From Armatimonadia bacterium (GTDB lineage Bacteria > Armatimonadota > Zipacnadia > Zipacnadales > JABUFB01), in assembly GCA_039679385.1 (NCBI GenBank), contig JBDKVB010000069.1, forward strand, positions 1 to 64,000: a stretch of 64,000 nt of DNA, given 5' to 3'. Made by a program: the position numbers and the translations under genes. Below, piece by piece: positions 1-64,000 of this stretch. Numbering within the stretch: the first letter of the stretch is position 1; each line of letters opens with the position of its first letter. The notes beneath the pieces are model-generated. The model made no database searches, was not told the DNA's origin, and saw only the letters and a list, made by a program, of their open reading frames with translations.

Positions 1-126
1 CGCCGCGTATGGCTGGGCTTCGCCTCCGGCTGCCCGGTGCAGGACCTGTGGCGGGACCTGCTACAGCGCCTCCAACCACCACTAGAACCCACCGCCATGG
101 CCAGGTTCATGAATAATGCGGGCTAG
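1..126 (+). CDS. C-terminal end of an unidentified protein (cut by the window edge)
   Basis: Frame 1 is open from the first base to a TAG at 124-126, giving 41 codons. The peptide has amphipathic, gene-like composition (it includes VWLGFASGCPVQDLWRDLL) and no rare-codon runs. No domain is recognisable in so short a piece. It could be the tail of a real gene entering from the left or chance reading in high-GC DNA, so the call is tentative. Confidence 0.3.
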   Translation, partial: RRVWLGFASGCPVQDLWRDLLQRLQPPLEPTAMARFMNNAG

Positions 127-349
127 AACGCCGGCATCGGGAACGCAGACGCCGTCCAGGCCGTTGCGGGTCTAGGGCAGGGCCTTTCGGCGGTGCCAAC
201 CGAGCGCTGGTCCTGGAGGGTGCATCCATCCTCCGTCGCACCGACCGCCCTGAGGACGCCCAGGTGCCCGGACACACGCGACCCCGGGAAGGCAGAGGAG
301 GCGAGAGACGATAGCTGAGGAGCCGAGGACTACGGGGCCATACGACTAA

Positions 350-751
350 TGGCTGACGGCGGAGTTAGCCCGGCTTCAGGCGACCGGGCAAGGCCAACCG
401 CCGAGAATCGTCCTGATCGCTGGACTGCAGAAGCACGCTGGTCTCGGCCTCAGGCAGGCTAAGGAGGTGGTCGAAGACTACGGTCGGCGGAACGCCCTGA
501 CCTGGGGTGCTGCCGGCTCGGTGGGATCCATCCCCTGGATGGTCGCCCTCCTGCTGGCAATGGTCGTCACTGCCTATCCCCTTCTCCGCACGACGGCGCA
601 AGGAGAGTAGCCGGATCTCTGGTCGGTGGCATTCACGGGATTCGCGACCGTGGTCTACGTGGTGCTCCTGGTCCTCGAGGTCCGCAAGTATCTGAAGGGG
701 CGGAAAGCGTCCGGGACTTCGGGTGGCCCGAGGAACCTCGCTAAGCCTTGA
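350..751 (+). pseudogene. Broken small two-helix membrane protein with an L7/L12-like helix motif
   Basis: One frame reads from just after a TAA (347-349) to a TGA at 749-751, interrupted by a TAG at 608-610. Before the TAG it encodes a segment like the C-terminal helix of ribosomal protein L7/L12 (LQKHAGLGLRQAKEVVEDYG), then a hydrophobic helix (PWMVALLLAMVVTAYPLL). After the TAG the same frame encodes a second hydrophobic helix (FATVVYVVLLVLEV) followed by basic residues (RKYLKGRK), which fits a membrane hairpin. No ATG, GTG or TTG lies in frame at the front; CTG at 353 would give a natural N-terminus (TAELARLQ). I read this as a decayed gene with an in-frame amber codon and a lost or CTG start. 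The gene could instead end at 610. Confidence 0.4.
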
Positions 752-1309
752 CGCGGCATAGCGACCGGAGTGAATGGCATAAACGACATGAAGCGGACGA
801 TACGTGACAACCACGGGGAGAACGACAAGCCGGCAGTCGCAGCTGTTGTCGCGGCGGACGGATACGCGTTCATCATCCTCTTTGGACGAACGTGCCACGT
901 CCTTCAGCCTGGTCCCCAACTCTCACATGATCCGCGCGTCTTCCGTCATCGCCGTCATTGCCGATCAGCCCCTTGGCCAGTTTCCTGCACACTGGCATAA
1001 CACAAATGGCGGAATCGATTCGTGCCTTCCGCCGTGCGGTGTGGAAGCTGCTATAGGGATCGCCGCCCGGAGGCCACCATGTCGGATTCGGGGGAGGCGA
1101 GGTCTGGATCACCATACTGAGGTGGCGGGGGGGAATGCCTTTTCTTATGTCCGATGGGACTGGCCCAGAGGGACGGACGGGGCGACCTTCGGTCTGGCTG
1201 AGCTGAGCCCGGCAGGTATCCTGGGTGGCCGCCGCGAAGCAGCCCCACATCAATACCCGCTGCGGGGGACCTTGTCGTCCTTCCTCGGGCGGGAGTAGGG
1301 GGGCGCAAC
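752..1309. other. Stretch with no supported gene
   Basis: Several frames are open here on both strands, but the peptides are Arg, Pro, Ser and His rich, carry no motif and overlap one another. No hairpin with a T tract and no convincing promoter was seen. A G-rich run just before 1310 (gtaggggggc) could serve as a weak ribosome-binding site for the next gene. Confidence 0.5.
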
Positions 1310-3601
1310 ATGGTCGAGAAGCTGATCCGCCTGGAGCACACCGGCGTGTTCGAGAACGCCCTCCCCAAGGGTGCCATCGAGTTCGCCCGCTGCACCATCA
1401 TCTACGGCGAGAACGGCAGGGGGAAGACCACGCTCTCGCACCTCCTGCGGTCCCTCTGCACCGGCGACTGCGGGTGTCTGAGGCCACGGGCCACGATCGG
1501 GGCTAGCAGCCAGCCGAGCGCTGAACTGCTCATCTCCGGTAGTCACCACTCGCTCAAGGGTTACACTTGGTCACCTCCACGTGCCGGGATCTCCATCTAC
1601 GATGCGGAGTTCGTCAGACGTAACGTGTACTCTGGGTCTGGCGTCACCGCCGAGCACAGGAGCAACCTCTGCAGGTTCGTTCTCGGCGAGGAGGCGGTGG
1701 AGCTGGCAGACAAGGTGGATGTCCTGAATGACGATGTGACGAAGGCAAACAGGGCCATCGCCGAGGCGGAGGCCGCCCTGGGGCCGCTCGTTGGGAGGGA
1801 CATGACGATCGACGAGTTTCTGGGGCTCCCCAGCGACCCGGAGATCGACGTCAAGATCGCCTCCGCTCAGAAGCTGGTCGATGCGGCGACCGACGCCCAA
1901 GAAGTCCTGAAGCACGCCGGTCTCGTCAGAATCGAGATCCCACCCGTCCCCACCACCGCCGCTGCAACTTTGACCGAGACCATCGAGGGTCTCTCTGCCG
2001 ACGCAGTCGTGATGGTTAGAAGGCACGTGTCGGAGCATCTGGGCGAGGGTGGGGAGGTGTGGCTGAAGACCGGGGTGGAGTACCTGACGGACGATCGTTG
2101 TCCCTTCTGCGGTCAGCAGACGGAGGGCGTGGCCCTGCTCGACGCCTTCCGCAGGTACTTCGACGAGGGCTACGAGACCCTCGTATCGAGGGTCAAGGCG
2201 GAGTGTCACAGTCTGGCGACACCATACTCCGAGCCCAAGCTCAGCGGTCTCAAGACGATGCTGGCTGCGAACGCGGCCGCAAGGGAATATTGGGCGAAGT
2301 ACACGACCGTCGCAGCCATTCCGATCGCTCTGGATGCTCTCGATGCCCTGTGGCGACAGGTTGCCGAGCAGTTGCTTCCGCTCTTTGCCGAGAAGCTGGC
2401 GGATCCGTCCAATGTCGTGGCCTCCGCAGAAGCGATGGCGGCGGTGGCGGCGTCGCATGCCACGGCGGCGGGTGCGGTGGCGAGCTACAACGAGCAGGTG
2501 GACGATATCAACGGGGCCGTCACGAAGCGCAAGGAGGATCTGTTGGCTGGGGACGCCGGCACCCACGCCGCCTCGCTACGGCGGAGGCAACTCCACAAGC
2601 GGCGGTGGGACGAGGGCGTGGTGCGACAGTGCGAAGCCGTTCAGAAAGCGAGGACGCTGAAGAAGGAGAAGGAGCGTGCGAAGGCGACCGCCAAGGAGGC
2701 TCTCGACAAGCACGTTCAGGAGTTCGCCGAGGGGTACCGGGGGGCGATCAACGACTTCCTGACCAAGTGCGATGCGGCGTTCCGAATCGAGGGTCTCAAG
2801 GCGACGTTCACGGGAGGGGATGCCCGCTCGGACTACAGCATTGGGCTGTTCGGCAAGACCATCACTGCCTCTGCGAAGCCCGGCGATGATCCCCATTTCG
2901 ACACCGCCCTGAGCGAGGGCGACAAGCGTGCGCTGGCCTTTGCCTTTTTCCTTGCGAGAATGCAGCGGGACCCCAATACAGGTCGCAAGATCGTCGTCCT
3001 CGATGACCCGGTGGCGAGCCTTGACGCACACAGGCGGCGGCACACCATCGACGTGATGGTTGAGCTTGCCACCAAGTGTGGGCAGCTCATCGTGATGACC
3101 CACGATCCGCACTTCGCACGCGACGTCTCGAAGAGGATCACGCAGGCGGGTATGGCCAAGGAAGGTGGGCTCGTGACGCTCGGAATCCGACGGTCCGGGC
3201 CGTGGAGCGTCATCTGTGAGTGCGATCCCTCGGAGATCTGTCAGGTGGCCTACGAGGCCAGCGTCGAGGATCTACATGTTTTCGCAACGGACCCGTCGTC
3301 GGTCCCTGCCCTGGACGCGGTACGCAGCATCAGGCCAGCGATCGAGGGTCTCCTGCGGATCAAGTACCCGCTCGAACTGAAGGGGAAGCGGCAGGTCGGC
3401 GAGATGATCAAGGCAATAGATGAGTGCACCGAGGGCAGTCGCCTGGCCGCCGTGAAGGATCAGGTAAAGGAGTTGTACGCCGTGACGGGCTATGCCACCG
3501 ACTACATCCACATTGATGAGCCGCACTCACTGGTAGTGCCACAGGAGGGCGAGGCGGCTGGCTATGTGAGGCGAGCTATCGCGCTTCTCGACGTTCTGTG
3601 A
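1310..3601 (+). CDS. RloC/PrrC-like AAA_13 ATPase with zinc hook (possible anticodon nuclease)
   Basis: A 763-residue SMC/Rad50-type ATPase of the AAA_13 class. Walker A is at residues 33-41 (GENGRGKTT). A CPFC zinc-hook motif at 264-267 is followed by long charged helices. Walker B is at 564-567 (LDDP, then VASLD), with an H-loop histidine at 598 (MTHDPHF). RloC, a phage-induced anticodon nuclease, has this arrangement: split ATPase head, coiled coil with zinc hook, and a C-terminal nuclease with an Arg-x3-Glu ... His triad. The C-terminus here has R675-x3-E679 and histidines 734 and 739, which fits but is not decisive, because related AAA_13 proteins of ABC-3C type share an RPxxEG segment. 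It stands alone after decayed DNA, with no restriction-modification genes in view. ATPase call firm; nuclease role inferred. Confidence 0.75.
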   Translation: MVEKLIRLEHTGVFENALPKGAIEFARCTIIYGENGRGKTTLSHLLRSLCTGDCGCLRPRATIGASSQPSAELLISGSHHSLKGYTWSPPRAGISIYDAEFVRRNVYSGSGVTAEHRSNLCRFVLGEEAVELADKVDVLNDDVTKANRAIAEAEAALGPLVGRDMTIDEFLGLPSDPEIDVKIASAQKLVDAATDAQEVLKHAGLVRIEIPPVPTTAAATLTETIEGLSADAVVMVRRHVSEHLGEGGEVWLKTGVEYLTDDRCPFCGQQTEGVALLDAFRRYFDEGYETLVSRVKAECHSLATPYSEPKLSGLKTMLAANAAAREYWAKYTTVAAIPIALDALDALWRQVAEQLLPLFAEKLADPSNVVASAEAMAAVAASHATAAGAVASYNEQVDDINGAVTKRKEDLLAGDAGTHAASLRRRQLHKRRWDEGVVRQCEAVQKARTLKKEKERAKATAKEALDKHVQEFAEGYRGAINDFLTKCDAAFRIEGLKATFTGGDARSDYSIGLFGKTITASAKPGDDPHFDTALSEGDKRALAFAFFLARMQRDPNTGRKIVVLDDPVASLDAHRRRHTIDVMVELATKCGQLIVMTHDPHFARDVSKRITQAGMAKEGGLVTLGIRRSGPWSVICECDPSEICQVAYEASVEDLHVFATDPSSVPALDAVRSIRPAIEGLLRIKYPLELKGKRQVGEMIKAIDECTEGSRLAAVKDQVKELYAVTGYATDYIHIDEPHSLVVPQEGEAAGYVRRAIALLDVL

Positions 3602-3654
3602 CGCTATCGCAGAGGAAGCCGAGGGACGGGACCACGCACGTGGGGAGCCACCCC

Positions 3655-3846
3655 TCACCCCCTGCCGAGCAGGCAGCCGATTGGGTCCGAGATGACGTAC
3701 ACGATGAGAATCACGATCAGGATGACGACGTAGCAGCCGCAGCCCGCCCTCTCTCTCGCAGCCGCACCGCTGCCGAGGTAGGGGAACTGTGCGGCGTGGT
3801 TGCCGGGGCTCCATGCGGGCTGGCGCGTGCATCCCAGACAAAACAA
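3655..3846 (-). CDS. Possible tiny Cys-containing membrane peptide
   Basis: A 63-codon frame with a TTG start ends in a plausible membrane segment (CGCYVVILIVILIVYVISD, then PIGCLLGRG). The hydrophobic run is the only argument for coding. The TTG start sits inside the T tract of the tRNA terminator just upstream, the N-terminal half is nondescript, and no ribosome-binding site is visible. It may be chance reading of an AT-poor spacer. Confidence 0.2.
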   Translation of the reverse strand: MFCLGCTRQPAWSPGNHAAQFPYLGSGAAARERAGCGCYVVILIVILIVYVISDPIGCLLGRG

Positions 3847-3874
3847 AACGGCTCTGGGAGGTATCCCAGAGCCG
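3838..3874 (-). terminator. Rho-independent terminator of the initiator tRNA
   Basis: On the - strand an 11-bp perfect stem (arms 3864-3874 and 3849-3859, four-base loop) is followed by a T-rich tract (GTTTTGTTTTG). It begins 13 bases past the tRNA 3' end, so the tRNA is probably a single-gene transcript. Confidence 0.85.
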
Positions 3875-3886
3875 TCGGTTGGACTT

Positions 3887-3963
3887 TGGTAGCGCGGGGA
3901 GGATTCGAACCTCCGACCTCAAGGTTATGAGCCTTGCGAGCTACCAGACTGCTCCACCGCGCG
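3887..3963 (-). tRNA. Initiator tRNA-fMet (anticodon CAU)
   Basis: A 77-nt cloverleaf with an encoded CCA. The arms are: acceptor CGCGCGG with CCGCGCT, D-arm GAGC/GCTC with A11-U24, anticodon loop CTCATAA, and T-arm GGAGG-TTCGAAT-CCTCC. The 1-72 position is a C-U mismatch, the hallmark of bacterial initiator tRNA (E. coli has C-A), and an elongator tRNA-Met would be paired there. The anticodon stem is CAAGG/CCTTG, so only two of the usual three consecutive G-C pairs (30-40 and 31-39) are present and 29-41 is A-U. It has its own promoter and terminator. Confidence 0.95.
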
Positions 3964-3975
3964 TCGGTAGGTCGT

Positions 3976-4004
3976 ATTATAACGACCCCGCTCGATCCTG
4001 TAAA
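3976..4004 (-). promoter_or_regulatory. Sigma-70 promoter of the initiator tRNA
   Basis: Reading the - strand, TTTACA (3999-4004) and a perfect TATAAT (3976-3981) are separated by 17 bases. The -10 box ends 13 bases before the tRNA 5' end at 3963, so transcription would start about 5-7 bases ahead of the mature end. Confidence 0.8.
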
Positions 4005-4053
4005 GCCTGATTTCCCAAGACCCCGCCACAGGCCCTCGTGCCGCCTGCCTTGC

Positions 4054-4082
4054 TTGACTTTTGCCCACCCCTATGTTACCTT
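4054..4082 (+). promoter_or_regulatory. Probable sigma-70 promoter of the secreted Ig protein gene
   Basis: TTGACT (4054-4059) and TACCTT (4077-4082) are spaced by 17 bases, 62 bases before the ATG at 4145. The -35 box is strong and the -10 box is moderate. Confidence 0.45.
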
Positions 4083-4144
4083 CGGCGCGGGTTCCAGACC
4101 CGTCGGTATGAGCCATCGTAAGGCTCCGTAGGAGGAGCGAATTG

Positions 4145-6517
4145 ATGATTGGCCGGGGTTGCCACTTCTGGCGACGGCGCGCGCTCTTGGTGTGCGCCTG
4201 TTGCGTCCTGCCCGGTCTATTCCCCGCCCTGGCCTTCTCCCGCCCGGTCGTCGCCATCACCCGCCCCGCAGATCAGGCCGTACTGTATGGCGATACCACC
4301 GTCGAGGTCGCCTTCCGCAGCGATTCCATGCGCCCCATCGTCCGCCTCGACCTGCTCCTGGATGGTCGCGACCTCCAGTCGGACCCGCTTCCGACGCCGC
4401 TGCTTGAAGGCCAGCGCACGCTGCAGCTACCCTCGGCTGCCCTCGCACCCGGCACCCATCGTCTGACCGTGCGAGCTTTGGATACGCTCGGTGATGTGGG
4501 CACCGGCGAGGTCAATGTGAGTTCGCCGGGCGGCGCCGCAGGCGGAGTCGACGTGATTCCGCCCGCCGTCAGCATCTACTACCCCGCGCAGGGGGCGACG
4601 GTCTCCGGCTTTGTCACTGTCCGCGCCGAGGTCAACGATAGCTCGGCGATCCGTGTCGTGATGTTCTATGTGGACGGCAAGCTGCACACCGTTCGCATGA
4701 ACGCGCCGCCTTTCACCGCCGAATGGGACACGCGCCGCTTCCAGGACGGCACGCATGTGCTGGAGGCTCGAGCCAAGGACTCGGCGGACAACGAGGGGAA
4801 CGCAGCACCCGTAACGGTGATCGTGCAGAACCGTGTTGCTGCACCGACACCGGCTCCCACTCCCGTGAGCGTTCCCGGACCGACGACGATCCCGACGCCG
4901 GGCGTCAGCGGTCCGATTGCGAGCGGCAGTCCGGCTGTGGTCATCCCGGTCGTCGTGGCACCGCCGACGACTGCGGGCGGAACGGGCGAGCCCGCTGTGG
5001 TGATCCCGGGCCCGGTTCCCGTCACACCTTCGCCCGTGGTGGCCATGCCCCCGGTCGAGACGGGTACCGTGCCAGGCCCGATCGTGGCTGCAACCGGCCC
5101 GATCGGCACGCCTGTTGGCGCACCGGCGCCGGTCACTCCGGTTCCGGCTGCGCCTTCCACCGACCTGCATGTTCCGGCGGTCGAAGCGCCGACGCTGGCC
5201 TCGGCCGGTACTGCTCTTGCGCCACCGGCTGGTGCCTCTGAGGAGCCGAAACTGGCTTCGGCCGGATCCATGCTTCCGGCTCCGGTGGCGACTGTAGCTC
5301 GGCCCGACACGACAGTGGCCGAACCTCAGACAGCAGCTCCCGAGGGTACGCCCATGCTGCCGACCGTGCAGCCATCGGGCGACCCTCTGACGGCGCCTGC
5401 CGGCGAGCTTCCCGTGCCTGCTCCGATGCCGCCGATGACGCCGGCTCTCGGGTCCTTGCCGGAGCCGCCCGCTCCGGAGCCTGAGCCGGTGGCTACGCCG
5501 ACCGAAGGCACTGCACCGACAACCGGCACTGCACCGACAACAACCACTACGCTGGCGGAGGCCCCTGCACCGGCAGCAAGCACCACGCCGGTTGAGGTCA
5601 CCACGCCGACGGCAGTCAGCGCTCCTGTCGAGAGTTCTGCATCTGTGGCGGTAGAGACTCCTGCAGCAACCTCGACCCCGGCGGTCGCACCTCCTGTAGA
5701 AGCGGTTGCGACGCCGCCTGTATCGCCCGAGTTGCTTGCGACGGCGCCCATGGGCACCACGGACGCTGCACCGGAGCCCAGGGTTCTGGTGCCGGGCCTG
5801 GTGAAGCCGACGGTAGACCTGTACAAGGAAGGGCCGCAGGCGGCTGTGCCGGACCTGAGCCTCGGGGCGGCAGGAACCTCCGAAGCGCCGGCGTCTGTGG
5901 TCGTTTCCGTGGAAAACCATGTGGAAAACCCGGCGAAACCTGTGGAAGAACCGGCGGCTACCGGCTCAACCACCGCCGTAACGCCGGTTGCAGCGGTCCC
6001 TGAGGCGCCTGCTTCCGAGAGCAGTACCGTCGAGTTCCGGCGCATCAACGGTGGCCCGAGCACTCCGGCTGCATCAGCCGCACCCGAAGGGGCTGCACCG
6101 GTAGCGCGCTCTCCGCGTACCCATCGACTGACGGCCGCCGATGGTCGCGCACTGGCGAAGGCCACCATGACGTATAATGGGCGTGCGCTCCCTGTGGAGG
6201 CACGGCCGGAAGTGCGTCAGGGCGTCCTGATGATCTCCCTGAAGCACATCCTTGAGGCCGCCGACGGTGCGCTCTATTGGTTTGCCTCCGAGAAGATTGC
6301 CCGGGCGGTAACCGAGAAGACGGACCTCTCGGTGCGTCTTGGCAGTGCCCGTGGCGCAGTGAACGGCAAGAGCCGTGAGCTTGCCGCAGCACCCGTGCTG
6401 AAGGACGGCCGGATCCTCGTGCCGCTGGAGTTCGTCGCCGAGGCACTGGGGATGACCGTTGAGTTCGACCCCGACGCAGAGCGAGTTCTGGCCACCGGGC
6501 CAAGCAAGACTCAATAG
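4145..6517 (+). CDS. Secreted Ig-like protein with Pro/Thr-rich stalk and copper-amine-oxidase-N-like domain
   Basis: The ATG at 4145 follows GGAGGAG by 7 bases; an in-frame TTG one codon earlier is less likely. The 790-residue product has an arginine-led signal peptide ending near residue 30 (ALAFS). Two Ig-like beta-sandwich repeats follow, at about 33-125 and 138-230 (PVVAITRPADQAVLYG; PAVSIYYPAQGATVSG, with the typical FYVDGK and DGTHVLEARAKD). Next come roughly 420 residues rich in Pro, Thr, Ala and Val. The C-terminal ~125 residues resemble the copper amine oxidase N-terminal (stalk) domain, including VLKDGRILVPLEFVAEALGM. That domain is common in cell-surface proteins of Gram-positives and Armatimonadota and does not imply oxidase activity. 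Likely an envelope-anchored adhesin or wall-binding protein; function unknown. Confidence 0.75.
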   Translation: MIGRGCHFWRRRALLVCACCVLPGLFPALAFSRPVVAITRPADQAVLYGDTTVEVAFRSDSMRPIVRLDLLLDGRDLQSDPLPTPLLEGQRTLQLPSAALAPGTHRLTVRALDTLGDVGTGEVNVSSPGGAAGGVDVIPPAVSIYYPAQGATVSGFVTVRAEVNDSSAIRVVMFYVDGKLHTVRMNAPPFTAEWDTRRFQDGTHVLEARAKDSADNEGNAAPVTVIVQNRVAAPTPAPTPVSVPGPTTIPTPGVSGPIASGSPAVVIPVVVAPPTTAGGTGEPAVVIPGPVPVTPSPVVAMPPVETGTVPGPIVAATGPIGTPVGAPAPVTPVPAAPSTDLHVPAVEAPTLASAGTALAPPAGASEEPKLASAGSMLPAPVATVARPDTTVAEPQTAAPEGTPMLPTVQPSGDPLTAPAGELPVPAPMPPMTPALGSLPEPPAPEPEPVATPTEGTAPTTGTAPTTTTTLAEAPAPAASTTPVEVTTPTAVSAPVESSASVAVETPAATSTPAVAPPVEAVATPPVSPELLATAPMGTTDAAPEPRVLVPGLVKPTVDLYKEGPQAAVPDLSLGAAGTSEAPASVVVSVENHVENPAKPVEEPAATGSTTAVTPVAAVPEAPASESSTVEFRRINGGPSTPAASAAPEGAAPVARSPRTHRLTAADGRALAKATMTYNGRALPVEARPEVRQGVLMISLKHILEAADGALYWFASEKIARAVTEKTDLSVRLGSARGAVNGKSRELAAAPVLKDGRILVPLEFVAEALGMTVEFDPDAERVLATGPSKTQ

Positions 6518-6541
6518 AGGCGCCTACTGACGGCGCGACCC

Positions 6542-6568
6542 GCAGCCCCATGCCACCGCTGGGGCTGC
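6542..6568 (+). terminator. Hairpin terminator candidate after the Ig protein gene
   Basis: GCAGCCCC (6542-6549) pairs with GGGGCTGC (6561-6568) across an 11-base loop, 25 bases past the stop. There is only TTC after it, so termination may be weak. A second small hairpin follows at about 6582-6601. Confidence 0.4.
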
Positions 6569-6636
6569 TTCGACACCGGTGGGCCCTGAGTGGAGCCCAC
6601 GGTTCGCCAACCTAACCTGGGAATGAGGACTGACGC

Positions 6637-7962
6637 ATGGACCACGTAGAGCCTTTCTTGTTCGGCACCCAGCGCATCAATGAGCAGGGGCACCTCGAGA
6701 TCGGCGGCTGCGACACCCTCGATCTCGCTGCCGAGTTCGGAACGCCCCTGTACGTACTCGATGAAGCCCTCGTGCGTCGTACCTGCAATGCCTATGTGAC
6801 CGAGTTCGGCAAGCGCCTCGAGCGCGTTGAGATCGCCTATGCCGGCAAGGCCCTGCTGACCACTGCCCTGTGCCGCATCGTCGGGCAGGAGGGCATGGCG
6901 CTGGATGTGGCGAGCCCCGGCGAGCTGCACACGGCCCTCAAGGCCGGGTTCCCGGTCGGGCACATCAAGATGCACGGCAACTTCAAGTCCGATATGGCCC
7001 TGGCTATGGCGTTGGAGTGCGGCGTCGGTCGCGTTGTCGCCGATAGCCTCAGTGAGCTGGAGCGCCTGTCGAAGATGGCTGTGGAGATGGGCAAGAAGGC
7101 CGACGTCCTCATCCGCGTCGGCCCCGGGATCAAGACCCAGACCCACAGCTACATCCAGACCGGCCAGGCGGATAGCAAGTTCGGACTGAGCATCGCCTCC
7201 GGAGCGGCGATGGAGGGCATCAAGCTCGCGCTGAGTCTGCCCGGCATCAACTTGCGTGGCCTGCATTGTCACATCGGTTCCCAGCTCTTCGGCCTGGACT
7301 CCTACGCCCGGACCGTCGAGATGATGACGGAGTTCATCAAGCTCGTGCGGGCGCAGACCGACTGGGTCTGCGACGAGCTGGATCTCGGCGGCGGCCTGGG
7401 GATCGCCTACACTCTGGAGGATGCGCCACCCTCCGTCGCTGAGCTGGCCGAGGTCATCTGCGCGGCGCTGAAGTCGGCCGCGGAGGCCCAGGGCCTGCCG
7501 CTGCCCAAGCTGATTCTGGAGCCCGGGCGCTCCATCGTCGGTCCGGCGGGAACCACTCTGTACACGGTTGGGCCCGTCAAGGTCATTCCCGGCGTTCGCA
7601 CCTATGTCTCGGTCGATGGCGGCCTGTCCGACAACCCGCGCCCGGCGCTGTATGAGGCCGAGTACACCGCTCTCGTGGCCAACAAGGCCAACCAGCCCGC
7701 GACGATTCCGGTGCGTGTCTCCGGGTCACACTGCGAGACGGATACCCTGATCCCCGAGACGCCGCTGCAGCCGGTGGAGGAGGGCGACATCATCGCCGTC
7801 TTCTGCACGGGTGCCTATAACCATGCCATGGCGTCGAACTACAACCGGTTCCGCCGACCGGCCATGGTAGTGGTGATGGACGGCAAGGCAGACCTCATCT
7901 ACGAGCGCGAGACGCTCGACGATCTGGTTGCCCACGATGTGATTCCGGACCGCCTGCGTTAG
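6637..7962 (+). CDS. lysA: Diaminopimelate decarboxylase
   Basis: This 441-residue PLP enzyme of alanine-racemase fold type III decarboxylates meso-diaminopimelate to L-lysine, the last step of lysine synthesis. The PLP lysine is K71 (YAGKAL). HIGSQ starts at H212, and the phosphate-binding glycine loop is at 251-253 (LGGGLGIAY). EPGRSIV starts at E295, and the substrate-binding C-E-x-D is at 366-369. A Tyr near the C-terminus (GAYNHAMASNYN) completes the site. Length and motif order match bacterial LysA. AATGAGGA precedes the ATG. No lysine riboswitch fits in the 119-base upstream gap. The next gene begins 62 bases later, so co-transcription is possible. Confidence 0.95.
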   Translation: MDHVEPFLFGTQRINEQGHLEIGGCDTLDLAAEFGTPLYVLDEALVRRTCNAYVTEFGKRLERVEIAYAGKALLTTALCRIVGQEGMALDVASPGELHTALKAGFPVGHIKMHGNFKSDMALAMALECGVGRVVADSLSELERLSKMAVEMGKKADVLIRVGPGIKTQTHSYIQTGQADSKFGLSIASGAAMEGIKLALSLPGINLRGLHCHIGSQLFGLDSYARTVEMMTEFIKLVRAQTDWVCDELDLGGGLGIAYTLEDAPPSVAELAEVICAALKSAAEAQGLPLPKLILEPGRSIVGPAGTTLYTVGPVKVIPGVRTYVSVDGGLSDNPRPALYEAEYTALVANKANQPATIPVRVSGSHCETDTLIPETPLQPVEEGDIIAVFCTGAYNHAMASNYNRFRRPAMVVVMDGKADLIYERETLDDLVAHDVIPDRLR

Positions 7963-8024
7963 GGCCCTGGGACGCCGGCCTCGTCGCTTCGGGCCGGTAA
8001 TGCAGCACCTGGCTGTGATTTGCA

Positions 8025-9293
8025 GTGCGGCAACGACTGGAACAATGGCTGGGCGAGGACGAGACGCGGCTGCTGGAGCAGGCCGGCAGGCTGGCCCACG
8101 AGGCGGGAATGCGCCTCTACCTGGCCGGCGGGTCGGTCCGCGACATCCTTCTGGGGTGTCCGCATCAGGACTGGGACCTGGTTGTCGAAGGTGATGGACT
8201 TGCCCTGGCTCAGGCTCTTGGTGAGGCTTGGTGTGGGCGGTCTACCCTTCACGATCGCTTCCTGACGGCCAGAATCGAGCTCGACGGCGAGACGCACTTT
8301 GATATCGCAACGGCACGGACCGAGACCTACCCGCGTCCGGGAGCGCTACCTGTCGTAACGCCGGCGTCGATGGAGGAGGACCTCTGGCGGCGGGATTTCG
8401 GCGCCAATGCGCTGGCGGTCGCCCTGGGGCCGGACGACTGGGGCGATGTGCTCGACCCCACCGGCGGCATCGACGACCTGCGGCGCAGGATCATCCGGGC
8501 GCTGCATGACCGCAGCTTCTGGGACGATGCCACGCGTATCGTCCGTGCCGTCGGCTTCGAGCAGCGTCTCGGTTTCGCCATCGAGCGACACACGGAGGCC
8601 TGGATCCGCGAAGCGGCGGCCCATGGTGCGCTGCAAACCGTCTCGACGGAGCGCCTGGGTGAGGCCATCCTGCCCTTGCTGTCCAACTCCGTGGGACCCC
8701 AGGTCCTGGCCAGGGGCCATGAGTTGGGGATCGCCCGCGCGCTGGGCGTGCGAGTGGCCTTCAGTCGGCGTGCCCTGCGTGCCCTGCGAGAAGTCCCGGC
8801 GGCTCTGAAGGCGCTGGGAGAAGCGGGTGATCCGCGCGCCCGGGCGGTGGCTTGTCTGGTGGCGCTACTCCTGGGACGGAGCGTTGAAGCCGTCCAGATG
8901 ATTGAGCGGCTGCACCTGGACCGGCCCACAGCACGCGAGTTGCGGGGCGCTGAACGAGCCCTGCGAACCTGGCCCGAGGGTTTCAGGCCCGAGGCACGGC
9001 CCGGAGATCTGTGGGCCCAGTTACGCGAGGCCGACTTCGGGGCGGTCACGATGCTGTGGCTGGCGAACCCGTCCCCGACGGTGCGTAAGGCTCTCGTGAG
9101 CTTCTGGCAAGACCTGCGGCCGACCAAGCCTGACTTTGACCTGGACGACCTCCGAGCGCTGGGCTTCCGGCCCGGAGTGCTCTTCGGTGAGGCGGTACAG
9201 GCGGCACTGCGGGCCAAGCTCAACGACCATGCTGGTCGCGAGGACCAGCTATCGGTCGCTCAGGACGTGCTGCAGAGCCCTCTTGAGATGTGA
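8025..9293 (+). CDS. Class II tRNA nucleotidyltransferase without HD domain (candidate A-adding or CCA-adding enzyme)
   Basis: The 422-residue protein starts at GTG 8025, the only start after an in-frame TGA at 8016. It has the poly(A)-polymerase/CCA head: GGSVRD at 35-40, metal ligands D49 and D51 (DWDLVV), and the RRDF motif at 122-125. A DDATR segment stands at the place of the E/D-D-x-x-R nucleotide-selection motif, and ERLGEA follows. The flexible loop between the first and second motifs is full length (TARTETYPRPGALPVVTPAS), as in CCA- and A-adding enzymes. The C-terminal half is helical and has no HD motif. A second family member lies at 16333-17769 with a shortened loop. I infer that this copy adds the terminal A, or the whole CCA. 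Confidence 0.8.
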   Translation: MRQRLEQWLGEDETRLLEQAGRLAHEAGMRLYLAGGSVRDILLGCPHQDWDLVVEGDGLALAQALGEAWCGRSTLHDRFLTARIELDGETHFDIATARTETYPRPGALPVVTPASMEEDLWRRDFGANALAVALGPDDWGDVLDPTGGIDDLRRRIIRALHDRSFWDDATRIVRAVGFEQRLGFAIERHTEAWIREAAAHGALQTVSTERLGEAILPLLSNSVGPQVLARGHELGIARALGVRVAFSRRALRALREVPAALKALGEAGDPRARAVACLVALLLGRSVEAVQMIERLHLDRPTARELRGAERALRTWPEGFRPEARPGDLWAQLREADFGAVTMLWLANPSPTVRKALVSFWQDLRPTKPDFDLDDLRALGFRPGVLFGEAVQAALRAKLNDHAGREDQLSVAQDVLQSPLEM

Positions 9294-9341
9294 ATCTGTT
9301 CACTTCGTTCGATTTGGCCTTGAGGTTGGCGGATCCCACCT

Positions 9342-9962
9342 ATGCCCATCTTCCAGATGCTCCAGTCGGGGCACTTCAGTATCGCTGGCTTTCTGACGTG
9401 GCTCCTGGCCTTGGTGGTCGGGATCACCGTCCACGAGTTCGCCCATGCCTACCGGGCCGACCGGGCCGGTGACCCGACACCACGGGCCAATGGGCGCGTG
9501 TCCCTCAACCCCTTGGATCACTACGATCCGGTCGGGACGACCCTGATTCTGCTGTTCGGTTTCGGCTGGGGTAAGCCGGTGCCGGTGAACCACTTCTTGT
9601 TTCGCAACCCCCGGCGCGACGAGATCATGGTATCCTTGTGGGGTCCGCTGTCGAACCTGATCACCGCTACCGTGCTCGCGATCCCGATCCGCTTCGGGGT
9701 GGCCGGAGTATACACACCGGTCCTGGTCGCCATCCTTGAGCTCCAGCTCATCCTGGCGGTGTTCAATCTGATACCCGTCTATCCTCTGGATGGCTCGCAC
9801 ATCCTGTCGGCCCTGTTGCCGGCGGAGCAGGCACGGCGTCTGGATGCCGCCTATGCCCAGTATGGCCCGCTGTTGCTGGTGGTCGTCGTCATGGTCGCCG
9901 GTCAGTTCGTCTGGCCCGTCGTGGGAATGCTGCTGAGGCTCCTGCTCGGACCGCTCGCCTAG
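9342..9962 (+). CDS. Site-2 protease family (M50) membrane zinc protease
   Basis: A 206-residue integral membrane protein. HEFAH at 31-35 lies in the first long hydrophobic helix (LLALVVGITV). A late NLIPVYPLDGSHIL segment supplies the third zinc ligand Asp. This is the compact S2P/M50 form common next to scpA-scpB in Firmicutes, Chloroflexi and Armatimonadota, probably without regulatory PDZ domains. Such enzymes cut substrates inside the membrane; the substrate here is unknown. It lies 48 bases after the nucleotidyltransferase gene and 116 bases before the sugar nucleotidyltransferase gene, in the same direction. Confidence 0.85.
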   Translation: MPIFQMLQSGHFSIAGFLTWLLALVVGITVHEFAHAYRADRAGDPTPRANGRVSLNPLDHYDPVGTTLILLFGFGWGKPVPVNHFLFRNPRRDEIMVSLWGPLSNLITATVLAIPIRFGVAGVYTPVLVAILELQLILAVFNLIPVYPLDGSHILSALLPAEQARRLDAAYAQYGPLLLVVVVMVAGQFVWPVVGMLLRLLLGPLA

Positions 9963-10078
9963 ACGAAAGGGACACGGAGGAAGACGAGAGACGAAGCCGG
10001 CACGGCGTGGGGGCGCCGGTGGCACTGCACCTCAGAGGATCGCGGCAACCAAGATTGCACTCGGGCAGGGATACCACG

Positions 10079-11152
10079 ATGATCCAGCGCGCCGTCGTGC
10101 TGTGTGCCGGAGAGGGGAGCCGTCTGAGGCCCCTGACCTTTGCCAAGCCCCCACACCAGCTGCCGGTTGCCGGGAAGCCCATTCTCGGCTGGGCTCTTGA
10201 GGCCCTGCATGAGGCCGGCGTCCGTGAGGTCGCTCTCATCGTCGGCCACCATGCCGAGGCCATCCGCCAGTATGTCGGCCTGGGTGACGCCTTCGGTCTC
10301 GACGTGCAGTACATCCACCAGCTTCAGCCCCTGGGGATCGGCCATGCGGTGAGTCTGGCGCGTGATTTCGTCAAGGGTGAGCCCTTCCTGGTCTACCTGG
10401 GCGACAACCTCTTTGAGCACGGGCTGACGGGCTTCGTCGACAGCCTCCGGGGCAACGACTGGGATGCTGCGCTGCTGCTCAAGAGCGTCGAAGACCCCAG
10501 ACGTTTCGGGGTCGCCGAGGTCGAGGGCGAGCGCATCCTTCGGGTGCTCGAAAAGCCTGCCGATCCGCCCAGCGATCTTGCCATCGTGGGCGTCTACGCC
10601 TTCCATCCGACGGTCTTCCAGGCGATCTACGAACTGGAGCCCTCGGCGCGTGGCGAGGTCGAGATCACCGATGCCATCCAGCAGATCATCAAGTCCGGAC
10701 GTCCGGTCCGCTGGAGCAAGATCGAGGGGCTGTGGGAGGATGCCGGCGAGCCGACGGCACTTCTCCGGGCAAACCGCGAATGGCTGCTGCGACTGCCTTC
10801 ACTGGTGCCGGCCAGCGCTCTCGACAACAGCACTGTCGAGGGCTACGTGGGGATCGAGCGTGGAGCCCGGGCCATCAACTCGAAGCTCCTCGGCCCTTGC
10901 CGCATCGGGCGCAACAGCGTGATCGAGAACTCGGTGATCGGCCCAGACGTGACCATCGGCTCCGGCTGCGAGATCAGCAACACCCGCGTGTCGAACTGCG
11001 TCATCCAGCGCAACAGCCGCGTGCGAGACCTCCCCGGCGGGCTGATCGACTCGGTCCTGGGTGAGAGTGTCGAAGTCCAGGGACGTCCCGACGACGGCGA
11101 CAGGCCTTTGAGCCTGCTGCTCAGCGACATGGCACACGTGATCGCCCGCTAG
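10079..11152 (+). CDS. Sugar-1-phosphate nucleotidyltransferase, long RmlA/GlmU-like form
   Basis: The ATG at 10079 gives 357 residues beginning MIQRAVVLCAGEGSRLRPLT, which is the NTP-binding signature; a longer frame from GTG 10007 lacks this natural N-terminus. The Rossmann-like nucleotidyltransferase domain covers about 1-235 (KPPHQLPVAGKPI, the VYLGDNLF metal-binding Asp, VEITDAIQ, and LWEDAGEP in the usual sugar-binding position). The last ~110 residues have left-handed beta-helix hexapeptides (GPCRIGRNSVIENSVIG). This resembles the long glucose-1-phosphate thymidylyltransferases and GlmU-type UDP-sugar pyrophosphorylases. It probably makes a dTDP- or UDP-sugar for envelope glycans. The nucleotide and sugar cannot be fixed from sequence alone. 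Confidence 0.85.
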   Translation: MIQRAVVLCAGEGSRLRPLTFAKPPHQLPVAGKPILGWALEALHEAGVREVALIVGHHAEAIRQYVGLGDAFGLDVQYIHQLQPLGIGHAVSLARDFVKGEPFLVYLGDNLFEHGLTGFVDSLRGNDWDAALLLKSVEDPRRFGVAEVEGERILRVLEKPADPPSDLAIVGVYAFHPTVFQAIYELEPSARGEVEITDAIQQIIKSGRPVRWSKIEGLWEDAGEPTALLRANREWLLRLPSLVPASALDNSTVEGYVGIERGARAINSKLLGPCRIGRNSVIENSVIGPDVTIGSGCEISNTRVSNCVIQRNSRVRDLPGGLIDSVLGESVEVQGRPDDGDRPLSLLLSDMAHVIAR

Positions 11153-11208
11153 GTGCCACACGAAAGCATCATCATCCCCGGCCTCCGGGCCGTTTCTGAT
11201 GGGTTCCA

Positions 11209-11985
11209 ATGGTTGTTACCGCCAAGCCAGAAACCGAACAGGGCACGCAGTACACCGGTTTCCCGGTGTCGGTCGAGGTCTTCGCCGGCCCTCTCGACCT
11301 GCTCCTGCATCTTGTCCGCAAGCAGGAGGTCGAGATCGCCGAGGTGCAGATCGCGACGATCACTGACGACTACCTGCGCTACCTGGAGGCGCTTGCCGAG
11401 ATCAAGGTAGACCTTGCCGCCGACTTTCTCGTCATGGCCGCAAACCTCATGTGGCTCAAGTCGCGATCACTCCTCCCGCGGCAGGAGGAAGAGGCCATCG
11501 AGGAAGCGCTGGAAGAGGAGTTCGTGCACAGCGAGGAGGAGCTCAAGCAGCGCCTGGAGGAATACCGCAGCTACAAGGAAGCTGCCGTCCTGCTGGCCGA
11601 GTCGCGCAACCTGCGGCAGCGGGTCTTCCTGCGCTCCCTCTCCGAGGGCGACGAGATCGGCAGCGGGTACGTACCGCTGGCCGATGTGTCACTGTTCGAC
11701 ATGGTATCCGCGATCCAGGAGATGCTCGAACGCACCAAGGATGCGCCGGTCGGGTACGTGCGTCCGGCTGAGGTGACGGTTGCCGATTGCATCGAGAACG
11801 TGGTACTCCGACTGCAGGCCTCCCCGGATCGGAGCTGCAGCTTCGTGGACCTGTTCGATACGCCCACGACCCGTGTGATGATCATCCTCGTGTTCCTGGC
11901 GACTCTTGAACTGGTGCGACGGCGACGCCTCCGTCTGGCCCAGGGCCTCAACGCTCGTGAGATCATGGTGCAGCTTACCGACTAG
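11209..11985 (+). CDS. scpA: Segregation and condensation protein A (kleisin)
   Basis: A 258-residue kleisin that bridges the heads of the SMC condensin. It has the classic N-terminal block GFPVSVEVFAGPLDLLLHLV, then EVEIAEVQIATITDDYLRYL. A charged central helix rich in Glu follows, and a C-terminal winged-helix segment (RVMIILVFLATLELVRRRRL) contacts the SMC ATPase head. scpB follows 119 bases downstream. SMC itself is not in the window. Confidence 0.95.
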   Translation: MVVTAKPETEQGTQYTGFPVSVEVFAGPLDLLLHLVRKQEVEIAEVQIATITDDYLRYLEALAEIKVDLAADFLVMAANLMWLKSRSLLPRQEEEAIEEALEEEFVHSEEELKQRLEEYRSYKEAAVLLAESRNLRQRVFLRSLSEGDEIGSGYVPLADVSLFDMVSAIQEMLERTKDAPVGYVRPAEVTVADCIENVVLRLQASPDRSCSFVDLFDTPTTRVMIILVFLATLELVRRRRLRLAQGLNAREIMVQLTD

Positions 11986-12104
11986 CACCTTCGCACGCGC
12001 AGGACCGTCGACTCCCTTCAAGCCGTCTCCATCAGGTGCAACTCATTCTCCACGTCGTCGCATCTAGCTGCGCGCGACTCACGTGCCTTCAGAAGCGAAC
12101 TGTA

Positions 12105-12866
12105 ATGAGCGAAGAACGCGATCAGGTCAACGCCCTGGAATGCCTCCTCTTTGCTGCCAAGGAGCCGGTGCCGCTGGCGAGACTGGCCGAAGTGCTGGAG
12201 TGCGAGGTCACCGACCTGCTCCCTATGCTGGCGTCCCTGGACGAGGCACGCGCCGAGACGGGCCTGCAGGTAACGCACCTCGCCGGTGGCTATGCGCTGG
12301 CGACACGCCCCAAGTATGGCGACTACGTGCAGCGGCTGCTGCAGCCCGATCCCGAACGCCTCTCGATCCAGGCTCTCGAGACCCTGGCGATCATCGCCTA
12401 CCGCCAGCCGATGACCAGGCCCGAGGTGGACGAGATCCGCGGTGTGAACTCCAGCGGCGCCGTCACGAGCCTGATCGAGAAGGACCTCGTGCGGGTCGCG
12501 GGCCGCAAGGATGCGCCTGGTCGTCCCTTCCTGCTACAGACGACCGCGCACTTCCTGTCGGTCTTCGGCCTCAAGGACCTCACGGATCTGCCCGACATCA
12601 GCGAGCTGCGGCACGCCATGGAGGAGCAGTACGCCCGCAAACAGGAACGCGAAGCGGCCGGGGAGGAGGCAGCCTCGCCGGGGGAGAAGGAAGACGCTGA
12701 CGCTGCGGAGGAGACGGATTCCGCGGCTCAGACAGCGGAGGGCGATTCCGCACCCGAGGTGTCACCCGCACCGCAAAGCTCCGACGAAAGCACCACAGCC
12801 CCGCACACCGATCAGGGGGGTGACGGACCATCAGCAGCCGCGCAGCCGCCCACCGAAGCTTCCTGA
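12105..12866 (+). CDS. scpB: Segregation and condensation protein B
   Basis: The ATG at 12105 gives 253 residues starting MSEERDQVNALECLLFAAKE. Two winged-helix domains occupy about 1-175 (YALATRPKYGDYVQRLL; IQALETLAIIAYRQPMTRPE, IRGVNSSGAVTSLIEKDLV). The last ~75 residues are an acidic Glu/Ala/Pro tail, longer than in B. subtilis ScpB and probably disordered. ScpB dimers bind the ScpA kleisin in the SMC complex. Upstream in-frame codons to 12036 are not needed. The 3' end overlaps the proposed start of the next gene by 37 bases. Confidence 0.93.
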   Translation: MSEERDQVNALECLLFAAKEPVPLARLAEVLECEVTDLLPMLASLDEARAETGLQVTHLAGGYALATRPKYGDYVQRLLQPDPERLSIQALETLAIIAYRQPMTRPEVDEIRGVNSSGAVTSLIEKDLVRVAGRKDAPGRPFLLQTTAHFLSVFGLKDLTDLPDISELRHAMEEQYARKQEREAAGEEAASPGEKEDADAAEETDSAAQTAEGDSAPEVSPAPQSSDESTTAPHTDQGGDGPSAAAQPPTEAS

Positions 12867-14215
12867 TCGTCCCCTTCCTTGCCGCACTGTTTGTAGCTCT
12901 GAGCTGCAGCGGGATCGGCCATACAGCGCCTCCGCCGCCCATCACTGCCCAGGCGGCCATTGTGATCGATGCGCAGGATGGAACTGAGCTGTGGTCCTTC
13001 AACGCCGACCGTCGGATGTACCCCGCAAGTCTGACCAAGATGATGACGGGCGCCCTGGCCTGTGAGCAGAACCAACTGGACCGCGTGGTCACCATCTCGC
13101 AACGTGCGGAGAACGTCCCGGAGACGGGCATCGGCCTCAAGGCCGGTGAGCGACTGACCGTGGGTGACCTGGCCCGGGCGGCCTTGATCTGGTCGGCCAA
13201 CGATGCGGCCCTGGCCCTGGGCGAGGCTGTGAGTGGGAATGTGGATAGCTTCGTCGCCCTGATGAACCAGCGGGCACGCGAGTGGGGAGCCGTGAACACC
13301 CACTTCGTCAACCCGCACGGCCTGCACCAGAGCGACCACTATACGACTGCGAGGGACTTGGGCATCCTCGCGACCCGCGCCATGACCTTGCCGAGCTTCC
13401 GGCAGATCGTGAACACGCGCTCGGTCGTCATGATGCGACCCGTGGGTGCGCCGGCGGTCCGGGAGGGTGAAGGTGACCTGGGTGCGCCTCCGGCCGGGCC
13501 GGTGCAGACCCGGGAGCGCAGAATCTTCACCAATCGCAACCGTCTCCTGTTGTCCTGGGATGCCTGCGATGGCGTCAAGTCCGGCTACACCCGCCAGGCA
13601 GGGCGCTGTCTTGCCGCCTCGGCAACGCTCAAGGGCTGGCGGGCGATCGTGATCGTGCTCAATGCGGTCCAGGCCACCGAGGACTGCCGCCACCTGCTGC
13701 AGTGGGCGCATGAGAACTACGAGCAGCGCCTCATCCTGAAATCCGGAGAGGGCCACTGGGAGCTGCCGGTGGAAGATGGGGCAAGCGCGAAGGTACCGGT
13801 GGTTGCCGGCAAGAGCCTGCAGATGCTGGTGCCCAAAGATGCCGCGTGTCCTCAGCCACAGGTCCGCGTGCTCGGCCAGACGGTGACGGCTCCGGTGCAG
13901 CGCGGGGCGACCGTGGGAAAACTGCAAGTGGTGGTACAGGGCGCCATCCGCGGAGAAGCTCCGCTGGTGACGGCCCAGTCGGTTGAGCTCGGACTATGGG
14001 GACGCGTGAAGCGCTATACCATACCGAGCCAGATGGATACGGGGCTGCTTTGCCTCGCTGTGGGAGTGTTGCTGTTTGGAACGGCTGCAAAAGCTACTCG
14101 CTCGCGCCGGCGTCGCTTCCCGTCGCGCCGCCGAACAACTGATCGTGCAGGGACGGGTGACGGTCGACGGGACAGTAGTGAACCAGTTGGGGAGCAAGGC
14201 GGATCCGGCGACTAG
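12830..14215 (+). CDS. D-alanyl-D-alanine carboxypeptidase (S11), lipoprotein-like, apparent ATC start
   Basis: A penicillin-binding serine peptidase that trims the terminal D-Ala of peptidoglycan stems. With the start at 12830 the motifs are S67-x-x-K70 (SLTK), S122-x-N124 (SAN) and K250-S-G. An N-terminal signal (SFLIVPFLAALFVALSC) ends in a lipobox with C26. Between the in-frame TGA at 12821 and GTG 12962 there is no ATG, GTG or TTG, and starting at 12962 would delete the signal peptide. ATC at 12830 has AGGGGGGTGA seven bases upstream, so I use this non-canonical start; a sequencing error is the alternative. A C-terminal hydrophobic segment (TGLLCLAVGVLLFGTA) precedes an Arg-rich tail overlapping rluB by 140 bases. 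Enzyme class firm, start uncertain. Confidence 0.85.
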   Translation: MSSRAAAHRSFLIVPFLAALFVALSCSGIGHTAPPPPITAQAAIVIDAQDGTELWSFNADRRMYPASLTKMMTGALACEQNQLDRVVTISQRAENVPETGIGLKAGERLTVGDLARAALIWSANDAALALGEAVSGNVDSFVALMNQRAREWGAVNTHFVNPHGLHQSDHYTTARDLGILATRAMTLPSFRQIVNTRSVVMMRPVGAPAVREGEGDLGAPPAGPVQTRERRIFTNRNRLLLSWDACDGVKSGYTRQAGRCLAASATLKGWRAIVIVLNAVQATEDCRHLLQWAHENYEQRLILKSGEGHWELPVEDGASAKVPVVAGKSLQMLVPKDAACPQPQVRVLGQTVTAPVQRGATVGKLQVVVQGAIRGEAPLVTAQSVELGLWGRVKRYTIPSQMDTGLLCLAVGVLLFGTAAKATRSRRRRFPSRRRTTDRAGTGDGRRDSSEPVGEQGGSGD

Positions 14216-14798
14216 CGAGATCGCGGTGGACGGAAAGCTTATCACCCTCGCTGAGCGCGTCTACGCCCTGATGCTCAACAAGCCTGCCGGCTACCTGTCC
14301 ACCCGCGAGGATGACCGTGAGCGACGAACCGTAATGGACTTCGTCGACCCCTCCTTGCGCTCGCTCTTGTACCCCGTGGGGCGTCTCGACTTCAACAGCA
14401 CCGGCCTCATCCTGCTGACGAATGATGGGCCCCTGGCCTTCCGCCTCATGCACCCCTCGTACCATGTTCCGAAGACCTACCTGGTAACGGCGAGTGCACC
14501 ACTCAAGGAAGCGGAAGTCGAGGCCCTGCGCGCCGGTGTTGAACTGGAGGATGGGCCGACGGCGCCGGCCGAGGTGACCGTCCATCCGACGCAGCCTTGC
14601 TGGTTGACGATTGTGCTCCGTGAGGGCCGCAAGCGGCAGATCCGGCGGATGCTCCATGCCGTCGGCCATGAGGTCGAGAAGCTGCATCGTGTGGCTCTCG
14701 GGCCTCTGTCTCTGGGCGATCTGGAGCCCGGGCAGATACGTCCGCTAACGGCCGCCGAAATGAAAGCCCTGCGTGCCGCCGTCGACCTGGAACCATGA
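14076..14798 (+). CDS. rluB: RsuA/RluB-family rRNA pseudouridine synthase
   Basis: A 240-residue enzyme starting at TTG 14076 with the typical ERLQKLLARAGVASRRAAEQ. An S4 RNA-binding domain covers about 1-60 and the catalytic domain follows. The nucleophile is D105 in GRLDFNSTGLILLTNDG. REGRKRQIRRMLHAVGHEV is the signature near the end. It isomerises a uridine in rRNA, probably 23S U2605 by synteny with scpAB-dac-rluB operons; an RsuA-like target is possible. It overlaps the upstream carboxypeptidase frame by 140 bases and the downstream gene by 4 (ATGA), so translation is probably coupled. Confidence 0.9.
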   Translation: MERLQKLLARAGVASRRAAEQLIVQGRVTVDGTVVNQLGSKADPATSEIAVDGKLITLAERVYALMLNKPAGYLSTREDDRERRTVMDFVDPSLRSLLYPVGRLDFNSTGLILLTNDGPLAFRLMHPSYHVPKTYLVTASAPLKEAEVEALRAGVELEDGPTAPAEVTVHPTQPCWLTIVLREGRKRQIRRMLHAVGHEVEKLHRVALGPLSLGDLEPGQIRPLTAAEMKALRAAVDLEP

Positions 14799-16336
14799 AA
14801 AAGCAGGATCGGCAACTCCCCTCGGTATCGCCGTGGATAGTGTGGCCGGCCGTCGTCCTCGCGACGGCGACCGGCCTTGCTGCTGCCCTCCTCCTGTGGC
14901 TGAAGCTCCTGCCTCTGGGCGACCCGTTGCTCTGGATCTGGAAGCAGCGCGAGACCCTTCAGTTGCCCTTCCCGTGGACTGTCCCCGCTGTGGTAGTCCT
15001 CCTGGTGATTGCGCTCCTGGCGCTCGACACACTCCGGTCCGGCAAGTCTCCTCGTGGCTCCACCTGTGCCTGGATGGTCGTCTGCCTGACGGTGGCCACG
15101 GGCACGCTCATGACCACCATGATCACTGACGAGCCGGAGTACCCCGTTCGCGCCGCGGCGTCGATCCTCGGATACATGTCTATGGGCTACTACCAGGAGG
15201 CCACGCGGGTAGTCGATGTGCGCCAGTACCTGGCCGACGTGCCCGGTCGCACCACCTTCCTGAAGGTGCCGGAGCGTGTCGGCACACACCCACCGGGACC
15301 GGTCCTGCTGTTCCGGGCCGCACGCGAGTGGCTACTGAGTCACCCCGTCACCGTCTCTCGCCTCGAAGGTCTGCTGCAGAACTGGTCCGGCGGGAATAAC
15401 CTGCGCAACGTCCTGAACATCGCCCAGCAGTTCGCCGGGCTCAACGTGACCCAGCAGGACCTGGTCATGGCCTACTGGACCGGCGTGCTGCTCACCTTTG
15501 TCGCCCCGCTGGTGGTGCCCCTGGCCTTCGCGCTGGGAGCCCTGGCGGCAGATCTCCGGGTCGGCCTGGCTTCGGCCACTCTCGCCACGGCGGTCCCCGC
15601 GATCCTGTGCTTCGACCCTTCGGTGGATGCGCTCTCTGCGGTCGTGGCCTGTGGGGTGCTTGCGCTGGGGATGTGGTCTCTGCGCTCCTGGTCGGGAATC
15701 GCCGGACTGCTCGCCGGTGCGCTGCTGATGGTCGGCATGTTCTGGACCTTCGGCCTGATGGCCCTGGCGGCGGTGCTTCTGGTGCAGTGGCTGCTGGCCC
15801 TGCGCGGACAGAGCGTGCCCTCGGGTCGCCTCCAGCGCCTGGCACCGGTGATTGGTGCCGCCCTCGGGATGGTGCTGGTCGGTGTCGCCGAGTTCGTCCT
15901 CCTATCCTACAATCCCGTGACCAGCATGTCTCAGTCAATGGCGCTGCAGCGCTTCCTGATGAGCACGCGATCCTACCTGTCCTCGGTCCCGTGGAACCTG
16001 TACGATGTGGTGCTCTTCGCCGGTCCGGCGCTGGTGGTCATGGCGGCCTGGGGAACGGTTCTGGCACACAGGGGCGAGGCCCTTCAGCCCCGTGTCGCCG
16101 CCCTGGGGATCGGTCTGGCGGTCACCTTCCTGCTGCTCCTCCTGGGAGGGCAGACCCGGGGCGAAGTGGGCCGCATCTGGGGCTTTCTGATGGTGCCCCT
16201 GGTCGTGCCGGCATCAATCCCAATCCTTGGACTTCGCGAGTGGGGCCTGATGTCGGCCGGCACGCTGGTCCTGGCCGCTCAGTTGGCACTTGTGGTGTCG
16301 CTCAATTGCTGCCTGAGGCTGGTGTCCCTCTGGTGA
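14795..16336 (+). CDS. Polytopic membrane protein, GT-C glycosyltransferase-like
   Basis: A 513-residue protein with about 12 hydrophobic segments. The first large loop has a THPPGP motif near residue 165 (VGTHPPGPVLLF) and an Asp-Glu-Pro-Glu stretch (ITDEPEYPV). Both recall the acidic and HPPG features of GT-C (PMT/ArnT-like) glycosyltransferases that use lipid-linked sugars. No family was recognised firmly. The start overlaps rluB by ATGA and the end overlaps the next gene by GTGA, placing it in a tightly coupled operon of core RNA and wall functions. It may modify an envelope polymer. Confidence 0.6.
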   Translation: MKKQDRQLPSVSPWIVWPAVVLATATGLAAALLLWLKLLPLGDPLLWIWKQRETLQLPFPWTVPAVVVLLVIALLALDTLRSGKSPRGSTCAWMVVCLTVATGTLMTTMITDEPEYPVRAAASILGYMSMGYYQEATRVVDVRQYLADVPGRTTFLKVPERVGTHPPGPVLLFRAAREWLLSHPVTVSRLEGLLQNWSGGNNLRNVLNIAQQFAGLNVTQQDLVMAYWTGVLLTFVAPLVVPLAFALGALAADLRVGLASATLATAVPAILCFDPSVDALSAVVACGVLALGMWSLRSWSGIAGLLAGALLMVGMFWTFGLMALAAVLLVQWLLALRGQSVPSGRLQRLAPVIGAALGMVLVGVAEFVLLSYNPVTSMSQSMALQRFLMSTRSYLSSVPWNLYDVVLFAGPALVVMAAWGTVLAHRGEALQPRVAALGIGLAVTFLLLLLGGQTRGEVGRIWGFLMVPLVVPASIPILGLREWGLMSAGTLVLAAQLALVVSLNCCLRLVSLW

Positions 16337-17769
16337 GACGCGGAAGTGTCCTCGACGCCTGGTGCGGGTCGGCCGCGCGCTATGAAGTCGCCCGGCTCAT
16401 CACGGAGGGCGGCTTCGAGGCCTATGCGGTCGGTGGCGCAGTGCGCGATGCACTGATGGGCCGGGACCCTCACGACTGGGACCTGCTTGCCCCTCAGGCG
16501 GCGCGGCTTGCCCGGCATCTGGCGGCTCATCTGCGGGCCACCCTCGTCACCTTGCACCCCGATCCACCGACCTTCCGCCTGGTCTTCGATCCGCACGGCG
16601 AGGCCCGTGAAGAGATCGACCTGTGCGCACCCCGGGGCGCTTCCCTGCGAGAGGACCTTCTCGCGCGCGACTTCACGATCAACAGCATCGCCTGGCGCAT
16701 CGGCACCGATGAGGAGGCCATCCTCGATCCTGCGGAGGGCGCCGCCGACATCAAGGCTCGTGTGGTGCGTGCGAACTCCCTCGATGTCCTGCGACGCGAC
16801 CCTCTGCGCTGCCTGCGGGCCTTCCGCCTGGCGGCGGAGTTGCGCTTCTCCATCGAGCCGGAGACGATGGAATGGATTGTCGGGGCCGCCGAGGGAGTTG
16901 AGAAGGTGGCGGGCGAACGTCTTGGCACCGAGTTCGTGCGGCTGGTCGCGCAGCCCGGCCTGGCATACTGGCTCCAGCAGGTTGATTCCGCCGGCGTGCT
17001 GGAGCGATTCCTGCCCGAGTTCCCCTTGCTCAAGGGCGTCGAGCAGGGCGGGTACCACCATCTCGACGTCTGGGGCCACACGCTTCTCGTCGTGGATGAC
17101 CTGGAGTGCATCCTCAACGGGCCGGAGAGTGTCTTCCCGACCAGCGCGGACATGGTGGGCGAGTACTGCGCGAACGCACAGCGGGTGCTGCGCCTGAAGC
17201 TGGCGGCGCTGTTCCATGACATCGCCAAGCCTCAGTCCCGTGCCATCGTCGAGGGCCGTGTGCGGTTCATCGGCCACGAGACGCTGGGCATGGCGATGGT
17301 CACCGACATCGCCGGACGCCTCCACCTGCCGCGCGATGTCCGTCACACGCTTTCCGCCCTGACGCACTGGCACATGCGGCCCATCATGCTTGTTGACCAG
17401 ACGAGCGAGCCCTCCGTGAGTGCCGTCCGCAGGCTCCTTCGGGACTGTGATCCTGATGGCGTCGGCGTTGTGGTCCTGGCGGCCGCCGATCTGCTGGCCT
17501 GTCGCGGACCGGCCACGGATCCCGCCGAGCAGTGGCAACGTTTGCGAACCCTCGACCACATGCTGGCCGACTACCGGGACTGGAGCCGGGGTCAGCAGTT
17601 CCAACCTCTCCTGCGGGGCCGCGATCTGGTGCAGGAGTTGGGGCTCGAGCCGGGGCCTCAGTTCTCTGTACTTCTGAACGCTATCGAGCAGGCGCAACTG
17701 GAGGGAACGGTCCGCACTCGAGAGGAAGCCCTGGAGATGGCTCGGAGGCTGCTGCGCGATGGCATCTAG
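16333..17769 (+). CDS. tRNA nucleotidyltransferase with HD domain (candidate CC-adding enzyme)
   Basis: The GTG at 16333 overlaps the upstream stop (GTGA) and gives 478 residues; the frame runs open further upstream but only as a shadow of the membrane protein gene. The nucleotidyltransferase head has GGAVRD at 34-39, metal ligands D48 and D50 (DWDLLA), then a short DLCAPRGASLREDLLARDF joining the second and third motifs. It therefore lacks the long flexible loop. RRDPLRCLRAFRL replaces the usual E/D-D-x-x-R. An HD phosphohydrolase motif is at H295-D296 (LFHDIAKP). Loss of the flexible loop is the known mark of CC-adding enzymes, and a loop-bearing paralogue lies at 8025-9293. CC-addition is therefore inferred. 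Confidence 0.8.
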   Translation: MRRGSVLDAWCGSAARYEVARLITEGGFEAYAVGGAVRDALMGRDPHDWDLLAPQAARLARHLAAHLRATLVTLHPDPPTFRLVFDPHGEAREEIDLCAPRGASLREDLLARDFTINSIAWRIGTDEEAILDPAEGAADIKARVVRANSLDVLRRDPLRCLRAFRLAAELRFSIEPETMEWIVGAAEGVEKVAGERLGTEFVRLVAQPGLAYWLQQVDSAGVLERFLPEFPLLKGVEQGGYHHLDVWGHTLLVVDDLECILNGPESVFPTSADMVGEYCANAQRVLRLKLAALFHDIAKPQSRAIVEGRVRFIGHETLGMAMVTDIAGRLHLPRDVRHTLSALTHWHMRPIMLVDQTSEPSVSAVRRLLRDCDPDGVGVVVLAAADLLACRGPATDPAEQWQRLRTLDHMLADYRDWSRGQQFQPLLRGRDLVQELGLEPGPQFSVLLNAIEQAQLEGTVRTREEALEMARRLLRDGI

Positions 17770-19234
17770 GCCCACACACCTCCCCCGGACAGTGGCATGC
17801 CTGCTCGTCCTCCTTGGGGCGGCGCTGCTCCTTGCCTCGCCGGCCCGGGCTCAGACCGCCACCTTCCGCGTCCTCCGACAGGGAGCGACCTGGGTCGCCT
17901 TCCAATGGGACTCGGTGGCGACGGTGCACCAGATCAGCTACCGCGAACGCCAGAAGGGCCGACGACTCGGCTCCTGGCGGCAGACCGGCAAGCTGACCGG
18001 CTATGCCTACTCCGTCATCAACCTCAAGCCGAGCACCACCTACGAATTCGTCCTCCATCCGCAGGCAGCACCTGGAGAGGCAGCGCCTGCCGACCTGCGT
18101 CCGGTTGCCCTTCGAGCCACCACCAGCCCCGAGGAGCCCATGACGGTAGCGGGTCTGCAGTTGCACCCTCCGAGGCAGTTGGGGGACTCGCAGGTCGCCA
18201 CAACCTGCGCCTGTCTTGAGGCCTATGAGGGACGGCTGTACGTGCTGGAGGTCAGGGGCAAGGAGCTGTGGCTGACACAGGTCGACCCGACACACCTGAA
18301 GGTCGTGTGGAGCTCGCAGCTCCTCTTCCCGGTGGACGATACTCCGCCCGAGCTGGGGGGCGCTGACCTGTGCGTGTTCGACGACAAGCTGTGGATGACC
18401 TGGGAGGTGTGCCCGACGGGTGCCGATGCTGCGGACGCGACCCAGTGGCGGCAGCGCCTGGCCTACTACGACCTCGGTGGCGACAACAACAAGCCCGAGC
18501 CGAGTCGCCTCAGCGCTCTGATGCAGATCGAGCCGCCGAGAGTCGCCGGACGCAGGGGTATCCGCGGCGGGAGCCTCGCGCCCTTTCTGGATCAGCTATG
18601 GGTCTCGTGGACCGAGACCTACCAGGATGCAGCGGGTCGGCCACGGTCACGGCTGTGGGTGGGTGCCTATGACCCGCGCCAGGGGATGGTGCCCGACCCG
18701 ATTCCCTGGATGAGCTGCCCGACCGCCTTCCCGCAGTCCCCGTCCATCGCCAGGTTCCAGGGCGACCTGCTGCTCCTCTTCACCGATGGCGAAGCGGTCG
18801 AGAAGGCCCCGGGCTCGGGACCGCTGATGGCGGCCCGGTTCGACGGCAAGCGGTTCTACGACTCCCGCGTGCTCCGACGGCTTGGCACGAACCTGTGCGG
18901 ACGCGGCATCCAGTACTTCGATCGCTTCTACCTGCTGTACCAGTCCGACGCGAACTATCCGGCCGCCGGTGGTGCCTTCTTCGATCTGGCCCTGGGGCGG
19001 CTTCCTGCCCAGACGGCAGGCGTCGATCCCGGTCGTGATGCCTTCCTGTCCGCCATCCCCTATGTGGCCGACATGAAGCAGAATCGCAGCCCGGACGTGA
19101 CTGCACTGGACGACTCCCTCTATGCGGTCTGGGCGAAGCTGGACGGACCGACCGCACCGGGCAGTACCCCTCGCTTCCTCGGAACCTGGCTGGGCAAAGT
19201 CACCTGGTCCGCTCTATCACCCGAGGAAAGCTAA
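17759..19234 (+). CDS. Secreted FN3 plus beta-propeller-like protein
   Basis: The ATG at 17759 overlaps the previous gene by 11 bases, with GGAGG ten bases upstream. The 491-residue protein has a signal peptide cut after ARA (residue 31). A fibronectin type III-like domain spans about 33-125 (VAFQWDSVATVHQISYRE, LKPSTTYEFVLHP). The remaining ~360 residues look like a beta-propeller: repeated short strands with D-x-LW-W motifs (DDKLWMTWEV, LDQLWVSWTETYQ, DSLYAVWAKL). No catalytic motif was recognised. It is probably a secreted binding protein and ends the operon. Confidence 0.65.
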   Translation: MASRPTHLPRTVACLLVLLGAALLLASPARAQTATFRVLRQGATWVAFQWDSVATVHQISYRERQKGRRLGSWRQTGKLTGYAYSVINLKPSTTYEFVLHPQAAPGEAAPADLRPVALRATTSPEEPMTVAGLQLHPPRQLGDSQVATTCACLEAYEGRLYVLEVRGKELWLTQVDPTHLKVVWSSQLLFPVDDTPPELGGADLCVFDDKLWMTWEVCPTGADAADATQWRQRLAYYDLGGDNNKPEPSRLSALMQIEPPRVAGRRGIRGGSLAPFLDQLWVSWTETYQDAAGRPRSRLWVGAYDPRQGMVPDPIPWMSCPTAFPQSPSIARFQGDLLLLFTDGEAVEKAPGSGPLMAARFDGKRFYDSRVLRRLGTNLCGRGIQYFDRFYLLYQSDANYPAAGGAFFDLALGRLPAQTAGVDPGRDAFLSAIPYVADMKQNRSPDVTALDDSLYAVWAKLDGPTAPGSTPRFLGTWLGKVTWSALSPEES

Positions 19235-19397
19235 CCCCACAGCTACCCCTTCTCATCGACCTTTCCGCCTTGTTGTTTACAAAGGGTCTCAAAAAAGGCA
19301 GGACTAGATGCGCCTGATGGGGAACAACATAAGGGAGTGCTTGTGGCTGGGCTATCCGGCGCCTGCACCAGATCCTCCACTTGTGGGGTGAGACTCA

Positions 19398-20057
19398 ATG
19401 CGATCACGCGGCTTCACCTTGATCGAGCTCTTGGTCGTCATTGCGATCATCGCCATTTTGGCGGCGATCCTGTTTCCCGTCTTCGCCCGGGCGCGTGAAA
19501 AGGCGCGCCAGACCTCCTGTACCAGCAACCTCAAACAGTATGCTCTTGCTGCGCTGATGTATGCGCAGGACTACGACGAACGCATGGTTCCTCGCTACTA
19601 CCGGTATGACCCGGCGGTAGCCGGAGGCCCGAACTGGTGCGACAACCTGCTCGTGCCCTACACCAAGAACCTCCAGCTTCGGAACTGCCCGAGCACCAAT
19701 GCCAAATCCTATGGCTATAACCTCGACTACCTGAACTGGCAGCCCCTGGCAAACATCCTGTCTCCTTCCGAGACCGTCATGATCTGCGACGTCAAGATGT
19801 GCGCCAATGCCGGTGCCAACCCGAGCTGGAGCGTCAGCGTCCACAAGCCCTCGGACCTCGGGAGCCCTCTGCCGGTGCCCGCGACCGACGAGGACGCCAA
19901 CCCGTGCCCCGGGGACCCGAACGACTGTGCACGCGCCCGCGGGGTTCATAACGGCGGCTGCAACATCGCCTTCGTAGACGGGCACGTCAAGTGGATGAAG
20001 ACCGGCTCCTTCTACTACAGCCAGAACCCAACCGACAAGTGGTTCGACCGCAACTGA
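19398..20057 (+). CDS. Type IV prepilin-like secreted protein, DUF1559/H-x9-DG class
   Basis: A 219-residue protein with a class III signal: short basic leader MRSRG, then [19 protein letters not shown], cleaved and methylated at G/F by prepilin peptidase. [15 protein letters not shown] follows, typical of Armatimonadota. The C-terminal domain ends with [13 protein letters not shown], the H-x9-DG signature. These proteins are found in very high copy in such genomes. They assemble as pseudopilins or surface fibres, but their exact role is unknown. No pilus assembly genes are nearby. The 163-base upstream gap has no clear promoter. Confidence 0.9.
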
Positions 20058-20098
20058 GCCTCTTGTCGAGGTTCGAGGCGAGGATACCATTCACTTGT

Positions 20099-20130
20099 GC
20101 AACGGCCCCTGCGAAGGGGCCGTTGCCTTT
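20099..20130 (+). terminator. Rho-independent terminator after the prepilin gene
   Basis: A perfect 12-bp stem (20099-20110 with 20115-20126) closed by a GCGA tetraloop is followed by CTTTG. It lies 42 bases after the prepilin stop codon. Confidence 0.75.
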
Positions 20131-20157
20131 GTCCGGCCGCTCTTGCCACGGCACGCA

Positions 20158-20188
20158 AAAGGGCCCGTGCAGATTGCACGGGCCCTTT
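20158..20188 (-). terminator. Rho-independent terminator after clpC, possibly bidirectional
   Basis: A perfect 14-bp stem (20158-20171 with 20175-20188) with AAA and TTT at its outer ends and a three-base loop. It lies 28 bases past the clpC stop on the - strand and could also stop residual + strand transcription from the prepilin gene. Confidence 0.75.
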
Positions 20189-20215
20189 CAATTCACGGCT
20201 GAGAGACCATCGAAC

Positions 20216-22684
20216 TCAGAAGCTGGTGACGGCGTGCTCCACGACCCGGAAGACCACTTCGCCCTCGGCGTCGACGTCTGCGATGATCTCGCCTCTCTCG
20301 CCTGGAGGCATGCCCAGCACTCGCTCCGCCAGCGGGTCCTCGATGATCCGCCGGATGGCCCGGCGCAGCGGCCGTGCACCCATCGTGGGATCGTAGCCTT
20401 CCTTCACCAGCAGGTCCTTGACGCCGTCGGTTACTGCCAGCGTCAGACCCTTGGCTGCGAGCCCCTCCTGCACCGTGTGAAGCTGTAGGTCCACGATGCG
20501 GCGAATGTCCTCTTCGCTCAGGGCGTGGAAGACGACGACGTCATCGAGACGGTTGAGGAACTCGGGGCTGAAGGTGCGCTTGAGCTCGTCGGTAACCTTG
20601 ATCTTCATCCGCTCGTAGTCGCGCATCCGGGCGCTGCTCGATCGCTCGCGCTCTTCGGTGGTGAAGCCGATGCTCCGGTTCTCGCTGATCATCCGGGCGC
20701 CGACGTTGCTGGTCATGATGATGACGGCGTTCTTGAAGTTGACCACGCGGCCCTGGCTGTCGGTGAGGCGGCCGTCCTCCATGATCTGCAGGAGGATGTG
20801 GAACACGTCGGGATGGGCCTTCTCGATCTCGTCGAAGAGAACCACGCAGTAGGGCCGTCGCCGCACCTGCTCGGAGAGCTGCCCGCTCTCCTCATAGCCC
20901 ACATAGCCCGGAGGTGCGCCGATGAGTCGGGAGACCGCGAACTTCTCCATGTATTCGGACATGTCGATGCGAATGACGGCGTCTTCGTCGCCGAACAGGA
21001 ACTTGGCCAGCACACGCGCCAGGTAGGTCTTGCCAACACCCGTCGGCCCCAGGAACATGAAGGAGCCGGTCGGACGCTTGGCGTCCTGGATGCCCGCACG
21101 GGCTCTCCGCACGGCCCGGCAGACTGTCTGGATTGCGTCGTCCTGGCTCACGATGAACTCGTGCAGCGCGTCCTCCATCCGCAGCAGCCGCTCGGACTCC
21201 TCTTCCGACAGCGCAGTCACCGGTACGCCGGTCCAGGTGGAGACGACCTCGGCGATATCCTCCCGGTAGACGCGAGGAAGGTCGACCTGCTTGCTCTCCC
21301 AGACGCCTCCGGGGAGACGCTCACCCTCGGCCTGGTCGCGCAGCCGCCGTGGCGGCAGCAGATCGTCCTCGTGGCCCTCAAACAGGCTCGTGTCAGTCGC
21401 GGCCGATGGTGCATAGTCCTGCGAAGCCTCGCGTTCCTTGTGGGCGCGAAGCTTCACCCGTGAGCCTGCCTCGTCGATCAGGTCGATGGCCTTGTCGGGC
21501 AGCGACCGGTCGCTGATGTAGCGCACCGCAAGATCGACGGCGGCATCCAGGGCGTCGTCATCGTAGACCACGTCATGGAACTCGGCGTAGCGGTCGAGGA
21601 TCCCGCGCAGGATATCCAGCGACTCCTCGGGGGTCGGCTCGTTGACCATCACCGGCTGGAAGCGACGCTCCAGGGACGGGGTCTTCTCGACATACTTGCG
21701 GTACTCGTCCAGCGTGGTGGCGCCGATGCACTGCATCTCGCCTCGTGCCAGCGCGGGCTTGAGGATGTTGGAGGCATCCATCGCGCCTTCGGCAGCGCCG
21801 GTGCCGACGATGGTGTGGAGCTCATCCAGGAAGACGATGATCTGCCCCTGGGCCGCCCGAATCTCCTCCATCACGCGCTTCATCCGCTCTTCGAACTCGC
21901 CGCGGTACTTCGTGCCGGCCACGAGACTGGCCAGGTCAAGCGCCACCAGACGGCGGTTGTTGAGCAGATCGGGAACGTCGCGCTCGGCGATGCGCTGGGC
22001 GAGCCCCTCGGCGATGGCCGTCTTGCCCACACCGGCTTCTCCGATGAGGCAGGGGTTGTTCTTCGTGCGCCGGCACAGGATCTGGATGACCCGCTCCATT
22101 TCCTTCTCACGGCCGACGATCGGGTCAAGCTCGCCCTCGCGGGCCAGGGAGGTCAAGTCGCGGCTATAGTGGTCCAGATTCGGGGTCTTGCTCTTCTTCT
22201 GGGGCTCGCGCTCTCCCTGACGCCCATTATGGGAGGCGAGACGCTGGCTGGCCATCTCGGCGACAATATGACGGACCTGCGCCAGGTCGGCGCCGTAGTT
22301 GCGCAGGAGCCGGTAGGCAGGGCCCTTGCCCAGTCGCAGCAGACCCAAGAGCAGGTGCTCAGTTCCAATATAGGGATCGCCCAGGGTCCGCGCCTCGGCG
22401 TAGGCGAGTTGGATGACCTGCTGGGCTTCCGGTGTGAAGGCTAGCTCGTTGTTGACCTCACCACCGCGACCAACTTCCATCTGCTGATCGAGGTCTGCAC
22501 GGAGACGGTCAACATTGGCGCCAAGGTGCGCAAGCGCCTCGACGGCATTCCCCTCGCCCAGCCTCAAGAGCCCGAGCAGCAGGTGCTCGGTCCCGATGAG
22601 CTGGACATGAGTTCGCGTCGCCTCGGAGTGCGCGAGCAACACGGCGCGCCGAGCACGACTCGTGAAACGTTGCCACATTTCCAT
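20216..22684 (-). CDS. clpC: ATP-dependent Clp protease ATPase subunit ClpC
   Basis: An 822-residue AAA+ unfoldase that feeds substrates to ClpP. It has a double Clp N-domain (RFTSRARRAVLLAHSEA; IGTEHLLLGLLRLG twice). AAA module 1 has Walker A lysine K221 (GEAGVGKT), a UVR/coiled-coil middle region typical of ClpC rather than ClpB follows, and AAA module 2 has K552 (GPTGVGKT). The first ATG follows AGGAGGG by 11 bases. mcsA, mcsB and ctsR are absent next to it, so the Firmicutes-type repressor operon is not present here. ilvE lies upstream in the same direction with a 226-base gap. Confidence 0.95.
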   Translation of the reverse strand: MEMWQRFTSRARRAVLLAHSEATRTHVQLIGTEHLLLGLLRLGEGNAVEALAHLGANVDRLRADLDQQMEVGRGGEVNNELAFTPEAQQVIQLAYAEARTLGDPYIGTEHLLLGLLRLGKGPAYRLLRNYGADLAQVRHIVAEMASQRLASHNGRQGEREPQKKSKTPNLDHYSRDLTSLAREGELDPIVGREKEMERVIQILCRRTKNNPCLIGEAGVGKTAIAEGLAQRIAERDVPDLLNNRRLVALDLASLVAGTKYRGEFEERMKRVMEEIRAAQGQIIVFLDELHTIVGTGAAEGAMDASNILKPALARGEMQCIGATTLDEYRKYVEKTPSLERRFQPVMVNEPTPEESLDILRGILDRYAEFHDVVYDDDALDAAVDLAVRYISDRSLPDKAIDLIDEAGSRVKLRAHKEREASQDYAPSAATDTSLFEGHEDDLLPPRRLRDQAEGERLPGGVWESKQVDLPRVYREDIAEVVSTWTGVPVTALSEEESERLLRMEDALHEFIVSQDDAIQTVCRAVRRARAGIQDAKRPTGSFMFLGPTGVGKTYLARVLAKFLFGDEDAVIRIDMSEYMEKFAVSRLIGAPPGYVGYEESGQLSEQVRRRPYCVVLFDEIEKAHPDVFHILLQIMEDGRLTDSQGRVVNFKNAVIIMTSNVGARMISENRSIGFTTEERERSSSARMRDYERMKIKVTDELKRTFSPEFLNRLDDVVVFHALSEEDIRRIVDLQLHTVQEGLAAKGLTLAVTDGVKDLLVKEGYDPTMGARPLRRAIRRIIEDPLAERVLGMPPGERGEIIADVDAEGEVVFRVVEHAVTSF

Positions 22685-22910
22685 GGAGCGACGAACCCTC
22701 CTGTTATCCCACCACGCGGTTCAGATTCTTCTCGCGACCCACACAGCCTGCACCTGAAACTGTGTTATATAACGTTTCCCCGAGGCGAGGAGGTTCCGCC
22801 CTGGGACCAGTCCCCGGGGCCGCGTCTCCACGGCCCCAGGTTGTCCCACCAGATCTGCCGTGGCAAGGCCTCTCTGCAACCTGCATGCCCGGCCCGGCGG
22901 GAGCTCGCTA

Positions 22911-23786
22911 CTACTTTATCGGCGTCCCTTCGGCATACGTGAGTTCCTGGTACCGCTTCCTTAGACGCTGGGTGATCGGTCCTGGTTTCCCGTTTGCGAT
23001 GGGTCTGCCGTCAACCTTAACACCCGGCACAACCTCGGCCGCCGTGCCCGTGATGAAGAACTCGTCGGCGTTGTACAGGTCATGGAGCCGGAACATCTCC
23101 TCGCGCACCTCAAGCCCCTCGGCCTCGGCGAGCTCCATGATGGTCATGCGGGTGATGCCACCCAGGTTACCAAGGTGCAGCGGCGGGACGATCAGAGCGT
23201 TGCCCTTGACGATGAACAGATTGTCGCCCGTGCATTCTGATACATACCCATCCGCGGTCAACATAATGCCTTCCGGCACGCCTGCCTGGATGGTTTCGAT
23301 CTTGGCCAGGATGTTGTTCAGGTAGTTGAGCGACTTCATGGCCGGATCGAGGGTCTGCGGGGAGTTCCGGCGGGTCGAGCAGGTGATGAGCTCGAGACCC
23401 TTCTGGTAGAACTCCTCCGGGTACATCTGGATCGACGCCGCGATGACGAAGATCGTCGGCGTGGTGCACTTGCGAGGGTCAAGACCCAGATCGCCGTCGC
23501 CGCGGGTGACTACCAGGCGAATGTAGGCGTCGGTGAGGTTGTTGGCGGCGCAGGTGTCGCAGACCGCCTTGCACATCTCTTCCTTGGAGATCGGGATGTT
23601 GATCATGAGCGTATGTGCTCCGGCGTAGAGCCGGTCAATGTGCTGTTCGAGCCGGAACACGCGGCCGTTGTAGGCCCTGATCCCCTCGAACACGCCGTCG
23701 CCATACAGCACTCCGTGATCGAACACGGACACCGTCGCCTGCTCCTGCGGAACAAGCTTCCCGTTCAGGTAGATCATGAGAGACAT
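22911..23786 (-). CDS. ilvE: Branched-chain amino acid aminotransferase
   Basis: The ATG at 23786 (MSLMIYLNGKLVP) follows AGGTGG by 8 bases; an earlier GTG is less likely. The 291-residue fold-type IV PLP enzyme has YGDGVFEGIRAYNG, the PLP lysine K151 (AMKSLNYLNNILAK) and EGIMLTADGYVSECTGDNLF. It reversibly transaminates Val, Leu and Ile with 2-oxoglutarate. D-amino acid transaminases and aminodeoxychorismate lyases share the fold, but the FEGIRAY and GITR motifs favour IlvE. Confidence 0.92.
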   Translation of the reverse strand: MSLMIYLNGKLVPQEQATVSVFDHGVLYGDGVFEGIRAYNGRVFRLEQHIDRLYAGAHTLMINIPISKEEMCKAVCDTCAANNLTDAYIRLVVTRGDGDLGLDPRKCTTPTIFVIAASIQMYPEEFYQKGLELITCSTRRNSPQTLDPAMKSLNYLNNILAKIETIQAGVPEGIMLTADGYVSECTGDNLFIVKGNALIVPPLHLGNLGGITRMTIMELAEAEGLEVREEMFRLHDLYNADEFFITGTAAEVVPGVKVDGRPIANGKPGPITQRLRKRYQELTYAEGTPIK

Positions 23787-23862
23787 CCGAAAAACCACCT
23801 ATCGCAGCGGCATAGTAAGCTCCCGGGCGCGCCCCGGTGTGCTTGTAGTGATTGGATTTCAA

Positions 23863-23891
23863 AGTATAGCACAGGGGGTTGCCACACGCAA
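23863..23891 (-). promoter_or_regulatory. Sigma-70 promoter of ilvE
   Basis: On the - strand TTGCGT (23886-23891) and TATACT (23863-23868) are 17 bases apart, leaving a leader of about 70 bases before the ilvE ATG. Confidence 0.65.
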
Positions 23892-23987
23892 AGGAGGGCT
23901 CCGCGGTGGCACTCCTTGCTTGCGGCAAGCCCTGCGCCTTCTTCGTTGCTGTCCGTATCGTCCCCGCGGCAGACTGCGATAAGGTGC

Positions 23988-24800
23988 CTACCGGGCAGCG
24001 CCGTAAAGGGTGCATACGAGGTCGGCGGCGGCCACTCCATCGGCCGCTTCGCCTTCCACGGTCAGGTCGTTCAGCCGTCGGATCGTGGGCACTCGTGACG
24101 CGCCCTCTGCCTGCTGGAGCGTCTGGAACCGCATCCTGAGGCGGATCGGGCCTTCCGGGCAGTACGGTGCGACCTCGGCTCGGCGCTCCAGGGCCAGCTT
24201 GACCCCGTCGCGGATCCGCTGGTGAGCTTCCGCGAGTGCCAGCAGCCTGATGCACTGACGGCCGTAGGCGCTCTTCACTGCTGCCGTCCCCATCCTCGGG
24301 CTGATGACCCGCAGGACCTCCTGGCACAGCGCCTCGTCACCGCTGGCGAAGACCAGGGGGACGCCGAAGCGGCCGGCATGGGCTGCGCTGATGGCGCTCT
24401 CGCCGACCTCGACGTCGTTGTACCATAGGCGGCGCACTACCCCTGTCATGGTGTGGGCGATCGTGCCGCCGGGTGTCAGGGACTTGGCATGGTAGCCGAT
24501 GAGCAAGGCCGCATCGAAGGTCTCGTCGATGCCCTCCATCATGCGACCGGTAGCGGTCCAGCCCTGGATCACCTCGGCCGGCCCCGGCATCTTCTCGGGC
24601 AGCAGATTGTTGGCGGTTCCGTGGGCATCCCGCACGACGATCTGCGTCGCACCGGCGGCCAGCGCACCTTCGACCGCCGCATTGACGTCGGCCGTCATGA
24701 GTTCGCGGGCACGCCCGAAGTCGCGGTCGTCGGTCTCCGTCATGGCTGCGTTCGGGAGTCCGGAGATGCCCTCCATGTCAGCGGAGATGAATACCTTCAT
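23988..24800 (-). CDS. M55-family D-aminopeptidase (DppA-like)
   Basis: The ATG at 24800 follows GGGAGG by 6 bases and yields 270 residues starting MKVFISADMEGISG. Zinc-site residues D8, E10, H60 (RDAHG) and H104 (GYHAKS), with a Glu at 134, match the B. subtilis DppA pattern closely. DppA is a self-compartmentalising decamer that hydrolyses D-Ala-containing dipeptides, probably recycling wall peptides. No dpp transporter is adjacent. A separate D-aminoacylase-like gene lies 20 kb away. The longer frame upstream to 24902 is not supported. Confidence 0.9.
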   Translation of the reverse strand: MKVFISADMEGISGLPNAAMTETDDRDFGRARELMTADVNAAVEGALAAGATQIVVRDAHGTANNLLPEKMPGPAEVIQGWTATGRMMEGIDETFDAALLIGYHAKSLTPGGTIAHTMTGVVRRLWYNDVEVGESAISAAHAGRFGVPLVFASGDEALCQEVLRVISPRMGTAAVKSAYGRQCIRLLALAEAHQRIRDGVKLALERRAEVAPYCPEGPIRLRMRFQTLQQAEGASRVPTIRRLNDLTVEGEAADGVAAADLVCTLYGAAR

Positions 24801-24977
24801 ATTGTGCCTCCCACTAAGTCTCACTTCGGGAGAGGACGTAAGCGCCCCTCCGGGGAATACATCTTCCGTTCCCTGGGCCGCAGGACCTTCTGCCGCCCCC
24901 ATCCAAAGTAGTTATAGGTTCCGCACCCCTTCACCTGAGCTGCGCCGCAGGCAGCACAACGGCACGGAGGCGTACAG

Positions 24978-25727
24978 ATGACCCCGAAGCCAGTCGGTCT
25001 TCCACTGATCGTCGCCCACAGGGGTTCGCCGGTGACGCATCCCGAGAACACCCTCGTCTCCTTCCAGGCGGGCCTTGATACCGGCGCCCTCGCCGCGGAG
25101 TGTGACGTCCACTGCACCCTTGACGGTGAGGTCATTGTTCTGCACGACGACAACCTGCAGCGCGTGGCCTCCGACTCGCGCAAGGTGGCGGACATGACCC
25201 TTGCCGAGGTCAGGAAGGTCGACGTCGGCAGTTGGAAGGGCGCCCGCTTCGCCGGTGAGAAGATCCCGACCCTGCGCGAGGTCCTTGAACTGCTCCGCGG
25301 CAAGCAGCGGCTGAACATCGAGATCAAGGCCCAGGGCATCGCCCACCGTGTGGTGGAGACCGTGCGGGTTGCGAAGGCCTCCGAGTGCGTGAACCTGATC
25401 TCCTTCAGCCACGACACCTTGCGCCGGGTGCGCCAGCTCGCACCGGACCTCCCCACCGGCCTCATCTCGAGCGGAGTGCAGGAGGACACGCCGGAGGAGT
25501 GCCACAAGCTTCTTCGCAGCGCTTTCGAGCTCGGCGTGCAGTTCCTCAGCGTGCACTGGAAGGGGTTGCCCGACTCCCTAATCCACGAAGCCACACTCTC
25601 CGGCCTGACCCTCTGGTCCTGGACGCTGAACGATCCGGAGAGTGTCAGGCGGGAGGCTGCTCGAGGCGCAGCCTCCGTGACGAGCGACGATCCGGCCATG
25701 GCTCTGAAGGCGATCGCGGACCGGTAG
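24978..25727 (+). CDS. Glycerophosphodiester phosphodiesterase
   Basis: A 249-residue TIM-barrel enzyme of the GDPD family, cytoplasmic since no signal peptide is seen. Catalytic and metal residues are H14-R15 (AHRGSP), E23-N24 (PENTL), E41 and D43 (AECDVH), H56-D57 (VLHDD) and the later NIEIK. It releases sn-glycerol-3-phosphate and an alcohol from deacylated phospholipids. It is divergent from the M55 gene across a 177-base gap. A glycerol kinase at 55 kb feeds the same pool. Confidence 0.92.
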   Translation: MTPKPVGLPLIVAHRGSPVTHPENTLVSFQAGLDTGALAAECDVHCTLDGEVIVLHDDNLQRVASDSRKVADMTLAEVRKVDVGSWKGARFAGEKIPTLREVLELLRGKQRLNIEIKAQGIAHRVVETVRVAKASECVNLISFSHDTLRRVRQLAPDLPTGLISSGVQEDTPEECHKLLRSAFELGVQFLSVHWKGLPDSLIHEATLSGLTLWSWTLNDPESVRREAARGAASVTSDDPAMALKAIADR

Positions 25728-25747
25728 GAAGCCGATCCGCCCTGGCC

Positions 25748-25777
25748 TTGGTGCGCCCGCATAACTTATGCTATACT
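25748..25777 (+). promoter_or_regulatory. Sigma-70 promoter of the transaldolase-like gene
   Basis: TTGGTG (25748-25753) and TATACT (25772-25777) with an 18-base spacer lie 85 bases before the ATG at 25863. Confidence 0.55.
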
Positions 25778-25862
25778 GCTCGAAAAGACCATCTGTCCGC
25801 TGACTTCCGCGGCCCGGATTCCCCTCGCCGGGCCGACTTGTTGACATGAGGAGCGAGGATTG

Positions 25863-27290
25863 ATGACCGAAAAGACCCTGAGTACCCTCCAGAAACTGAT
25901 GTTCCACACGCCCGCCGACAAGCTCGTAACCGAGCTTAACGCGCTCCAGGCGGATCTCGCCAAGGAGTACCCGGGCGCCTGCGAGGAGCGCAAGGCTGAG
26001 ATCGCCGAGACCGTCAAGGAGTGCGCCATCGACCTGCAGTCCGGTCTCGTCGACTGGAATCTGAAGTGCAGCCGCTTCTGCTCCTGCAACCCCTGCCGCG
26101 AGGTCGCCGATGACGTCCTCACGGGCGAGAGCAAGCAGTGCGTCGCCATGCTGCGCGAGTGGGGTCTCACCGACCTCGCCGCGGCCACCGAGGCCGAGAT
26201 CGCCGGCGTCAAGGCCAGCAACCTGCTCAAGCTCACCCGCATGAGCCTGCGCGGCGAGTGCAACACCTACTGGGGCAACGACTACGCCTCCGGTCTGCGC
26301 GAAGCCATGCGCCGCGGCGCCGCAATGGTCACCACCAACCCGGTCCTGGTCAACACCGCTCGGACCGAGGACCCGGCCTACTGGACCCCGGTGCGCGACA
26401 AGCTGCAGCAGAAGTACCCCAACTACAGCCCGGTCGAGCTCGCCTATGCCCTGACCATTCAGGTCGTTGTCGAGAACGCCAAGCTGCTGCGCCCCATCTG
26501 GGAACTCACTGACGCCGACATGGGCTACGTCAGCCTCCAGCTCAGCCCGAAAAACGCGACTGACGCAGAGCAGATGATCAAGGAAGCCAAGTGGGTCTGG
26601 GGCCAGCTCGAGCAGGAGCTCGGCGGCGTCCCCAACTGCGTCTTCAAGGTCCCGGGCACCAAGGCCGGCATCGACGTCGCCGGAGAGCTCACAAGCTGCA
26701 AGATGGGCGTCAACGTCACCGTCAACTTCTCCCTGCCCCAGCAGATCGCTTTCGCAGGCGTCATCGAGAAGTACAGCAACACCAAGGTCAGCTACCGCAC
26801 GCAGATGGACGGCCGCGTCGACGATCCGGTCGGCGACGAGCTCAAGGAGTACGTGGCCGACTGGGAAGAGGTCAAGACCTGGTGCACCACCGCCATCCGC
26901 CAGCGCGAGTACCGGCTGCTCAACTTCACGCCCCAGCGCGGCGGCCTGGGCTTCACCAAGTCCCGTCCCTTGCCGGCCTCCGGTCGCGGCCCGTGGAACA
27001 TCCTGCGCTCCATCCACAATGAGCCCGAAGTCCCGCTGTGGCTCACCGTCTTCCCGAACCGTCAGGTGGAGTTCGACGCCGAACCGCGCGAGCTCGATCC
27101 CAACGGAATGTGGGCTCCGCTGCCCGCCGGGGCGCTGGACAAGCTGTACAAGTCGAAGCTCTTCCGCCAGGCCTACGAGCCGGATGGCATGACCGTCGAC
27201 GAGTTCGACTCCTACCTGCCGGTCGTCAAGACCCTCACGCAGTTCAACGAGGGCTACGACACCTTCGTCAAGTGGGTCTCGGAGAAGTAG
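25863..27290 (+). CDS. Transaldolase-like TIM-barrel protein with N-terminal Cys cluster
   Basis: The ATG at 25863 follows GAGGAGCGAGGA; a TTG one codon earlier is possible. The 475-residue protein has a core resembling transaldolase: AAMVTTNPVLVNTA early, then VFKVPGTKAGIDVAGEL with a candidate Schiff-base lysine K262, and NVTVNFSLPQQIAFAGVIE. An N-terminal ~130 residues precede the barrel, with four cysteines at 69, 73, 75 and 78 (C-x3-C-x-C-x2-C), a possible metal site. The length is well above the 215-380 residues of ordinary transaldolases, and the C-terminal ~150 residues are unassigned. Codon use is very C-ending, suggesting high expression. The exact sugar-phosphate chemistry cannot be assigned. 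Confidence 0.6.
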   Translation: MTEKTLSTLQKLMFHTPADKLVTELNALQADLAKEYPGACEERKAEIAETVKECAIDLQSGLVDWNLKCSRFCSCNPCREVADDVLTGESKQCVAMLREWGLTDLAAATEAEIAGVKASNLLKLTRMSLRGECNTYWGNDYASGLREAMRRGAAMVTTNPVLVNTARTEDPAYWTPVRDKLQQKYPNYSPVELAYALTIQVVVENAKLLRPIWELTDADMGYVSLQLSPKNATDAEQMIKEAKWVWGQLEQELGGVPNCVFKVPGTKAGIDVAGELTSCKMGVNVTVNFSLPQQIAFAGVIEKYSNTKVSYRTQMDGRVDDPVGDELKEYVADWEEVKTWCTTAIRQREYRLLNFTPQRGGLGFTKSRPLPASGRGPWNILRSIHNEPEVPLWLTVFPNRQVEFDAEPRELDPNGMWAPLPAGALDKLYKSKLFRQAYEPDGMTVDEFDSYLPVVKTLTQFNEGYDTFVKWVSEK

Positions 27291-27315
27291 GTTCGGCACG
27301 CAACTTGCACATCTG

Positions 27316-27347
27316 GAGCGCAGCCTTCGTCATCGGGGGCTGCGCTC
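27316..27347 (+). terminator. Hairpin terminator after the transaldolase-like gene
   Basis: GAGCGCAGCC (27316-27325) pairs with GGCTGCGCTC (27338-27347), a perfect 10-bp stem 25 bases past the stop, followed by TTCGCCTCTC. The T tract is poor. Confidence 0.5.
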
Positions 27348-27408
27348 TTCGCCTCTCAGATGCCGTATCCGGCGGCCTCTGGTGTTCGTCCACCAACCGA
27401 ACAAATGA

Positions 27409-27437
27409 TTGACGTAGAAAGCCCGTTCGCATAGAAT
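27409..27437 (+). promoter_or_regulatory. Strong sigma-70 promoter of uvrA
   Basis: TTGACG (27409-27414) and TAGAAT (27432-27437), each five of six consensus bases, are spaced by exactly 17. The start codon lies 78 bases downstream, after a hairpin. No LexA-type box of a familiar form was recognised. Confidence 0.75.
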
Positions 27438-27456
27438 GGGCGGGCTAGTCGGTCTA

Positions 27457-27493
27457 GTGCCTTCCGTGTCGACGCTGTCGGCACGGAAGGCAC
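27457..27493 (+). promoter_or_regulatory. Perfect 12-bp inverted repeat in the uvrA leader
   Basis: GTGCCTTCCGTG (27457-27468) and CACGGAAGGCAC (27482-27493) flank a 13-base spacer. The element sits between the promoter and the ATG at 27516. It could be an mRNA hairpin controlling translation or stability, or an operator for a dimeric repressor overlapping the early transcribed region. No T tract follows, so a terminator is unlikely. Confidence 0.5.
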
Positions 27494-27515
27494 CTTCCAA
27501 GCAGGTCCCCTCCCC

Positions 27516-30500
27516 ATGGCCGATCACATCACCATCCGTGGCGCGCGCGAGCACAACCTGAACAACCTCAGCCTCGATCTGCCCAAGAACGCGCTGATCG
27601 TGTTCACGGGCGTCAGCGGTTCCGGCAAGTCAACACTCGCCTTCGACACCCTTTTCGCCGAGGGTCAGCGCCTGTACCTGGAGTCCCTCTCCGCCTTCGC
27701 ACGCCAGTTCCTGCAGCAGCTTCCGCGTCCCCGCGTTGACCGGCTGGAGGGTCTCGCACCTGCGATCGCCATCAACCAGGCCACGCGCGGGCACAACCCT
27801 CGCTCGACCGTCGCCACCGTTACCGAGATCTACGACCATCTGCGCGTCCTCTACGCGGTCATCGGCACACCCCATTGCCCGCAGTGTGGGGTTGAGATCG
27901 GTGCCCAGAGCCGCGACTCCCTGATCGCCCAGATCCTCGAGCTACCCGCCGGGCCGCAGGTACTCGTCCTCGCTCCGCTCGTGCAGGAGCGCCGGGGTGA
28001 GTTCAAGGACCTGCTCGAGGACATGCGCCGTCGCGGGTACCTCCGAGCGCGCATCGACGGGCAGCTCTACGAGACCGGGTCCCCACCGGAGCTTGACCGC
28101 CGTCGCAAGCACACGGTCGAGATCGTGGTGGACCGTCTCACCCTGCCCCGGCAGGCAGGCGACAAGAACCGCGTGCCGGCTTCCTTCCGGGCGCGAGTGG
28201 CCGAAGCCGTCGAGGCCGCTCTGGAGCTCTCCGAGGGCGATCTGATCTTGTCTCGCGAGGGGCAGGAGGATCGGCTGCTGAGCACACGCTTCGCCTGCGT
28301 GAAATGCGGGATCAGCTTCTCCGAGCCCACGCACGCCAGCTTCTCCTTCAACAGTCCGCAGGGGATGTGTCCGGAGTGTCAGGGTCTCGGCGTCACCCGC
28401 ACGATGGACCCCGACTTGCTGGTCGCCCATCCGGAGCTGTCGCTCCTGGACGGCGCAATCCCCCTGCTGCCGTCGCTGTCAAATATCTACCGTCGCCATT
28501 GGTACGAGGGCGTTGCCACGCACTACGGCTTTTCCCTCGACACTCCCTGGCGCGACCTCACCGACCGGCAGCGCGAAGTCTTGCTCTATGGGTCGGGGAC
28601 CGAGCGCGTCCCGTACCTGTACAAGAATCCGCGCTTCTCCTGGGAATGGCGTCATGCAGAGCCCTGGTGGGGGATCATCCCGGAGATGATGCGCCGCCTC
28701 AACCGTCTCAAGGCCCAGGCGTTGCGGGACAAGTATGAAGCGACCTTACGCCGTGGGCGTTGTCCGGTCTGCCGGGGCAAGCGTCTCAAGCCCGAGAGCC
28801 TGGCCGTGACCCTCGGCGGTCTGTCCATCTCCGACCTGTGCGAGATGACCGTCGACGACGCTGCTGCCTTCTTCGAGAACCTGAAGCTGAGCACCAGCCA
28901 GTCCAAGATCGCTGAGGATGCCCTCAAGGAGATCCGCGACCGCCTTTCCTTCCTCCAGTTTGTCGGTCTGCAGTACCTGAATCTGGACCGCTCGGCGCCG
29001 ACGCTCTCGGGCGGCGAATCCCAGCGCATCAGGCTGGCGAGCCAGGTCGGCAGTGGCCTCGTCGACTGCCTCTATGTCCTCGATGAGCCCAGCATCGGCC
29101 TGCACTACCGCGACCAGGGGCGACTGCTCGACACCTTGCTGCACCTGCGCGACCTCGACAACACCATCATCGTCGTCGAGCACGATGAGCAGACGATTCT
29201 AACCGCCGACCTGGTCGTCGACTTCGGCCCGGGAGCAGGGGAGAAGGGTGGCGAGGTCGTTGCGATGGGCTCACCCGCCGAGGTGAAGCGCTCGTCGCAG
29301 TCGCTAACCGGCCAGTATCTCGCCGGGAAGCGCAGCGTGGAGATTCCCGACCGGCGGCGACGAGGCAACGGGAAGCGACTGGTCGTCCGCGGAGCCCGAC
29401 AGAACAACCTCAAGGGCATCGACGTTGCCTTCCCGCTGGGCTGCCTGGTCTGCATCACAGGGGTCTCAGGTTCGGGGAAGAGCTCGCTGGTCAGCGACAT
29501 CCTCTACCCGGCGCTGGCGCAGCATCTCCACGGAGCCGAGACCGACGTCGGCGCTCACGACTCCCTGGAGGGCCTGGACCTGCTGCAAAAGGTCATCGTC
29601 ATCGACCAGGACCCCATCGGTCGAACCCCGCGCAGTAACCCGGCGACCTACACCAAGGTCTTCGACGCGATTCGCGATCTCTACGCGAACCTGCCGACTT
29701 CGCGGGCACGTGGGTACAAGCCGGGACGGTTCAGTTTCAATGTGGAGGAGGGGCGCTGCCCGAACTGCGAGGGCCACGGGGCGGTCCGGCTCGAATCCGA
29801 CTTCATGGCCGACGTGTGGGTCACCTGCGAGGTCTGTCAGGGCGAACGCTTCGACCGCGAAACCCTCAGCATCGAGTTCAAGGGTCACGGCATCGCCGAT
29901 GTCCTCGACATGGAGGTCACCGAGGCCCTCGAGCTGTTCGCCAACTTCCCGCGCATCCACCACATCCTCAAGACCCTCGAGAGTGTGGGCCTGGGGTACA
30001 TCAAGCTCGGGCAACCGGCGACGACCCTCTCCGGCGGCGAGGCACAGCGCATCAAGCTCGCCAAGGAGCTAAGCCGTCCCGGCGGCGAAGGCTGCATCTA
30101 CATCCTGGATGAGCCCACGACCGGGCTGCACTTCGAGGATGTCCGCAAGCTGCTCGAGGTCCTGCAGCGGTTCGTCGATGCCGGCAGCACCGTTGTCGTC
30201 GTCGAGCACCACCCCGATGTCATCAAGTGTGCCGATCACGTCATTGACCTCGGCCCTGAGGGCGGTGCAGGAGGCGGTCGGATTGTCGCCGAGGGCACTC
30301 CAGAGGAGATCGCTGCCTCCGAGGGTTCCTATACCGGCGCCATGCTGCGCGAGGTGCTGGGCGGTTCCGGGGTCCACGCTTCACCGCATCACCATCATCG
30401 GCGGGCCCAGCGCGAGCGAACCGAAGCGATCACCGTCCGCGGCGCTCGTGAGCACAACCTCAAGAACCTGGACCTCAGCATCCCGCGCCACAAGCTCTCG

Positions 30501-33500
30501 GTGCTCTCCGGAGTCAGTGGCTCGGGCAAGACCTCGCTGGCGATGGACACCGTCTACGCCGAGGGGCAGCGCCGCTATGTCGAGTCGCTGTCCTCCTACG
30601 TCCGCCAGTTCGTCAACCAGATGCCCAGGCCCAAGGTTGACCGCGTTGCCGGGCTGTCACCGGGCGTTGCCATCGAGCAGCACAACACGGTTCGCACGCC
30701 GCGCTCTACCGTCGGGACCGAGACGCAGATCTACGACTACCTGCGGGTTCTGTACGCTCGCCTGGGCACGCCGCATTGCCCGGGGTGCGGCGAGCCCCTC
30801 AGCGCCCGGACCGTTGATAGCGTGGTGGAGGAGGTCTTGACCTCCTTCGCTGACGAGTGGGTGCTGCTGCTATCGCCGCTCAAGCCCTCGGGCAACGAGG
30901 AGTACGATGATCTCTTTGCCCGGGCTCAGCGAGATGGCTGGCGACGAGTTCGCCTTGATGGCGAGGTGCATGAGCTACCGGTACAGGTCCACATTGACCG
31001 GCGGCGGCGGCACCACGTCGAGCTGGTGGTAGACCGCCTTCAGGTCTCGCCGGAGCGACGCTCCCGACTGGCCGAGGCCGTCGAGCGGGCCTTCGCCCTC
31101 TCGAACGGTGAGGTCATCGTGAGCCTCGGCGACCAGCAGGGCGAAGTCGACGACCTGCGCCTGTCGCGCGACTTCGGCTGCCCCCGTTGCGGAACCAGCT
31201 ACTCGGAACTGACCCCGCGCAGCTTCTCCTTCAACCACTGGGAGGGCTGGTGTCCGACCTGCGAGGGCCTTGGTACTCAGCGCGGTCTCGATCCCGAGGT
31301 CATGGTACCCGATGACCGCCTCTCGATCCGTGAGGGTGCGGTGAGCGTCTGGCAACACCTCCCGGCGGGCGGCCTGATGGAGCAGACCCTTGAGGCCCTT
31401 GCCCGGCAGGGCGGCTTCTCTCTCGACCAGCCCTATTCGACCCTTACCGAAGCCCAGCGCCGGATGCTGCTGTGGGGTGCGGACGAGGAGCTGACGGTGA
31501 CGCCGACCCTCAAGGTCCGGTTCACCGGCCTCGCGCCCGGCATTGAGAGCGCCTCCAACCTCAGCCACTACTTCCGCCGGCAGTTCGCCCGGGCGCTGGG
31601 CGACTTGCCCTGTCCGGCCTGCCACGGCGGACGCATCAACCCGCAGGCGGCCGCGGTTCGATTCCGGGGCAAGACCCTCGTCGAGTTGTGCGAGCTGCCG
31701 CTGGAGGAGTCCTGCCGCTTCATGGCCGACGTGGTCCTCGATGCCGCAGAGCAATCCCGGGCCGAGGACGTTCTGGAGGAAATCCAGTCGCGACTCCGGT
31801 TCCTGGTCGAGGTCGGTCTGGACTACGTGTCCCTCCATCGGCCTGCGCCGTCGCTCTCCGGCGGCGAGTCTCAGCGCGTCAAGGTCGCCGGGCAACTCGG
31901 AGCCCGCCTGACGGGTGTCATGTACGTGCTCGACGAGCCGACCGTGGGCCTTCACCCCCGAGACAACGACCGGATGCTCGGCGCCCTGGATCGACTGCGC
32001 GACTTGGGCAACACCGTGATGGTGGTCGAGCACGACCGGCAGACCCTTGAGCATGCCGATCACATCATCGACTTCGGCCCGGGTGCCGGTCCCGCGGGTG
32101 GTCGAGTGGTAGCGACCGGTTCGCCGAGTGCGCTCAGCCGCTCGAAGCGCTCCTTGACCGGCGCCCTCCTGCGGCATGAGTTGGCGGTTCCCGTTCCCGA
32201 GGAGCGGCGGCCACTACCCAGCCGCCTGCCGCCTGCGCAGAGTCTGGAGACCGATGGCGAGGCGGTGGAGACAGTCTCCGGTGGACTCCGTCGACACGCC
32301 GACGGCAAGGCGCCCTATGCCTGGATCACCATTGAGGGCGCCCGCCACAACAACCTCAAGAACCTGGACGTGGACATCCCGCTCGGAGTGCTCGTGTGCG
32401 TGACAGGCCCCTCGGGTTCGGGGAAGTCCTCGCTCATCCATGACATCCTCTTCGAGGAGCTCTCTTTCCGTCTCCACGGGCGCAACACCGTGCCCGGGCA
32501 CCATCGAGCGATCCACGGCCACGAGGGCCTGGATCAGATCCTCGCGATCGACCAGTCACCCATCGGCGCATCGCCACGCTCGAATCCCGCTACCTACATC
32601 GGCGTTTTCGATGCCATCCGCGAGCTGTTCGCCCTACTGCCCGAGGCGAAGGTGCGCGGCTACCGTCCGCGGCGATTCTCCTTCAACGCACCCGGCGGCC
32701 GCTGTGAGACCTGCGAGGGGATGGGCTATCGCATCGTCGAAATGCACTTCCTGCCGGACGTGTGGGTGGAGTGCGACGAGTGCCGCGGGCAGCGCTACAA
32801 CCACGAGACCCTGGACATCAAGTACCGGGGCAAGAGCATCGCCGACGTGCTGAGGATGTCCGTGGATGAGGCGCTGGAGCTGTTCACCGATCTCCCGCGC
32901 CTCCGTCGCCCCTTGCAGGTGCTCTCCGACGTCGGCGTGGGGTACCTGCCTCTCGGCCAGTCCGCACCGACCCTTTCCGGCGGTGAGGCTCAGCGGGTGA
33001 AGATCGCGCGTGAGTTGGTGCACCCGACCCGGGGACGCACGCTGTACCTGCTGGATGAGCCCACCACCGGCCTGCACATGGCCGACATCCAGAAGCTGCT
33101 GGTCGTGCTGAACCGACTGGTTGATGCGGGCAACACGGTACTGGTCATCGAGCACAACATGGACGTGGTGAAGACCGCCGACTACGTCCTCGATCTGGGG
33201 CCTGAGGGCGGCGAGCGTGGCGGTTACCTCGTGGCTGCCGGCAGACCCGAGGATGTGGCGACCTGCACCGACAGCCCGACGGCGTCCTATCTGCTCCAGG
33301 CTCTTCAGACCAGCCCACGAGCCTCCCGAGCGGAGCCCAGGGAGCCGAGTGTCCGAGGTACTGCTGAGGCCGCTGGCGAAGGCGAGGGCAAGCAGCTTCC
33401 ACCGGTACTTGCTCAGTCCGACGCGCAGCCGCCCTGGGAAGTGGATGGCGAGGCCTGGCACACCCGAAACCGCGTGAATGCGGTCGGCGAGAGTCCCGCC

Positions 33501-33908
33501 TGGCATGACGAGGCCCTGATAGAGTTCGTCCGCCAGTTCCGTGAGCTGCCCGAAGCGGAGGAACCCTACTGGGGTCACTGGGCCTCGGTGAGCTTTCGGG
33601 CTACGCGACGCAAGCCCTGGTTTGCCGCGGCCCGCACCCACCGGAAGTGGTATCTCGAGCTGAGCTTCTACGTGCCCAAGGGTCTCTTCGATGAGGAAGA
33701 CCTGGCGGAGCAGTTGGCCTTGCAGCACTGGGAGGAGATCGAGGGACTCGGCTTCTACTCGCGCACGCCACGGCTCCGCGTCTACACCGGTGCTCGTGGT
33801 TTCGATCGCGTCTATGTTCAGGCCCACTTCGAGCGGGACCTCAGCAGTGACGGATTCCGCAACTTCCTGCACAGGGCCTGGGAGGCTTACCTGTCCACCG
33901 GCCGCTGA
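27516..33908 (+). CDS. uvrA: Double-length UvrA (two fused UvrA copies, four ABC modules) with extra C-terminal domain
   Basis: At 2130 residues this is about twice the usual UvrA. Walker A lysines fall at K38, K655, K1005 and K1637, each pair spaced as in a normal UvrA. There are four LSGGE(S/A)QR signatures. Both copies keep the CxxC zinc modules (CVKC with CPEC, CPNC with CEVC, CPRC with CPTC, CETC with CDEC). Copy 1 spans about 1-955, a linker with four consecutive His follows, copy 2 is about 968-1925, and a C-terminal ~190 residues belong to no family I recognise ([26 protein letters not shown]). UvrA finds bulky DNA lesions as a dimer and loads UvrB. The fusion is in effect a covalent dimer; tandem UvrA is known in Chlamydia. 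uvrB and uvrC are not nearby. An in-frame promoter and leader hairpin precede it. Confidence 0.92.
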
Positions 33909-33939
33909 CCCGCCGTGACGCACTTCCGGGAGCTACGCT

Positions 33940-34593
33940 GTGCCTGACTTCCCCTCACGAATGTTGTTCCGACCGATCGCCTCTTGCCCGCGCCTGCGGC
34001 AGCCGATCACCCTCGACGGTGACCTATCCGACTGGGGCGACATTCCCGCGCTGCCGCCTCTGGGCGAGTTGGACGGCGAGAGGAGCTTCGCCCAGCTCTA
34101 CGTGGCCTGGTCGGACGAGGGTCTGTACCTCGCCGAACGGTGCGCCAAGCCCGTCGGAACGGTGACGGTGAATCGCCGCCGACCTGCCTCGGGCGACGGT
34201 CTGCAGGTCTGGATCGACACCCGGGCGGCGCAGACAGCCCACCGAGCCTCGCGTTTCTGTCATCATTTCGTCCTCTTGCCGCGAGGGGGAGGGCTCGGTC
34301 GCGGCGAACCGGTTGCCTGGCAGGCGAACCTGCGCCGGGCTCGTGAGCGGCCGCCACTGTGTGACCCCTCACAGATCCGCGTAGCTTCGCGGGTCGAGGG
34401 CGATTCCTACTGCCTGGAAGTGCTGCTGCCGACGCACATCCTGAACGGTTTCGAGCCCCGCGCCGGGGAGCGGATTGGCTTCAACTATTTCGCCCATGAC
34501 GTTCCCGGCGGCAAGCAGGTCTGGTCCTCGCCGCGAGCCATGCCCTTCGACACCGACCCCAGTCTGTGGGGTCTGCTGGAGCTGCAAGACTGA
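33940..34593 (+). CDS. CBM9-like carbohydrate-binding domain protein
   Basis: The 217-residue protein starts at GTG 33940 and has no signal peptide. It is essentially one CBM9/DOMON-type beta-sandwich: ITLDGDLSDWGD at the front, LYVAWSDEGLYLA, a DGLQVWIDTR segment, and FNYFAHDVPGGKQ near the end. Such domains in Armatimonadota and Planctomycetota usually sit in secreted glycan-active proteins, so a stand-alone cytoplasmic form is a little unusual. It lies 31 bases after uvrA and 18 bases before the nitrilase-family gene. Confidence 0.7.
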   Translation: MPDFPSRMLFRPIASCPRLRQPITLDGDLSDWGDIPALPPLGELDGERSFAQLYVAWSDEGLYLAERCAKPVGTVTVNRRRPASGDGLQVWIDTRAAQTAHRASRFCHHFVLLPRGGGLGRGEPVAWQANLRRARERPPLCDPSQIRVASRVEGDSYCLEVLLPTHILNGFEPRAGERIGFNYFAHDVPGGKQVWSSPRAMPFDTDPSLWGLLELQD

Positions 34594-34611
34594 GCGCACA
34601 CAGGTGATCCC

Positions 34612-35940
34612 ATGAATCAGGTGCAGCTGGCGACCGTTGAAAACTGGACCCCTCATCCGCAGGCTTCCCCGCACTTCGCGCGCGAAGGCCAGGGCTACGT
34701 GACGGAGGCCAACGGAACCCGGAGCTGCTGCGGCGGCTGGCAGTTCGTCTTCAGCGGCCTGGAGCCCGGCCGGTGGTACGAGATCTCACTCGAGGCCACC
34801 TTCGCCGACCTGGCCTGTGTGCGCGATGCCCTGCTGTGTACCGCACACTGGGACCGCATGGAGGCCGGGCAAGCGCGAACCGGCTTCCGCCCCTGGGACT
34901 GGATTCTGCCCGAGTCCGCAGGCGAGGGTCGTGTTCGCTTTGCGCGGATCGTGCAGGCGCCCGAGGATGCCTCAGACCTGACCGTGCGCTGCACCTTCCG
35001 CTGGTCCACGACGGGGCTTGCCCTGTGGTCGGAGCCGAAGGTCACCCTTGCTGAGGACAGACCTGCCTCCAAGCCGGTGCGGGTCGCCGTGGTCACGGGC
35101 CATGCCAATGCGCGACCCCGACCGGTGGAGTCCCTGCAGACTAACATAGACTTCTACGGCAACCTCTGCCGCCAGGCCTGCGAGGAGGTCTCGCCTGATC
35201 TGATCGCCTTGCCGGAGATCGCGCTCCAGTGGGGCCTTCCTGGCAGCAGCCTCGATCTTGCGGTGCCGCTGACGAGCCCCGAAGTGCAGGCCTTCGGCAG
35301 TATCGCCCGCGCCTTCCACACCCGCATCGTCCTGGGGATGTACGAGCGCGATGGCGACGCCGTGTTCAACAGCGCCGTGCTGCTTGGCCCCGACGGGAAG
35401 GTCGAGGGAACCTATCACAAGGTGCATCTGGCCGTGGGTGGTGAGGCGGAGTCCGGGCTGATGCCCGGCGATGGCTTCCCTGTCGTCGACACGGAGCTGG
35501 GCCGGATCGGCTTCAACATCTGCATGGATAGCTCGGACGCTGAGTCCTCCCGCATGGTCGGCTTGATGGGCGCCGACTTCCTCGTGCTGCCGATCATGGG
35601 CGACCACCGGGCTGATCGCTGGCGTCCCGGTCCGCCAACCTTCGGCGAGAGTCGCTGGCAGGCGATCATGCGCACCCACGCCATGGACAACCAGCTCTGC
35701 ATGGTCGTCGCTCGCAACACCGCGGTCGCAAGCTGCGTCATCGACCGCAAGGGCGACATCCTCGCCTGGAACGAGGGCGACCGCGACTACGTGTGGTGCG
35801 ATGTGAGCCTCGCCGACGGCTATCGCACCTGGAACGGTGGCTGCTTCGCCGACGTGAACTGGATGCAGCGCCGTCCGCACCTGTACGGGGCCTTCACTGA
35901 CGAGGCCAACCAGGGGAGTCTGCGTCGCGCCACTCGCTAA
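34612..35940 (+). CDS. Carbon-nitrogen hydrolase (nitrilase superfamily) with N-terminal beta domain
   Basis: The 442-residue protein has about 155 N-terminal residues of beta-rich sequence (FSGLEPGRWYEISLEA) that may be a carbohydrate-binding-like module. The amidase domain follows, with the full triad E202 (LPEIAL), K270 (YHKVHL) and C304 (FNICMD). The family hydrolyses amides, nitriles or carbamoyl groups through the Cys thiolate. The triad and the layout from VRVAVVTGHAN onwards are clear, but the substrate is not. No signal peptide is seen. It ends 14 bases before the convergent sialidase-like gene. Confidence 0.8.
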   Translation: MNQVQLATVENWTPHPQASPHFAREGQGYVTEANGTRSCCGGWQFVFSGLEPGRWYEISLEATFADLACVRDALLCTAHWDRMEAGQARTGFRPWDWILPESAGEGRVRFARIVQAPEDASDLTVRCTFRWSTTGLALWSEPKVTLAEDRPASKPVRVAVVTGHANARPRPVESLQTNIDFYGNLCRQACEEVSPDLIALPEIALQWGLPGSSLDLAVPLTSPEVQAFGSIARAFHTRIVLGMYERDGDAVFNSAVLLGPDGKVEGTYHKVHLAVGGEAESGLMPGDGFPVVDTELGRIGFNICMDSSDAESSRMVGLMGADFLVLPIMGDHRADRWRPGPPTFGESRWQAIMRTHAMDNQLCMVVARNTAVASCVIDRKGDILAWNEGDRDYVWCDVSLADGYRTWNGGCFADVNWMQRRPHLYGAFTDEANQGSLRRATR

Positions 35941-35954
35941 GTCCTGTGCTCGCC

Positions 35955-37544
35955 TTACGGCCGGTAAGCGGTGCCCTCGATGTAGCAGTCGCCGGCCTCG
36001 TCGTTGTAGTAGTAGGCCGTGAAGACGCGGCCGTCGGCAAGCTGGAGGCTGTAGGGATAGCCCAGGTCAGCGTGCCCGGCCCCATGGCGGAAGACGATCT
36101 CGTGGGCCAAGTCCCAGGTCCGCCCTTCGTCCTTGCTCAGGCAAGCTCGAACGCCGAAGGGCTGCCGACGGTAACCGTAGGACATCAGCAGGCGGCCATC
36201 GGCGAGGCGGCACAACTGCTGCGGGAAGCCCCATACCGGGGTTCGTCGCGGCCAGCCCCAGGTTCGCCCGCCATCCGCAGAAGCAGCTTGCCAGACCCAG
36301 CCACCGTACTCGACGCGCAGCGAGCAGATTGCCCGGCCGTCCGGGAGTAGGATCAGGTTCGGCTCATCCCACACCTCGGTCTTGTCCGCCTGGGGCTGGC
36401 CTGGGCTGTAGCACACCTCCGAAAAGCGCGTCCAGGTCTTGCCGACATCCTCGCTGCGCCACACAGACACGACGTTGGCGCCGTCTCGCCCCGCATCACC
36501 GACCCAGTAGAGTGCGCCATCCGGTCCCTGCACCGGTCCACGCGGACTGAAGGTCGGTGCCCGCTGCGCCCCAGACCAGGTCTTGCCGTCATCGGTGGAG
36601 ACCATCGTCCAGTTCCCGCTGTACTTGTTCCAGCCCTCCTTCTCCATGTTCGCCGTCTCTTCGGGATACTTCGCACGTAGCCCCGGAACCGCCCGCCAGC
36701 TATCCCAGGTGCAGAAGCTCGCGACCAGTGTGCCGTCGCGCAGGCACAGAACCGCCGGGTCACGGTCATCAGAGGGCGAGTCGTAGAGCACCTCCCTGGG
36801 CGACCAGGTCTTGCCCAGATCGGTGGAGCGCGTGATCACGATTCGACCCCGCGGGCACACGTGCGCATCGCCCTCACGGGCCACCACAAGCAGGTCTCCC
36901 TGCGTCGTCTGCGCTACCCCGGGGAAGGCGAAATGCCGGCCCTTCTCGGCGAGGATGCTGACACGCTCCGTCGGCACCAGTGCCTTCTGCTCTGTCATCA
37001 CCTGCGGCACGAACTTGAGGTACTGCACGTAGATCGGCTTGCCGAGGGAGTGGAGCACGATCTTCTCCCCGGCCATCGGAACTTCGGCCTTCCAGTGGAA
37101 TTCGAAGTCGTAGTGCTTCGTCGGCGTCGCCGCCGGGGCGGTGATGATGGTGAACTCCTTCTCACTGGACAGGCGGATGCCGAAGGTCATCGTCGGGTCG
37201 ACCGCACGCAGTCCCAGGTAGAGGTCGCAGACCTCCGTGCGGCCCGGATCGAGGGTGAGATCGGGCGGCAGCCCGCGGGCATTCAGCAGGTCCGGCGTCC
37301 AGTTCGGATGCCGCAGAGTCCAGCAGTCCTTCGGTAGCTCGCCACCGGTGGTGCCCGGCTCTGGGGCCCTGGCGACTGCTTCGGCAGGCGTTCCGCTCGC
37401 GAAGTCAGACCACAGGATGGGCTCGCCGGCAACGGTGGCCTTGAAGCTCTCCTCCTGCAACCCGCTGTCCTGCGCCCAGGTGACTCCGACGCAGAGCAGA
37501 CTGAGGGACAGCAGTGAGATCAGCAGATGGCCGAAGCAGTTCAT
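35955..37544 (-). CDS. Secreted sialidase-like six-bladed propeller (BNR/Asp-box protein)
   Basis: The ATG at 37544 (MNCFGHLLISLL) gives 529 residues with a signal peptide cut near TWAQ. About 150 residues of beta-rich N-terminal domain precede a propeller with five Asp-boxes (STDLGKTW, STDDGKTW, SEDVGKTW, SADGGRTW, SKDEGRTW). This is the exo-alpha-sialidase fold. The family includes true sialidases and many glycosidase or binding relatives, and I could not confirm the Arg triad and Tyr/Glu pair, so substrate is open. It is convergent with the nitrilase-family gene. Confidence 0.78.
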   Translation of the reverse strand: MNCFGHLLISLLSLSLLCVGVTWAQDSGLQEESFKATVAGEPILWSDFASGTPAEAVARAPEPGTTGGELPKDCWTLRHPNWTPDLLNARGLPPDLTLDPGRTEVCDLYLGLRAVDPTMTFGIRLSSEKEFTIITAPAATPTKHYDFEFHWKAEVPMAGEKIVLHSLGKPIYVQYLKFVPQVMTEQKALVPTERVSILAEKGRHFAFPGVAQTTQGDLLVVAREGDAHVCPRGRIVITRSTDLGKTWSPREVLYDSPSDDRDPAVLCLRDGTLVASFCTWDSWRAVPGLRAKYPEETANMEKEGWNKYSGNWTMVSTDDGKTWSGAQRAPTFSPRGPVQGPDGALYWVGDAGRDGANVVSVWRSEDVGKTWTRFSEVCYSPGQPQADKTEVWDEPNLILLPDGRAICSLRVEYGGWVWQAASADGGRTWGWPRRTPVWGFPQQLCRLADGRLLMSYGYRRQPFGVRACLSKDEGRTWDLAHEIVFRHGAGHADLGYPYSLQLADGRVFTAYYYNDEAGDCYIEGTAYRP

Positions 37545-37611
37545 GTGCGCACTCCCGTGCGACCGTTTTCGCTGGACGACTCGGTGGTCGTTGGCACGTC
37601 TGGCACACAGA

Positions 37612-37640
37612 AACTGCCGGAGCACTCGGCCCCGGCAGTT
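37612..37640 (-). terminator. Hairpin terminator after the beta-barrel gene
   Basis: On the - strand a 9-bp stem (37632-37640 with 37612-37620, 11-base loop) is followed by TTTCTGTG. It lies 65 bases past the stop of the beta-barrel protein gene and before the sialidase-like gene. Confidence 0.45.
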
Positions 37641-37704
37641 CGAGACCCTTCAAGTACTTCAGACCACGACCGGAGCCCGGCGCAGCGAGGACTCCAAGAA
37701 GGCC

Positions 37705-40320
37705 CTAGAAGGAGGTGCTGGCTGTCAGTCTCAGCTCCGAACGACGGACCTCGCCGGTGCTCAGGCTTGGGTCCTTCTGGTACATCAGCCGGCCCTCCAG
37801 CGAGAGTGCGCTGAGGACTTGCTGCCACAGCGACGGCTTCTCTGGTGGTCGGTAGCCCAGCCTGAGTCGATATTCCTCAAACCTGCCGTCGAAGCCTGCC
37901 CCGGTGTCGGACTGGGTCGTCCGTGTGTAGGCCAGTTCGCTCTGCAGCCACTTCGCGAGCGGCGTTGCGTAGCTCAGCGCCCACAGCTTCGTGTCCACCT
38001 GCGAGGTGGTGCCCAGGTCGCTGCTGTAGTCGCTGTAGGTCGCCGCCACTGCCGATACGGGGGAGAGCGTGTGACTGGCGGTGATAGCCCACTGATCCGT
38101 CGCGACGCTCGATCCGGCGCCCGTGCGGTCCGACAGATCATAGGTTGACCAGGAGACCCCGGCCGTCGTCGGTCCCCAGGACTTGCTCAGGCTGGTGCTG
38201 AGGGTCCGCTCCGACTGGTCGATTCGCGCATCGCCGACGCCGCCGTTATCCCGGCTGCCCCAGATCCCGGTCACCGCCACCGTCGGCAGTCCTCGTGCCT
38301 CGCCATTCCAGGTCAGGCCGGCCGTGAGGTCGGAGACGTCCGTCGCGGGCACCGTCGTCAGACTCTCGAAGCCGCCCGAAAGGAAGTCTTCCGAGCGGTC
38401 GGAGTAGGTGAGGCTGAAGGCCAGGTCGCTGCCCGCCGAGGTACCCACGGTGGTCTCCCAGCCGTCATAGCCCCGGCGCAGGAAGGGGTTGCCCAGGGTG
38501 TAGAAGTCCGTCGGTATGTCGAAGGCCCTCGTGGACCACGACCAGACGCCCCGTTGCCCTCCCACACTCAGGTCGTAGGCGAGGCCGTTCACGCTGTCGC
38601 CGCTCGCGTTGCGGTTGGGATCGTACCACGACCAGCCAACCTCGGCCGCCAGTTGCGTCGCAGACTTGCCCAGCGGACCCGTGACGGACAGCGCCATGGA
38701 CCGGGAAGACTGGGGCGTTGCGAAGCTCCCCGGAGTCGGCGTGATATCACGGTCGTCCTGAACCTGCACCGCAGACAGCTCGGCCTTGATGCCCCCGAAG
38801 TGCAGGGCCATCCGGCCGCCGTAACCGTAGCGATCAAAGCGGTCCTCGGCTCCCACGCCGCCACTGGCGCCGGAGTCCGTGCGCAGGCCGAAGAGGTGCC
38901 AGTTCGGACTGTCCACATTGGGTCCGACGGTCAGCACTTCACGACTCGCCAGGCTCTGCGCCGTGTACGGGTTATAGCCGTCGAGAGCAGCGCGACCGGC
39001 CGTGACCGCCGTCTGCCCCAGCACGATCTTGGTGCGCAGGTCGCCCAGTGAGACCGACTCCGTTGAAGCGACCAGATTCGTGCGCACATCGAGGGCGACG
39101 TTGTGACTCACGTTGCCGCTCAGGACCATGTCGGCGCTCGTGCTGAAGGAGGCGTCAGCCGCCGTGCGCGGGGTCGAGGTCTCATAGACCTGCGCGTTCG
39201 AGTCACCGGCCACGCGACCCGAGATGGTGACCGAAGAGGGGCTGACCAGCGCCAGCGTCAGCGGCTTCTCACCGGGCTTCTCCTGAGCAGGCGGCTGTGT
39301 CGGTGCAGGCGTTGCCCCGGCACCTCCGGTCTCGGCCTCGGCAAACCGCAGCGAGGGCTTCGGCACAGCCGGCTCTCGTGGCGACTGCAGGCCGGCGAAG
39401 GAAACCGCCGCAGAGCCCTCCGGGTCAAGCAGTGCAAAGGAAGTGGACCACGCCGGGTTCTGCGCGACCTCCAGCGGTCCCTCCGGTTCAGAGACCACGG
39501 CAGGCTTCGGGGCGGGCGCTGCGCCGGTGGTCGTCTCCGGTGCCTTGGGGCGCGGTGGCGCCGATACGTCCACCAGGGCGTCTCGGCTTTCCACGCGGTT
39601 CGGAGCCATCACCCGCAAGGTCACCACGTTCGGGCCCAGGCGGAACAGCGAATCGAGCTTGACCATCGCGGTCGCCGACTTGACCTCCACGAGGGACCCC
39701 GCCGTCATGGTCGCTGTGAAGGGCACCAGCGGCACGCCGTTCAGTGTCCAGAAGCCGGAGATGGAGCCCGTGCCAAGGCCGCGAATCACCGCCCGGAAGG
39801 GCACCCTGGCGCCCTGGACAACGCCCAGTCGCGTGCCCTCCGGCGGATCGATGATGCGCACCTCCTGGACCACGAAACAGGCTGCCGTGGGGCGAACGGA
39901 GATCATGACGCCATTGGTGCTCCCCACGGAACTGCGAACCCAGACACGCACACCTGCAGCGACCTCAGCGGACCCCGGCGGCGTGAGCGCAATCGTCGCT
40001 CTTCCACCCGGGCCGGTGATGCCGATGCCCAGGCGGACACTGGAGTTCAGCCCGTTGGTCAGCTCCACGGTGGCGTTCGGAATGCCCGCTCCCGTCTCGT
40101 CCATTACGGTGACCATCGCAGGCTGCGCGATCCCCTGGACGAGATAGGTTGGCGAGACGCGTACCTGGATCCGCGGGTTGATGATGACCGTGACATCATC
40201 GTCGGCCAGGTTGGCGATCGGCCCTGCCTGGAGTGCCGTGCCCAGCATCAGCAGAGCACAGATCACCACGCAACTTCGCAGCAGGGCTGAAGGGAACGGA
40301 CGGTGGTTGTGTGGCCGCAT
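37705..40320 (-). CDS. Outer-membrane beta-barrel protein with Ig-like periplasmic region
   Basis: The ATG at 40320 (MRPHNHRPF) gives 871 residues; M1 of the longer frame lacks a ribosome-binding site. A signal peptide (CVVICALLMLGTALQAG) is followed by Ig/Big-like domains to about 290 (VTVMDETGAGIPNATVEL) and a Pro/Ala-rich linker. About 480 residues of alternating-pattern strands come next (SATQLAAEVGWSWYDP, TTAGVSWSTYDLSD, LQSELAYTRTTQ), ending RLTASTSF. A terminal Phe on a beta-strand is the BAM recognition mark of outer-membrane barrels. Its exact class is unknown, but porin or surface-protein export are possibilities. Two surface lipoprotein genes lie upstream on the same strand. Confidence 0.7.
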   Translation of the reverse strand: MRPHNHRPFPSALLRSCVVICALLMLGTALQAGPIANLADDDVTVIINPRIQVRVSPTYLVQGIAQPAMVTVMDETGAGIPNATVELTNGLNSSVRLGIGITGPGGRATIALTPPGSAEVAAGVRVWVRSSVGSTNGVMISVRPTAACFVVQEVRIIDPPEGTRLGVVQGARVPFRAVIRGLGTGSISGFWTLNGVPLVPFTATMTAGSLVEVKSATAMVKLDSLFRLGPNVVTLRVMAPNRVESRDALVDVSAPPRPKAPETTTGAAPAPKPAVVSEPEGPLEVAQNPAWSTSFALLDPEGSAAVSFAGLQSPREPAVPKPSLRFAEAETGGAGATPAPTQPPAQEKPGEKPLTLALVSPSSVTISGRVAGDSNAQVYETSTPRTAADASFSTSADMVLSGNVSHNVALDVRTNLVASTESVSLGDLRTKIVLGQTAVTAGRAALDGYNPYTAQSLASREVLTVGPNVDSPNWHLFGLRTDSGASGGVGAEDRFDRYGYGGRMALHFGGIKAELSAVQVQDDRDITPTPGSFATPQSSRSMALSVTGPLGKSATQLAAEVGWSWYDPNRNASGDSVNGLAYDLSVGGQRGVWSWSTRAFDIPTDFYTLGNPFLRRGYDGWETTVGTSAGSDLAFSLTYSDRSEDFLSGGFESLTTVPATDVSDLTAGLTWNGEARGLPTVAVTGIWGSRDNGGVGDARIDQSERTLSTSLSKSWGPTTAGVSWSTYDLSDRTGAGSSVATDQWAITASHTLSPVSAVAATYSDYSSDLGTTSQVDTKLWALSYATPLAKWLQSELAYTRTTQSDTGAGFDGRFEEYRLRLGYRPPEKPSLWQQVLSALSLEGRLMYQKDPSLSTGEVRRSELRLTASTSF

Positions 40321-40429
40321 GTGTGAATCACCCTCGCCACTGTCCAGAATCGAGCGGATGGTCTGCAAACACCCGGTGCGTCCTCCGACAAGAGCGTACG
40401 TCCTGCCTCGGCCTCACAAGAGTCCGCGC

Positions 40430-41710
40430 TCAGAGGCCGCCGGTGACGCCAAAGGTCGTCACCGTCGCCGTTCCCTGCGTCGTGCCCACCGTCGCGTAGA
40501 CCGTGATGGGCACCTGGCTGGGGATGTTGGTCCTGACGGTAGCTGTGTTGCCCACATACGTCAGCTCCACGTGAAGCTGCGTCGGCTCCGAAGTGGTCCA
40601 GGTCCAGCCATCCTCCGGCACGGGAAGCTCCAGCCCGGCAGCGTTGTAGGCTTTGGCCTGAAGCGTGGCGCTTGTCCCGTAGGGCACATTGACCGTTGAG
40701 GGCGTGATCACGATCTGCGCGGGAGAGAAGGCTCCGAAGGTCGTCACGGTCGCCGTTCCCTGCGTCGTACCCACCGTCGCGTAGACCGTGATGGGCACCT
40801 GGCTGGGCATGTTAGTCCTGACGGTCGCTGTGTTGCCCACGTAGGTCAGTTCCACGTGAAGCTGCGTCGGCTCTGAGGTGCTCCAGGCCCAGCTGTCCTC
40901 CTGCACGGGAAGCTCGACTCCGGCAGCGTTGTAGGCCTTGGCCTGAAGGGTGGCGCTTGTCCCGTAGGGCACATTGACCGTCGAGGGCGTGATCACGATG
41001 TGGTGGGGAGAAGCGACGGCGATGCCGATCTCCCCGCTGACCGTTCCCACGCTGGCCCGAACCGTTGAGCTGCCCGGACGGAAGGCGCTGACCAGCCCCA
41101 TCCCGTCCACCTCGGCCATGAGCGGGGCCGTGGAGGACCAGGTGAACTGTGGCACCAGCAGGACGTTGTCCTCACTGTCGTAGGCGGTGGCCGTGAGCTG
41201 CACCTGACCGCCGAGGTCGAGGGTGGTGCTGCCGGCGGCCGTCACGCCCACTCGGTACGGATCGCCGGAAAGCGTGAAGCCCACCGTTAGGGAGGAGTCT
41301 GCGACCACCGTGACGTCCTTCACGGCCCAGGCCAGGAGGTTGCTGACCACCAGGTTCTGGTTGACGTTCGTGTAGTCGCGGTATGCCCCGACGTGCAGGT
41401 GCACGGAGCCAACCGGTACGCCGGGGATCGTGAGCAGCGAGGTGGTTGTGCTCTGGGGCCGGAGCGCTGCCAGCTTCGCGCTCCATCCGCTGCCGTTGGA
41501 AAGCGCCAACTGCACGCAGGTGGCGTTTGCGGGGATGGCCGCCGTGCCGACGGTTGCTGCCGGTGGCGGCCAGTTGATCTGGACCACCACGCTACCTGTG
41601 CGGCTGTCCGTCGCGACGGTGGTGCCTCCGCCGCAGCCGCTCAAGGCAACCACGAGCGGCAGAACGCAAAGGAGGAGGGGCGAAACGCGGCAGTGACAGA
41701 AGTGTCCCAT
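40430..41710 (-). CDS. Lipoprotein with tandem bacterial Ig (Big_2-like) domains
   Basis: The 426-residue product begins with a lipoprotein signal (LLLCVLPLVVALSGC; lipobox LSGC). An N-terminal domain of about 150 residues is followed by one divergent and two nearly identical Ig-like repeats (IVITPSTVNVPYGTSATLQA ... TVYATVGTTQGTATVTTFG). The last two repeats arise from a 285-base DNA duplication. This is probably a cell-surface or periplasmic-facing lipoprotein working with the beta-barrel protein encoded next to it. Confidence 0.75.
   Translation of the reverse strand: MGHFCHCRVSPLLLCVLPLVVALSGCGGGTTVATDSRTGSVVVQINWPPPAATVGTAAIPANATCVQLALSNGSGWSAKLAALRPQSTTTSLLTIPGVPVGSVHLHVGAYRDYTNVNQNLVVSNLLAWAVKDVTVVADSSLTVGFTLSGDPYRVGVTAAGSTTLDLGGQVQLTATAYDSEDNVLLVPQFTWSSTAPLMAEVDGMGLVSAFRPGSSTVRASVGTVSGEIGIAVASPHHIVITPSTVNVPYGTSATLQAKAYNAAGVELPVQEDSWAWSTSEPTQLHVELTYVGNTATVRTNMPSQVPITVYATVGTTQGTATVTTFGAFSPAQIVITPSTVNVPYGTSATLQAKAYNAAGLELPVPEDGWTWTTSEPTQLHVELTYVGNTATVRTNIPSQVPITVYATVGTTQGTATVTTFGVTGGL
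40452..41006 (-). repeat. 285-bp tandem duplication coding two Ig domains
   Basis: Units at about 40452-40736 and 40737-41006 are almost identical at the DNA level over most of their length, with a period of 285 bases (95 codons, in frame). Differences are scattered third-position changes plus a few amino acid substitutions (for example NMPS against NIPS, and VQEDSWAW against VPEDGWTW). This points to a recent duplication or ongoing gene conversion. Confidence 0.85.
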
Positions 41711-41776
41711 GATGCCGGACCTCCATCAGTGGCAGTCTGCTGGACACCGGACACGGCCAACCTGACACACAAGACC

Positions 41777-41793
41777 CTGACACGGAGTGTCAG
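41777..41793. repeat. Short inverted repeat upstream of the Ig lipoprotein gene
   Basis: CTGACAC-GGA-GTGTCAG is a perfect 7-bp palindromic pair 67-83 bases before the start codon at 41710. Another CTGACAC copy lies at 41762-41768. It could be an operator site. Confidence 0.35.
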
Positions 41794-41871
41794 CCCGTAT
41801 GTCGTGCTATTCGCGCTCTACGCACCCTTTCCTGCACCGGCAAGGCGGCAGGCCAAAGGTCACAAAGCAAA

Positions 41872-41894
41872 CCGGCGGGGGTAGACCCCGCCGG
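41872..41894 (-). terminator. Rho-independent terminator of the regulatory-like lipoprotein gene
   Basis: A perfect 9-bp GC stem (41886-41894 with 41872-41880, five-base loop) is followed on the - strand by TTTGCTTTGTG. It lies 47 bases past the stop at 41941. Confidence 0.75.
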
Positions 41895-41940
41895 CGCAGG
41901 AAGCACGGAAGCTGATTGTGGGGCGAGTTGGCCGCCCGGG

Positions 41941-42939
41941 CTAGTTCAACACCAGGGAGAAGTCCTTGGTCGTCACACCGCCACTGGTGACGATTGCCTG
42001 CGCAGAGGCGGCCTTGTAGCCATACTTGAAGCCCTCGATGCTGTGAGTCCCGACGGGGAGGTCCAGCAGGCACTGGCCCGCGGTACTGCCGATGGTCGCC
42101 AGCTTATCCAGACGGAACCAGGGCCCCGAAGGCAAAGTGAGGCCGGAGACCGTGGCCACTGAAGTGCGAGTCGCGGCGCTGATCGTCGGCTCGAAGGGAG
42201 TGCTCAGCGTTGCGCTGAGCAGCGGCTCACTCAGCGAGCTGCCGGACCTGTTCGTGATGTTGCTGCGCACCACGCCGGTCGAGACAGAGGCGCCCGTCGT
42301 CAGGACCAGGGCTGCGGTGCCGTCCTTCCCGGACTGAACGGAGAGGTACTTCGCGTCAGCCGCATAGCCCGCAGCCGCTGCGAAGACCAGCCAGTTCCCA
42401 TACTGCGCCGGGCCAAGGGTATAGGCGCCGGAGCTGTCCGTGAAGCCCATCATGTAGTCCATCGAGGTCCCGGGAGCCTGCGGGAAGGTCAGCGGCGCGC
42501 TGTTGGTCAGCAGCAGGGCGCCGTTGCGGACCGCGACCACGCGTACCCCGGACAGCAGTGCGCCCGAGGAGGAATCGCGCCGGACGGTCCCCTTGATCAC
42601 GCCGCCCTCAAAGGGGTTCTCGCTGCGCAGACTGAAGGAGTGTCCGGGCGTGATGTGCACGGTGGAGTGGAGGCCGCGCCGCATCCCCGGCGGCAGGGCA
42701 ACGGTGACCAGGTAGTCACCCTCCGAGACACCCGCGAGGGTGAACACGCCGTTCACCGAGGCCGCCACAGCCAGGTCGTACCCATCCAGATAGACATGAT
42801 AGCTGGACGCGTTGTTGTCGTCGTCGGCGAACCACTTGTCCCAGGCTGCCAGCAGAGCCAGCCCGGAGCAGCCTGACACCAGCACCACGAGGCCCACAAG
42901 AGCTATCGGCACGCCAAGAAGGCGCAAGGATCGGTTCAT
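41941..42939 (-). CDS. Lipoprotein with PEGA/carboxypeptidase-regulatory-like beta domains
   Basis: I choose the ATG at 42939 because AGAGG then lies 8 bases upstream; the first ATG, two codons earlier, is too close to it. The 332-residue protein has a lipobox VSGC near residue 24. It then has beta-sandwich modules of the carboxypeptidase-regulatory and PEGA kinds (VFTLAGVSEGDYLVTVALPP; GVIKGTVRRDSSSGALLSGV; CLLDLPVGTHSIEGFKYGYK). Such domains bind surfaces or glycans and are not enzymes. It precedes the Ig lipoprotein and beta-barrel genes on the same strand. Confidence 0.7.
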   Translation of the reverse strand: MNRSLRLLGVPIALVGLVVLVSGCSGLALLAAWDKWFADDDNNASSYHVYLDGYDLAVAASVNGVFTLAGVSEGDYLVTVALPPGMRRGLHSTVHITPGHSFSLRSENPFEGGVIKGTVRRDSSSGALLSGVRVVAVRNGALLLTNSAPLTFPQAPGTSMDYMMGFTDSSGAYTLGPAQYGNWLVFAAAAGYAADAKYLSVQSGKDGTAALVLTTGASVSTGVVRSNITNRSGSSLSEPLLSATLSTPFEPTISAATRTSVATVSGLTLPSGPWFRLDKLATIGSTAGQCLLDLPVGTHSIEGFKYGYKAASAQAIVTSGGVTTKDFSLVLN

Positions 42940-42986
42940 CTGCATGACCTCTCGTCTAGGATGAGCCGGCGGTGCGGCCCTGCACT

Positions 42987-44039
42987 TTACGGCAGCTTGA
43001 GCCAGTCGTCCAGGAACCGCAGTAGCTGTCCCGTGCAGCCGGCTTCGCTGCTCTCCACCTGCATCGTCTCCAGCTTCACACCTTCGCCCAGGAGCTCAAA
43101 GCCCGCCTTCGTCCGCTCGAAGAGCTCGCGCACGCCGGTCTCAGGCACGCTGGTGTCGGAGTTGCTTTGGACCATGATAAGCGGTCGCGGGGCCACGAGG
43201 CAAGCCACGTCGTCCAGGTCCGCGTACCGCAGCAGACCGGGCACCAACTCCGGTGGAGGCGCCTCGCGTGTGAAGCAGTCGCGGGCTACCACCAGCTCCC
43301 GCAAGGTGCTTAGTCCACCGCTGATCGCCGTGCAGTTCACGCGCTCCTCCAGGGCGGCGGTGAACAGCGCAGCCGGTGCCGCAGGTCGCAGGGCCGTCAT
43401 GCCGATCCGGTCACTGCGCACCTCGGGACGCGTCTGCAAGTAGTCTACACCCCGCGACAGGTCCCACACGTGCATCCCCATCAGCGGGCGTCCCAAGAGC
43501 TGGCCGGTGGCTGCCAGCCCGTCCGCATCATCCCGAGCCTCGCCGTAGCCTCGCAGGTCGGGCACCAGGACCACATACCCGCGCTGCGCAAGCTCCACGG
43601 CATAGCGGTAGCCCGGCAGATCGGGTTCGCCGGTCAGTCCCAACAGCGCATCGCCTTCGGCCTCGCGCGACGGCACGCAGATCACCGCCGGAAGCGGGTT
43701 CTCGTTGTCATGGGGCACGCAGACCCAGGCAAAAGCAGTCAGGCCGACCTCGACGTTGTACGCCAGCCGGGTGCGCGAGAACCCCTCTTCATCCACCTGT
43801 TCCAGTTCGCGCACGTCCAGGGGGCAAGCAACGGGACGAGTGCTCAGCGGCGGCCCGGAAATCGTCTCATCCTCCCATGCAAGGCCCAGCAGGTCACGCA
43901 GCCGATGTGTCAGTTCCGCACGCCACTGCTCCGGATGGTCGGCCCAGCGGACCAGCAGCGAGTAGGCAGGCTCCAACACCCGCACCTGCTCGCGCAGTGC
44001 GACATGTGGAGTGTGCCGGTACCAGGTTGGAAAGTCCAC
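42987..44039 (-). CDS. Alpha/beta-hydrolase (acetyl xylan esterase-like) lacking a visible nucleophile motif
   Basis: The 350-residue protein resembles the dienelactone-hydrolase/abhydrolase_7 esterases: LPAVICVPSREAEGD, RGYVVLVPDLRGYGEA, DLSRGVDYLQTRPEV, SDRIGM. The nucleophile elbow, normally G-x-S-x-G after the RIGM strand, reads TALRPAAPAALFTAA, with no Ser at the turn. No clear catalytic His follows near the end (VESSEAGCTGQLL). The acid loop (SNSDTSVP) is kept. It is probably inactive or uses another residue. There is no signal peptide. Confidence 0.7.
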   Translation of the reverse strand: MDFPTWYRHTPHVALREQVRVLEPAYSLLVRWADHPEQWRAELTHRLRDLLGLAWEDETISGPPLSTRPVACPLDVRELEQVDEEGFSRTRLAYNVEVGLTAFAWVCVPHDNENPLPAVICVPSREAEGDALLGLTGEPDLPGYRYAVELAQRGYVVLVPDLRGYGEARDDADGLAATGQLLGRPLMGMHVWDLSRGVDYLQTRPEVRSDRIGMTALRPAAPAALFTAALEERVNCTAISGGLSTLRELVVARDCFTREAPPPELVPGLLRYADLDDVACLVAPRPLIMVQSNSDTSVPETGVRELFERTKAGFELLGEGVKLETMQVESSEAGCTGQLLRFLDDWLKLP

Positions 44040-44092
44040 GTCGGCGTCACCTGCAGGGGAGAGACTGACGGCGGCCCCGGTTCGGTACCCTC

Positions 44093-44632
44093 TCAGAGCT
44101 CAATGCCCGGCTGAGCGGGAAGGCCGTCGTCGTGGGGATGCTTGATAGCCTCCATGTGTGTGACCAGGTCGGCGGCTTCGATCAACTCCGGCGGCGCATC
44201 GCGGCCCGTCAGGACCACGTGCATTCCAGCCGGTCGTTTCGAAAGCGCTGCCAGGACATCGCCGACGGGGAGCACACCCGCCTTCATGCAGTATGTGACC
44301 TCATCCAGGATCACCAGGTTCCACCAGGGCGACTGCAGAGCCGTGCAGGCCTCCTGCCAGGCCCCCCGGGCGGCTGCGATGTCCTCCGGCGTCCACTCGC
44401 CGATCACGAAGCCGCAACCGAGGGTCTTCATGGTGAAGCCAGGTCCCAGCCGGTCGGCCATCCGGTGTTCGCCGGTCTCCTCGCTGGCCTTGAGGAACTG
44501 TAGCACCAGGACACGCTGCCCGTGTCCCAGGGCACGCAGGGCAAGCCCTAACGCCGCCGTCGTCTTGCCCTTCCCGTCGCCGGTATACACGATCACCAAA
44601 CCGTGCGGTTTGGCGGTCTCGGAAGCACTCAT
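44093..44632 (-). CDS. cobO: Cob(I)yrinic acid a,c-diamide adenosyltransferase
   Basis: A 179-residue CobO/BtuR-type ATP:corrinoid adenosyltransferase. The inverted P-loop is at 18-24 (GDGKGKT), followed by ALGLALRALGHGQRVLVLQFLK, then NLVILDEVTYCMKAGVL and RPAGMHVVLTGRDAP. It transfers the adenosyl group of ATP to reduced corrinoids for coenzyme B12. No other cobalamin genes or B12 riboswitch are visible. It may serve B12 salvage. Confidence 0.93.
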   Translation of the reverse strand: MSASETAKPHGLVIVYTGDGKGKTTAALGLALRALGHGQRVLVLQFLKASEETGEHRMADRLGPGFTMKTLGCGFVIGEWTPEDIAAARGAWQEACTALQSPWWNLVILDEVTYCMKAGVLPVGDVLAALSKRPAGMHVVLTGRDAPPELIEAADLVTHMEAIKHPHDDGLPAQPGIEL

Positions 44633-44698
44633 GTGCTCGATCCCTCCTCGTGAGACTATTCACGGTCCAGATTCCTTGGCTCCCGAGTCGCCTGGTCT

Positions 44699-46192
44699 TC
44701 AGGCCTTGCGTACGACCTGCCCGGCCAGTTCGTCGGTCACCTCGCCCTTCGCCAGCGCCACCTTGCCATTGACGATAACCCAGGGGATCCCCTTCGGGTA
44801 CTGGTGCTGCTGCTCGAAGGTGGCGGCATCGATGATGCTGTTCCAGTCGAAGGCTACGATGTCTGCGTAGTTGCCACCGACCAGCACTCCGCGCTCGCGG
44901 AGGCCGAAACGTTCCGCTGTCAGGCTCGTGCACTTGCGCACGGCCTCCTCTACGGTCAACAGGCCCCGGTCGCGTCCATAGTGACCGATGATGCGCGGGA
45001 AGGTGCCATAGTTGCGCGGATGCGAGACGCCTTCGCCGAGCACCCGCAAGTGGCCGTCCGATCCGCCCACCACCAGGGGGTGCTGGTAGAACCTCTCGAT
45101 GTTGGCCTCGCACATGACAAAGAAGATGCACGACACTCCGCCTTGCACGATCAGGTCGATGGCCACGTCCATGGGGTCCTTGCCGACCTCAGCCGCGTAC
45201 TCGTCCAGACGCTTGCCGTCCAGTTCAGGTTTGGGATCCAGCGGCGCGAACATCACATTGTGCGGCCCGCCGATGAGGTTGAACTGGTCCGCGATGGCCC
45301 GTCGTAGGCGCTGGCTCCACCCCGCGTCGTACAGCGACTCCCAGCCTCCGCGAGCCTGCGCTTCGGAGCGAGCCCACATCGGCAGCAACGCCGAAACGCC
45401 GGTGAAGCAGGCGACGTAGGGATAGCGGTCGGCCATCACGTCAACACCTCGCCGCACGCCCTCCTCCATGAGGTCGAAAACAGCGTCAATCTTCCACCAG
45501 TTCCGCTGCCCGTAAGTCTTGATGTGCGAGATCTGCACCGGGCACTCGGCCCGAGCCCCAATCTCCAGGATCTCCTCAACCGCGCCCAGCAGCGAATCGC
45601 CCTCATTGCGGATGTGACTGGCGTAGAGACCGCCCTTGTTCGCTGCGGCCTTGGTGACCTCGGCGATCTCATCCGTGGTCACATAGGCCGGGAAGTAGCC
45701 GTTCGAGATGCCGAGTGCGCCTTCTTCCATTGCCTGGGTCACCAGGCCCTGCATCTGGCGGATCTCCTCCAGATTCGCGGGCCGTCCAGCTTCCCTCACC
45801 ACCTGGCCACGCACCGTTCCGAGGCCGACCAGCATGGCGTAGTTCTGGCGAATCCCCGCCCGAGCGACGGCGGCGAAATGCTCTCCCACGGGCCAGGCAC
45901 TCCCGCCGCAGTTCCCGGCAACCAGCGTCGTGACGCCCTGCCGCAGGTAGTTCTCGGCCTTCGGAAGGCTCAGGATGCCCGTGCGCGCTTCGTTGTGGGC
46001 ATGGTTGTGGGGGTCGATGAAACCCGGTGCGACGATCAGCCCGGTGACGTCGATCTCCTGCTTCGCCGCCGCCTCCGACAGGTCGTCGATGACGGCAATA
46101 CGCTCTCCGTTGATGCCAACGTCGCCCGGACGTGCCGGTGCGCCCGTTCCGTCGACGATGCTGCCGCCTCTGAGGATCAGATCGAATTCCAA
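44699..46192 (-). CDS. D-aminoacylase / N-acyl-D-amino-acid deacylase-like amidohydrolase
   Basis: I choose TTG at 46192 because GGGAGG lies 7 bases upstream and the product then begins with the natural MEFDLILRGGSIVDGTG; the ATG at 46228 adds 12 odd residues. The 497-residue enzyme has the metal motif H62-N-H64 (FIDPHNHAH), a GNCGGS segment with the bridging-Cys position of D-aminoacylases, ASHIRNEGD, QISHIKTYG, VGGSDGHLR and PRNYGTFPRII. It would remove the acyl group from N-acyl-D-amino acids or related amides. It is divergent from the aldo/keto reductase gene. Confidence 0.85.
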   Translation of the reverse strand: MEFDLILRGGSIVDGTGAPARPGDVGINGERIAVIDDLSEAAAKQEIDVTGLIVAPGFIDPHNHAHNEARTGILSLPKAENYLRQGVTTLVAGNCGGSAWPVGEHFAAVARAGIRQNYAMLVGLGTVRGQVVREAGRPANLEEIRQMQGLVTQAMEEGALGISNGYFPAYVTTDEIAEVTKAAANKGGLYASHIRNEGDSLLGAVEEILEIGARAECPVQISHIKTYGQRNWWKIDAVFDLMEEGVRRGVDVMADRYPYVACFTGVSALLPMWARSEAQARGGWESLYDAGWSQRLRRAIADQFNLIGGPHNVMFAPLDPKPELDGKRLDEYAAEVGKDPMDVAIDLIVQGGVSCIFFVMCEANIERFYQHPLVVGGSDGHLRVLGEGVSHPRNYGTFPRIIGHYGRDRGLLTVEEAVRKCTSLTAERFGLRERGVLVGGNYADIVAFDWNSIIDAATFEQQHQYPKGIPWVIVNGKVALAKGEVTDELAGQVVRKA

Positions 46193-46438
46193 GGGTCGGC
46201 CTCCCGTTGCCGTCTTTGTTGCGATCATGAGCCTGGGTGTCGGAGGATGCCCGCACACCGGTGCGGAACTTCCCCGTGGTCGCCAGGGTGCCCTTCCTTG
46301 CTCGCCGGTGGAAACTGTGGAGGGCATGTGGCGACGCGATCTCGACCGACCCTTGACGGCGACGGCTCTTCTCTGGCACGCATCACCCACAAGGCCCCTT
46401 GCCTCAGCGGGGCATCACCAATCTGGGAGTGGTCCAGC

Positions 46439-47449
46439 ATGAAGTACCTCAAGTTCGGCAATTCCGGCGTCGAGGTATCCGCGCTCTGCCTGGGAGCCAT
46501 GACCTTCTACGAGCGCAACGACGAGGAGACCTCGATCGGCATCGTGCGCAAGGCCGTTGACATGGGCATCAACTTCATCGACACCGCCGACAGCTATGGC
46601 CGCGGCAAGAGTGAGCTGTTCCTCGGCAAGGCTCTCGAGGGCCTGCGCGAGAAGGTCTTCCTCGCCACCAAGTTCTTCGTCCCCTACACTCCGGATCGGC
46701 GTCTTGGTGGCGGACTGGCCTGCTCCCGCAAGCACATTCTGCGCTATGTCGACGACACACTGAGCCGCCTGCGGACCGACTACATCGACCTGCTGCAGCT
46801 ACATCACCCGAACTCCAAGGTCGGTGTGGAGGAGACGCTCTCAGCGCTGGATTCGCTGGTCAAGCAGGGCAAGGTCCTCTATCTGGGTGTCAGCAATCAC
46901 TATGCCTGGCAGATGGCGCACCTGCTGGGAGTGGCGGCCCTCCATAGCTGGGAGCCTTTGATCTCGATCCAGGCCCGCTACAACCTGCTGGACCGTGTGG
47001 TCGAGAACGAGACCGTTCCCTTCTGCAAGCGCTTCAACCTCGCGATGATGGCCTACAGCCCGCAGGACGGCGGCCTCTTGACCGGCAAGTATCAGCGGGG
47101 CATTGAGCCCGATCCCGAGTCCCGAGCGGGGAAGACCAAGTCCTTCGCCGACCGGCTGACCGACGAGACTTTCGACGTGGTGGAGAAGATCGAGGCTGTG
47201 GCGCAGCGGCTGGAGATGGGCATCAACCAGCTCGCAGTCCTGTGGGTCATGCAGAAGGATTTCTGCTGCATCCCCATCATCGGTGGCAGCAAGCCGGAGC
47301 ACTTCGACCCGCTCTACGAGATCGTCGACAGGGAGATCCCGGAGGAGGACATGCAGTACCTGGCCGACCTCACCCGCAGCTACCGGTTCCAGGACTTCGT
47401 GAACCAGCCGCAGATCGGCGGCAGCTCGCCTGCCCTGAACTGGTTTTAG
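46439..47449 (+). CDS. Aldo/keto reductase
   Basis: The ATG at 46439 follows GGGAGTGG and gives 336 residues; the frame is open far upstream only as an antisense shadow. The NADPH-dependent TIM-barrel reductase has the catalytic tetrad D48, Y53, K78 and H122 (FIDTADSYGRG, ATKFF, LQLHHP). It is closest to the AKR11/12-like and potassium-channel beta-subunit type group (GVSNHYAWQM, PIIGGSKPEHF). Substrate unknown. Its stop overlaps the convergent ribokinase stop by four bases (TTAG). Confidence 0.88.
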   Translation: MKYLKFGNSGVEVSALCLGAMTFYERNDEETSIGIVRKAVDMGINFIDTADSYGRGKSELFLGKALEGLREKVFLATKFFVPYTPDRRLGGGLACSRKHILRYVDDTLSRLRTDYIDLLQLHHPNSKVGVEETLSALDSLVKQGKVLYLGVSNHYAWQMAHLLGVAALHSWEPLISIQARYNLLDRVVENETVPFCKRFNLAMMAYSPQDGGLLTGKYQRGIEPDPESRAGKTKSFADRLTDETFDVVEKIEAVAQRLEMGINQLAVLWVMQKDFCCIPIIGGSKPEHFDPLYEIVDREIPEEDMQYLADLTRSYRFQDFVNQPQIGGSSPALNWF

Positions 47450-48378
47450 CCCGCGCTCTGTTGGCCCAGCAGCCTCTCGATCTGGTGGCGGTTGGGCAAG
47501 GAGGGCATGGCGCCTGCTGTCGTCACAGCGAGAGCCCCTGCCGCAGACGCGAATCGGGCCGCCTCCTGCAGGGGGCGGCCCTCTGCGAGTCCGGTGGCCA
47601 GGGCTCCGGTGAAGGCGTCGCCGGCACCCACTGCATCCACGGGTCGCACCGGGAAGGAGGACACCCGCGAGACCCCGGTCTTCTCCACTACTGCGCAGCC
47701 CTCGGAGCCCAGCGTCATGACTACGGCTGTCATGCCGCGGGTCAGGAGGAGGTCGGCGGCATCGCGCAGGCTGCCTCCGGCAAGGCCATCGGCCAGCAGG
47801 CCCATCTCGGTCTGGTTGCAGACCAGGTAATCGACCTCGGCCAGCAGCTCCGGCGGCACACCTCCCGGCGGCACCGGTGACGGGTTCAGCATGAAGGGAG
47901 TGTTCACTTCGCGGCAGAGACGCCCGGCGGCCATGACAGTCTCCATCGGCGACTCAAGCTGGGCGACAACGACGTCGGCAGCCGCGATCCGCTCTCTGGC
48001 GCCCTCCACGTCCTCAGGGGACAGTCGCGAGTTGGCGCCGGGGCAGACCGCAATCATGTTCTCCCCGCTACCGCGCTCGACGTAGATCAGCGCAGTCCCC
48101 GTCGGAAGCTCCTCGCACAGACGCAGTAGCCCTGTGTCCACTCGTTCGGTGGCGAGTTTGTCCAGGTAGGCCCGGCCACCGTCGTCCTTGCCCACACAGC
48201 CCAGCAGGGAAACCACTGCACCCGACCGGGCCGAGGCGACTGCCTGGTTGGCGCCCTTTCCGCCTTGCGTCACCAGCAACTCTCCACCCAGCACGGTCTC
48301 GCCCGGACAGGGTAGACGGTCTACGACGGCGGTGTAGTCAATGTTGAGGCTGCCCAGGACCAGGACTGTTGGGGGCAC
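47446..48378 (-). CDS. rbsK: Ribokinase (PfkB family)
   Basis: The GTG at 48378 follows GGGAGG by 8 bases, giving 310 residues; a TTG at 48405 is the alternative. PfkB signatures are present: LGSLNIDYTAVVDRLPCPGE, GGKGANQAVASARSG, NPSPVPPG, NQTE and the catalytic DAVGAGDAFTGAL. It phosphorylates ribose to ribose-5-phosphate. No ribose transporter is near, so another sugar such as a nucleoside-derived pentose is possible. Confidence 0.85.
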   Translation of the reverse strand: MPPTVLVLGSLNIDYTAVVDRLPCPGETVLGGELLVTQGGKGANQAVASARSGAVVSLLGCVGKDDGGRAYLDKLATERVDTGLLRLCEELPTGTALIYVERGSGENMIAVCPGANSRLSPEDVEGARERIAAADVVVAQLESPMETVMAAGRLCREVNTPFMLNPSPVPPGGVPPELLAEVDYLVCNQTEMGLLADGLAGGSLRDAADLLLTRGMTAVVMTLGSEGCAVVEKTGVSRVSSFPVRPVDAVGAGDAFTGALATGLAEGRPLQEAARFASAAGALAVTTAGAMPSLPNRHQIERLLGQQSAG

Positions 48379-48457
48379 GATGCCGACCTCCCGGAGGTTG
48401 CTCAAAACGAAGCGTGATGGTGTGCAGGGGTTAGGGCTAGCTGTGGCAGGGCAGGCT

Positions 48458-50629
48458 TCACTGCACCGGCGAGCCGGTGCCGGTGAGAGGCCGGGCGCTG
48501 ACTACATCGATCAGCTTGGTCAGGTGCTCGATGAGCTCGTCCAGGTCCTGGCGCTCGTGGATCTCGACGCCCAGCGTCAGTCGGGCCAGGTTGGGGCCTT
48601 CCAGGTGCGCCTCAGCCCGGCGGATGTTCAGGCCCAGGTCGGCCACCACCGCCGTGATGTGCGAGAACAGCCCCATACGGTCCACCGCCAGCACTTCGAC
48701 CTCAGTCAGGAAGTGCGAGTCCTTCGTGCCCTCCCACAGCAGGGGAATGACACGACCCGGCTCACGCTCTGCCCGGTACTTGAGGTTCTTGCAGTCACTG
48801 CGATGGATAGCAAGCCCGCCGCCACGGGTAATGTAGCCGACGATGTCGTCGCCCGGCAGTGGGTTGCAGCACTGTGACATGCGGTGGCTGAAGCCCTTCA
48901 CACCGGAGGAGGTCACCGTGGGAGCCTGACCGGCGGCCGGAGACCTTGGCGGTGCGAACCGTGCCACCTCATCGGCCAGGGTCAGCGGCAGAGTCGGGCG
49001 CTTCAGGTGGCGCAGGACGGTCTCGGGCTCCACGTCGCCATAGCCCATCGCCGCGTAGAGCCCATCCAGGTCGGTGTAATTCAGGTGCTCGGCCACCGTG
49101 GCCAGTCGCTGCAAGTCCAGGGCGCCACGTTCCGAGGCCTTCAGCCGCTCGACTTCGCGGGTGAAGATCTCCTTGCCGAGGATGATGCTGTCATCCCGAG
49201 TCTTCTGGCGCAGGAAGCGGCGGATCTTGGCCCGTGCATGGGAGCTCTGGGCGATGCGTAGCCAATCGCGGCTGGGTTCGGCGCCGGCCTGGGTCATGAT
49301 CTCCGCGACATCGCCGTTCGCGAACTTGTAGTCCAGCGGCACCAGCCGCCCGTTCACCTTGGCGCCCACACAGCGGTGGCCGACCTCGGTGTGGATTCGG
49401 TACGCGAAGTCAATCGGCGTGGCACCCGCCGGGAGGTCAATAACATCGCCCTGGGGAGTGGCCACAAACACTTGGTCCCTAAACAGGTCCACCTGCAGCA
49501 GCTCGAGGAACTCGTGACTCTCCTGCAGGTCGGTCTCAAGGTCGATGAGCTGGCGGAGCCAGCCGATGTGCTTGTCCAGCTCGGGGTCGCTCTGACCCTC
49601 CTTGTAGCGCCAGTGGGCGGCGACACCATACTCGGCGGTCCGGTGCATCTCCCGGGTGCGGATCTGCACCTCCATCGGCAGGCCGTTGTAGCCCAGGACC
49701 TTGGTGTGGATGGACTGGTACTGGTTGCTCTTGGGCCGGGCGATGTAGTCGGTGAACTGGCCCTCCAAGGGGATCCACAGATCGTGTACAATTCCCAGGG
49801 CGGCGTAGCAGTCGCCCACGTTGTTCACGATCACCCGCAGCGCCATCAGGTCGCCGATCTGCTCGAAGTCGATGTGCTGGTTCCGCATCTTGTTGTAGAT
49901 GCTGAAGATGTGCTTGGGGCGTCCGTAGACCTCGGCCTCGACCCCGGCCTCGTACAGATGCTCGGCGAGCGTGTTGCGGCAGCGGTCGATCTCGCGCTCC
50001 CGCTCAGCCCGGGTTTTGCCGAGCTTCTCGACGAGCTCGAAGTACGCGCCCGGCTCCAGATAGCGCAGGGAGAGGTCCTCAAGCTCCCACTTCAGGCGCC
50101 AGATCCCCAGCCGGTGGGCCAGGGGCGCGAAGATCATCTGCGTTTCCTGAGCAATCGCCTCGCGGCGGTCGGGAGCCAGCGGCGACAGCGTCCGCATGTT
50201 GTGGAGGCGGTCTGCAAGCTTGATGATGATGACGCGGATGTCCTCGGCCATGGCGAGGAACATCTTGCGCAGGTTCCGGGCCTGCTCTTCCTTTTCGGTG
50301 CGGAAGTTGAGGTTGCTTAGCTTGGTGACGCCGTCCACGAGGCGACCAATGCCGGGGCCGAACTGTTCGGTCACGTCCTCAATAGTGACGTCGGAGTCCT
50401 CCACCACGTCGTGCAGGAGTGCGCTGGCCACGGAAGGCGGATCGGCCTCGATATGGGCCAGAATCGAGCTCACGTTCAGAGGGTGCGTGATGAAGGGGTC
50501 GCCGCCCTTGCGCATCTGCCCCGCATGGGCATGGTCGGCGAAGTCGTAGGCGCGCACCAGCAGGTCCCGGTCCACTCCGGGCCAGTAACCGCTTACCTGT
50601 TGGGCGATCTCGTCGATCGAAGGCGCCAT
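48458..50629 (-). CDS. rel: Bifunctional (p)ppGpp synthetase/hydrolase (Rel/SpoT)
   Basis: The ATG at 50629 (MAPSIDEIAQQ) gives 723 residues; the longer frame upstream is spurious. The HD hydrolase domain is intact: H49, H73-D74 and E77-D78 (LLHDVVED). The synthetase domain has ARPKSNQYQSIHTKV and EVQIRTREMHRTAEYGVAAHW. A TGS domain (VFVATPQGDVIDLPAGATPIDFAY), a CC/zinc-finger region and a C-terminal ACT domain follow. It is the only RSH protein in the window and, with both active sites present, probably controls the stringent response alone. It is divergent from mnmA. Confidence 0.95.
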   Translation of the reverse strand: MAPSIDEIAQQVSGYWPGVDRDLLVRAYDFADHAHAGQMRKGGDPFITHPLNVSSILAHIEADPPSVASALLHDVVEDSDVTIEDVTEQFGPGIGRLVDGVTKLSNLNFRTEKEEQARNLRKMFLAMAEDIRVIIIKLADRLHNMRTLSPLAPDRREAIAQETQMIFAPLAHRLGIWRLKWELEDLSLRYLEPGAYFELVEKLGKTRAEREREIDRCRNTLAEHLYEAGVEAEVYGRPKHIFSIYNKMRNQHIDFEQIGDLMALRVIVNNVGDCYAALGIVHDLWIPLEGQFTDYIARPKSNQYQSIHTKVLGYNGLPMEVQIRTREMHRTAEYGVAAHWRYKEGQSDPELDKHIGWLRQLIDLETDLQESHEFLELLQVDLFRDQVFVATPQGDVIDLPAGATPIDFAYRIHTEVGHRCVGAKVNGRLVPLDYKFANGDVAEIMTQAGAEPSRDWLRIAQSSHARAKIRRFLRQKTRDDSIILGKEIFTREVERLKASERGALDLQRLATVAEHLNYTDLDGLYAAMGYGDVEPETVLRHLKRPTLPLTLADEVARFAPPRSPAAGQAPTVTSSGVKGFSHRMSQCCNPLPGDDIVGYITRGGGLAIHRSDCKNLKYRAEREPGRVIPLLWEGTKDSHFLTEVEVLAVDRMGLFSHITAVVADLGLNIRRAEAHLEGPNLARLTLGVEIHERQDLDELIEHLTKLIDVVSARPLTGTGSPVQ

Positions 50630-50795
50630 AGAATGACCAGGTGTGGGAACGTAAAGTGAAGTGCGCGTGGGGCGACAGGGTACGCTCAAACGAGGTTGCG
50701 GAGAGGCAGCAAGGAACGCGTCCGAGGTAGTCGACCTCGCCCCTATTCCAGACAGCATTCATTATACCATCCGCCGCGATACGGCCACAAGCAGG

Positions 50796-51923
50796 ATGAC
50801 GGTCCGCATGGAAACAGCACGCGACAGAGTCGTTGCGATAGCGATGTCGGGCGGTGTTGACAGCACCGCAGCAGCCCTGTGCCTCCGTGCCGAGGGCTGC
50901 CAGGTGATCGGCCTCACGGCCCTGCTCGCCACTCATGCAGGCTCGGAGCGGGCGGCTCAGAAGGCTGAAGACCTCTGCCGCCACCTGGGCATCACCCACC
51001 ACACCCTCGACCTGCGCGAGGACTTTGACCGGGTTGTTATCCAGCCCTTCGTCGAGGAGTACGCCCGCGGACGGACTCCGAACCCCTGTGTGGGCTGCAA
51101 CGAGCAGGTGAAGTTCGGTCTCCTGGGCGATTGCGCTCGCAAGCTGGGCGCTGAGGCCCTGGCTACCGGCCACTATGCGCGGACCCGTCTCCACACTGAC
51201 GGCGTCCACAGCCGGGTTTGCCTCCTGCGGGCCGCCAGTCTACATAAGGACCAGTCCTACGTCCTGCACCACCTGTCGCAGGATCAGTTGTCCTTTGCCC
51301 GCTTCCCCCTGGGCGAGATGACCAAGGACCAGGCACGCGAGTTCGTCGCTGCGGCCGGGGTAACCATCGCGCCCTCGGAGGAGAGCCAGGACATCTGCTT
51401 CCTGGAGGGCCTCCACTTCGACGAACTCTTGCGCGAGCGAGTGCCGACGGCCTTCCGGCCGGGCGAGATCGTGGACCTCGAAGGCACCGTTCTGGGCCAC
51501 CATGACGGGGTGGCCCAGTACACCGTCGGGCAGCGCAAGGGCCTGAGGCTTGGTGGAGCCGGCGGTCGCCGTTTCGTCCTCCGTCTGGAGCCTGAGACGA
51601 ACCGCGTAGTGGTGGGTCAGGACGCCGAGGTCTGGGTGCACTCCTGCGAAGTCGACCAGGTCAACCTGATCTGCGTGCCCGAGGCCGGTGCCGCCGATCC
51701 GCAGTCACTACTCCCGCTGACCCTGGACTGCGAGGTCATGGTCCGCTACAACGGCACGCTCACTCCGGCGCAGGTCACGGTCGACGGCGACACGGCCCAG
51801 GTTCGCTTTGCACGTCTTGCTCGAGCGCCGACACCCGGTCAGTCCGCGGTCTTCTACCAGGGCGACTGCTGCCTGGGCGGCGGCGTCATCTGCTCAACCG
51901 AACTCACCAAAGCCAGGTGCTGA
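50796..51923 (+). CDS. mnmA: tRNA-specific 2-thiouridylase
   Basis: I use ATG 50796; ATG 50808 is also possible. The 375-residue enzyme has the PP-loop SGGVDS at 18-23, the catalytic Cys pair C98 (NPCVGC) and C201 (SQDICFL), GHYAR, and VGQRKGL in the beta-barrel domain. It adds sulfur at U34 of Lys, Glu and Gln tRNAs. It shares a 166-base divergent spacer with rel and is followed 45 bases later by the acetyltransferase gene. Confidence 0.94.
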   Translation: MTVRMETARDRVVAIAMSGGVDSTAAALCLRAEGCQVIGLTALLATHAGSERAAQKAEDLCRHLGITHHTLDLREDFDRVVIQPFVEEYARGRTPNPCVGCNEQVKFGLLGDCARKLGAEALATGHYARTRLHTDGVHSRVCLLRAASLHKDQSYVLHHLSQDQLSFARFPLGEMTKDQAREFVAAAGVTIAPSEESQDICFLEGLHFDELLRERVPTAFRPGEIVDLEGTVLGHHDGVAQYTVGQRKGLRLGGAGGRRFVLRLEPETNRVVVGQDAEVWVHSCEVDQVNLICVPEAGAADPQSLLPLTLDCEVMVRYNGTLTPAQVTVDGDTAQVRFARLARAPTPGQSAVFYQGDCCLGGGVICSTELTKARC

Positions 51924-51968
51924 CGGCTCCATCTCGCACACCGGCCGATTCGAAGGGAGCGAAGTCCC

Positions 51969-52517
51969 ATGCTCAAGGGCGACAAGGTCATCTTGCGAGC
52001 CATCGAGCGCCAAGACGCCGAACGGCTCCACAAGTGGATGAATGACCCCGAGGTGATCCGCTTCATGGGCATGCGCTTCCCGATCTCCCTGCTGGCGGAG
52101 GAGAACTGGGTGGCGCAGGAGCACGACCCCAAGAAGGAGCTGCGTCTGGCCATCGATACGCTGGAGGGCCGGCACATCGGCAGTTGCGGCCTTGGCCATA
52201 TCGACCCTTACACACACAGCGCCGAGCTGGGGGTCTGCATCGGGGACAAGGAATACTGGAGCCAGGGCTACGGCACCGACGCCCTGGTCACCCTCTGCGC
52301 CTTCGGGTTCACGCAGATGAACCTGCACCGCATCTCACTGCGGGTCTTCGCGGAGAACACTCGGGGCATCCGCTGCTACGAGAAAGTCGGCTTCCAGCAC
52401 GAGGGCACGCTGCGGGAGGACGTGTACAAGAACGGCCGCTACCACAATCTGCTGGTCATGGGCATCCTCGTCCACGAGTTCGCGGAGCTCTGGCCGCAGC
52501 GCTGGCCGGAGGACTAA
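51969..52517 (+). CDS. GNAT acetyltransferase, RimJ/RimL type
   Basis: A 182-residue protein with the GNAT fold: VILRAIERQDAERLHKWMND at the front, IGSCGLGHIDPYTHSAELGV, the acetyl-CoA loop YWSQGYGTDAL, and RISLRVFAENTRGIRCYEKVGF. This subgroup acetylates N-terminal residues of proteins or small amines; the target is unknown. It is probably co-transcribed with mnmA. Confidence 0.88.
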   Translation: MLKGDKVILRAIERQDAERLHKWMNDPEVIRFMGMRFPISLLAEENWVAQEHDPKKELRLAIDTLEGRHIGSCGLGHIDPYTHSAELGVCIGDKEYWSQGYGTDALVTLCAFGFTQMNLHRISLRVFAENTRGIRCYEKVGFQHEGTLREDVYKNGRYHNLLVMGILVHEFAELWPQRWPED

Positions 52518-52535
52518 CAGGGCCTCGCCCCGGGC

Positions 52536-54224
52536 CTAGGCTCCCATCTGGAGGATCAGGCCCAGGCACAGCAGGCCCAGACCCACCAGCGTCGCCAGCA
52601 GACTGCCGTAGAACGAAAGCGCCCAGTTGTGGCAGGTGTGGGTATCCCCGTTGGGGAGCTTCACCTGCCACAGCTCCAGGAAGGGCCGCGGATAGCGCCG
52701 ATACCAGCCACTGGCGGTCACCTTCTGCCCCTCGAAGCTCTCCGCACGGAACAGTCCGAAGAGCAACTCGAAGATCCGCAAAGGCTGGCGGTAGTCCAGC
52801 ACCATGAAGCCGGTGTCGTCCTGGATCACCAGGTCCTCGCTCCAGTACAGCCCCGGAATGCCCCTGCCAATCACGGTGCCCTCCAGTGTCGAGGGAAGCG
52901 ACCGGATCTGCGACACCTTCACCTCGCCAACCAGGTCAGTGATCTTTCGGGGCGGGAAGCTCTTCGTCGGGTACTTGTACAGGACGCGCAGGAAGGCCCC
53001 CAGTGCCCAGCCGGCAACAATTGCCGACAGCGGCGCCAGCAGCAGGTTGCCCTCGCCGGTGTCGAAGCCCTTGACGATGCCCAGGCCGAAGGAGGCCGCG
53101 ACGCCCGTTAGCAGACCGATCAGGGGCAGGTACTGGGCCAGCAGGTCCGTCAGGAACTCGTCCCAGTAGCCCTCTGGTGCCTTGCTCGGCACCTTGTAGA
53201 GCGGCACTTGCCCCATCCGCTCCGCCAGCGTACCCAGAGCCCGAACCCGCTTGGCCGGCAGAGGGTGGCTGGAGCTGAGCTCGCACACCAGCGCCCAGGG
53301 GTTCCACACATCCCAGCGCATGGCCCGCAGCGTTCCCGCGTGGTCGGGTGCATGGTCGGCCTGCGAGTAGCTCCCGGCGGCCGCAAGGGCCATGGACGCC
53401 CCGAAGCCCGGGTCGAAGATGCCCATCGACTTCAGGCCGCCGGACACCGCCAGCGCCTGGGCGGTCACCTTCTTCTCGCCACCCTCCACAGACACGCCCT
53501 TGGGAGCCCTCGCAAGCCCGTAGGCGATCTTCATGAGCGCGGAGGCCAGCGCATTGGGATTCTGACTGGTCTCGGCAGAGAAGCTGTCGGCGTAGTACTC
53601 CCGCACCCGGCTCAGGAGCAGCACCACGTACTGGCTGATGAGGTAGAACACGTAAGCCATCAGCGCCACCAGGGCGACATAGCCGCCGTTGCGGTTCCGC
53701 CCGCGCCCCGAGGCTATTCCGAAGCGGTAGATCATGTACAGGACCATCGGCACCGTCGCCGCGACGGTCATGACCACGAAGTCCCAGTGGACGATGTGTC
53801 CCATCTCGTGGAGCACGACGGCCTTGCGCTCCTCAGAGTCGCACAGGTCGATGAGGCCGCGGGTCACGACCACTCGGGCGTTGTTGGGATGGTGGCCGAA
53901 GGTGAAAGCATTGGGGTTCCCGTCCTCAATCACCCCGAAGCGCGGCTCACGCAGGCCCCGGTCGTGGCACACCGCACGCACAGCCGTCGCGATCACCGGG
54001 TCGGCAGCATCCAGCGGCATCCAGTTGATCTTGTACACCCACTGGATGATCGAGGGACTGATGAGGTACTGCAGGCAGCCGATCGCGAGGGCAAAGAGGA
54101 TCCCGGCGGTCACCGCCACCGGCCCCTCAAGGCCCAGGGCATACAGCGCCGCCACCCCTACCGCGAAGACCATCCCCCACAGCATCCCCAGAACCATCAG
54201 CGAGCGGAAGGCCAGGTTCGCCAC
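52536..54224 (-). CDS. M48 (HtpX-like) membrane metalloprotease with long C-terminal region
   Basis: GTG 54224 follows GGAGG by 8 bases and gives 562 residues (VANLAFRSLM). Two N-terminal membrane helices precede the M48 domain. The zinc motif is H139-E-M-G-H143, and the third ligand lies in REYYADSFSAE. Unlike HtpX (about 290 residues), it continues with ~270 residues holding further membrane helices (LLTGVAASFGLGIV; LSAIVAGWALGAFLRVL), a beta-rich OB-like piece (TLEGTVIGRGIPGLYWSEDL) and a last helix. Probably membrane protein quality control. Confidence 0.83.
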   Translation of the reverse strand: MANLAFRSLMVLGMLWGMVFAVGVAALYALGLEGPVAVTAGILFALAIGCLQYLISPSIIQWVYKINWMPLDAADPVIATAVRAVCHDRGLREPRFGVIEDGNPNAFTFGHHPNNARVVVTRGLIDLCDSEERKAVVLHEMGHIVHWDFVVMTVAATVPMVLYMIYRFGIASGRGRNRNGGYVALVALMAYVFYLISQYVVLLLSRVREYYADSFSAETSQNPNALASALMKIAYGLARAPKGVSVEGGEKKVTAQALAVSGGLKSMGIFDPGFGASMALAAAGSYSQADHAPDHAGTLRAMRWDVWNPWALVCELSSSHPLPAKRVRALGTLAERMGQVPLYKVPSKAPEGYWDEFLTDLLAQYLPLIGLLTGVAASFGLGIVKGFDTGEGNLLLAPLSAIVAGWALGAFLRVLYKYPTKSFPPRKITDLVGEVKVSQIRSLPSTLEGTVIGRGIPGLYWSEDLVIQDDTGFMVLDYRQPLRIFELLFGLFRAESFEGQKVTASGWYRRYPRPFLELWQVKLPNGDTHTCHNWALSFYGSLLATLVGLGLLCLGLILQMGA

Positions 54225-54393
54225 GACACACACCTCCAGATGACAGGGGACGACAGACGGCCTGTTGCGCCCCAGAGGACCCCGATGCGAGACACTCAGT
54301 CCGGTTCGGCGAAAGCACCTCCGGTTCCTGCCGAAAGCAGAGGGGAGCGACCATCGGCCGCTCCCCCGGGCAACTCTTGCTGCCTGGACGCCC

Positions 54394-55041
54394 TTAGGAG
54401 CTGGGCTCCGCCGGGTCCCAGCACAGCTTCTGGTCGACGCTCTGCTCCTTGGCCCACTTGCAGTGGCCATCGACGTAGCCGAAGATCAGGCCGTCATTGT
54501 GACGCTGAGGGTACTTGTTGCCGATGAAGGAGTCGTCCTGGGGCGGATGACCGGCGAGGTCGTTGTTGGCGTCATTGATCCACCAGCGTCCGCTGGTTGC
54601 GACCTTGCTATCCCCGGTGAGGTTCGGGTTCATCACCTCAGGCGAGGCATCGCCCACCAGGATCTTCACAGCCGGGTCGAAGAAGTTGCCCAGAGACTGG
54701 GCGCTGGCATAGTAGCTCAACCCATAGCCAGGTCCGCTGTCCTTACGGTCCGGGCAGAACATGATCTGGCGGTTGTGAGTGTAGGGGAAGATGCCGTTGT
54801 ACCACTGGGTCTGGGGATCGCCGGCCACGAGCTGGCCCTTGACGATGCACTCGTCAAAGTCCTGCGCATACATTGAGACGGCCATGCAGATCTGGTGGAG
54901 GTTGGAGATACAGGCGGCCTGTCGCCCCTTGGCCCGTGCGTTGGAGTATACGGGCATGAGGATAGAGGCCAGGATGGAGATGATGGCAATAACCACCAGC
55001 AACTCGATCAGCGTGAAGCCCTGGCTGCGTCTTGGGTCCAT
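54394..55041 (-). CDS. Type IV prepilin-like secreted protein, H-x9-DG class (second copy)
   Basis: ATG 55041 gives 215 residues with a leader of MDPRRSQG and the methylation helix [36 protein letters not shown] follows. The C-terminus has RHNDGLIFGYVDGH, the H-x9-DG end. An upstream GTG would sit directly on AGGAGG, so it is unlikely. It resembles the gene at 19398 in plan but is well diverged. Likely a pseudopilin or surface fibre protein. Confidence 0.88.
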   Translation of the reverse strand: MDPRRSQGFTLIELLVVIAIISILASILMPVYSNARAKGRQAACISNLHQICMAVSMYAQDFDECIVKGQLVAGDPQTQWYNGIFPYTHNRQIMFCPDRKDSGPGYGLSYYASAQSLGNFFDPAVKILVGDASPEVMNPNLTGDSKVATSGRWWINDANNDLAGHPPQDDSFIGNKYPQRHNDGLIFGYVDGHCKWAKEQSVDQKLCWDPAEPSS

Positions 55042-55242
55042 CTGAGTCCCGCCTTTCACCCTCCTGGACCGCCCGAGGCCTTAGCCCTGCATCGCCTGAG
55101 GTATCCTTCACTAACCATAACGCTTACCCCCCACTTTGGTTCACTCACCAAGGCTCCCCTGGACTCGGAATCACCAGGAGGTGTCAGTATGGACGAGAGG
55201 GAATAGGGGCAAGTTCCAGCAGCCCGAACCTCTGGGTGATCC

Positions 55243-56718
55243 ATGAGCGCAGACTGCCTTCTTGCCATCGATCAGGGCACTACCTCCAGCCGGGCGGTGA
55301 TCGTCGGGCCTTCGGGCACCATCATCGCCGACCACCGCTGTGAGTTCCCGCAGCACTACCCCCGACCGGGCTGGGTGGAGCACGATCTGGAGGACCTCTG
55401 GGACAGCGTGGTTTCCTCCGTTACGGGCGCGATCGCCAAGCTCCCCGGAGGCTGGAACCGCATCGCCGCCCTGGGTGTCACCAATCAGCGCGAGACCATC
55501 GGAGTCTGGGAGCGACGAAGCAGCCGCCCCGTCTCAAGGGCCATCGTCTGGCAGTGTCGCCGCACGGCTGAGATGTGCGATATACTTCGCCGTGACCATG
55601 CCGAGGCCCTGCACCGCCTCACCGGTCTGACGGTCGATCCCTACTTCTCGGGTCCCAAGCTGCGCTGGCTGCTGGACAATACCCCCGGGCTGCGCGGGAG
55701 AATCGGCGAACTCGCCGCCGGCACCATCGACACCTGGGTCGTGTGGAAGCTTACCGGCGGGGCACAGCACCTCACCGACCCGACCAACGCGTGCCGGACG
55801 ATGCTGTACGACCTCGATCAGCGCGCCTGGTCGCCGGAGCTGCTGGACCTGATGGACCTTCCCCGGGAGATTCTGCCGCAGGTGGTGGCCTCCGGTGGGC
55901 GCTTTGGCGAAACCGCCCCGTGCGAGGGGATTCCGGGCGGGATCCCGATCTGTGCGGTGATGGGCGACCAGCAGTCAGCCCTGTTCGGTCAGGGGGGCGT
56001 GGAGGCCGGGCAAGCCAAGAACACCTACGGGACGGGATGTTTCCTGCTTGCCAACACAGGGCGAAGTCGCGTAGACTCCCGGGCTGGTCTTCTCTCTACC
56101 CTCGCCTGCGATGCCACAGGGAGCCCGTGCTACGCTCTGGAGGGTAGTGTTTTCGTCGCAGGGGCGGCCGTGCAATGGCTCCGCGACGAGTTGGGCGTGA
56201 TATCCTCGTCCGCCGAAGTGGAGACGCTGGCGGCGTCGGTCCCCGATACAGCGGGCGTGTCCTTCGTTCCGGCCTTTGTTGGTCTAGGTGCCCCGTACTG
56301 GGATGCCGGTGCTCGTGGCGCGCTTCTGGGCCTCACTCGCGGAGCTGGACGGGCTCACCTTGCCCGCGCCGCCCTGGAGGCCATTGCGCACCAGAGCGTT
56401 GACGTGCTGGAGGCCATGGCGACAGACGGCGCCGAGGTGGTCCAGTTGAGGGTCGACGGCGGGGCAAGTCGCAACAACCTGCTTATGCAGATCCAGGCCG
56501 ATCTCGCCGGCCTGACGGTCCTGCGCCCCCAGGAGGTTGAGATGACCGCTCTGGGAGCCGCCTACCTGGCAGGGATCAGTGCCGGGCTCTGGACAGACCC
56601 CTGGAGCGCCTCGGAGGGCCTGGATCGCTTCGAGCCGCGGCTGACTGAAGCCGAACGTGTCGAGCGCCGGTCTCGCTGGCGTGATGCCGTTGCGCGGGTC
56701 CGGAGCAACCAGAGGTGA
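55243..56718 (+). CDS. glpK: Glycerol kinase
   Basis: A 491-residue FGGY-family kinase starting LLAIDQGTTSSRAVIV. It has VTNQRETIGVWER, DPYFSGPKLRWLLDN, a GDQQSALFGQ segment, KNTYGTGCFLLANTG and RVDGGASRNNLLMQ. These signatures and the length match GlpK, which makes glycerol-3-phosphate. glpF and glpD are absent, so it stands alone. Confidence 0.94.
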   Translation: MSADCLLAIDQGTTSSRAVIVGPSGTIIADHRCEFPQHYPRPGWVEHDLEDLWDSVVSSVTGAIAKLPGGWNRIAALGVTNQRETIGVWERRSSRPVSRAIVWQCRRTAEMCDILRRDHAEALHRLTGLTVDPYFSGPKLRWLLDNTPGLRGRIGELAAGTIDTWVVWKLTGGAQHLTDPTNACRTMLYDLDQRAWSPELLDLMDLPREILPQVVASGGRFGETAPCEGIPGGIPICAVMGDQQSALFGQGGVEAGQAKNTYGTGCFLLANTGRSRVDSRAGLLSTLACDATGSPCYALEGSVFVAGAAVQWLRDELGVISSSAEVETLAASVPDTAGVSFVPAFVGLGAPYWDAGARGALLGLTRGAGRAHLARAALEAIAHQSVDVLEAMATDGAEVVQLRVDGGASRNNLLMQIQADLAGLTVLRPQEVEMTALGAAYLAGISAGLWTDPWSASEGLDRFEPRLTEAERVERRSRWRDAVARVRSNQR

Positions 56719-56831
56719 GAAGCTCTCTCGATCTGCAGGTCGATCGTGCTAGAGGTGCTGGAAGGCGAGAAGGAGAATTCCCGCTCACGAGGAAATGCAC
56801 CGGCACACCCGGCACGGAAGCGTCGGTGAAG

Positions 56832-56860
56832 AGCCCCGGGCGTGTGGTCCGCGGGGCTGT
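56832..56860 (+). terminator. Hairpin terminator candidate after glpK
   Basis: AGCCCCG (56832-56838) pairs with CGGGGCT (56852-56858) followed by GTTTAC. It is 113 bases past the stop. Short stem and loose T tract make it uncertain. Confidence 0.35.
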
Positions 56861-56922
56861 TTACGGGAGTACGGGGACAAGGGCGGCCCGCGGCCGCGGA
56901 GCCAGGATCGGCGCCGCCAATC

Positions 56923-56951
56923 TTGACGCCTGCCTAGGGTAATGTTACGAT
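56923..56951 (+). promoter_or_regulatory. Sigma-70 promoter of the ABC permease operon
   Basis: TTGACG (56923-56928) and TACGAT (56946-56951) with a 17-base spacer lie 61 bases before the permease ATG at 57013. Confidence 0.6.
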
Positions 56952-57012
56952 TACCTCTTGCCCCTGAGATCCCCCCAGATACCCCTCTGTGGGCAGTGGA
57001 GTCGATTGCACC

Positions 57013-57720
57013 ATGATGGACGTAAAGAAGCTTGCGGAGCTCGCTCGTACAGACGAAGGTCCGGTCAAGATCCAGCGGCAGATGAGCTTGCCCTGGAAGG
57101 ATGCCTTCCGTATCAGCATCAAGAACGTGACCCTCCGCCTGGGTCGAGCGGCGATCACCGCCTCTGGTGTGGTGCTGGGTATTGCGTTCCTGATGTCGAT
57201 CTGGACCTCTCGCGTGTGCACCGACGGCATCGAGAGGTACGAAGCCCAGAGCGCTCGCGCTGTCAACCTCGAGAGCGGCCCAGGTGGCGAGGCTGCCAAG
57301 GCCGAGAAAGTGCAGCGCACTGCGCGCCAGAACTGGCTCGTGGTCATGTCCCTGCTGGTGTGCATGGTAGGGATCACAAACTCCATGCTCATGTCGGTAA
57401 CGGAGCGGTTCCGTGAGATCGGAACCATGAAGTGCCTCGGCGCGCTAGACGCTTTCATCGTTCGGTTATTCCTCATAGAAACGGCCCTGATGGGATTTCT
57501 TGGATCTCTAGTCGGGGGCCTCCTAGGCCTCCTGGTGATGCTGATCGTCTTCACCATCAAGGACCACTCCGTGGCGGCGAAGATGGACTGGGGTCAGCTG
57601 GCGATCTACCTGGCTGTGTCGCTGAGTATCGGCATTGTCGTCTCCCTGTGTGCCGCGGTAATCCCGGCCATGGGTGCAGCGAAGATGCCTGCAGCAGCGG
57701 CGCTGCAAAGCGAAGTCTAG
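57013..57720 (+). CDS. Short FtsX-like ABC permease
   Basis: ATG 57013 (MMDVKKLAEL) gives 235 residues. After a cytoplasmic N-terminus (SLPWKDAFRISIKNVTLRLG), the first membrane helix (ITASGVVLGIAFLMSI) is followed by only about 55 loop residues. Three more helices follow in the FtsX order (VVMSLLVCMVGITNSMLMSV, then TERFREIGTMKCLGA, and so on). MacB/LolE permeases carry a periplasmic domain of ~200 residues at that place, so this one is stripped. It precedes the ATPase and the giant permease and probably forms a heteromeric pair with the latter. Confidence 0.8.
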   Translation: MMDVKKLAELARTDEGPVKIQRQMSLPWKDAFRISIKNVTLRLGRAAITASGVVLGIAFLMSIWTSRVCTDGIERYEAQSARAVNLESGPGGEAAKAEKVQRTARQNWLVVMSLLVCMVGITNSMLMSVTERFREIGTMKCLGALDAFIVRLFLIETALMGFLGSLVGGLLGLLVMLIVFTIKDHSVAAKMDWGQLAIYLAVSLSIGIVVSLCAAVIPAMGAAKMPAAAALQSEV

Positions 57721-57885
57721 GCAGCAAGTGCATACTGCCGCGGACGACGGAGCCCGTATCCGCGGTTGGGTGATCTAGGCAGGCATAGGCCTGCTATCCG
57801 TTGGCCATTCTCCTACGCGAGGTTCCCATGGCGGGGCCGTCGCGGGCAATGCCCGGATCGCGTGGGGGTAGCAGGAGGCTGTCTC

Positions 57886-58797
57886 ATGGCGCTCATCAAG
57901 TGCCCGAACCCGAACTGCGATTATGAGGTAGAAACCACCGGCCTCGTAACGGTCTGCCCCAAGTGCAAGACCGACCTTCGGGGCGTGATGCAAGAGCTCT
58001 CGAAGATCGGCGAGGGTAAGTTCAAGGCCGCAGACCTGGTGCATGACGATTCGGTCACAACCCACGAGTACATCGTCCGCACCAAGGGTCTGACCAAGGA
58101 GTACCGCATGGGCGACAACATCGTCCGTGCCCTCCGTGGGGTCGACCTGGACATTCGCCGCGGCGAGTACCTCTCCATCATGGGCCCGTCCGGTTCGGGC
58201 AAGTCGACCCTGTTCAACATGGTTGGCGGCCTCGATAAGCCCACCAGCGGGACTTGCTTCATCGAAGAGGTCGACATGGCCCAGCTCGACGCTTTTGAGC
58301 TGGCCTGGCTGCGCTGCCGCAAGATCGGCTACATCTTCCAGACCTTCAACCTCATCCCGGTCATGACCGCCCTCGAGAACGTGACCCTGCCCATGATCTT
58401 TGCCGGAATGAACTCCGACGAGATGATGGAACGCGGCCGCACGCTCCTCGAACTGGTCGGCCTCGGTGAGCGCCTGCACCACAAGCCCTCTGAGTGCTCC
58501 GGCGGACAGCAGCAGCGTATCGCTGTCGCCCGCGCCCTGGCGAACAGCCCGGCCATCATCCTGGCTGACGAGCCCACCGGCAACCTCGACCTCCAGACCG
58601 GTAAGGAGATCATCGAGCTGCTCAAGGAGCTCAACGTCGAAAGCGGCGTCACCATCATCTCTGCCACCCACGACCTCAAGATGATTGACGTATCCGACCG
58701 TGTCGTCCACATCCGTGACGGCGGTGTCGAGCGCATCGACAAGCGCGAGGACATCGAACTCGCAGTCGGTGTTATGGGCGGGCAGCAGGGGCACTAG
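57886..58797 (+). CDS. ABC transporter ATPase (MacB/LolD type) with N-terminal zinc ribbon
   Basis: ATG 57886 follows GCAGGAGGC by 7 bases, giving 303 residues. The first 27 residues hold two Cys pairs, C6-x4-C11 and C24-x2-C27 (CPNPNC, CPKC), a zinc-ribbon pattern not normal for this family. A linker of ~35 residues precedes the ATPase: Walker A lysine K106 (GPSGSGKST), Q-loop (YIFQTFNLIP), a signature reading CSGGQQQR with Cys for the usual Leu, Walker B (ILADEPTGNLD) and H-loop (SATHD). It drives type VII, mechanotransmission-style permeases. The two permease genes flank it. Confidence 0.88.
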   Translation: MALIKCPNPNCDYEVETTGLVTVCPKCKTDLRGVMQELSKIGEGKFKAADLVHDDSVTTHEYIVRTKGLTKEYRMGDNIVRALRGVDLDIRRGEYLSIMGPSGSGKSTLFNMVGGLDKPTSGTCFIEEVDMAQLDAFELAWLRCRKIGYIFQTFNLIPVMTALENVTLPMIFAGMNSDEMMERGRTLLELVGLGERLHHKPSECSGGQQQRIAVARALANSPAIILADEPTGNLDLQTGKEIIELLKELNVESGVTIISATHDLKMIDVSDRVVHIRDGGVERIDKREDIELAVGVMGGQQGH

Positions 58798-59035
58798 CCG
58801 TACCCGCGCCACCGCGGTCGGCGGCCCAAGTGCTGCTGTCGCGACCCGTGGTGGGTCGGCTCGTTGGGGGATGAGGTGGGGCAGCCGAGTCGAGACCTGA
58901 GAGCCAAACCCAAATCTAGATCCACAAACCTGGGCCCCCGGCAATCGGCGCAGAGACCATGTCCGCGCCGTGGAGGGTGAGGCGTGCACCATCGCCCCTC
59001 TTCGCTGCTGAGGTGCCCAAGGCGGTGAGCCTGTC

Positions 59036-62000
59036 TTGAAGCGCGCAACAACAGGACGATTCCGGGGTCTGCTTACCTTCGCGGCGATCCTGGTCCTGAC
59101 CGCAGGGTCTGCGGTCGCCCCGGCCCAACGCCAAAGCAGTGAAGAAGAAGAAATCGTCCTGAAGTCGGACACCGACTACCAGAAGGTATCGACGCTGGTT
59201 GATCCAGCCGAGATGCAGGCCACCATCCAAGAGATGGCTGGCCTCGGATCCCGTGTCACGGGCTATGACGGCTGCGATCAGGCCGCCAAGCTCGTCGAGA
59301 CCCGCTTCCGCGAGCTCGGTCTTCAGGACGTCGAAGTCGAGGAGTTCCCGGTCGTCGTCCCTGTCGTCAAGCCCGATGCCCAGGGACGTGCGGCCTCTCT
59401 CTCCGTCAAGGGCGCCGATAGCTTCGGGATCATCCCCCTGTGGCCCAACATGGTCCGCACCCCGAAGACCCCGACCGAAGGCGTTAACGGACGCCTGGTC
59501 TACGGCGGAACCGGCAACCTGCGCTTCTTCAATGGCAAGGATATCTCCGAGTCGATCGTCATGGTCGACTTCAACTGCGGCGCCGACTGGTTCAACGCTC
59601 CCCTGCTGGGCGCCAAGGCGGTTCTGTTCATCGAGCCCGATGAGACGATCCGTGGCGAAGCCGAGCAGAAGTTCCTCTCCATCCCGACGAACATCCCGCG
59701 CTACTGGGTACCGAAAGACGTCGCCGACTACCTCATGGGGCTCCTGCGCAGCGAGGACCGCGTCGACATCACCCTCAAGTGCAACATGGCTTGGGAGCAG
59801 CGCACGGGCAAGAACATCGTCGCACACATCAAGGGCACCGACCCGCGGCTCAGCAAGCAACAGGTCGTCGTCCAGGCCTACTATGACTCGATCTCCGTCG
59901 CTCCGACCGTCGCTCCTGGCGGCGAGAACGCCTGCAGCATCGCCGCCCTCTACCAGATCATAAAGGCCGTGCAGGCCAACCCACCCAAGCGCAGCATCAC
60001 CTTCCTGGCCACTGCCGGGCACTTCGAGGCCCTGAGCGGCGCCAAGTACTTCATCCGCGAGCGAATCCGCGGTGGACGCAGCGAACGTCGCGTCCGCCAA
60101 CTGTTCTCGCTGGTCAACAAGGGCCGGCGTGAGATCGAGGACGCCGCCGACCGCGTTTGGGAGGAAGACAAGTCCACAAAGATCGAGAAGACCGAGGAAG
60201 AGATCGTCGCCGAGCGCATGCGCGCTCTCGGACGCATCCAAAAGTCCATCCACTTCGCCCAGAAGAACATGGGCAAGATGGGCAAGGTCATCCGCAAAGC
60301 ACTCAAGGAAGATCCGAACCGCGGCAAGCTCGACGAGTGGCAGCTCAACGACGCAGAGAAGAAGGAGCGCCTCCGACTCATCGACGAGTTCCAGAAGGCC
60401 GGACCCGGGATGACCAAGGCGCTCGAGGACGCTATCGGCGTGGTCCGCGAGGCTCGAAAGGTTCCCGAGACAGCCTCCCTTGAAGACAGGAAGGCGCAGC
60501 TCGAGAAGGTAAAGGCCTCCATCGACGCCTCTACCGACGCCCTCGACTTCTCCCAGGAGGACATCTCCCTCTGGTTCTCCGTTGACTTGTCGAGCCACAA
60601 CAATGCCTACGGCATCTTCTACAAGGGCTACTTCTACAACTACAGCGAGAACATCCAGTGGAAGTTCTCCGACATCGGTAAGAAGGCTCGCGAGTACGGC
60701 GACCTGATCGGCCAGGCCCTCGGTGTCGACGCTACGACACGCTTCGCCGACGGCATCAACGCGATCCAGGGCAAGACCTGGCAGACCTACATGGCCGGCA
60801 AGCTTGCACTGGACAGCGAAGTCGCCACCCTCGCCGGCATCCCCGGTCTGGGCTTCGCGACGATCAACGACTCGCGGCCCCTCGTCGACACGCCACTGGA
60901 CACCCCACAGAAGGTTGACGTCGACAACCTGGCAGCGCAGACCACCTTCCTGAGCTGCATGCTGTGTGACCTGATCAATATCTCCGACCCGGCCAACAAG
61001 GACCTCTACGACCTGCAGCTGGACGACAACTTCGTCGAGGTCAAGGGGCGCCTAGTTGAGTTCAACCCGGAGATGACCACCTTCCCGGACGAGCCGATGA
61101 CCGCCGCCATGGGCGCCATCGCCGTCGCCCGCACTGGCACGAAAACCTCCATGGGTGTGCGCTCCGAGCTCTTTGCCGTGCCGAGCAACCTGCCTCCGTA
61201 CGCTGAGATCAAGGAGAACGGCCAGGTCACCCAGTTCAGGGTCCCCGACCAGACCAAGGACCCGAAGGGCTACAATGCCTTCCGACGTGAGCACCGCCGC
61301 GCCTTCGAAGAGTGGAAGGACAAGGGCGGCAAGATCCACATGCTGGGCTTGCCGAACAGTCGTGCCAGGGGCGGTGTGACCCCGGTCGAGGGCTACATGC
61401 TCGACCCGGAGGACGGGCGCGTCTCGATGGCCCCGGACAAGGGGGTCAACGGTGAGACGGCATACCCGACCGCTCTCACCATGGACCAGGAGATCAAGCC
61501 TGTCACCAGCGTCATGTTCAAGTGCAAGGCCATGACCATCTTCGACATGGTCGACCAGCGCTTCTTCGAGCTTCTGCGCGAGATAAATGTCTACGACGCG
61601 GCCAATGACGCCTCCCCTTACGAGTACGGTTTCTGCCTGCCGCTTCCGCCGCAGCAGTTCGTGTCGGCCTATGAGCCGGTCGCCGTCGTCTTTGCGCAGA
61701 GCGGTACCAAGGTCAAGGTGACCATGGGCGCCAGCGTTCTGGGTCTGCGCATGGTCCTTGTGAACCCGACGCCTTTGAAGCCGGAGGGCGAAGGCTACCT
61801 GATCGACGATAACGCTTCCATGTATGCGACGCCGTACCGCGTCGCCGCCGACATGTGGAAGCTCGACGAAGACCGCATGTCGAAACTGCGCAAGCACGGC
61901 ATCGAGAACAGCCGCGTCGACGCAGCCCACGAGCAGGCGCATGATGACCTGATCGCGGCCGAAGACCTGATGCAGCGACGGCTCTACGACAAGTTCTTCA

Positions 62001-64000
62001 CCGCCGCCCGGTCGGCGTGGAGCTTCGAGTCGCGAGCCTATCCTGACGTCCGCAGTACCTCTGACGACGTCATCAAGGGCATTCTGTTCTACCTGGCACT
62101 TCTGCTGCCCTTCGCCTTCTTCGCCGAGCGCCTGCTGATCGCCGCACCGGATGTACGCTGGCAGATCATCGGCTTCTTCGGCGTGTTCATGTTCGTCTTC
62201 TTCCTGATTGCGCTGGTCCATCCGGCCTTCGCCATCACCTTCACACCGGCCATCATCCTGTTGGCCTTCGTCATCCTCGCGCTCACGATGGTCGTTATCG
62301 CGATCATCGTCCAGAAGTTCGAGCAGCAGATGAAGGAGGTCCGCTACGAGCAGACTGGTATCAGGACGGCAGACGTTGGCCGTCTGAGCGCTTCGGGTGC
62401 CGCCTTCAACCTCGGCATCGCCAACATGCGCCGCCGCAAGGTGCGTACGCTGCTGACCTGTCTGACCCTGGTCCTGCTAACCTTCACGGTCCTTTCGTGC
62501 ACCTCCGTTGTTGAAGGCGTGCGCACGAATCGAATCCGGCTCCCGAAGACCGCGACCTACAACGGGATCGAGATCCGCGACAAGACTTGGAACGCCATTG
62601 GTGAGCCGACCTACCGCGTCATGACCAACGAGTTCGGCGACAGGTTCCCGGTCGCCCCGCGGGCCTGGTACTTCTCCAGCAAGGTCGGCGACCAGTCCTT
62701 CGTCAACGTTAGCCGCGGCATCGACACCTATGCTGCCACCGCCATGGTCGGCCTTACCGCCCAGGAGGCGGACATCACCAAGCCGCAGGCTCATCTGATG
62801 GCCGGCCGGTGGTTCCGGCCCGACGACAGCCTCGTGTGCATCATCCCCGATGGGATGGCGAAGAAGCTGAACATCGCCAACGATCAGGTTGGTACGGCGA
62901 CGGTCTCGGTCTTCGGCACCGACCTGCGCATCATTGGCATCGTTCGGTCGAACCGGTTCAAGAACCGCGCCAACGACCTCGACGGCGAGAACCTGACGCC
63001 CGTTGACTATCTACTCATGCAGGAACAGGCCGCCCAGCAGCAGTCACAGCAGCGGTCCGACCGCATGAGTGAGGACGAGCTGCGTGAGTACATCCACCTT
63101 GCGCCGGATAGCGTCCTGTTTGTGCCCTACCAGTTCGTTATCAACGCCGGCGGCAATCTCCGCTCGGTGGCCATCGGGATCCCGCAGGCGGATGAGGTGC
63201 GGAAGGCCCTCGACAACCTCATGCAGCGCATTGAGCTGAACCTGTACGCCGGCATGAATGGCGAGACCTACCTGTGCAGCGCCGTGAGCGCGACGAGCTT
63301 CAAGGGAGCCTCCGACCTGGTAATCCCGATCCTCATCGCAGCGGCCATCGTTCTGAACACGATGCTGGGATCGGTGTACGAGCGCACCAAGGAGATCTAC
63401 ATCTACAGCTCCCTTGGCCTTGCGCCGACCCATATCGCGGCCCTGTTCATCGCTGAGGCCTGCGTGTACGCCATCCTCGGCGCCATCGCCGGTTACCTCG
63501 TGGGACAGGCCATGGCCAAGCTGCTAATGACCTTCGGGTGGCTGGCCGGTCTGAACCTGAACTACTCGTCCCTGTCGGCAGTTGGATCGACCTCGATCAT
63601 CATGCTTACGGTGCTGCTGTCGGTCATCTACCCGGCCAAACGTGCCTCCGAGATCGCCATGCCGGGTATCGAGCGCCGCTGGACGTTGCCGGAGCCTCAA
63701 AACGACCAGATCGCCATGCCCCTTCCCTTCACGGTGACCGGGGACCAGGCAGTGGGTGTGAACATGTTCCTGCGCGAGTACCTGGCGGCCCATGCCGACT
63801 ACTCGCTAGGGCACTTCTCCACGGCCGACATCGAGCTCGGGACCATACAGGCCGAGCTGGGCGAGGGGTACCAGTTGTCGCTCATGGTCTGGCTGGCTCC
63901 CTACGACCTGGGTGTCTCGGAACGCTTGCTCCTCCAGACCGTTCCGACGGAGGACGAGGAAGTCTACCAGATCCAGGCCGTTATTGTGCGCGAGAGCGGT
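59036..64000 (+). CDS. Giant FtsX/MacB-type permease with M28-peptidase-like ectodomain (3' end outside window)
   Basis: TTG 59036 after AAGGCGGTGAG opens a frame of at least 1655 codons without a stop to the window end. A signal peptide (LLTFAAILVLTAGSAVA) leads into an M28-like domain at about 55-350 (LGSRVTGYDGCDQAAKLVE). A PA-like insert is at about 150-210 (GGTGNLRFFNGKDI). The core reads AYYDS, GGENACS and AGHFEALSGA where active M28 enzymes have AHYDS, G-A-D-N and G-E-E-x-G-L, so metal positions are Y282, E297 and H329-F330. A charged helical stretch follows at about 350-530. Three helices precede residue 1120, then NMRRRKVRTLLTCLTLVLLT at 1130 starts an FtsX permease, which closes at about 1422-1540 (VIPILIAAAIVLNTMLG, YERTKEIYIYSSLG). 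A further soluble part continues past the edge. Confidence 0.85.
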   Translation, partial: MKRATTGRFRGLLTFAAILVLTAGSAVAPAQRQSSEEEEIVLKSDTDYQKVSTLVDPAEMQATIQEMAGLGSRVTGYDGCDQAAKLVETRFRELGLQDVEVEEFPVVVPVVKPDAQGRAASLSVKGADSFGIIPLWPNMVRTPKTPTEGVNGRLVYGGTGNLRFFNGKDISESIVMVDFNCGADWFNAPLLGAKAVLFIEPDETIRGEAEQKFLSIPTNIPRYWVPKDVADYLMGLLRSEDRVDITLKCNMAWEQRTGKNIVAHIKGTDPRLSKQQVVVQAYYDSISVAPTVAPGGENACSIAALYQIIKAVQANPPKRSITFLATAGHFEALSGAKYFIRERIRGGRSERRVRQLFSLVNKGRREIEDAADRVWEEDKSTKIEKTEEEIVAERMRALGRIQKSIHFAQKNMGKMGKVIRKALKEDPNRGKLDEWQLNDAEKKERLRLIDEFQKAGPGMTKALEDAIGVVREARKVPETASLEDRKAQLEKVKASIDASTDALDFSQEDISLWFSVDLSSHNNAYGIFYKGYFYNYSENIQWKFSDIGKKAREYGDLIGQALGVDATTRFADGINAIQGKTWQTYMAGKLALDSEVATLAGIPGLGFATINDSRPLVDTPLDTPQKVDVDNLAAQTTFLSCMLCDLINISDPANKDLYDLQLDDNFVEVKGRLVEFNPEMTTFPDEPMTAAMGAIAVARTGTKTSMGVRSELFAVPSNLPPYAEIKENGQVTQFRVPDQTKDPKGYNAFRREHRRAFEEWKDKGGKIHMLGLPNSRARGGVTPVEGYMLDPEDGRVSMAPDKGVNGETAYPTALTMDQEIKPVTSVMFKCKAMTIFDMVDQRFFELLREINVYDAANDASPYEYGFCLPLPPQQFVSAYEPVAVVFAQSGTKVKVTMGASVLGLRMVLVNPTPLKPEGEGYLIDDNASMYATPYRVAADMWKLDEDRMSKLRKHGIENSRVDAAHEQAHDDLIAAEDLMQRRLYDKFFTAARSAWSFESRAYPDVRSTSDDVIKGILFYLALLLPFAFFAERLLIAAPDVRWQIIGFFGVFMFVFFLIALVHPAFAITFTPAIILLAFVILALTMVVIAIIVQKFEQQMKEVRYEQTGIRTADVGRLSASGAAFNLGIANMRRRKVRTLLTCLTLVLLTFTVLSCTSVVEGVRTNRIRLPKTATYNGIEIRDKTWNAIGEPTYRVMTNEFGDRFPVAPRAWYFSSKVGDQSFVNVSRGIDTYAATAMVGLTAQEADITKPQAHLMAGRWFRPDDSLVCIIPDGMAKKLNIANDQVGTATVSVFGTDLRIIGIVRSNRFKNRANDLDGENLTPVDYLLMQEQAAQQQSQQRSDRMSEDELREYIHLAPDSVLFVPYQFVINAGGNLRSVAIGIPQADEVRKALDNLMQRIELNLYAGMNGETYLCSAVSATSFKGASDLVIPILIAAAIVLNTMLGSVYERTKEIYIYSSLGLAPTHIAALFIAEACVYAILGAIAGYLVGQAMAKLLMTFGWLAGLNLNYSSLSAVGSTSIIMLTVLLSVIYPAKRASEIAMPGIERRWTLPEPQNDQIAMPLPFTVTGDQAVGVNMFLREYLAAHADYSLGHFSTADIELGTIQAELGEGYQLSLMVWLAPYDLGVSERLLLQTVPTEDEEVYQIQAVIVRESG

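Follow-up and report, generated by a model that had tools for sequence, protein, structure and literature searches.

Aminopeptidases of the M28 family that carry a PA insert, such as those from Aneurinibacillus (2ek8), B. subtilis (BSAP, 6hc6) and Shewanella (3iib), are two-zinc enzymes or are annotated as such. For the aminopeptidase from Aeromonas (AAP), we take the zinc ligands to be His97, the bridging Asp117, Glu152, Asp179 and His256, and the general base to be Glu151. To our knowledge, most of the pseudo-peptidases known to have an M28 fold are eukaryotic receptors. In MacB and LolCDE, hydrolysis of ATP in the cytoplasm moves periplasmic domains via the FtsX core. The ectodomain of nicastrin is described as similar to aminopeptidases and the transferrin receptor and as carrying a motif for possible substrate binding (PMC4326451). 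The protein investigated here is a giant FtsX/MacB-type ABC permease from Armatimonadota with a periplasmic pseudo-M28 domain. This domain shares the common fold, the PA-like insert and the order of the motifs with the M28 aminopeptidases; however, it differs from them in four of the five ligands and in the base, and it forms part of a permease polypeptide. As in transferrin receptor 1, nicalin and nicastrin, an M28-type ectodomain sits on a membrane protein and is proposed to have lost catalysis, although those proteins are eukaryotic and not ABC transporters, whereas the pseudo-M28 domain is found on a bacterial ABC permease. Transferrin receptor and nicalin are matched by sequence profile, and the former also by fold. 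With MacB, and with LolC/LolE and the LolD/MacB ATPases (type VII ABC systems), the locus has in common MacB_PCD, the FtsX core, a LolD-like ATPase and a second FtsX protein nearby; it differs in the M28-fold ectodomain of about 1000 residues, the extra hydrophobic segments, and a partner FtsX that is almost without an ectodomain. Throughout Armatimonadota, the pseudo-M28 domain has probably given up its enzymatic activity to serve as a conserved sensor or receptor.

The permease gene begins with a TTG codon at position 59036 of the window (the 64,000-nucleotide stretch of DNA that was analysed) and lies on the forward strand, as do all features given below by window coordinates. The open reading frame and the assembly (5.6 Mb) place its end at 64156, giving a protein of 1706 amino acids; the end of the window truncates the gene (59036..64000), which has matches to PF04389, PF12704 and PF02687 above their cut-offs. 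The whole gene occupies positions 5037-10157 of assembly locus L005. Hydropathy marks a signal peptide or first hydrophobic segment at residues 12-30 (59069..59125). A periplasmic part of about 980-1000 residues comes next, then extra hydrophobic segments at residues 1012-1030 and 1073-1091 (62069..62308, by hydropathy), probably with a third one between residues 1030 and 1073, and finally the MacB_PCD and FtsX core at residues 1138-1326 and 1430-1539 (62447..63652), for which the Pfam scores of 30.3 bits (PF12704) and 49.2 bits (PF02687) both exceed the cut-off. According to AlphaFold2 and Foldseek, the pseudo-M28 domain with its PA-like insert takes up residues 45-650 (59168..60985). A long, coiled-coil-like insert of about 160 amino acids, modeled as helices by AlphaFold2, interrupts it at residues 346-505 (60071..60550) and is unmatched in most family members outside the order, where distant profile matches skip the stretch. 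The original prediction placed an M28-like domain at 59036-60100. This interval is too short: the gene continues to its end beyond the window, and the domain reaches about 60985 because the helical insert splits it. About 330 more periplasmic residues (about 680-1010) follow the pseudo-M28 domain.

The ectodomain is a true M28 homologue, and the M28-like fold that had been recognized from sequence markers is borne out by Pfam, by a profile search of the PDB, and by AlphaFold2 with Foldseek. In Pfam it belongs to the M28 profile PF04389 with 38.2 bits against a cut-off of 21.3; the match spans just the first 78 of 193 model positions, because the helical insert comes next. A profile of 45 relatives finds 2ek8, 6hc6 and the Aeromonas aminopeptidase in the PDB with E-values from 8e-15 to 3e-8, and also retrieves the transferrin receptor and nicalin. 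The AlphaFold2 model of the domain has a pLDDT of 88.9 and a pTM of 0.86, and its top Foldseek matches are 2ek8 (1.1e-19), 3iib, BSAP 6hc6 and the transferrin receptor; the TM-scores by query length are 0.4-0.5, as expected because of the helical insert. Of the features of a pseudo-peptidase receptor like nicastrin or the transferrin receptor, the permease has the M28-fold ectodomain and the loss of the catalytic set; binding of a partner or substrate is putative.

The site was aligned with active-type M28 proteins from this genome or from its class (L007, L135, L136 and L102), which keep the pattern HxD / DN / EE / D / H in motifs such as SGHHDS..AEDNAAG..GTEE, AAHYDT..AVDNASG..GAEE..IDCVG..HTAHD and GAHYDH..ADDNASG..GEE..LDMVG..HTPDD. 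In the pseudo-M28 family the motifs read QAYYDS..GGENACS..GHF..VDLSS..VDTPLD, and all five align unambiguously to those of the active-type relatives. Y282-Y283-D284 (59879..59887) stand in the M28 His-x-Asp place (AAP His97 and Asp99), with the His lost and the Asp invariant. E297 (59924..59926) is found at the position of the bridging Asp117 in the alignment of 86 representatives, and H329-F330 (60020..60025) at that of the Glu-Glu pair, the general base Glu151 and the ligand Glu152. D517 (60584..60586) corresponds to Asp179 and is a retained ligand, and D618 (60887..60889) is aligned with His256. Residues E297 and D618 are substituted yet still carboxylates. The placement of H329 is anchored by 2anp, which has His where other Aeromonas aminopeptidase entries have Glu151, and whose sequence AAHEVGL aligns to SGHFEAL. 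In place of the M28 ligand set (AAP 97, 117, 152, 179 and 256) the permease has Y282, E297, F330, D517 and D618, and in place of the general-base Glu (AAP 151) it has H329. With the TTG start at 59036, Y282, E297, H329 and F330 had been read correctly in the original prediction; its statement that all visible ligands are replaced was too strong, since four of the five are changed and Asp179 is kept as D517, which like D618 lies downstream of the interval then considered.

Conservation was scored in 86 representatives with less than 75% identity (median pairwise identity 41%), which come from many Armatimonadota families and include the divergent groups f24 and f25, presumably Fimbriimonadia. 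H329 is His in all 86 and D517 is Asp in 85 of 85; within the order, 30 orthologues and 21 paralogues all keep both residues. Position 297 is E in 75, D in 10 and S in one of the 86; position 618 is D in 81, N in three and E in one of 85. Y is found at position 282 in 77 of the 86 (otherwise F, W, S, N or P) and F at position 330 in 70 (elsewhere G, Y, H, C or A). One paralogue, L041, has His at 282, with the remaining site positions as in the pseudo-M28 family. Only 13 of the 412 scored columns are invariant (R73, P137, W185, P217, R222, D284, P290, H329, G335, D517, D572, R614 and D622), and the presence of H329, D284 and D517 among them argues for selection on the altered site and not for decay. 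The six-residue site string is YEHFDD in 53 of the 86 representatives, with near variants in the remainder. The substitutions are therefore conserved in homologues, a point on which the original prediction depended, and the active string HDEEDH, the intact set that would have spoken against it, is found in 0 of 86. Pseudogene decay can be ruled out for a full-length, in-frame gene that the whole phylum conserves; the altered site in all homologues checked likewise rules out that the loss was recent or due to chance in the source genome. A tree places the pseudo-M28 family and the four active-type M28 proteins on opposite sides of a 99% branch, leaving aside row L141, which was taken in a wrong frame; the other M28 loci of the genome were picked by a crude motif rule. 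These sequence comparisons argue for a rebuilt site that is ancient and under selection. Most simply, the two-zinc chemistry was lost once, at or before the base of the sampled Armatimonadota, and strong selection followed.

What the altered pocket does can be explained in several ways. An ordinary M28 peptidase with a misplaced alignment would be compatible with the Pfam score above the cut-off. However, the five motifs leave no ambiguity in the alignment to active-type relatives, and the aligned columns of the window protein contain only three His (264, 329 and 521), of which 329 alone is invariant; at the level of the sequence this explanation is already contradicted, and we find it scarcely credible. 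The site may instead have been repurposed so that a peptide-like substrate undergoes a new reaction before it is transported, with one metal or none, and with H329 acting as base or ligand together with E297, D517 and D618. H329 is invariant and located exactly at the general-base position, the three carboxylates are at metal-ligand positions, and 2anp, an Aeromonas-type aminopeptidase with His at the H329 position, aligns there. An engineered enzyme with the corresponding substitution, E151H, is termed 'functional' in the title of a paper (Bzymek et al. 2005, cited in PMC4320195), which at the level of that title favors such a reaction, but the E151H enzyme retained all zinc ligands. The permease lacks both His of the zinc site as well as Glu152 and so has no standard zinc site, and the variation at positions 282 (Y/F/W/S/N/P) and 330 (F/G/Y/H/C/A) is unusual for an active centre. 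We consider a repurposed active or metal site rather unlikely. The original prediction had also proposed H329 and E331 as a new site; H329 is invariant as described, but E331 is unlikely to take part, given its variability (Q in 29, E in 25 and L in 19 of 86), and from the alignment any new site would be formed by H329 with E297, D517 and D618. Metal binding or weak chemistry at the rebuilt site is possible, because two carboxylates and one His lie near the old zinc positions.

A further explanation is that the domain merely holds the complex, through a dimer or partner contact as in the transferrin receptor, and that its conserved polar residues are structural. The transferrin receptor, a non-enzyme with the M28 fold, is among the best fold matches, and the other invariant columns are P, G, W and R; however, the invariant acidic and His residues occupy what used to be the catalytic positions instead of some arbitrary surface, and a pure scaffold would have no need for a new invariant His there. 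This makes a purely structural role improbable in our judgment. We favor, and consider probable, the explanation that the pseudo-M28 domain is a non-peptidase M28 homologue that has taken on ligand binding or sensing as the ectodomain of a type VII (FtsX/MacB-type, mechanotransmission) ABC complex. That an inactive M28 domain would serve the transporter in binding or sensing had been suggested originally, and it remains the best supported reading: the ligands are altered in all homologues checked, the domain is fused to an FtsX permease, and an ATPase and a second permease are encoded nearby, which together point to this function. As a counterpoint, the periplasmic residues from about 680 to 1010 could be the true receptor.

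The gene neighborhood is consistent with an ABC complex. A LolD/MacB-type ABC ATPase (57766..58797; PF00005, 110 bits) is encoded immediately upstream of the permease, preceded by a minimal FtsX permease whose external loop is very short (56989..57720; PF02687, 60.9 bits); the latter, in a cluster shared by distant relatives, is the probable partner half-transporter of the giant permease. The FtsX C-terminal domain, MacB_PCD and the adjacent gene for the putative cognate ATPase place the system in type VII; its scores fall short of a LolCDE lipoprotein releaser, with 16.9 against 362 bits for LolC/E and 232.7 bits against a cut-off of 307.75 bits for LolD (TIGR02211). The ATPase of the window has an N-terminal Cys4 zinc-ribbon-like stretch that is absent from the distant ATPases compared. 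Directly downstream of the permease, past the end of the window (L005, 10280-12295), a membrane protein of about 670 amino acids is encoded, for which we find no Pfam or NCBIfam family and no sequence match to any PDB chain. Its model (pLDDT 65, pTM 0.73) has only two significant Foldseek matches, both to barley YS1 (7wst, E-value 1.6e-9, TM-scores 0.59/0.62), an OPT-family iron-chelate transporter. The protein has the same fold as the OPT/YSL transporters but no sequence family in common with them, so that membership is seen in the fold of a pLDDT-65 model and not in a sequence profile.

This OPT-fold gene directly follows the permease in each of the 10 class loci whose flanks are long enough, and in 16 of the 20 distant ones. 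The minimal FtsX is found in 24 of 24 distant genomes; in 13 of these its distance from the permease is no more than about 6 kb, and a LolD-like ATPase gene invariably adjoins it. Because the loci were picked by family instead of randomly, and because several of the assemblies are in fragments, the 13 of 24 should be taken as descriptive and not as a rate. The permease, OPT, minimal FtsX and ATPase genes occur together in 13 distant loci that were read completely. Between the OPT and FtsX genes, distant loci encode a two-part 310-aa protein without a Pfam family (GWQG..VP.DW), and several encode a PqqD-like protein, with PF05402 in the two that were scanned (L209 and L207). All six cassette genes stand head to tail in L198, where the OPT-fold gene is at 7452-9482, the ~310-aa gene at 9549-10466 and the PqqD-like gene at 10470-10904. 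The cassette is split in the source genome: four genes are together at the locus described here, and the PqqD-like gene (L236, 1384-2040, contig C68) and the ~310-aa gene (L222, contig C114) occur once each on other contigs. The PqqD-like gene is single copy in most genomes searched, and each of 10 genomes searched has a single copy of the ~310-aa gene. The three f24/f25 loci that were read (L211-L213) have the permease gene on its own, so the OPT gene need not be linked to it. Three distant lineages have apparently paired M16 peptidase genes immediately upstream of the permease gene (L113, 1493-2803; L123, 5972-8701; L131, 1007-2584). A RiPP or PQQ pathway, as the PqqD and M16 genes might suggest, was not adopted, M16 genes being present in only these three of the loci inspected. 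In L114 a DUF6785/DUF6784 membrane protein (7809-9848) is encoded upstream of the permease, and the usual OPT-fold gene was not found there.

The permease family was detected in at least 193 of the 291 Armatimonadota genomes sampled (E<=1e-30), and at class level 45 of 46 genomes have a match at 1e-15. The family is not found in every genome: four that were rechecked at 1e-12 gave no match, and part of the assemblies are incomplete. Relatives with 56-70% identity come from Candidatus Zipacnadia, candidate division WS1 and Armatimonadetes. A contig scan with family patterns that reach close relatives only found Armatimonadota alone; a search of plasmids returned one short stretch of an annotated M28 metallopeptidase and nothing further. 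A permease paralogue from a class-wide group (group B; L006, 3528-8648) has the same altered M28 site and lies beside a GroEL-like gene, without the cassette.

If the pseudo-M28 domain is a binding or sensing ectodomain, the old aminopeptidase pocket would have been kept but rebuilt, its two-zinc chemistry replaced by the fixed cluster of H329, D284, E297, D517 and D618. We infer that peptidase activity was lost and that the pocket may bind a peptide-like or polar ligand, or the terminus of a partner protein. On the model of MacB and LolCDE, the LolD-like ATPase would hydrolyse ATP in the cytoplasm and thereby move the ectodomain via the FtsX core, with the minimal FtsX as the putative second half of the complex; functionally, this complex may be associated with the OPT-fold transporter encoded next to it. 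A peptide-like ligand is our favored guess, since M28 folds are binders of polar head groups or of the N-termini of peptides, OPT transporters move metal chelates as well as peptides, and PqqD domains are peptide-binding. A more speculative extension, which we offer tentatively, is that the permease provides the receptor for an as yet undescribed envelope machine, which up to six genes would encode in most of the phylum and in which the His/carboxylate pocket would capture a peptide or metal-peptide ligand that the ABC engine and the OPT transporter then move. The six proposed genes encode the pseudo-M28 FtsX permease, the OPT-fold transporter, the 310-aa protein, the PqqD-like protein, the minimal FtsX and the LolD-like ATPase.

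A non-exhaustive literature search found no paper that names an M28-FtsX fusion. Joining an M28 homologue that is probably not a peptidase to a type VII ABC permease is a new arrangement of known kinds, and its partner cassette is widely conserved in the phylum. A bacterial phylum keeps an M28 pseudo-peptidase on a giant ABC permease, and hardly any other part of the domain is as strictly conserved as the altered site, which provides a clear test case for the conversion of an enzyme pocket to a receptor or sensor. The cassette, being conserved, indicates a transport system of the Armatimonadota that has so far been unstudied.
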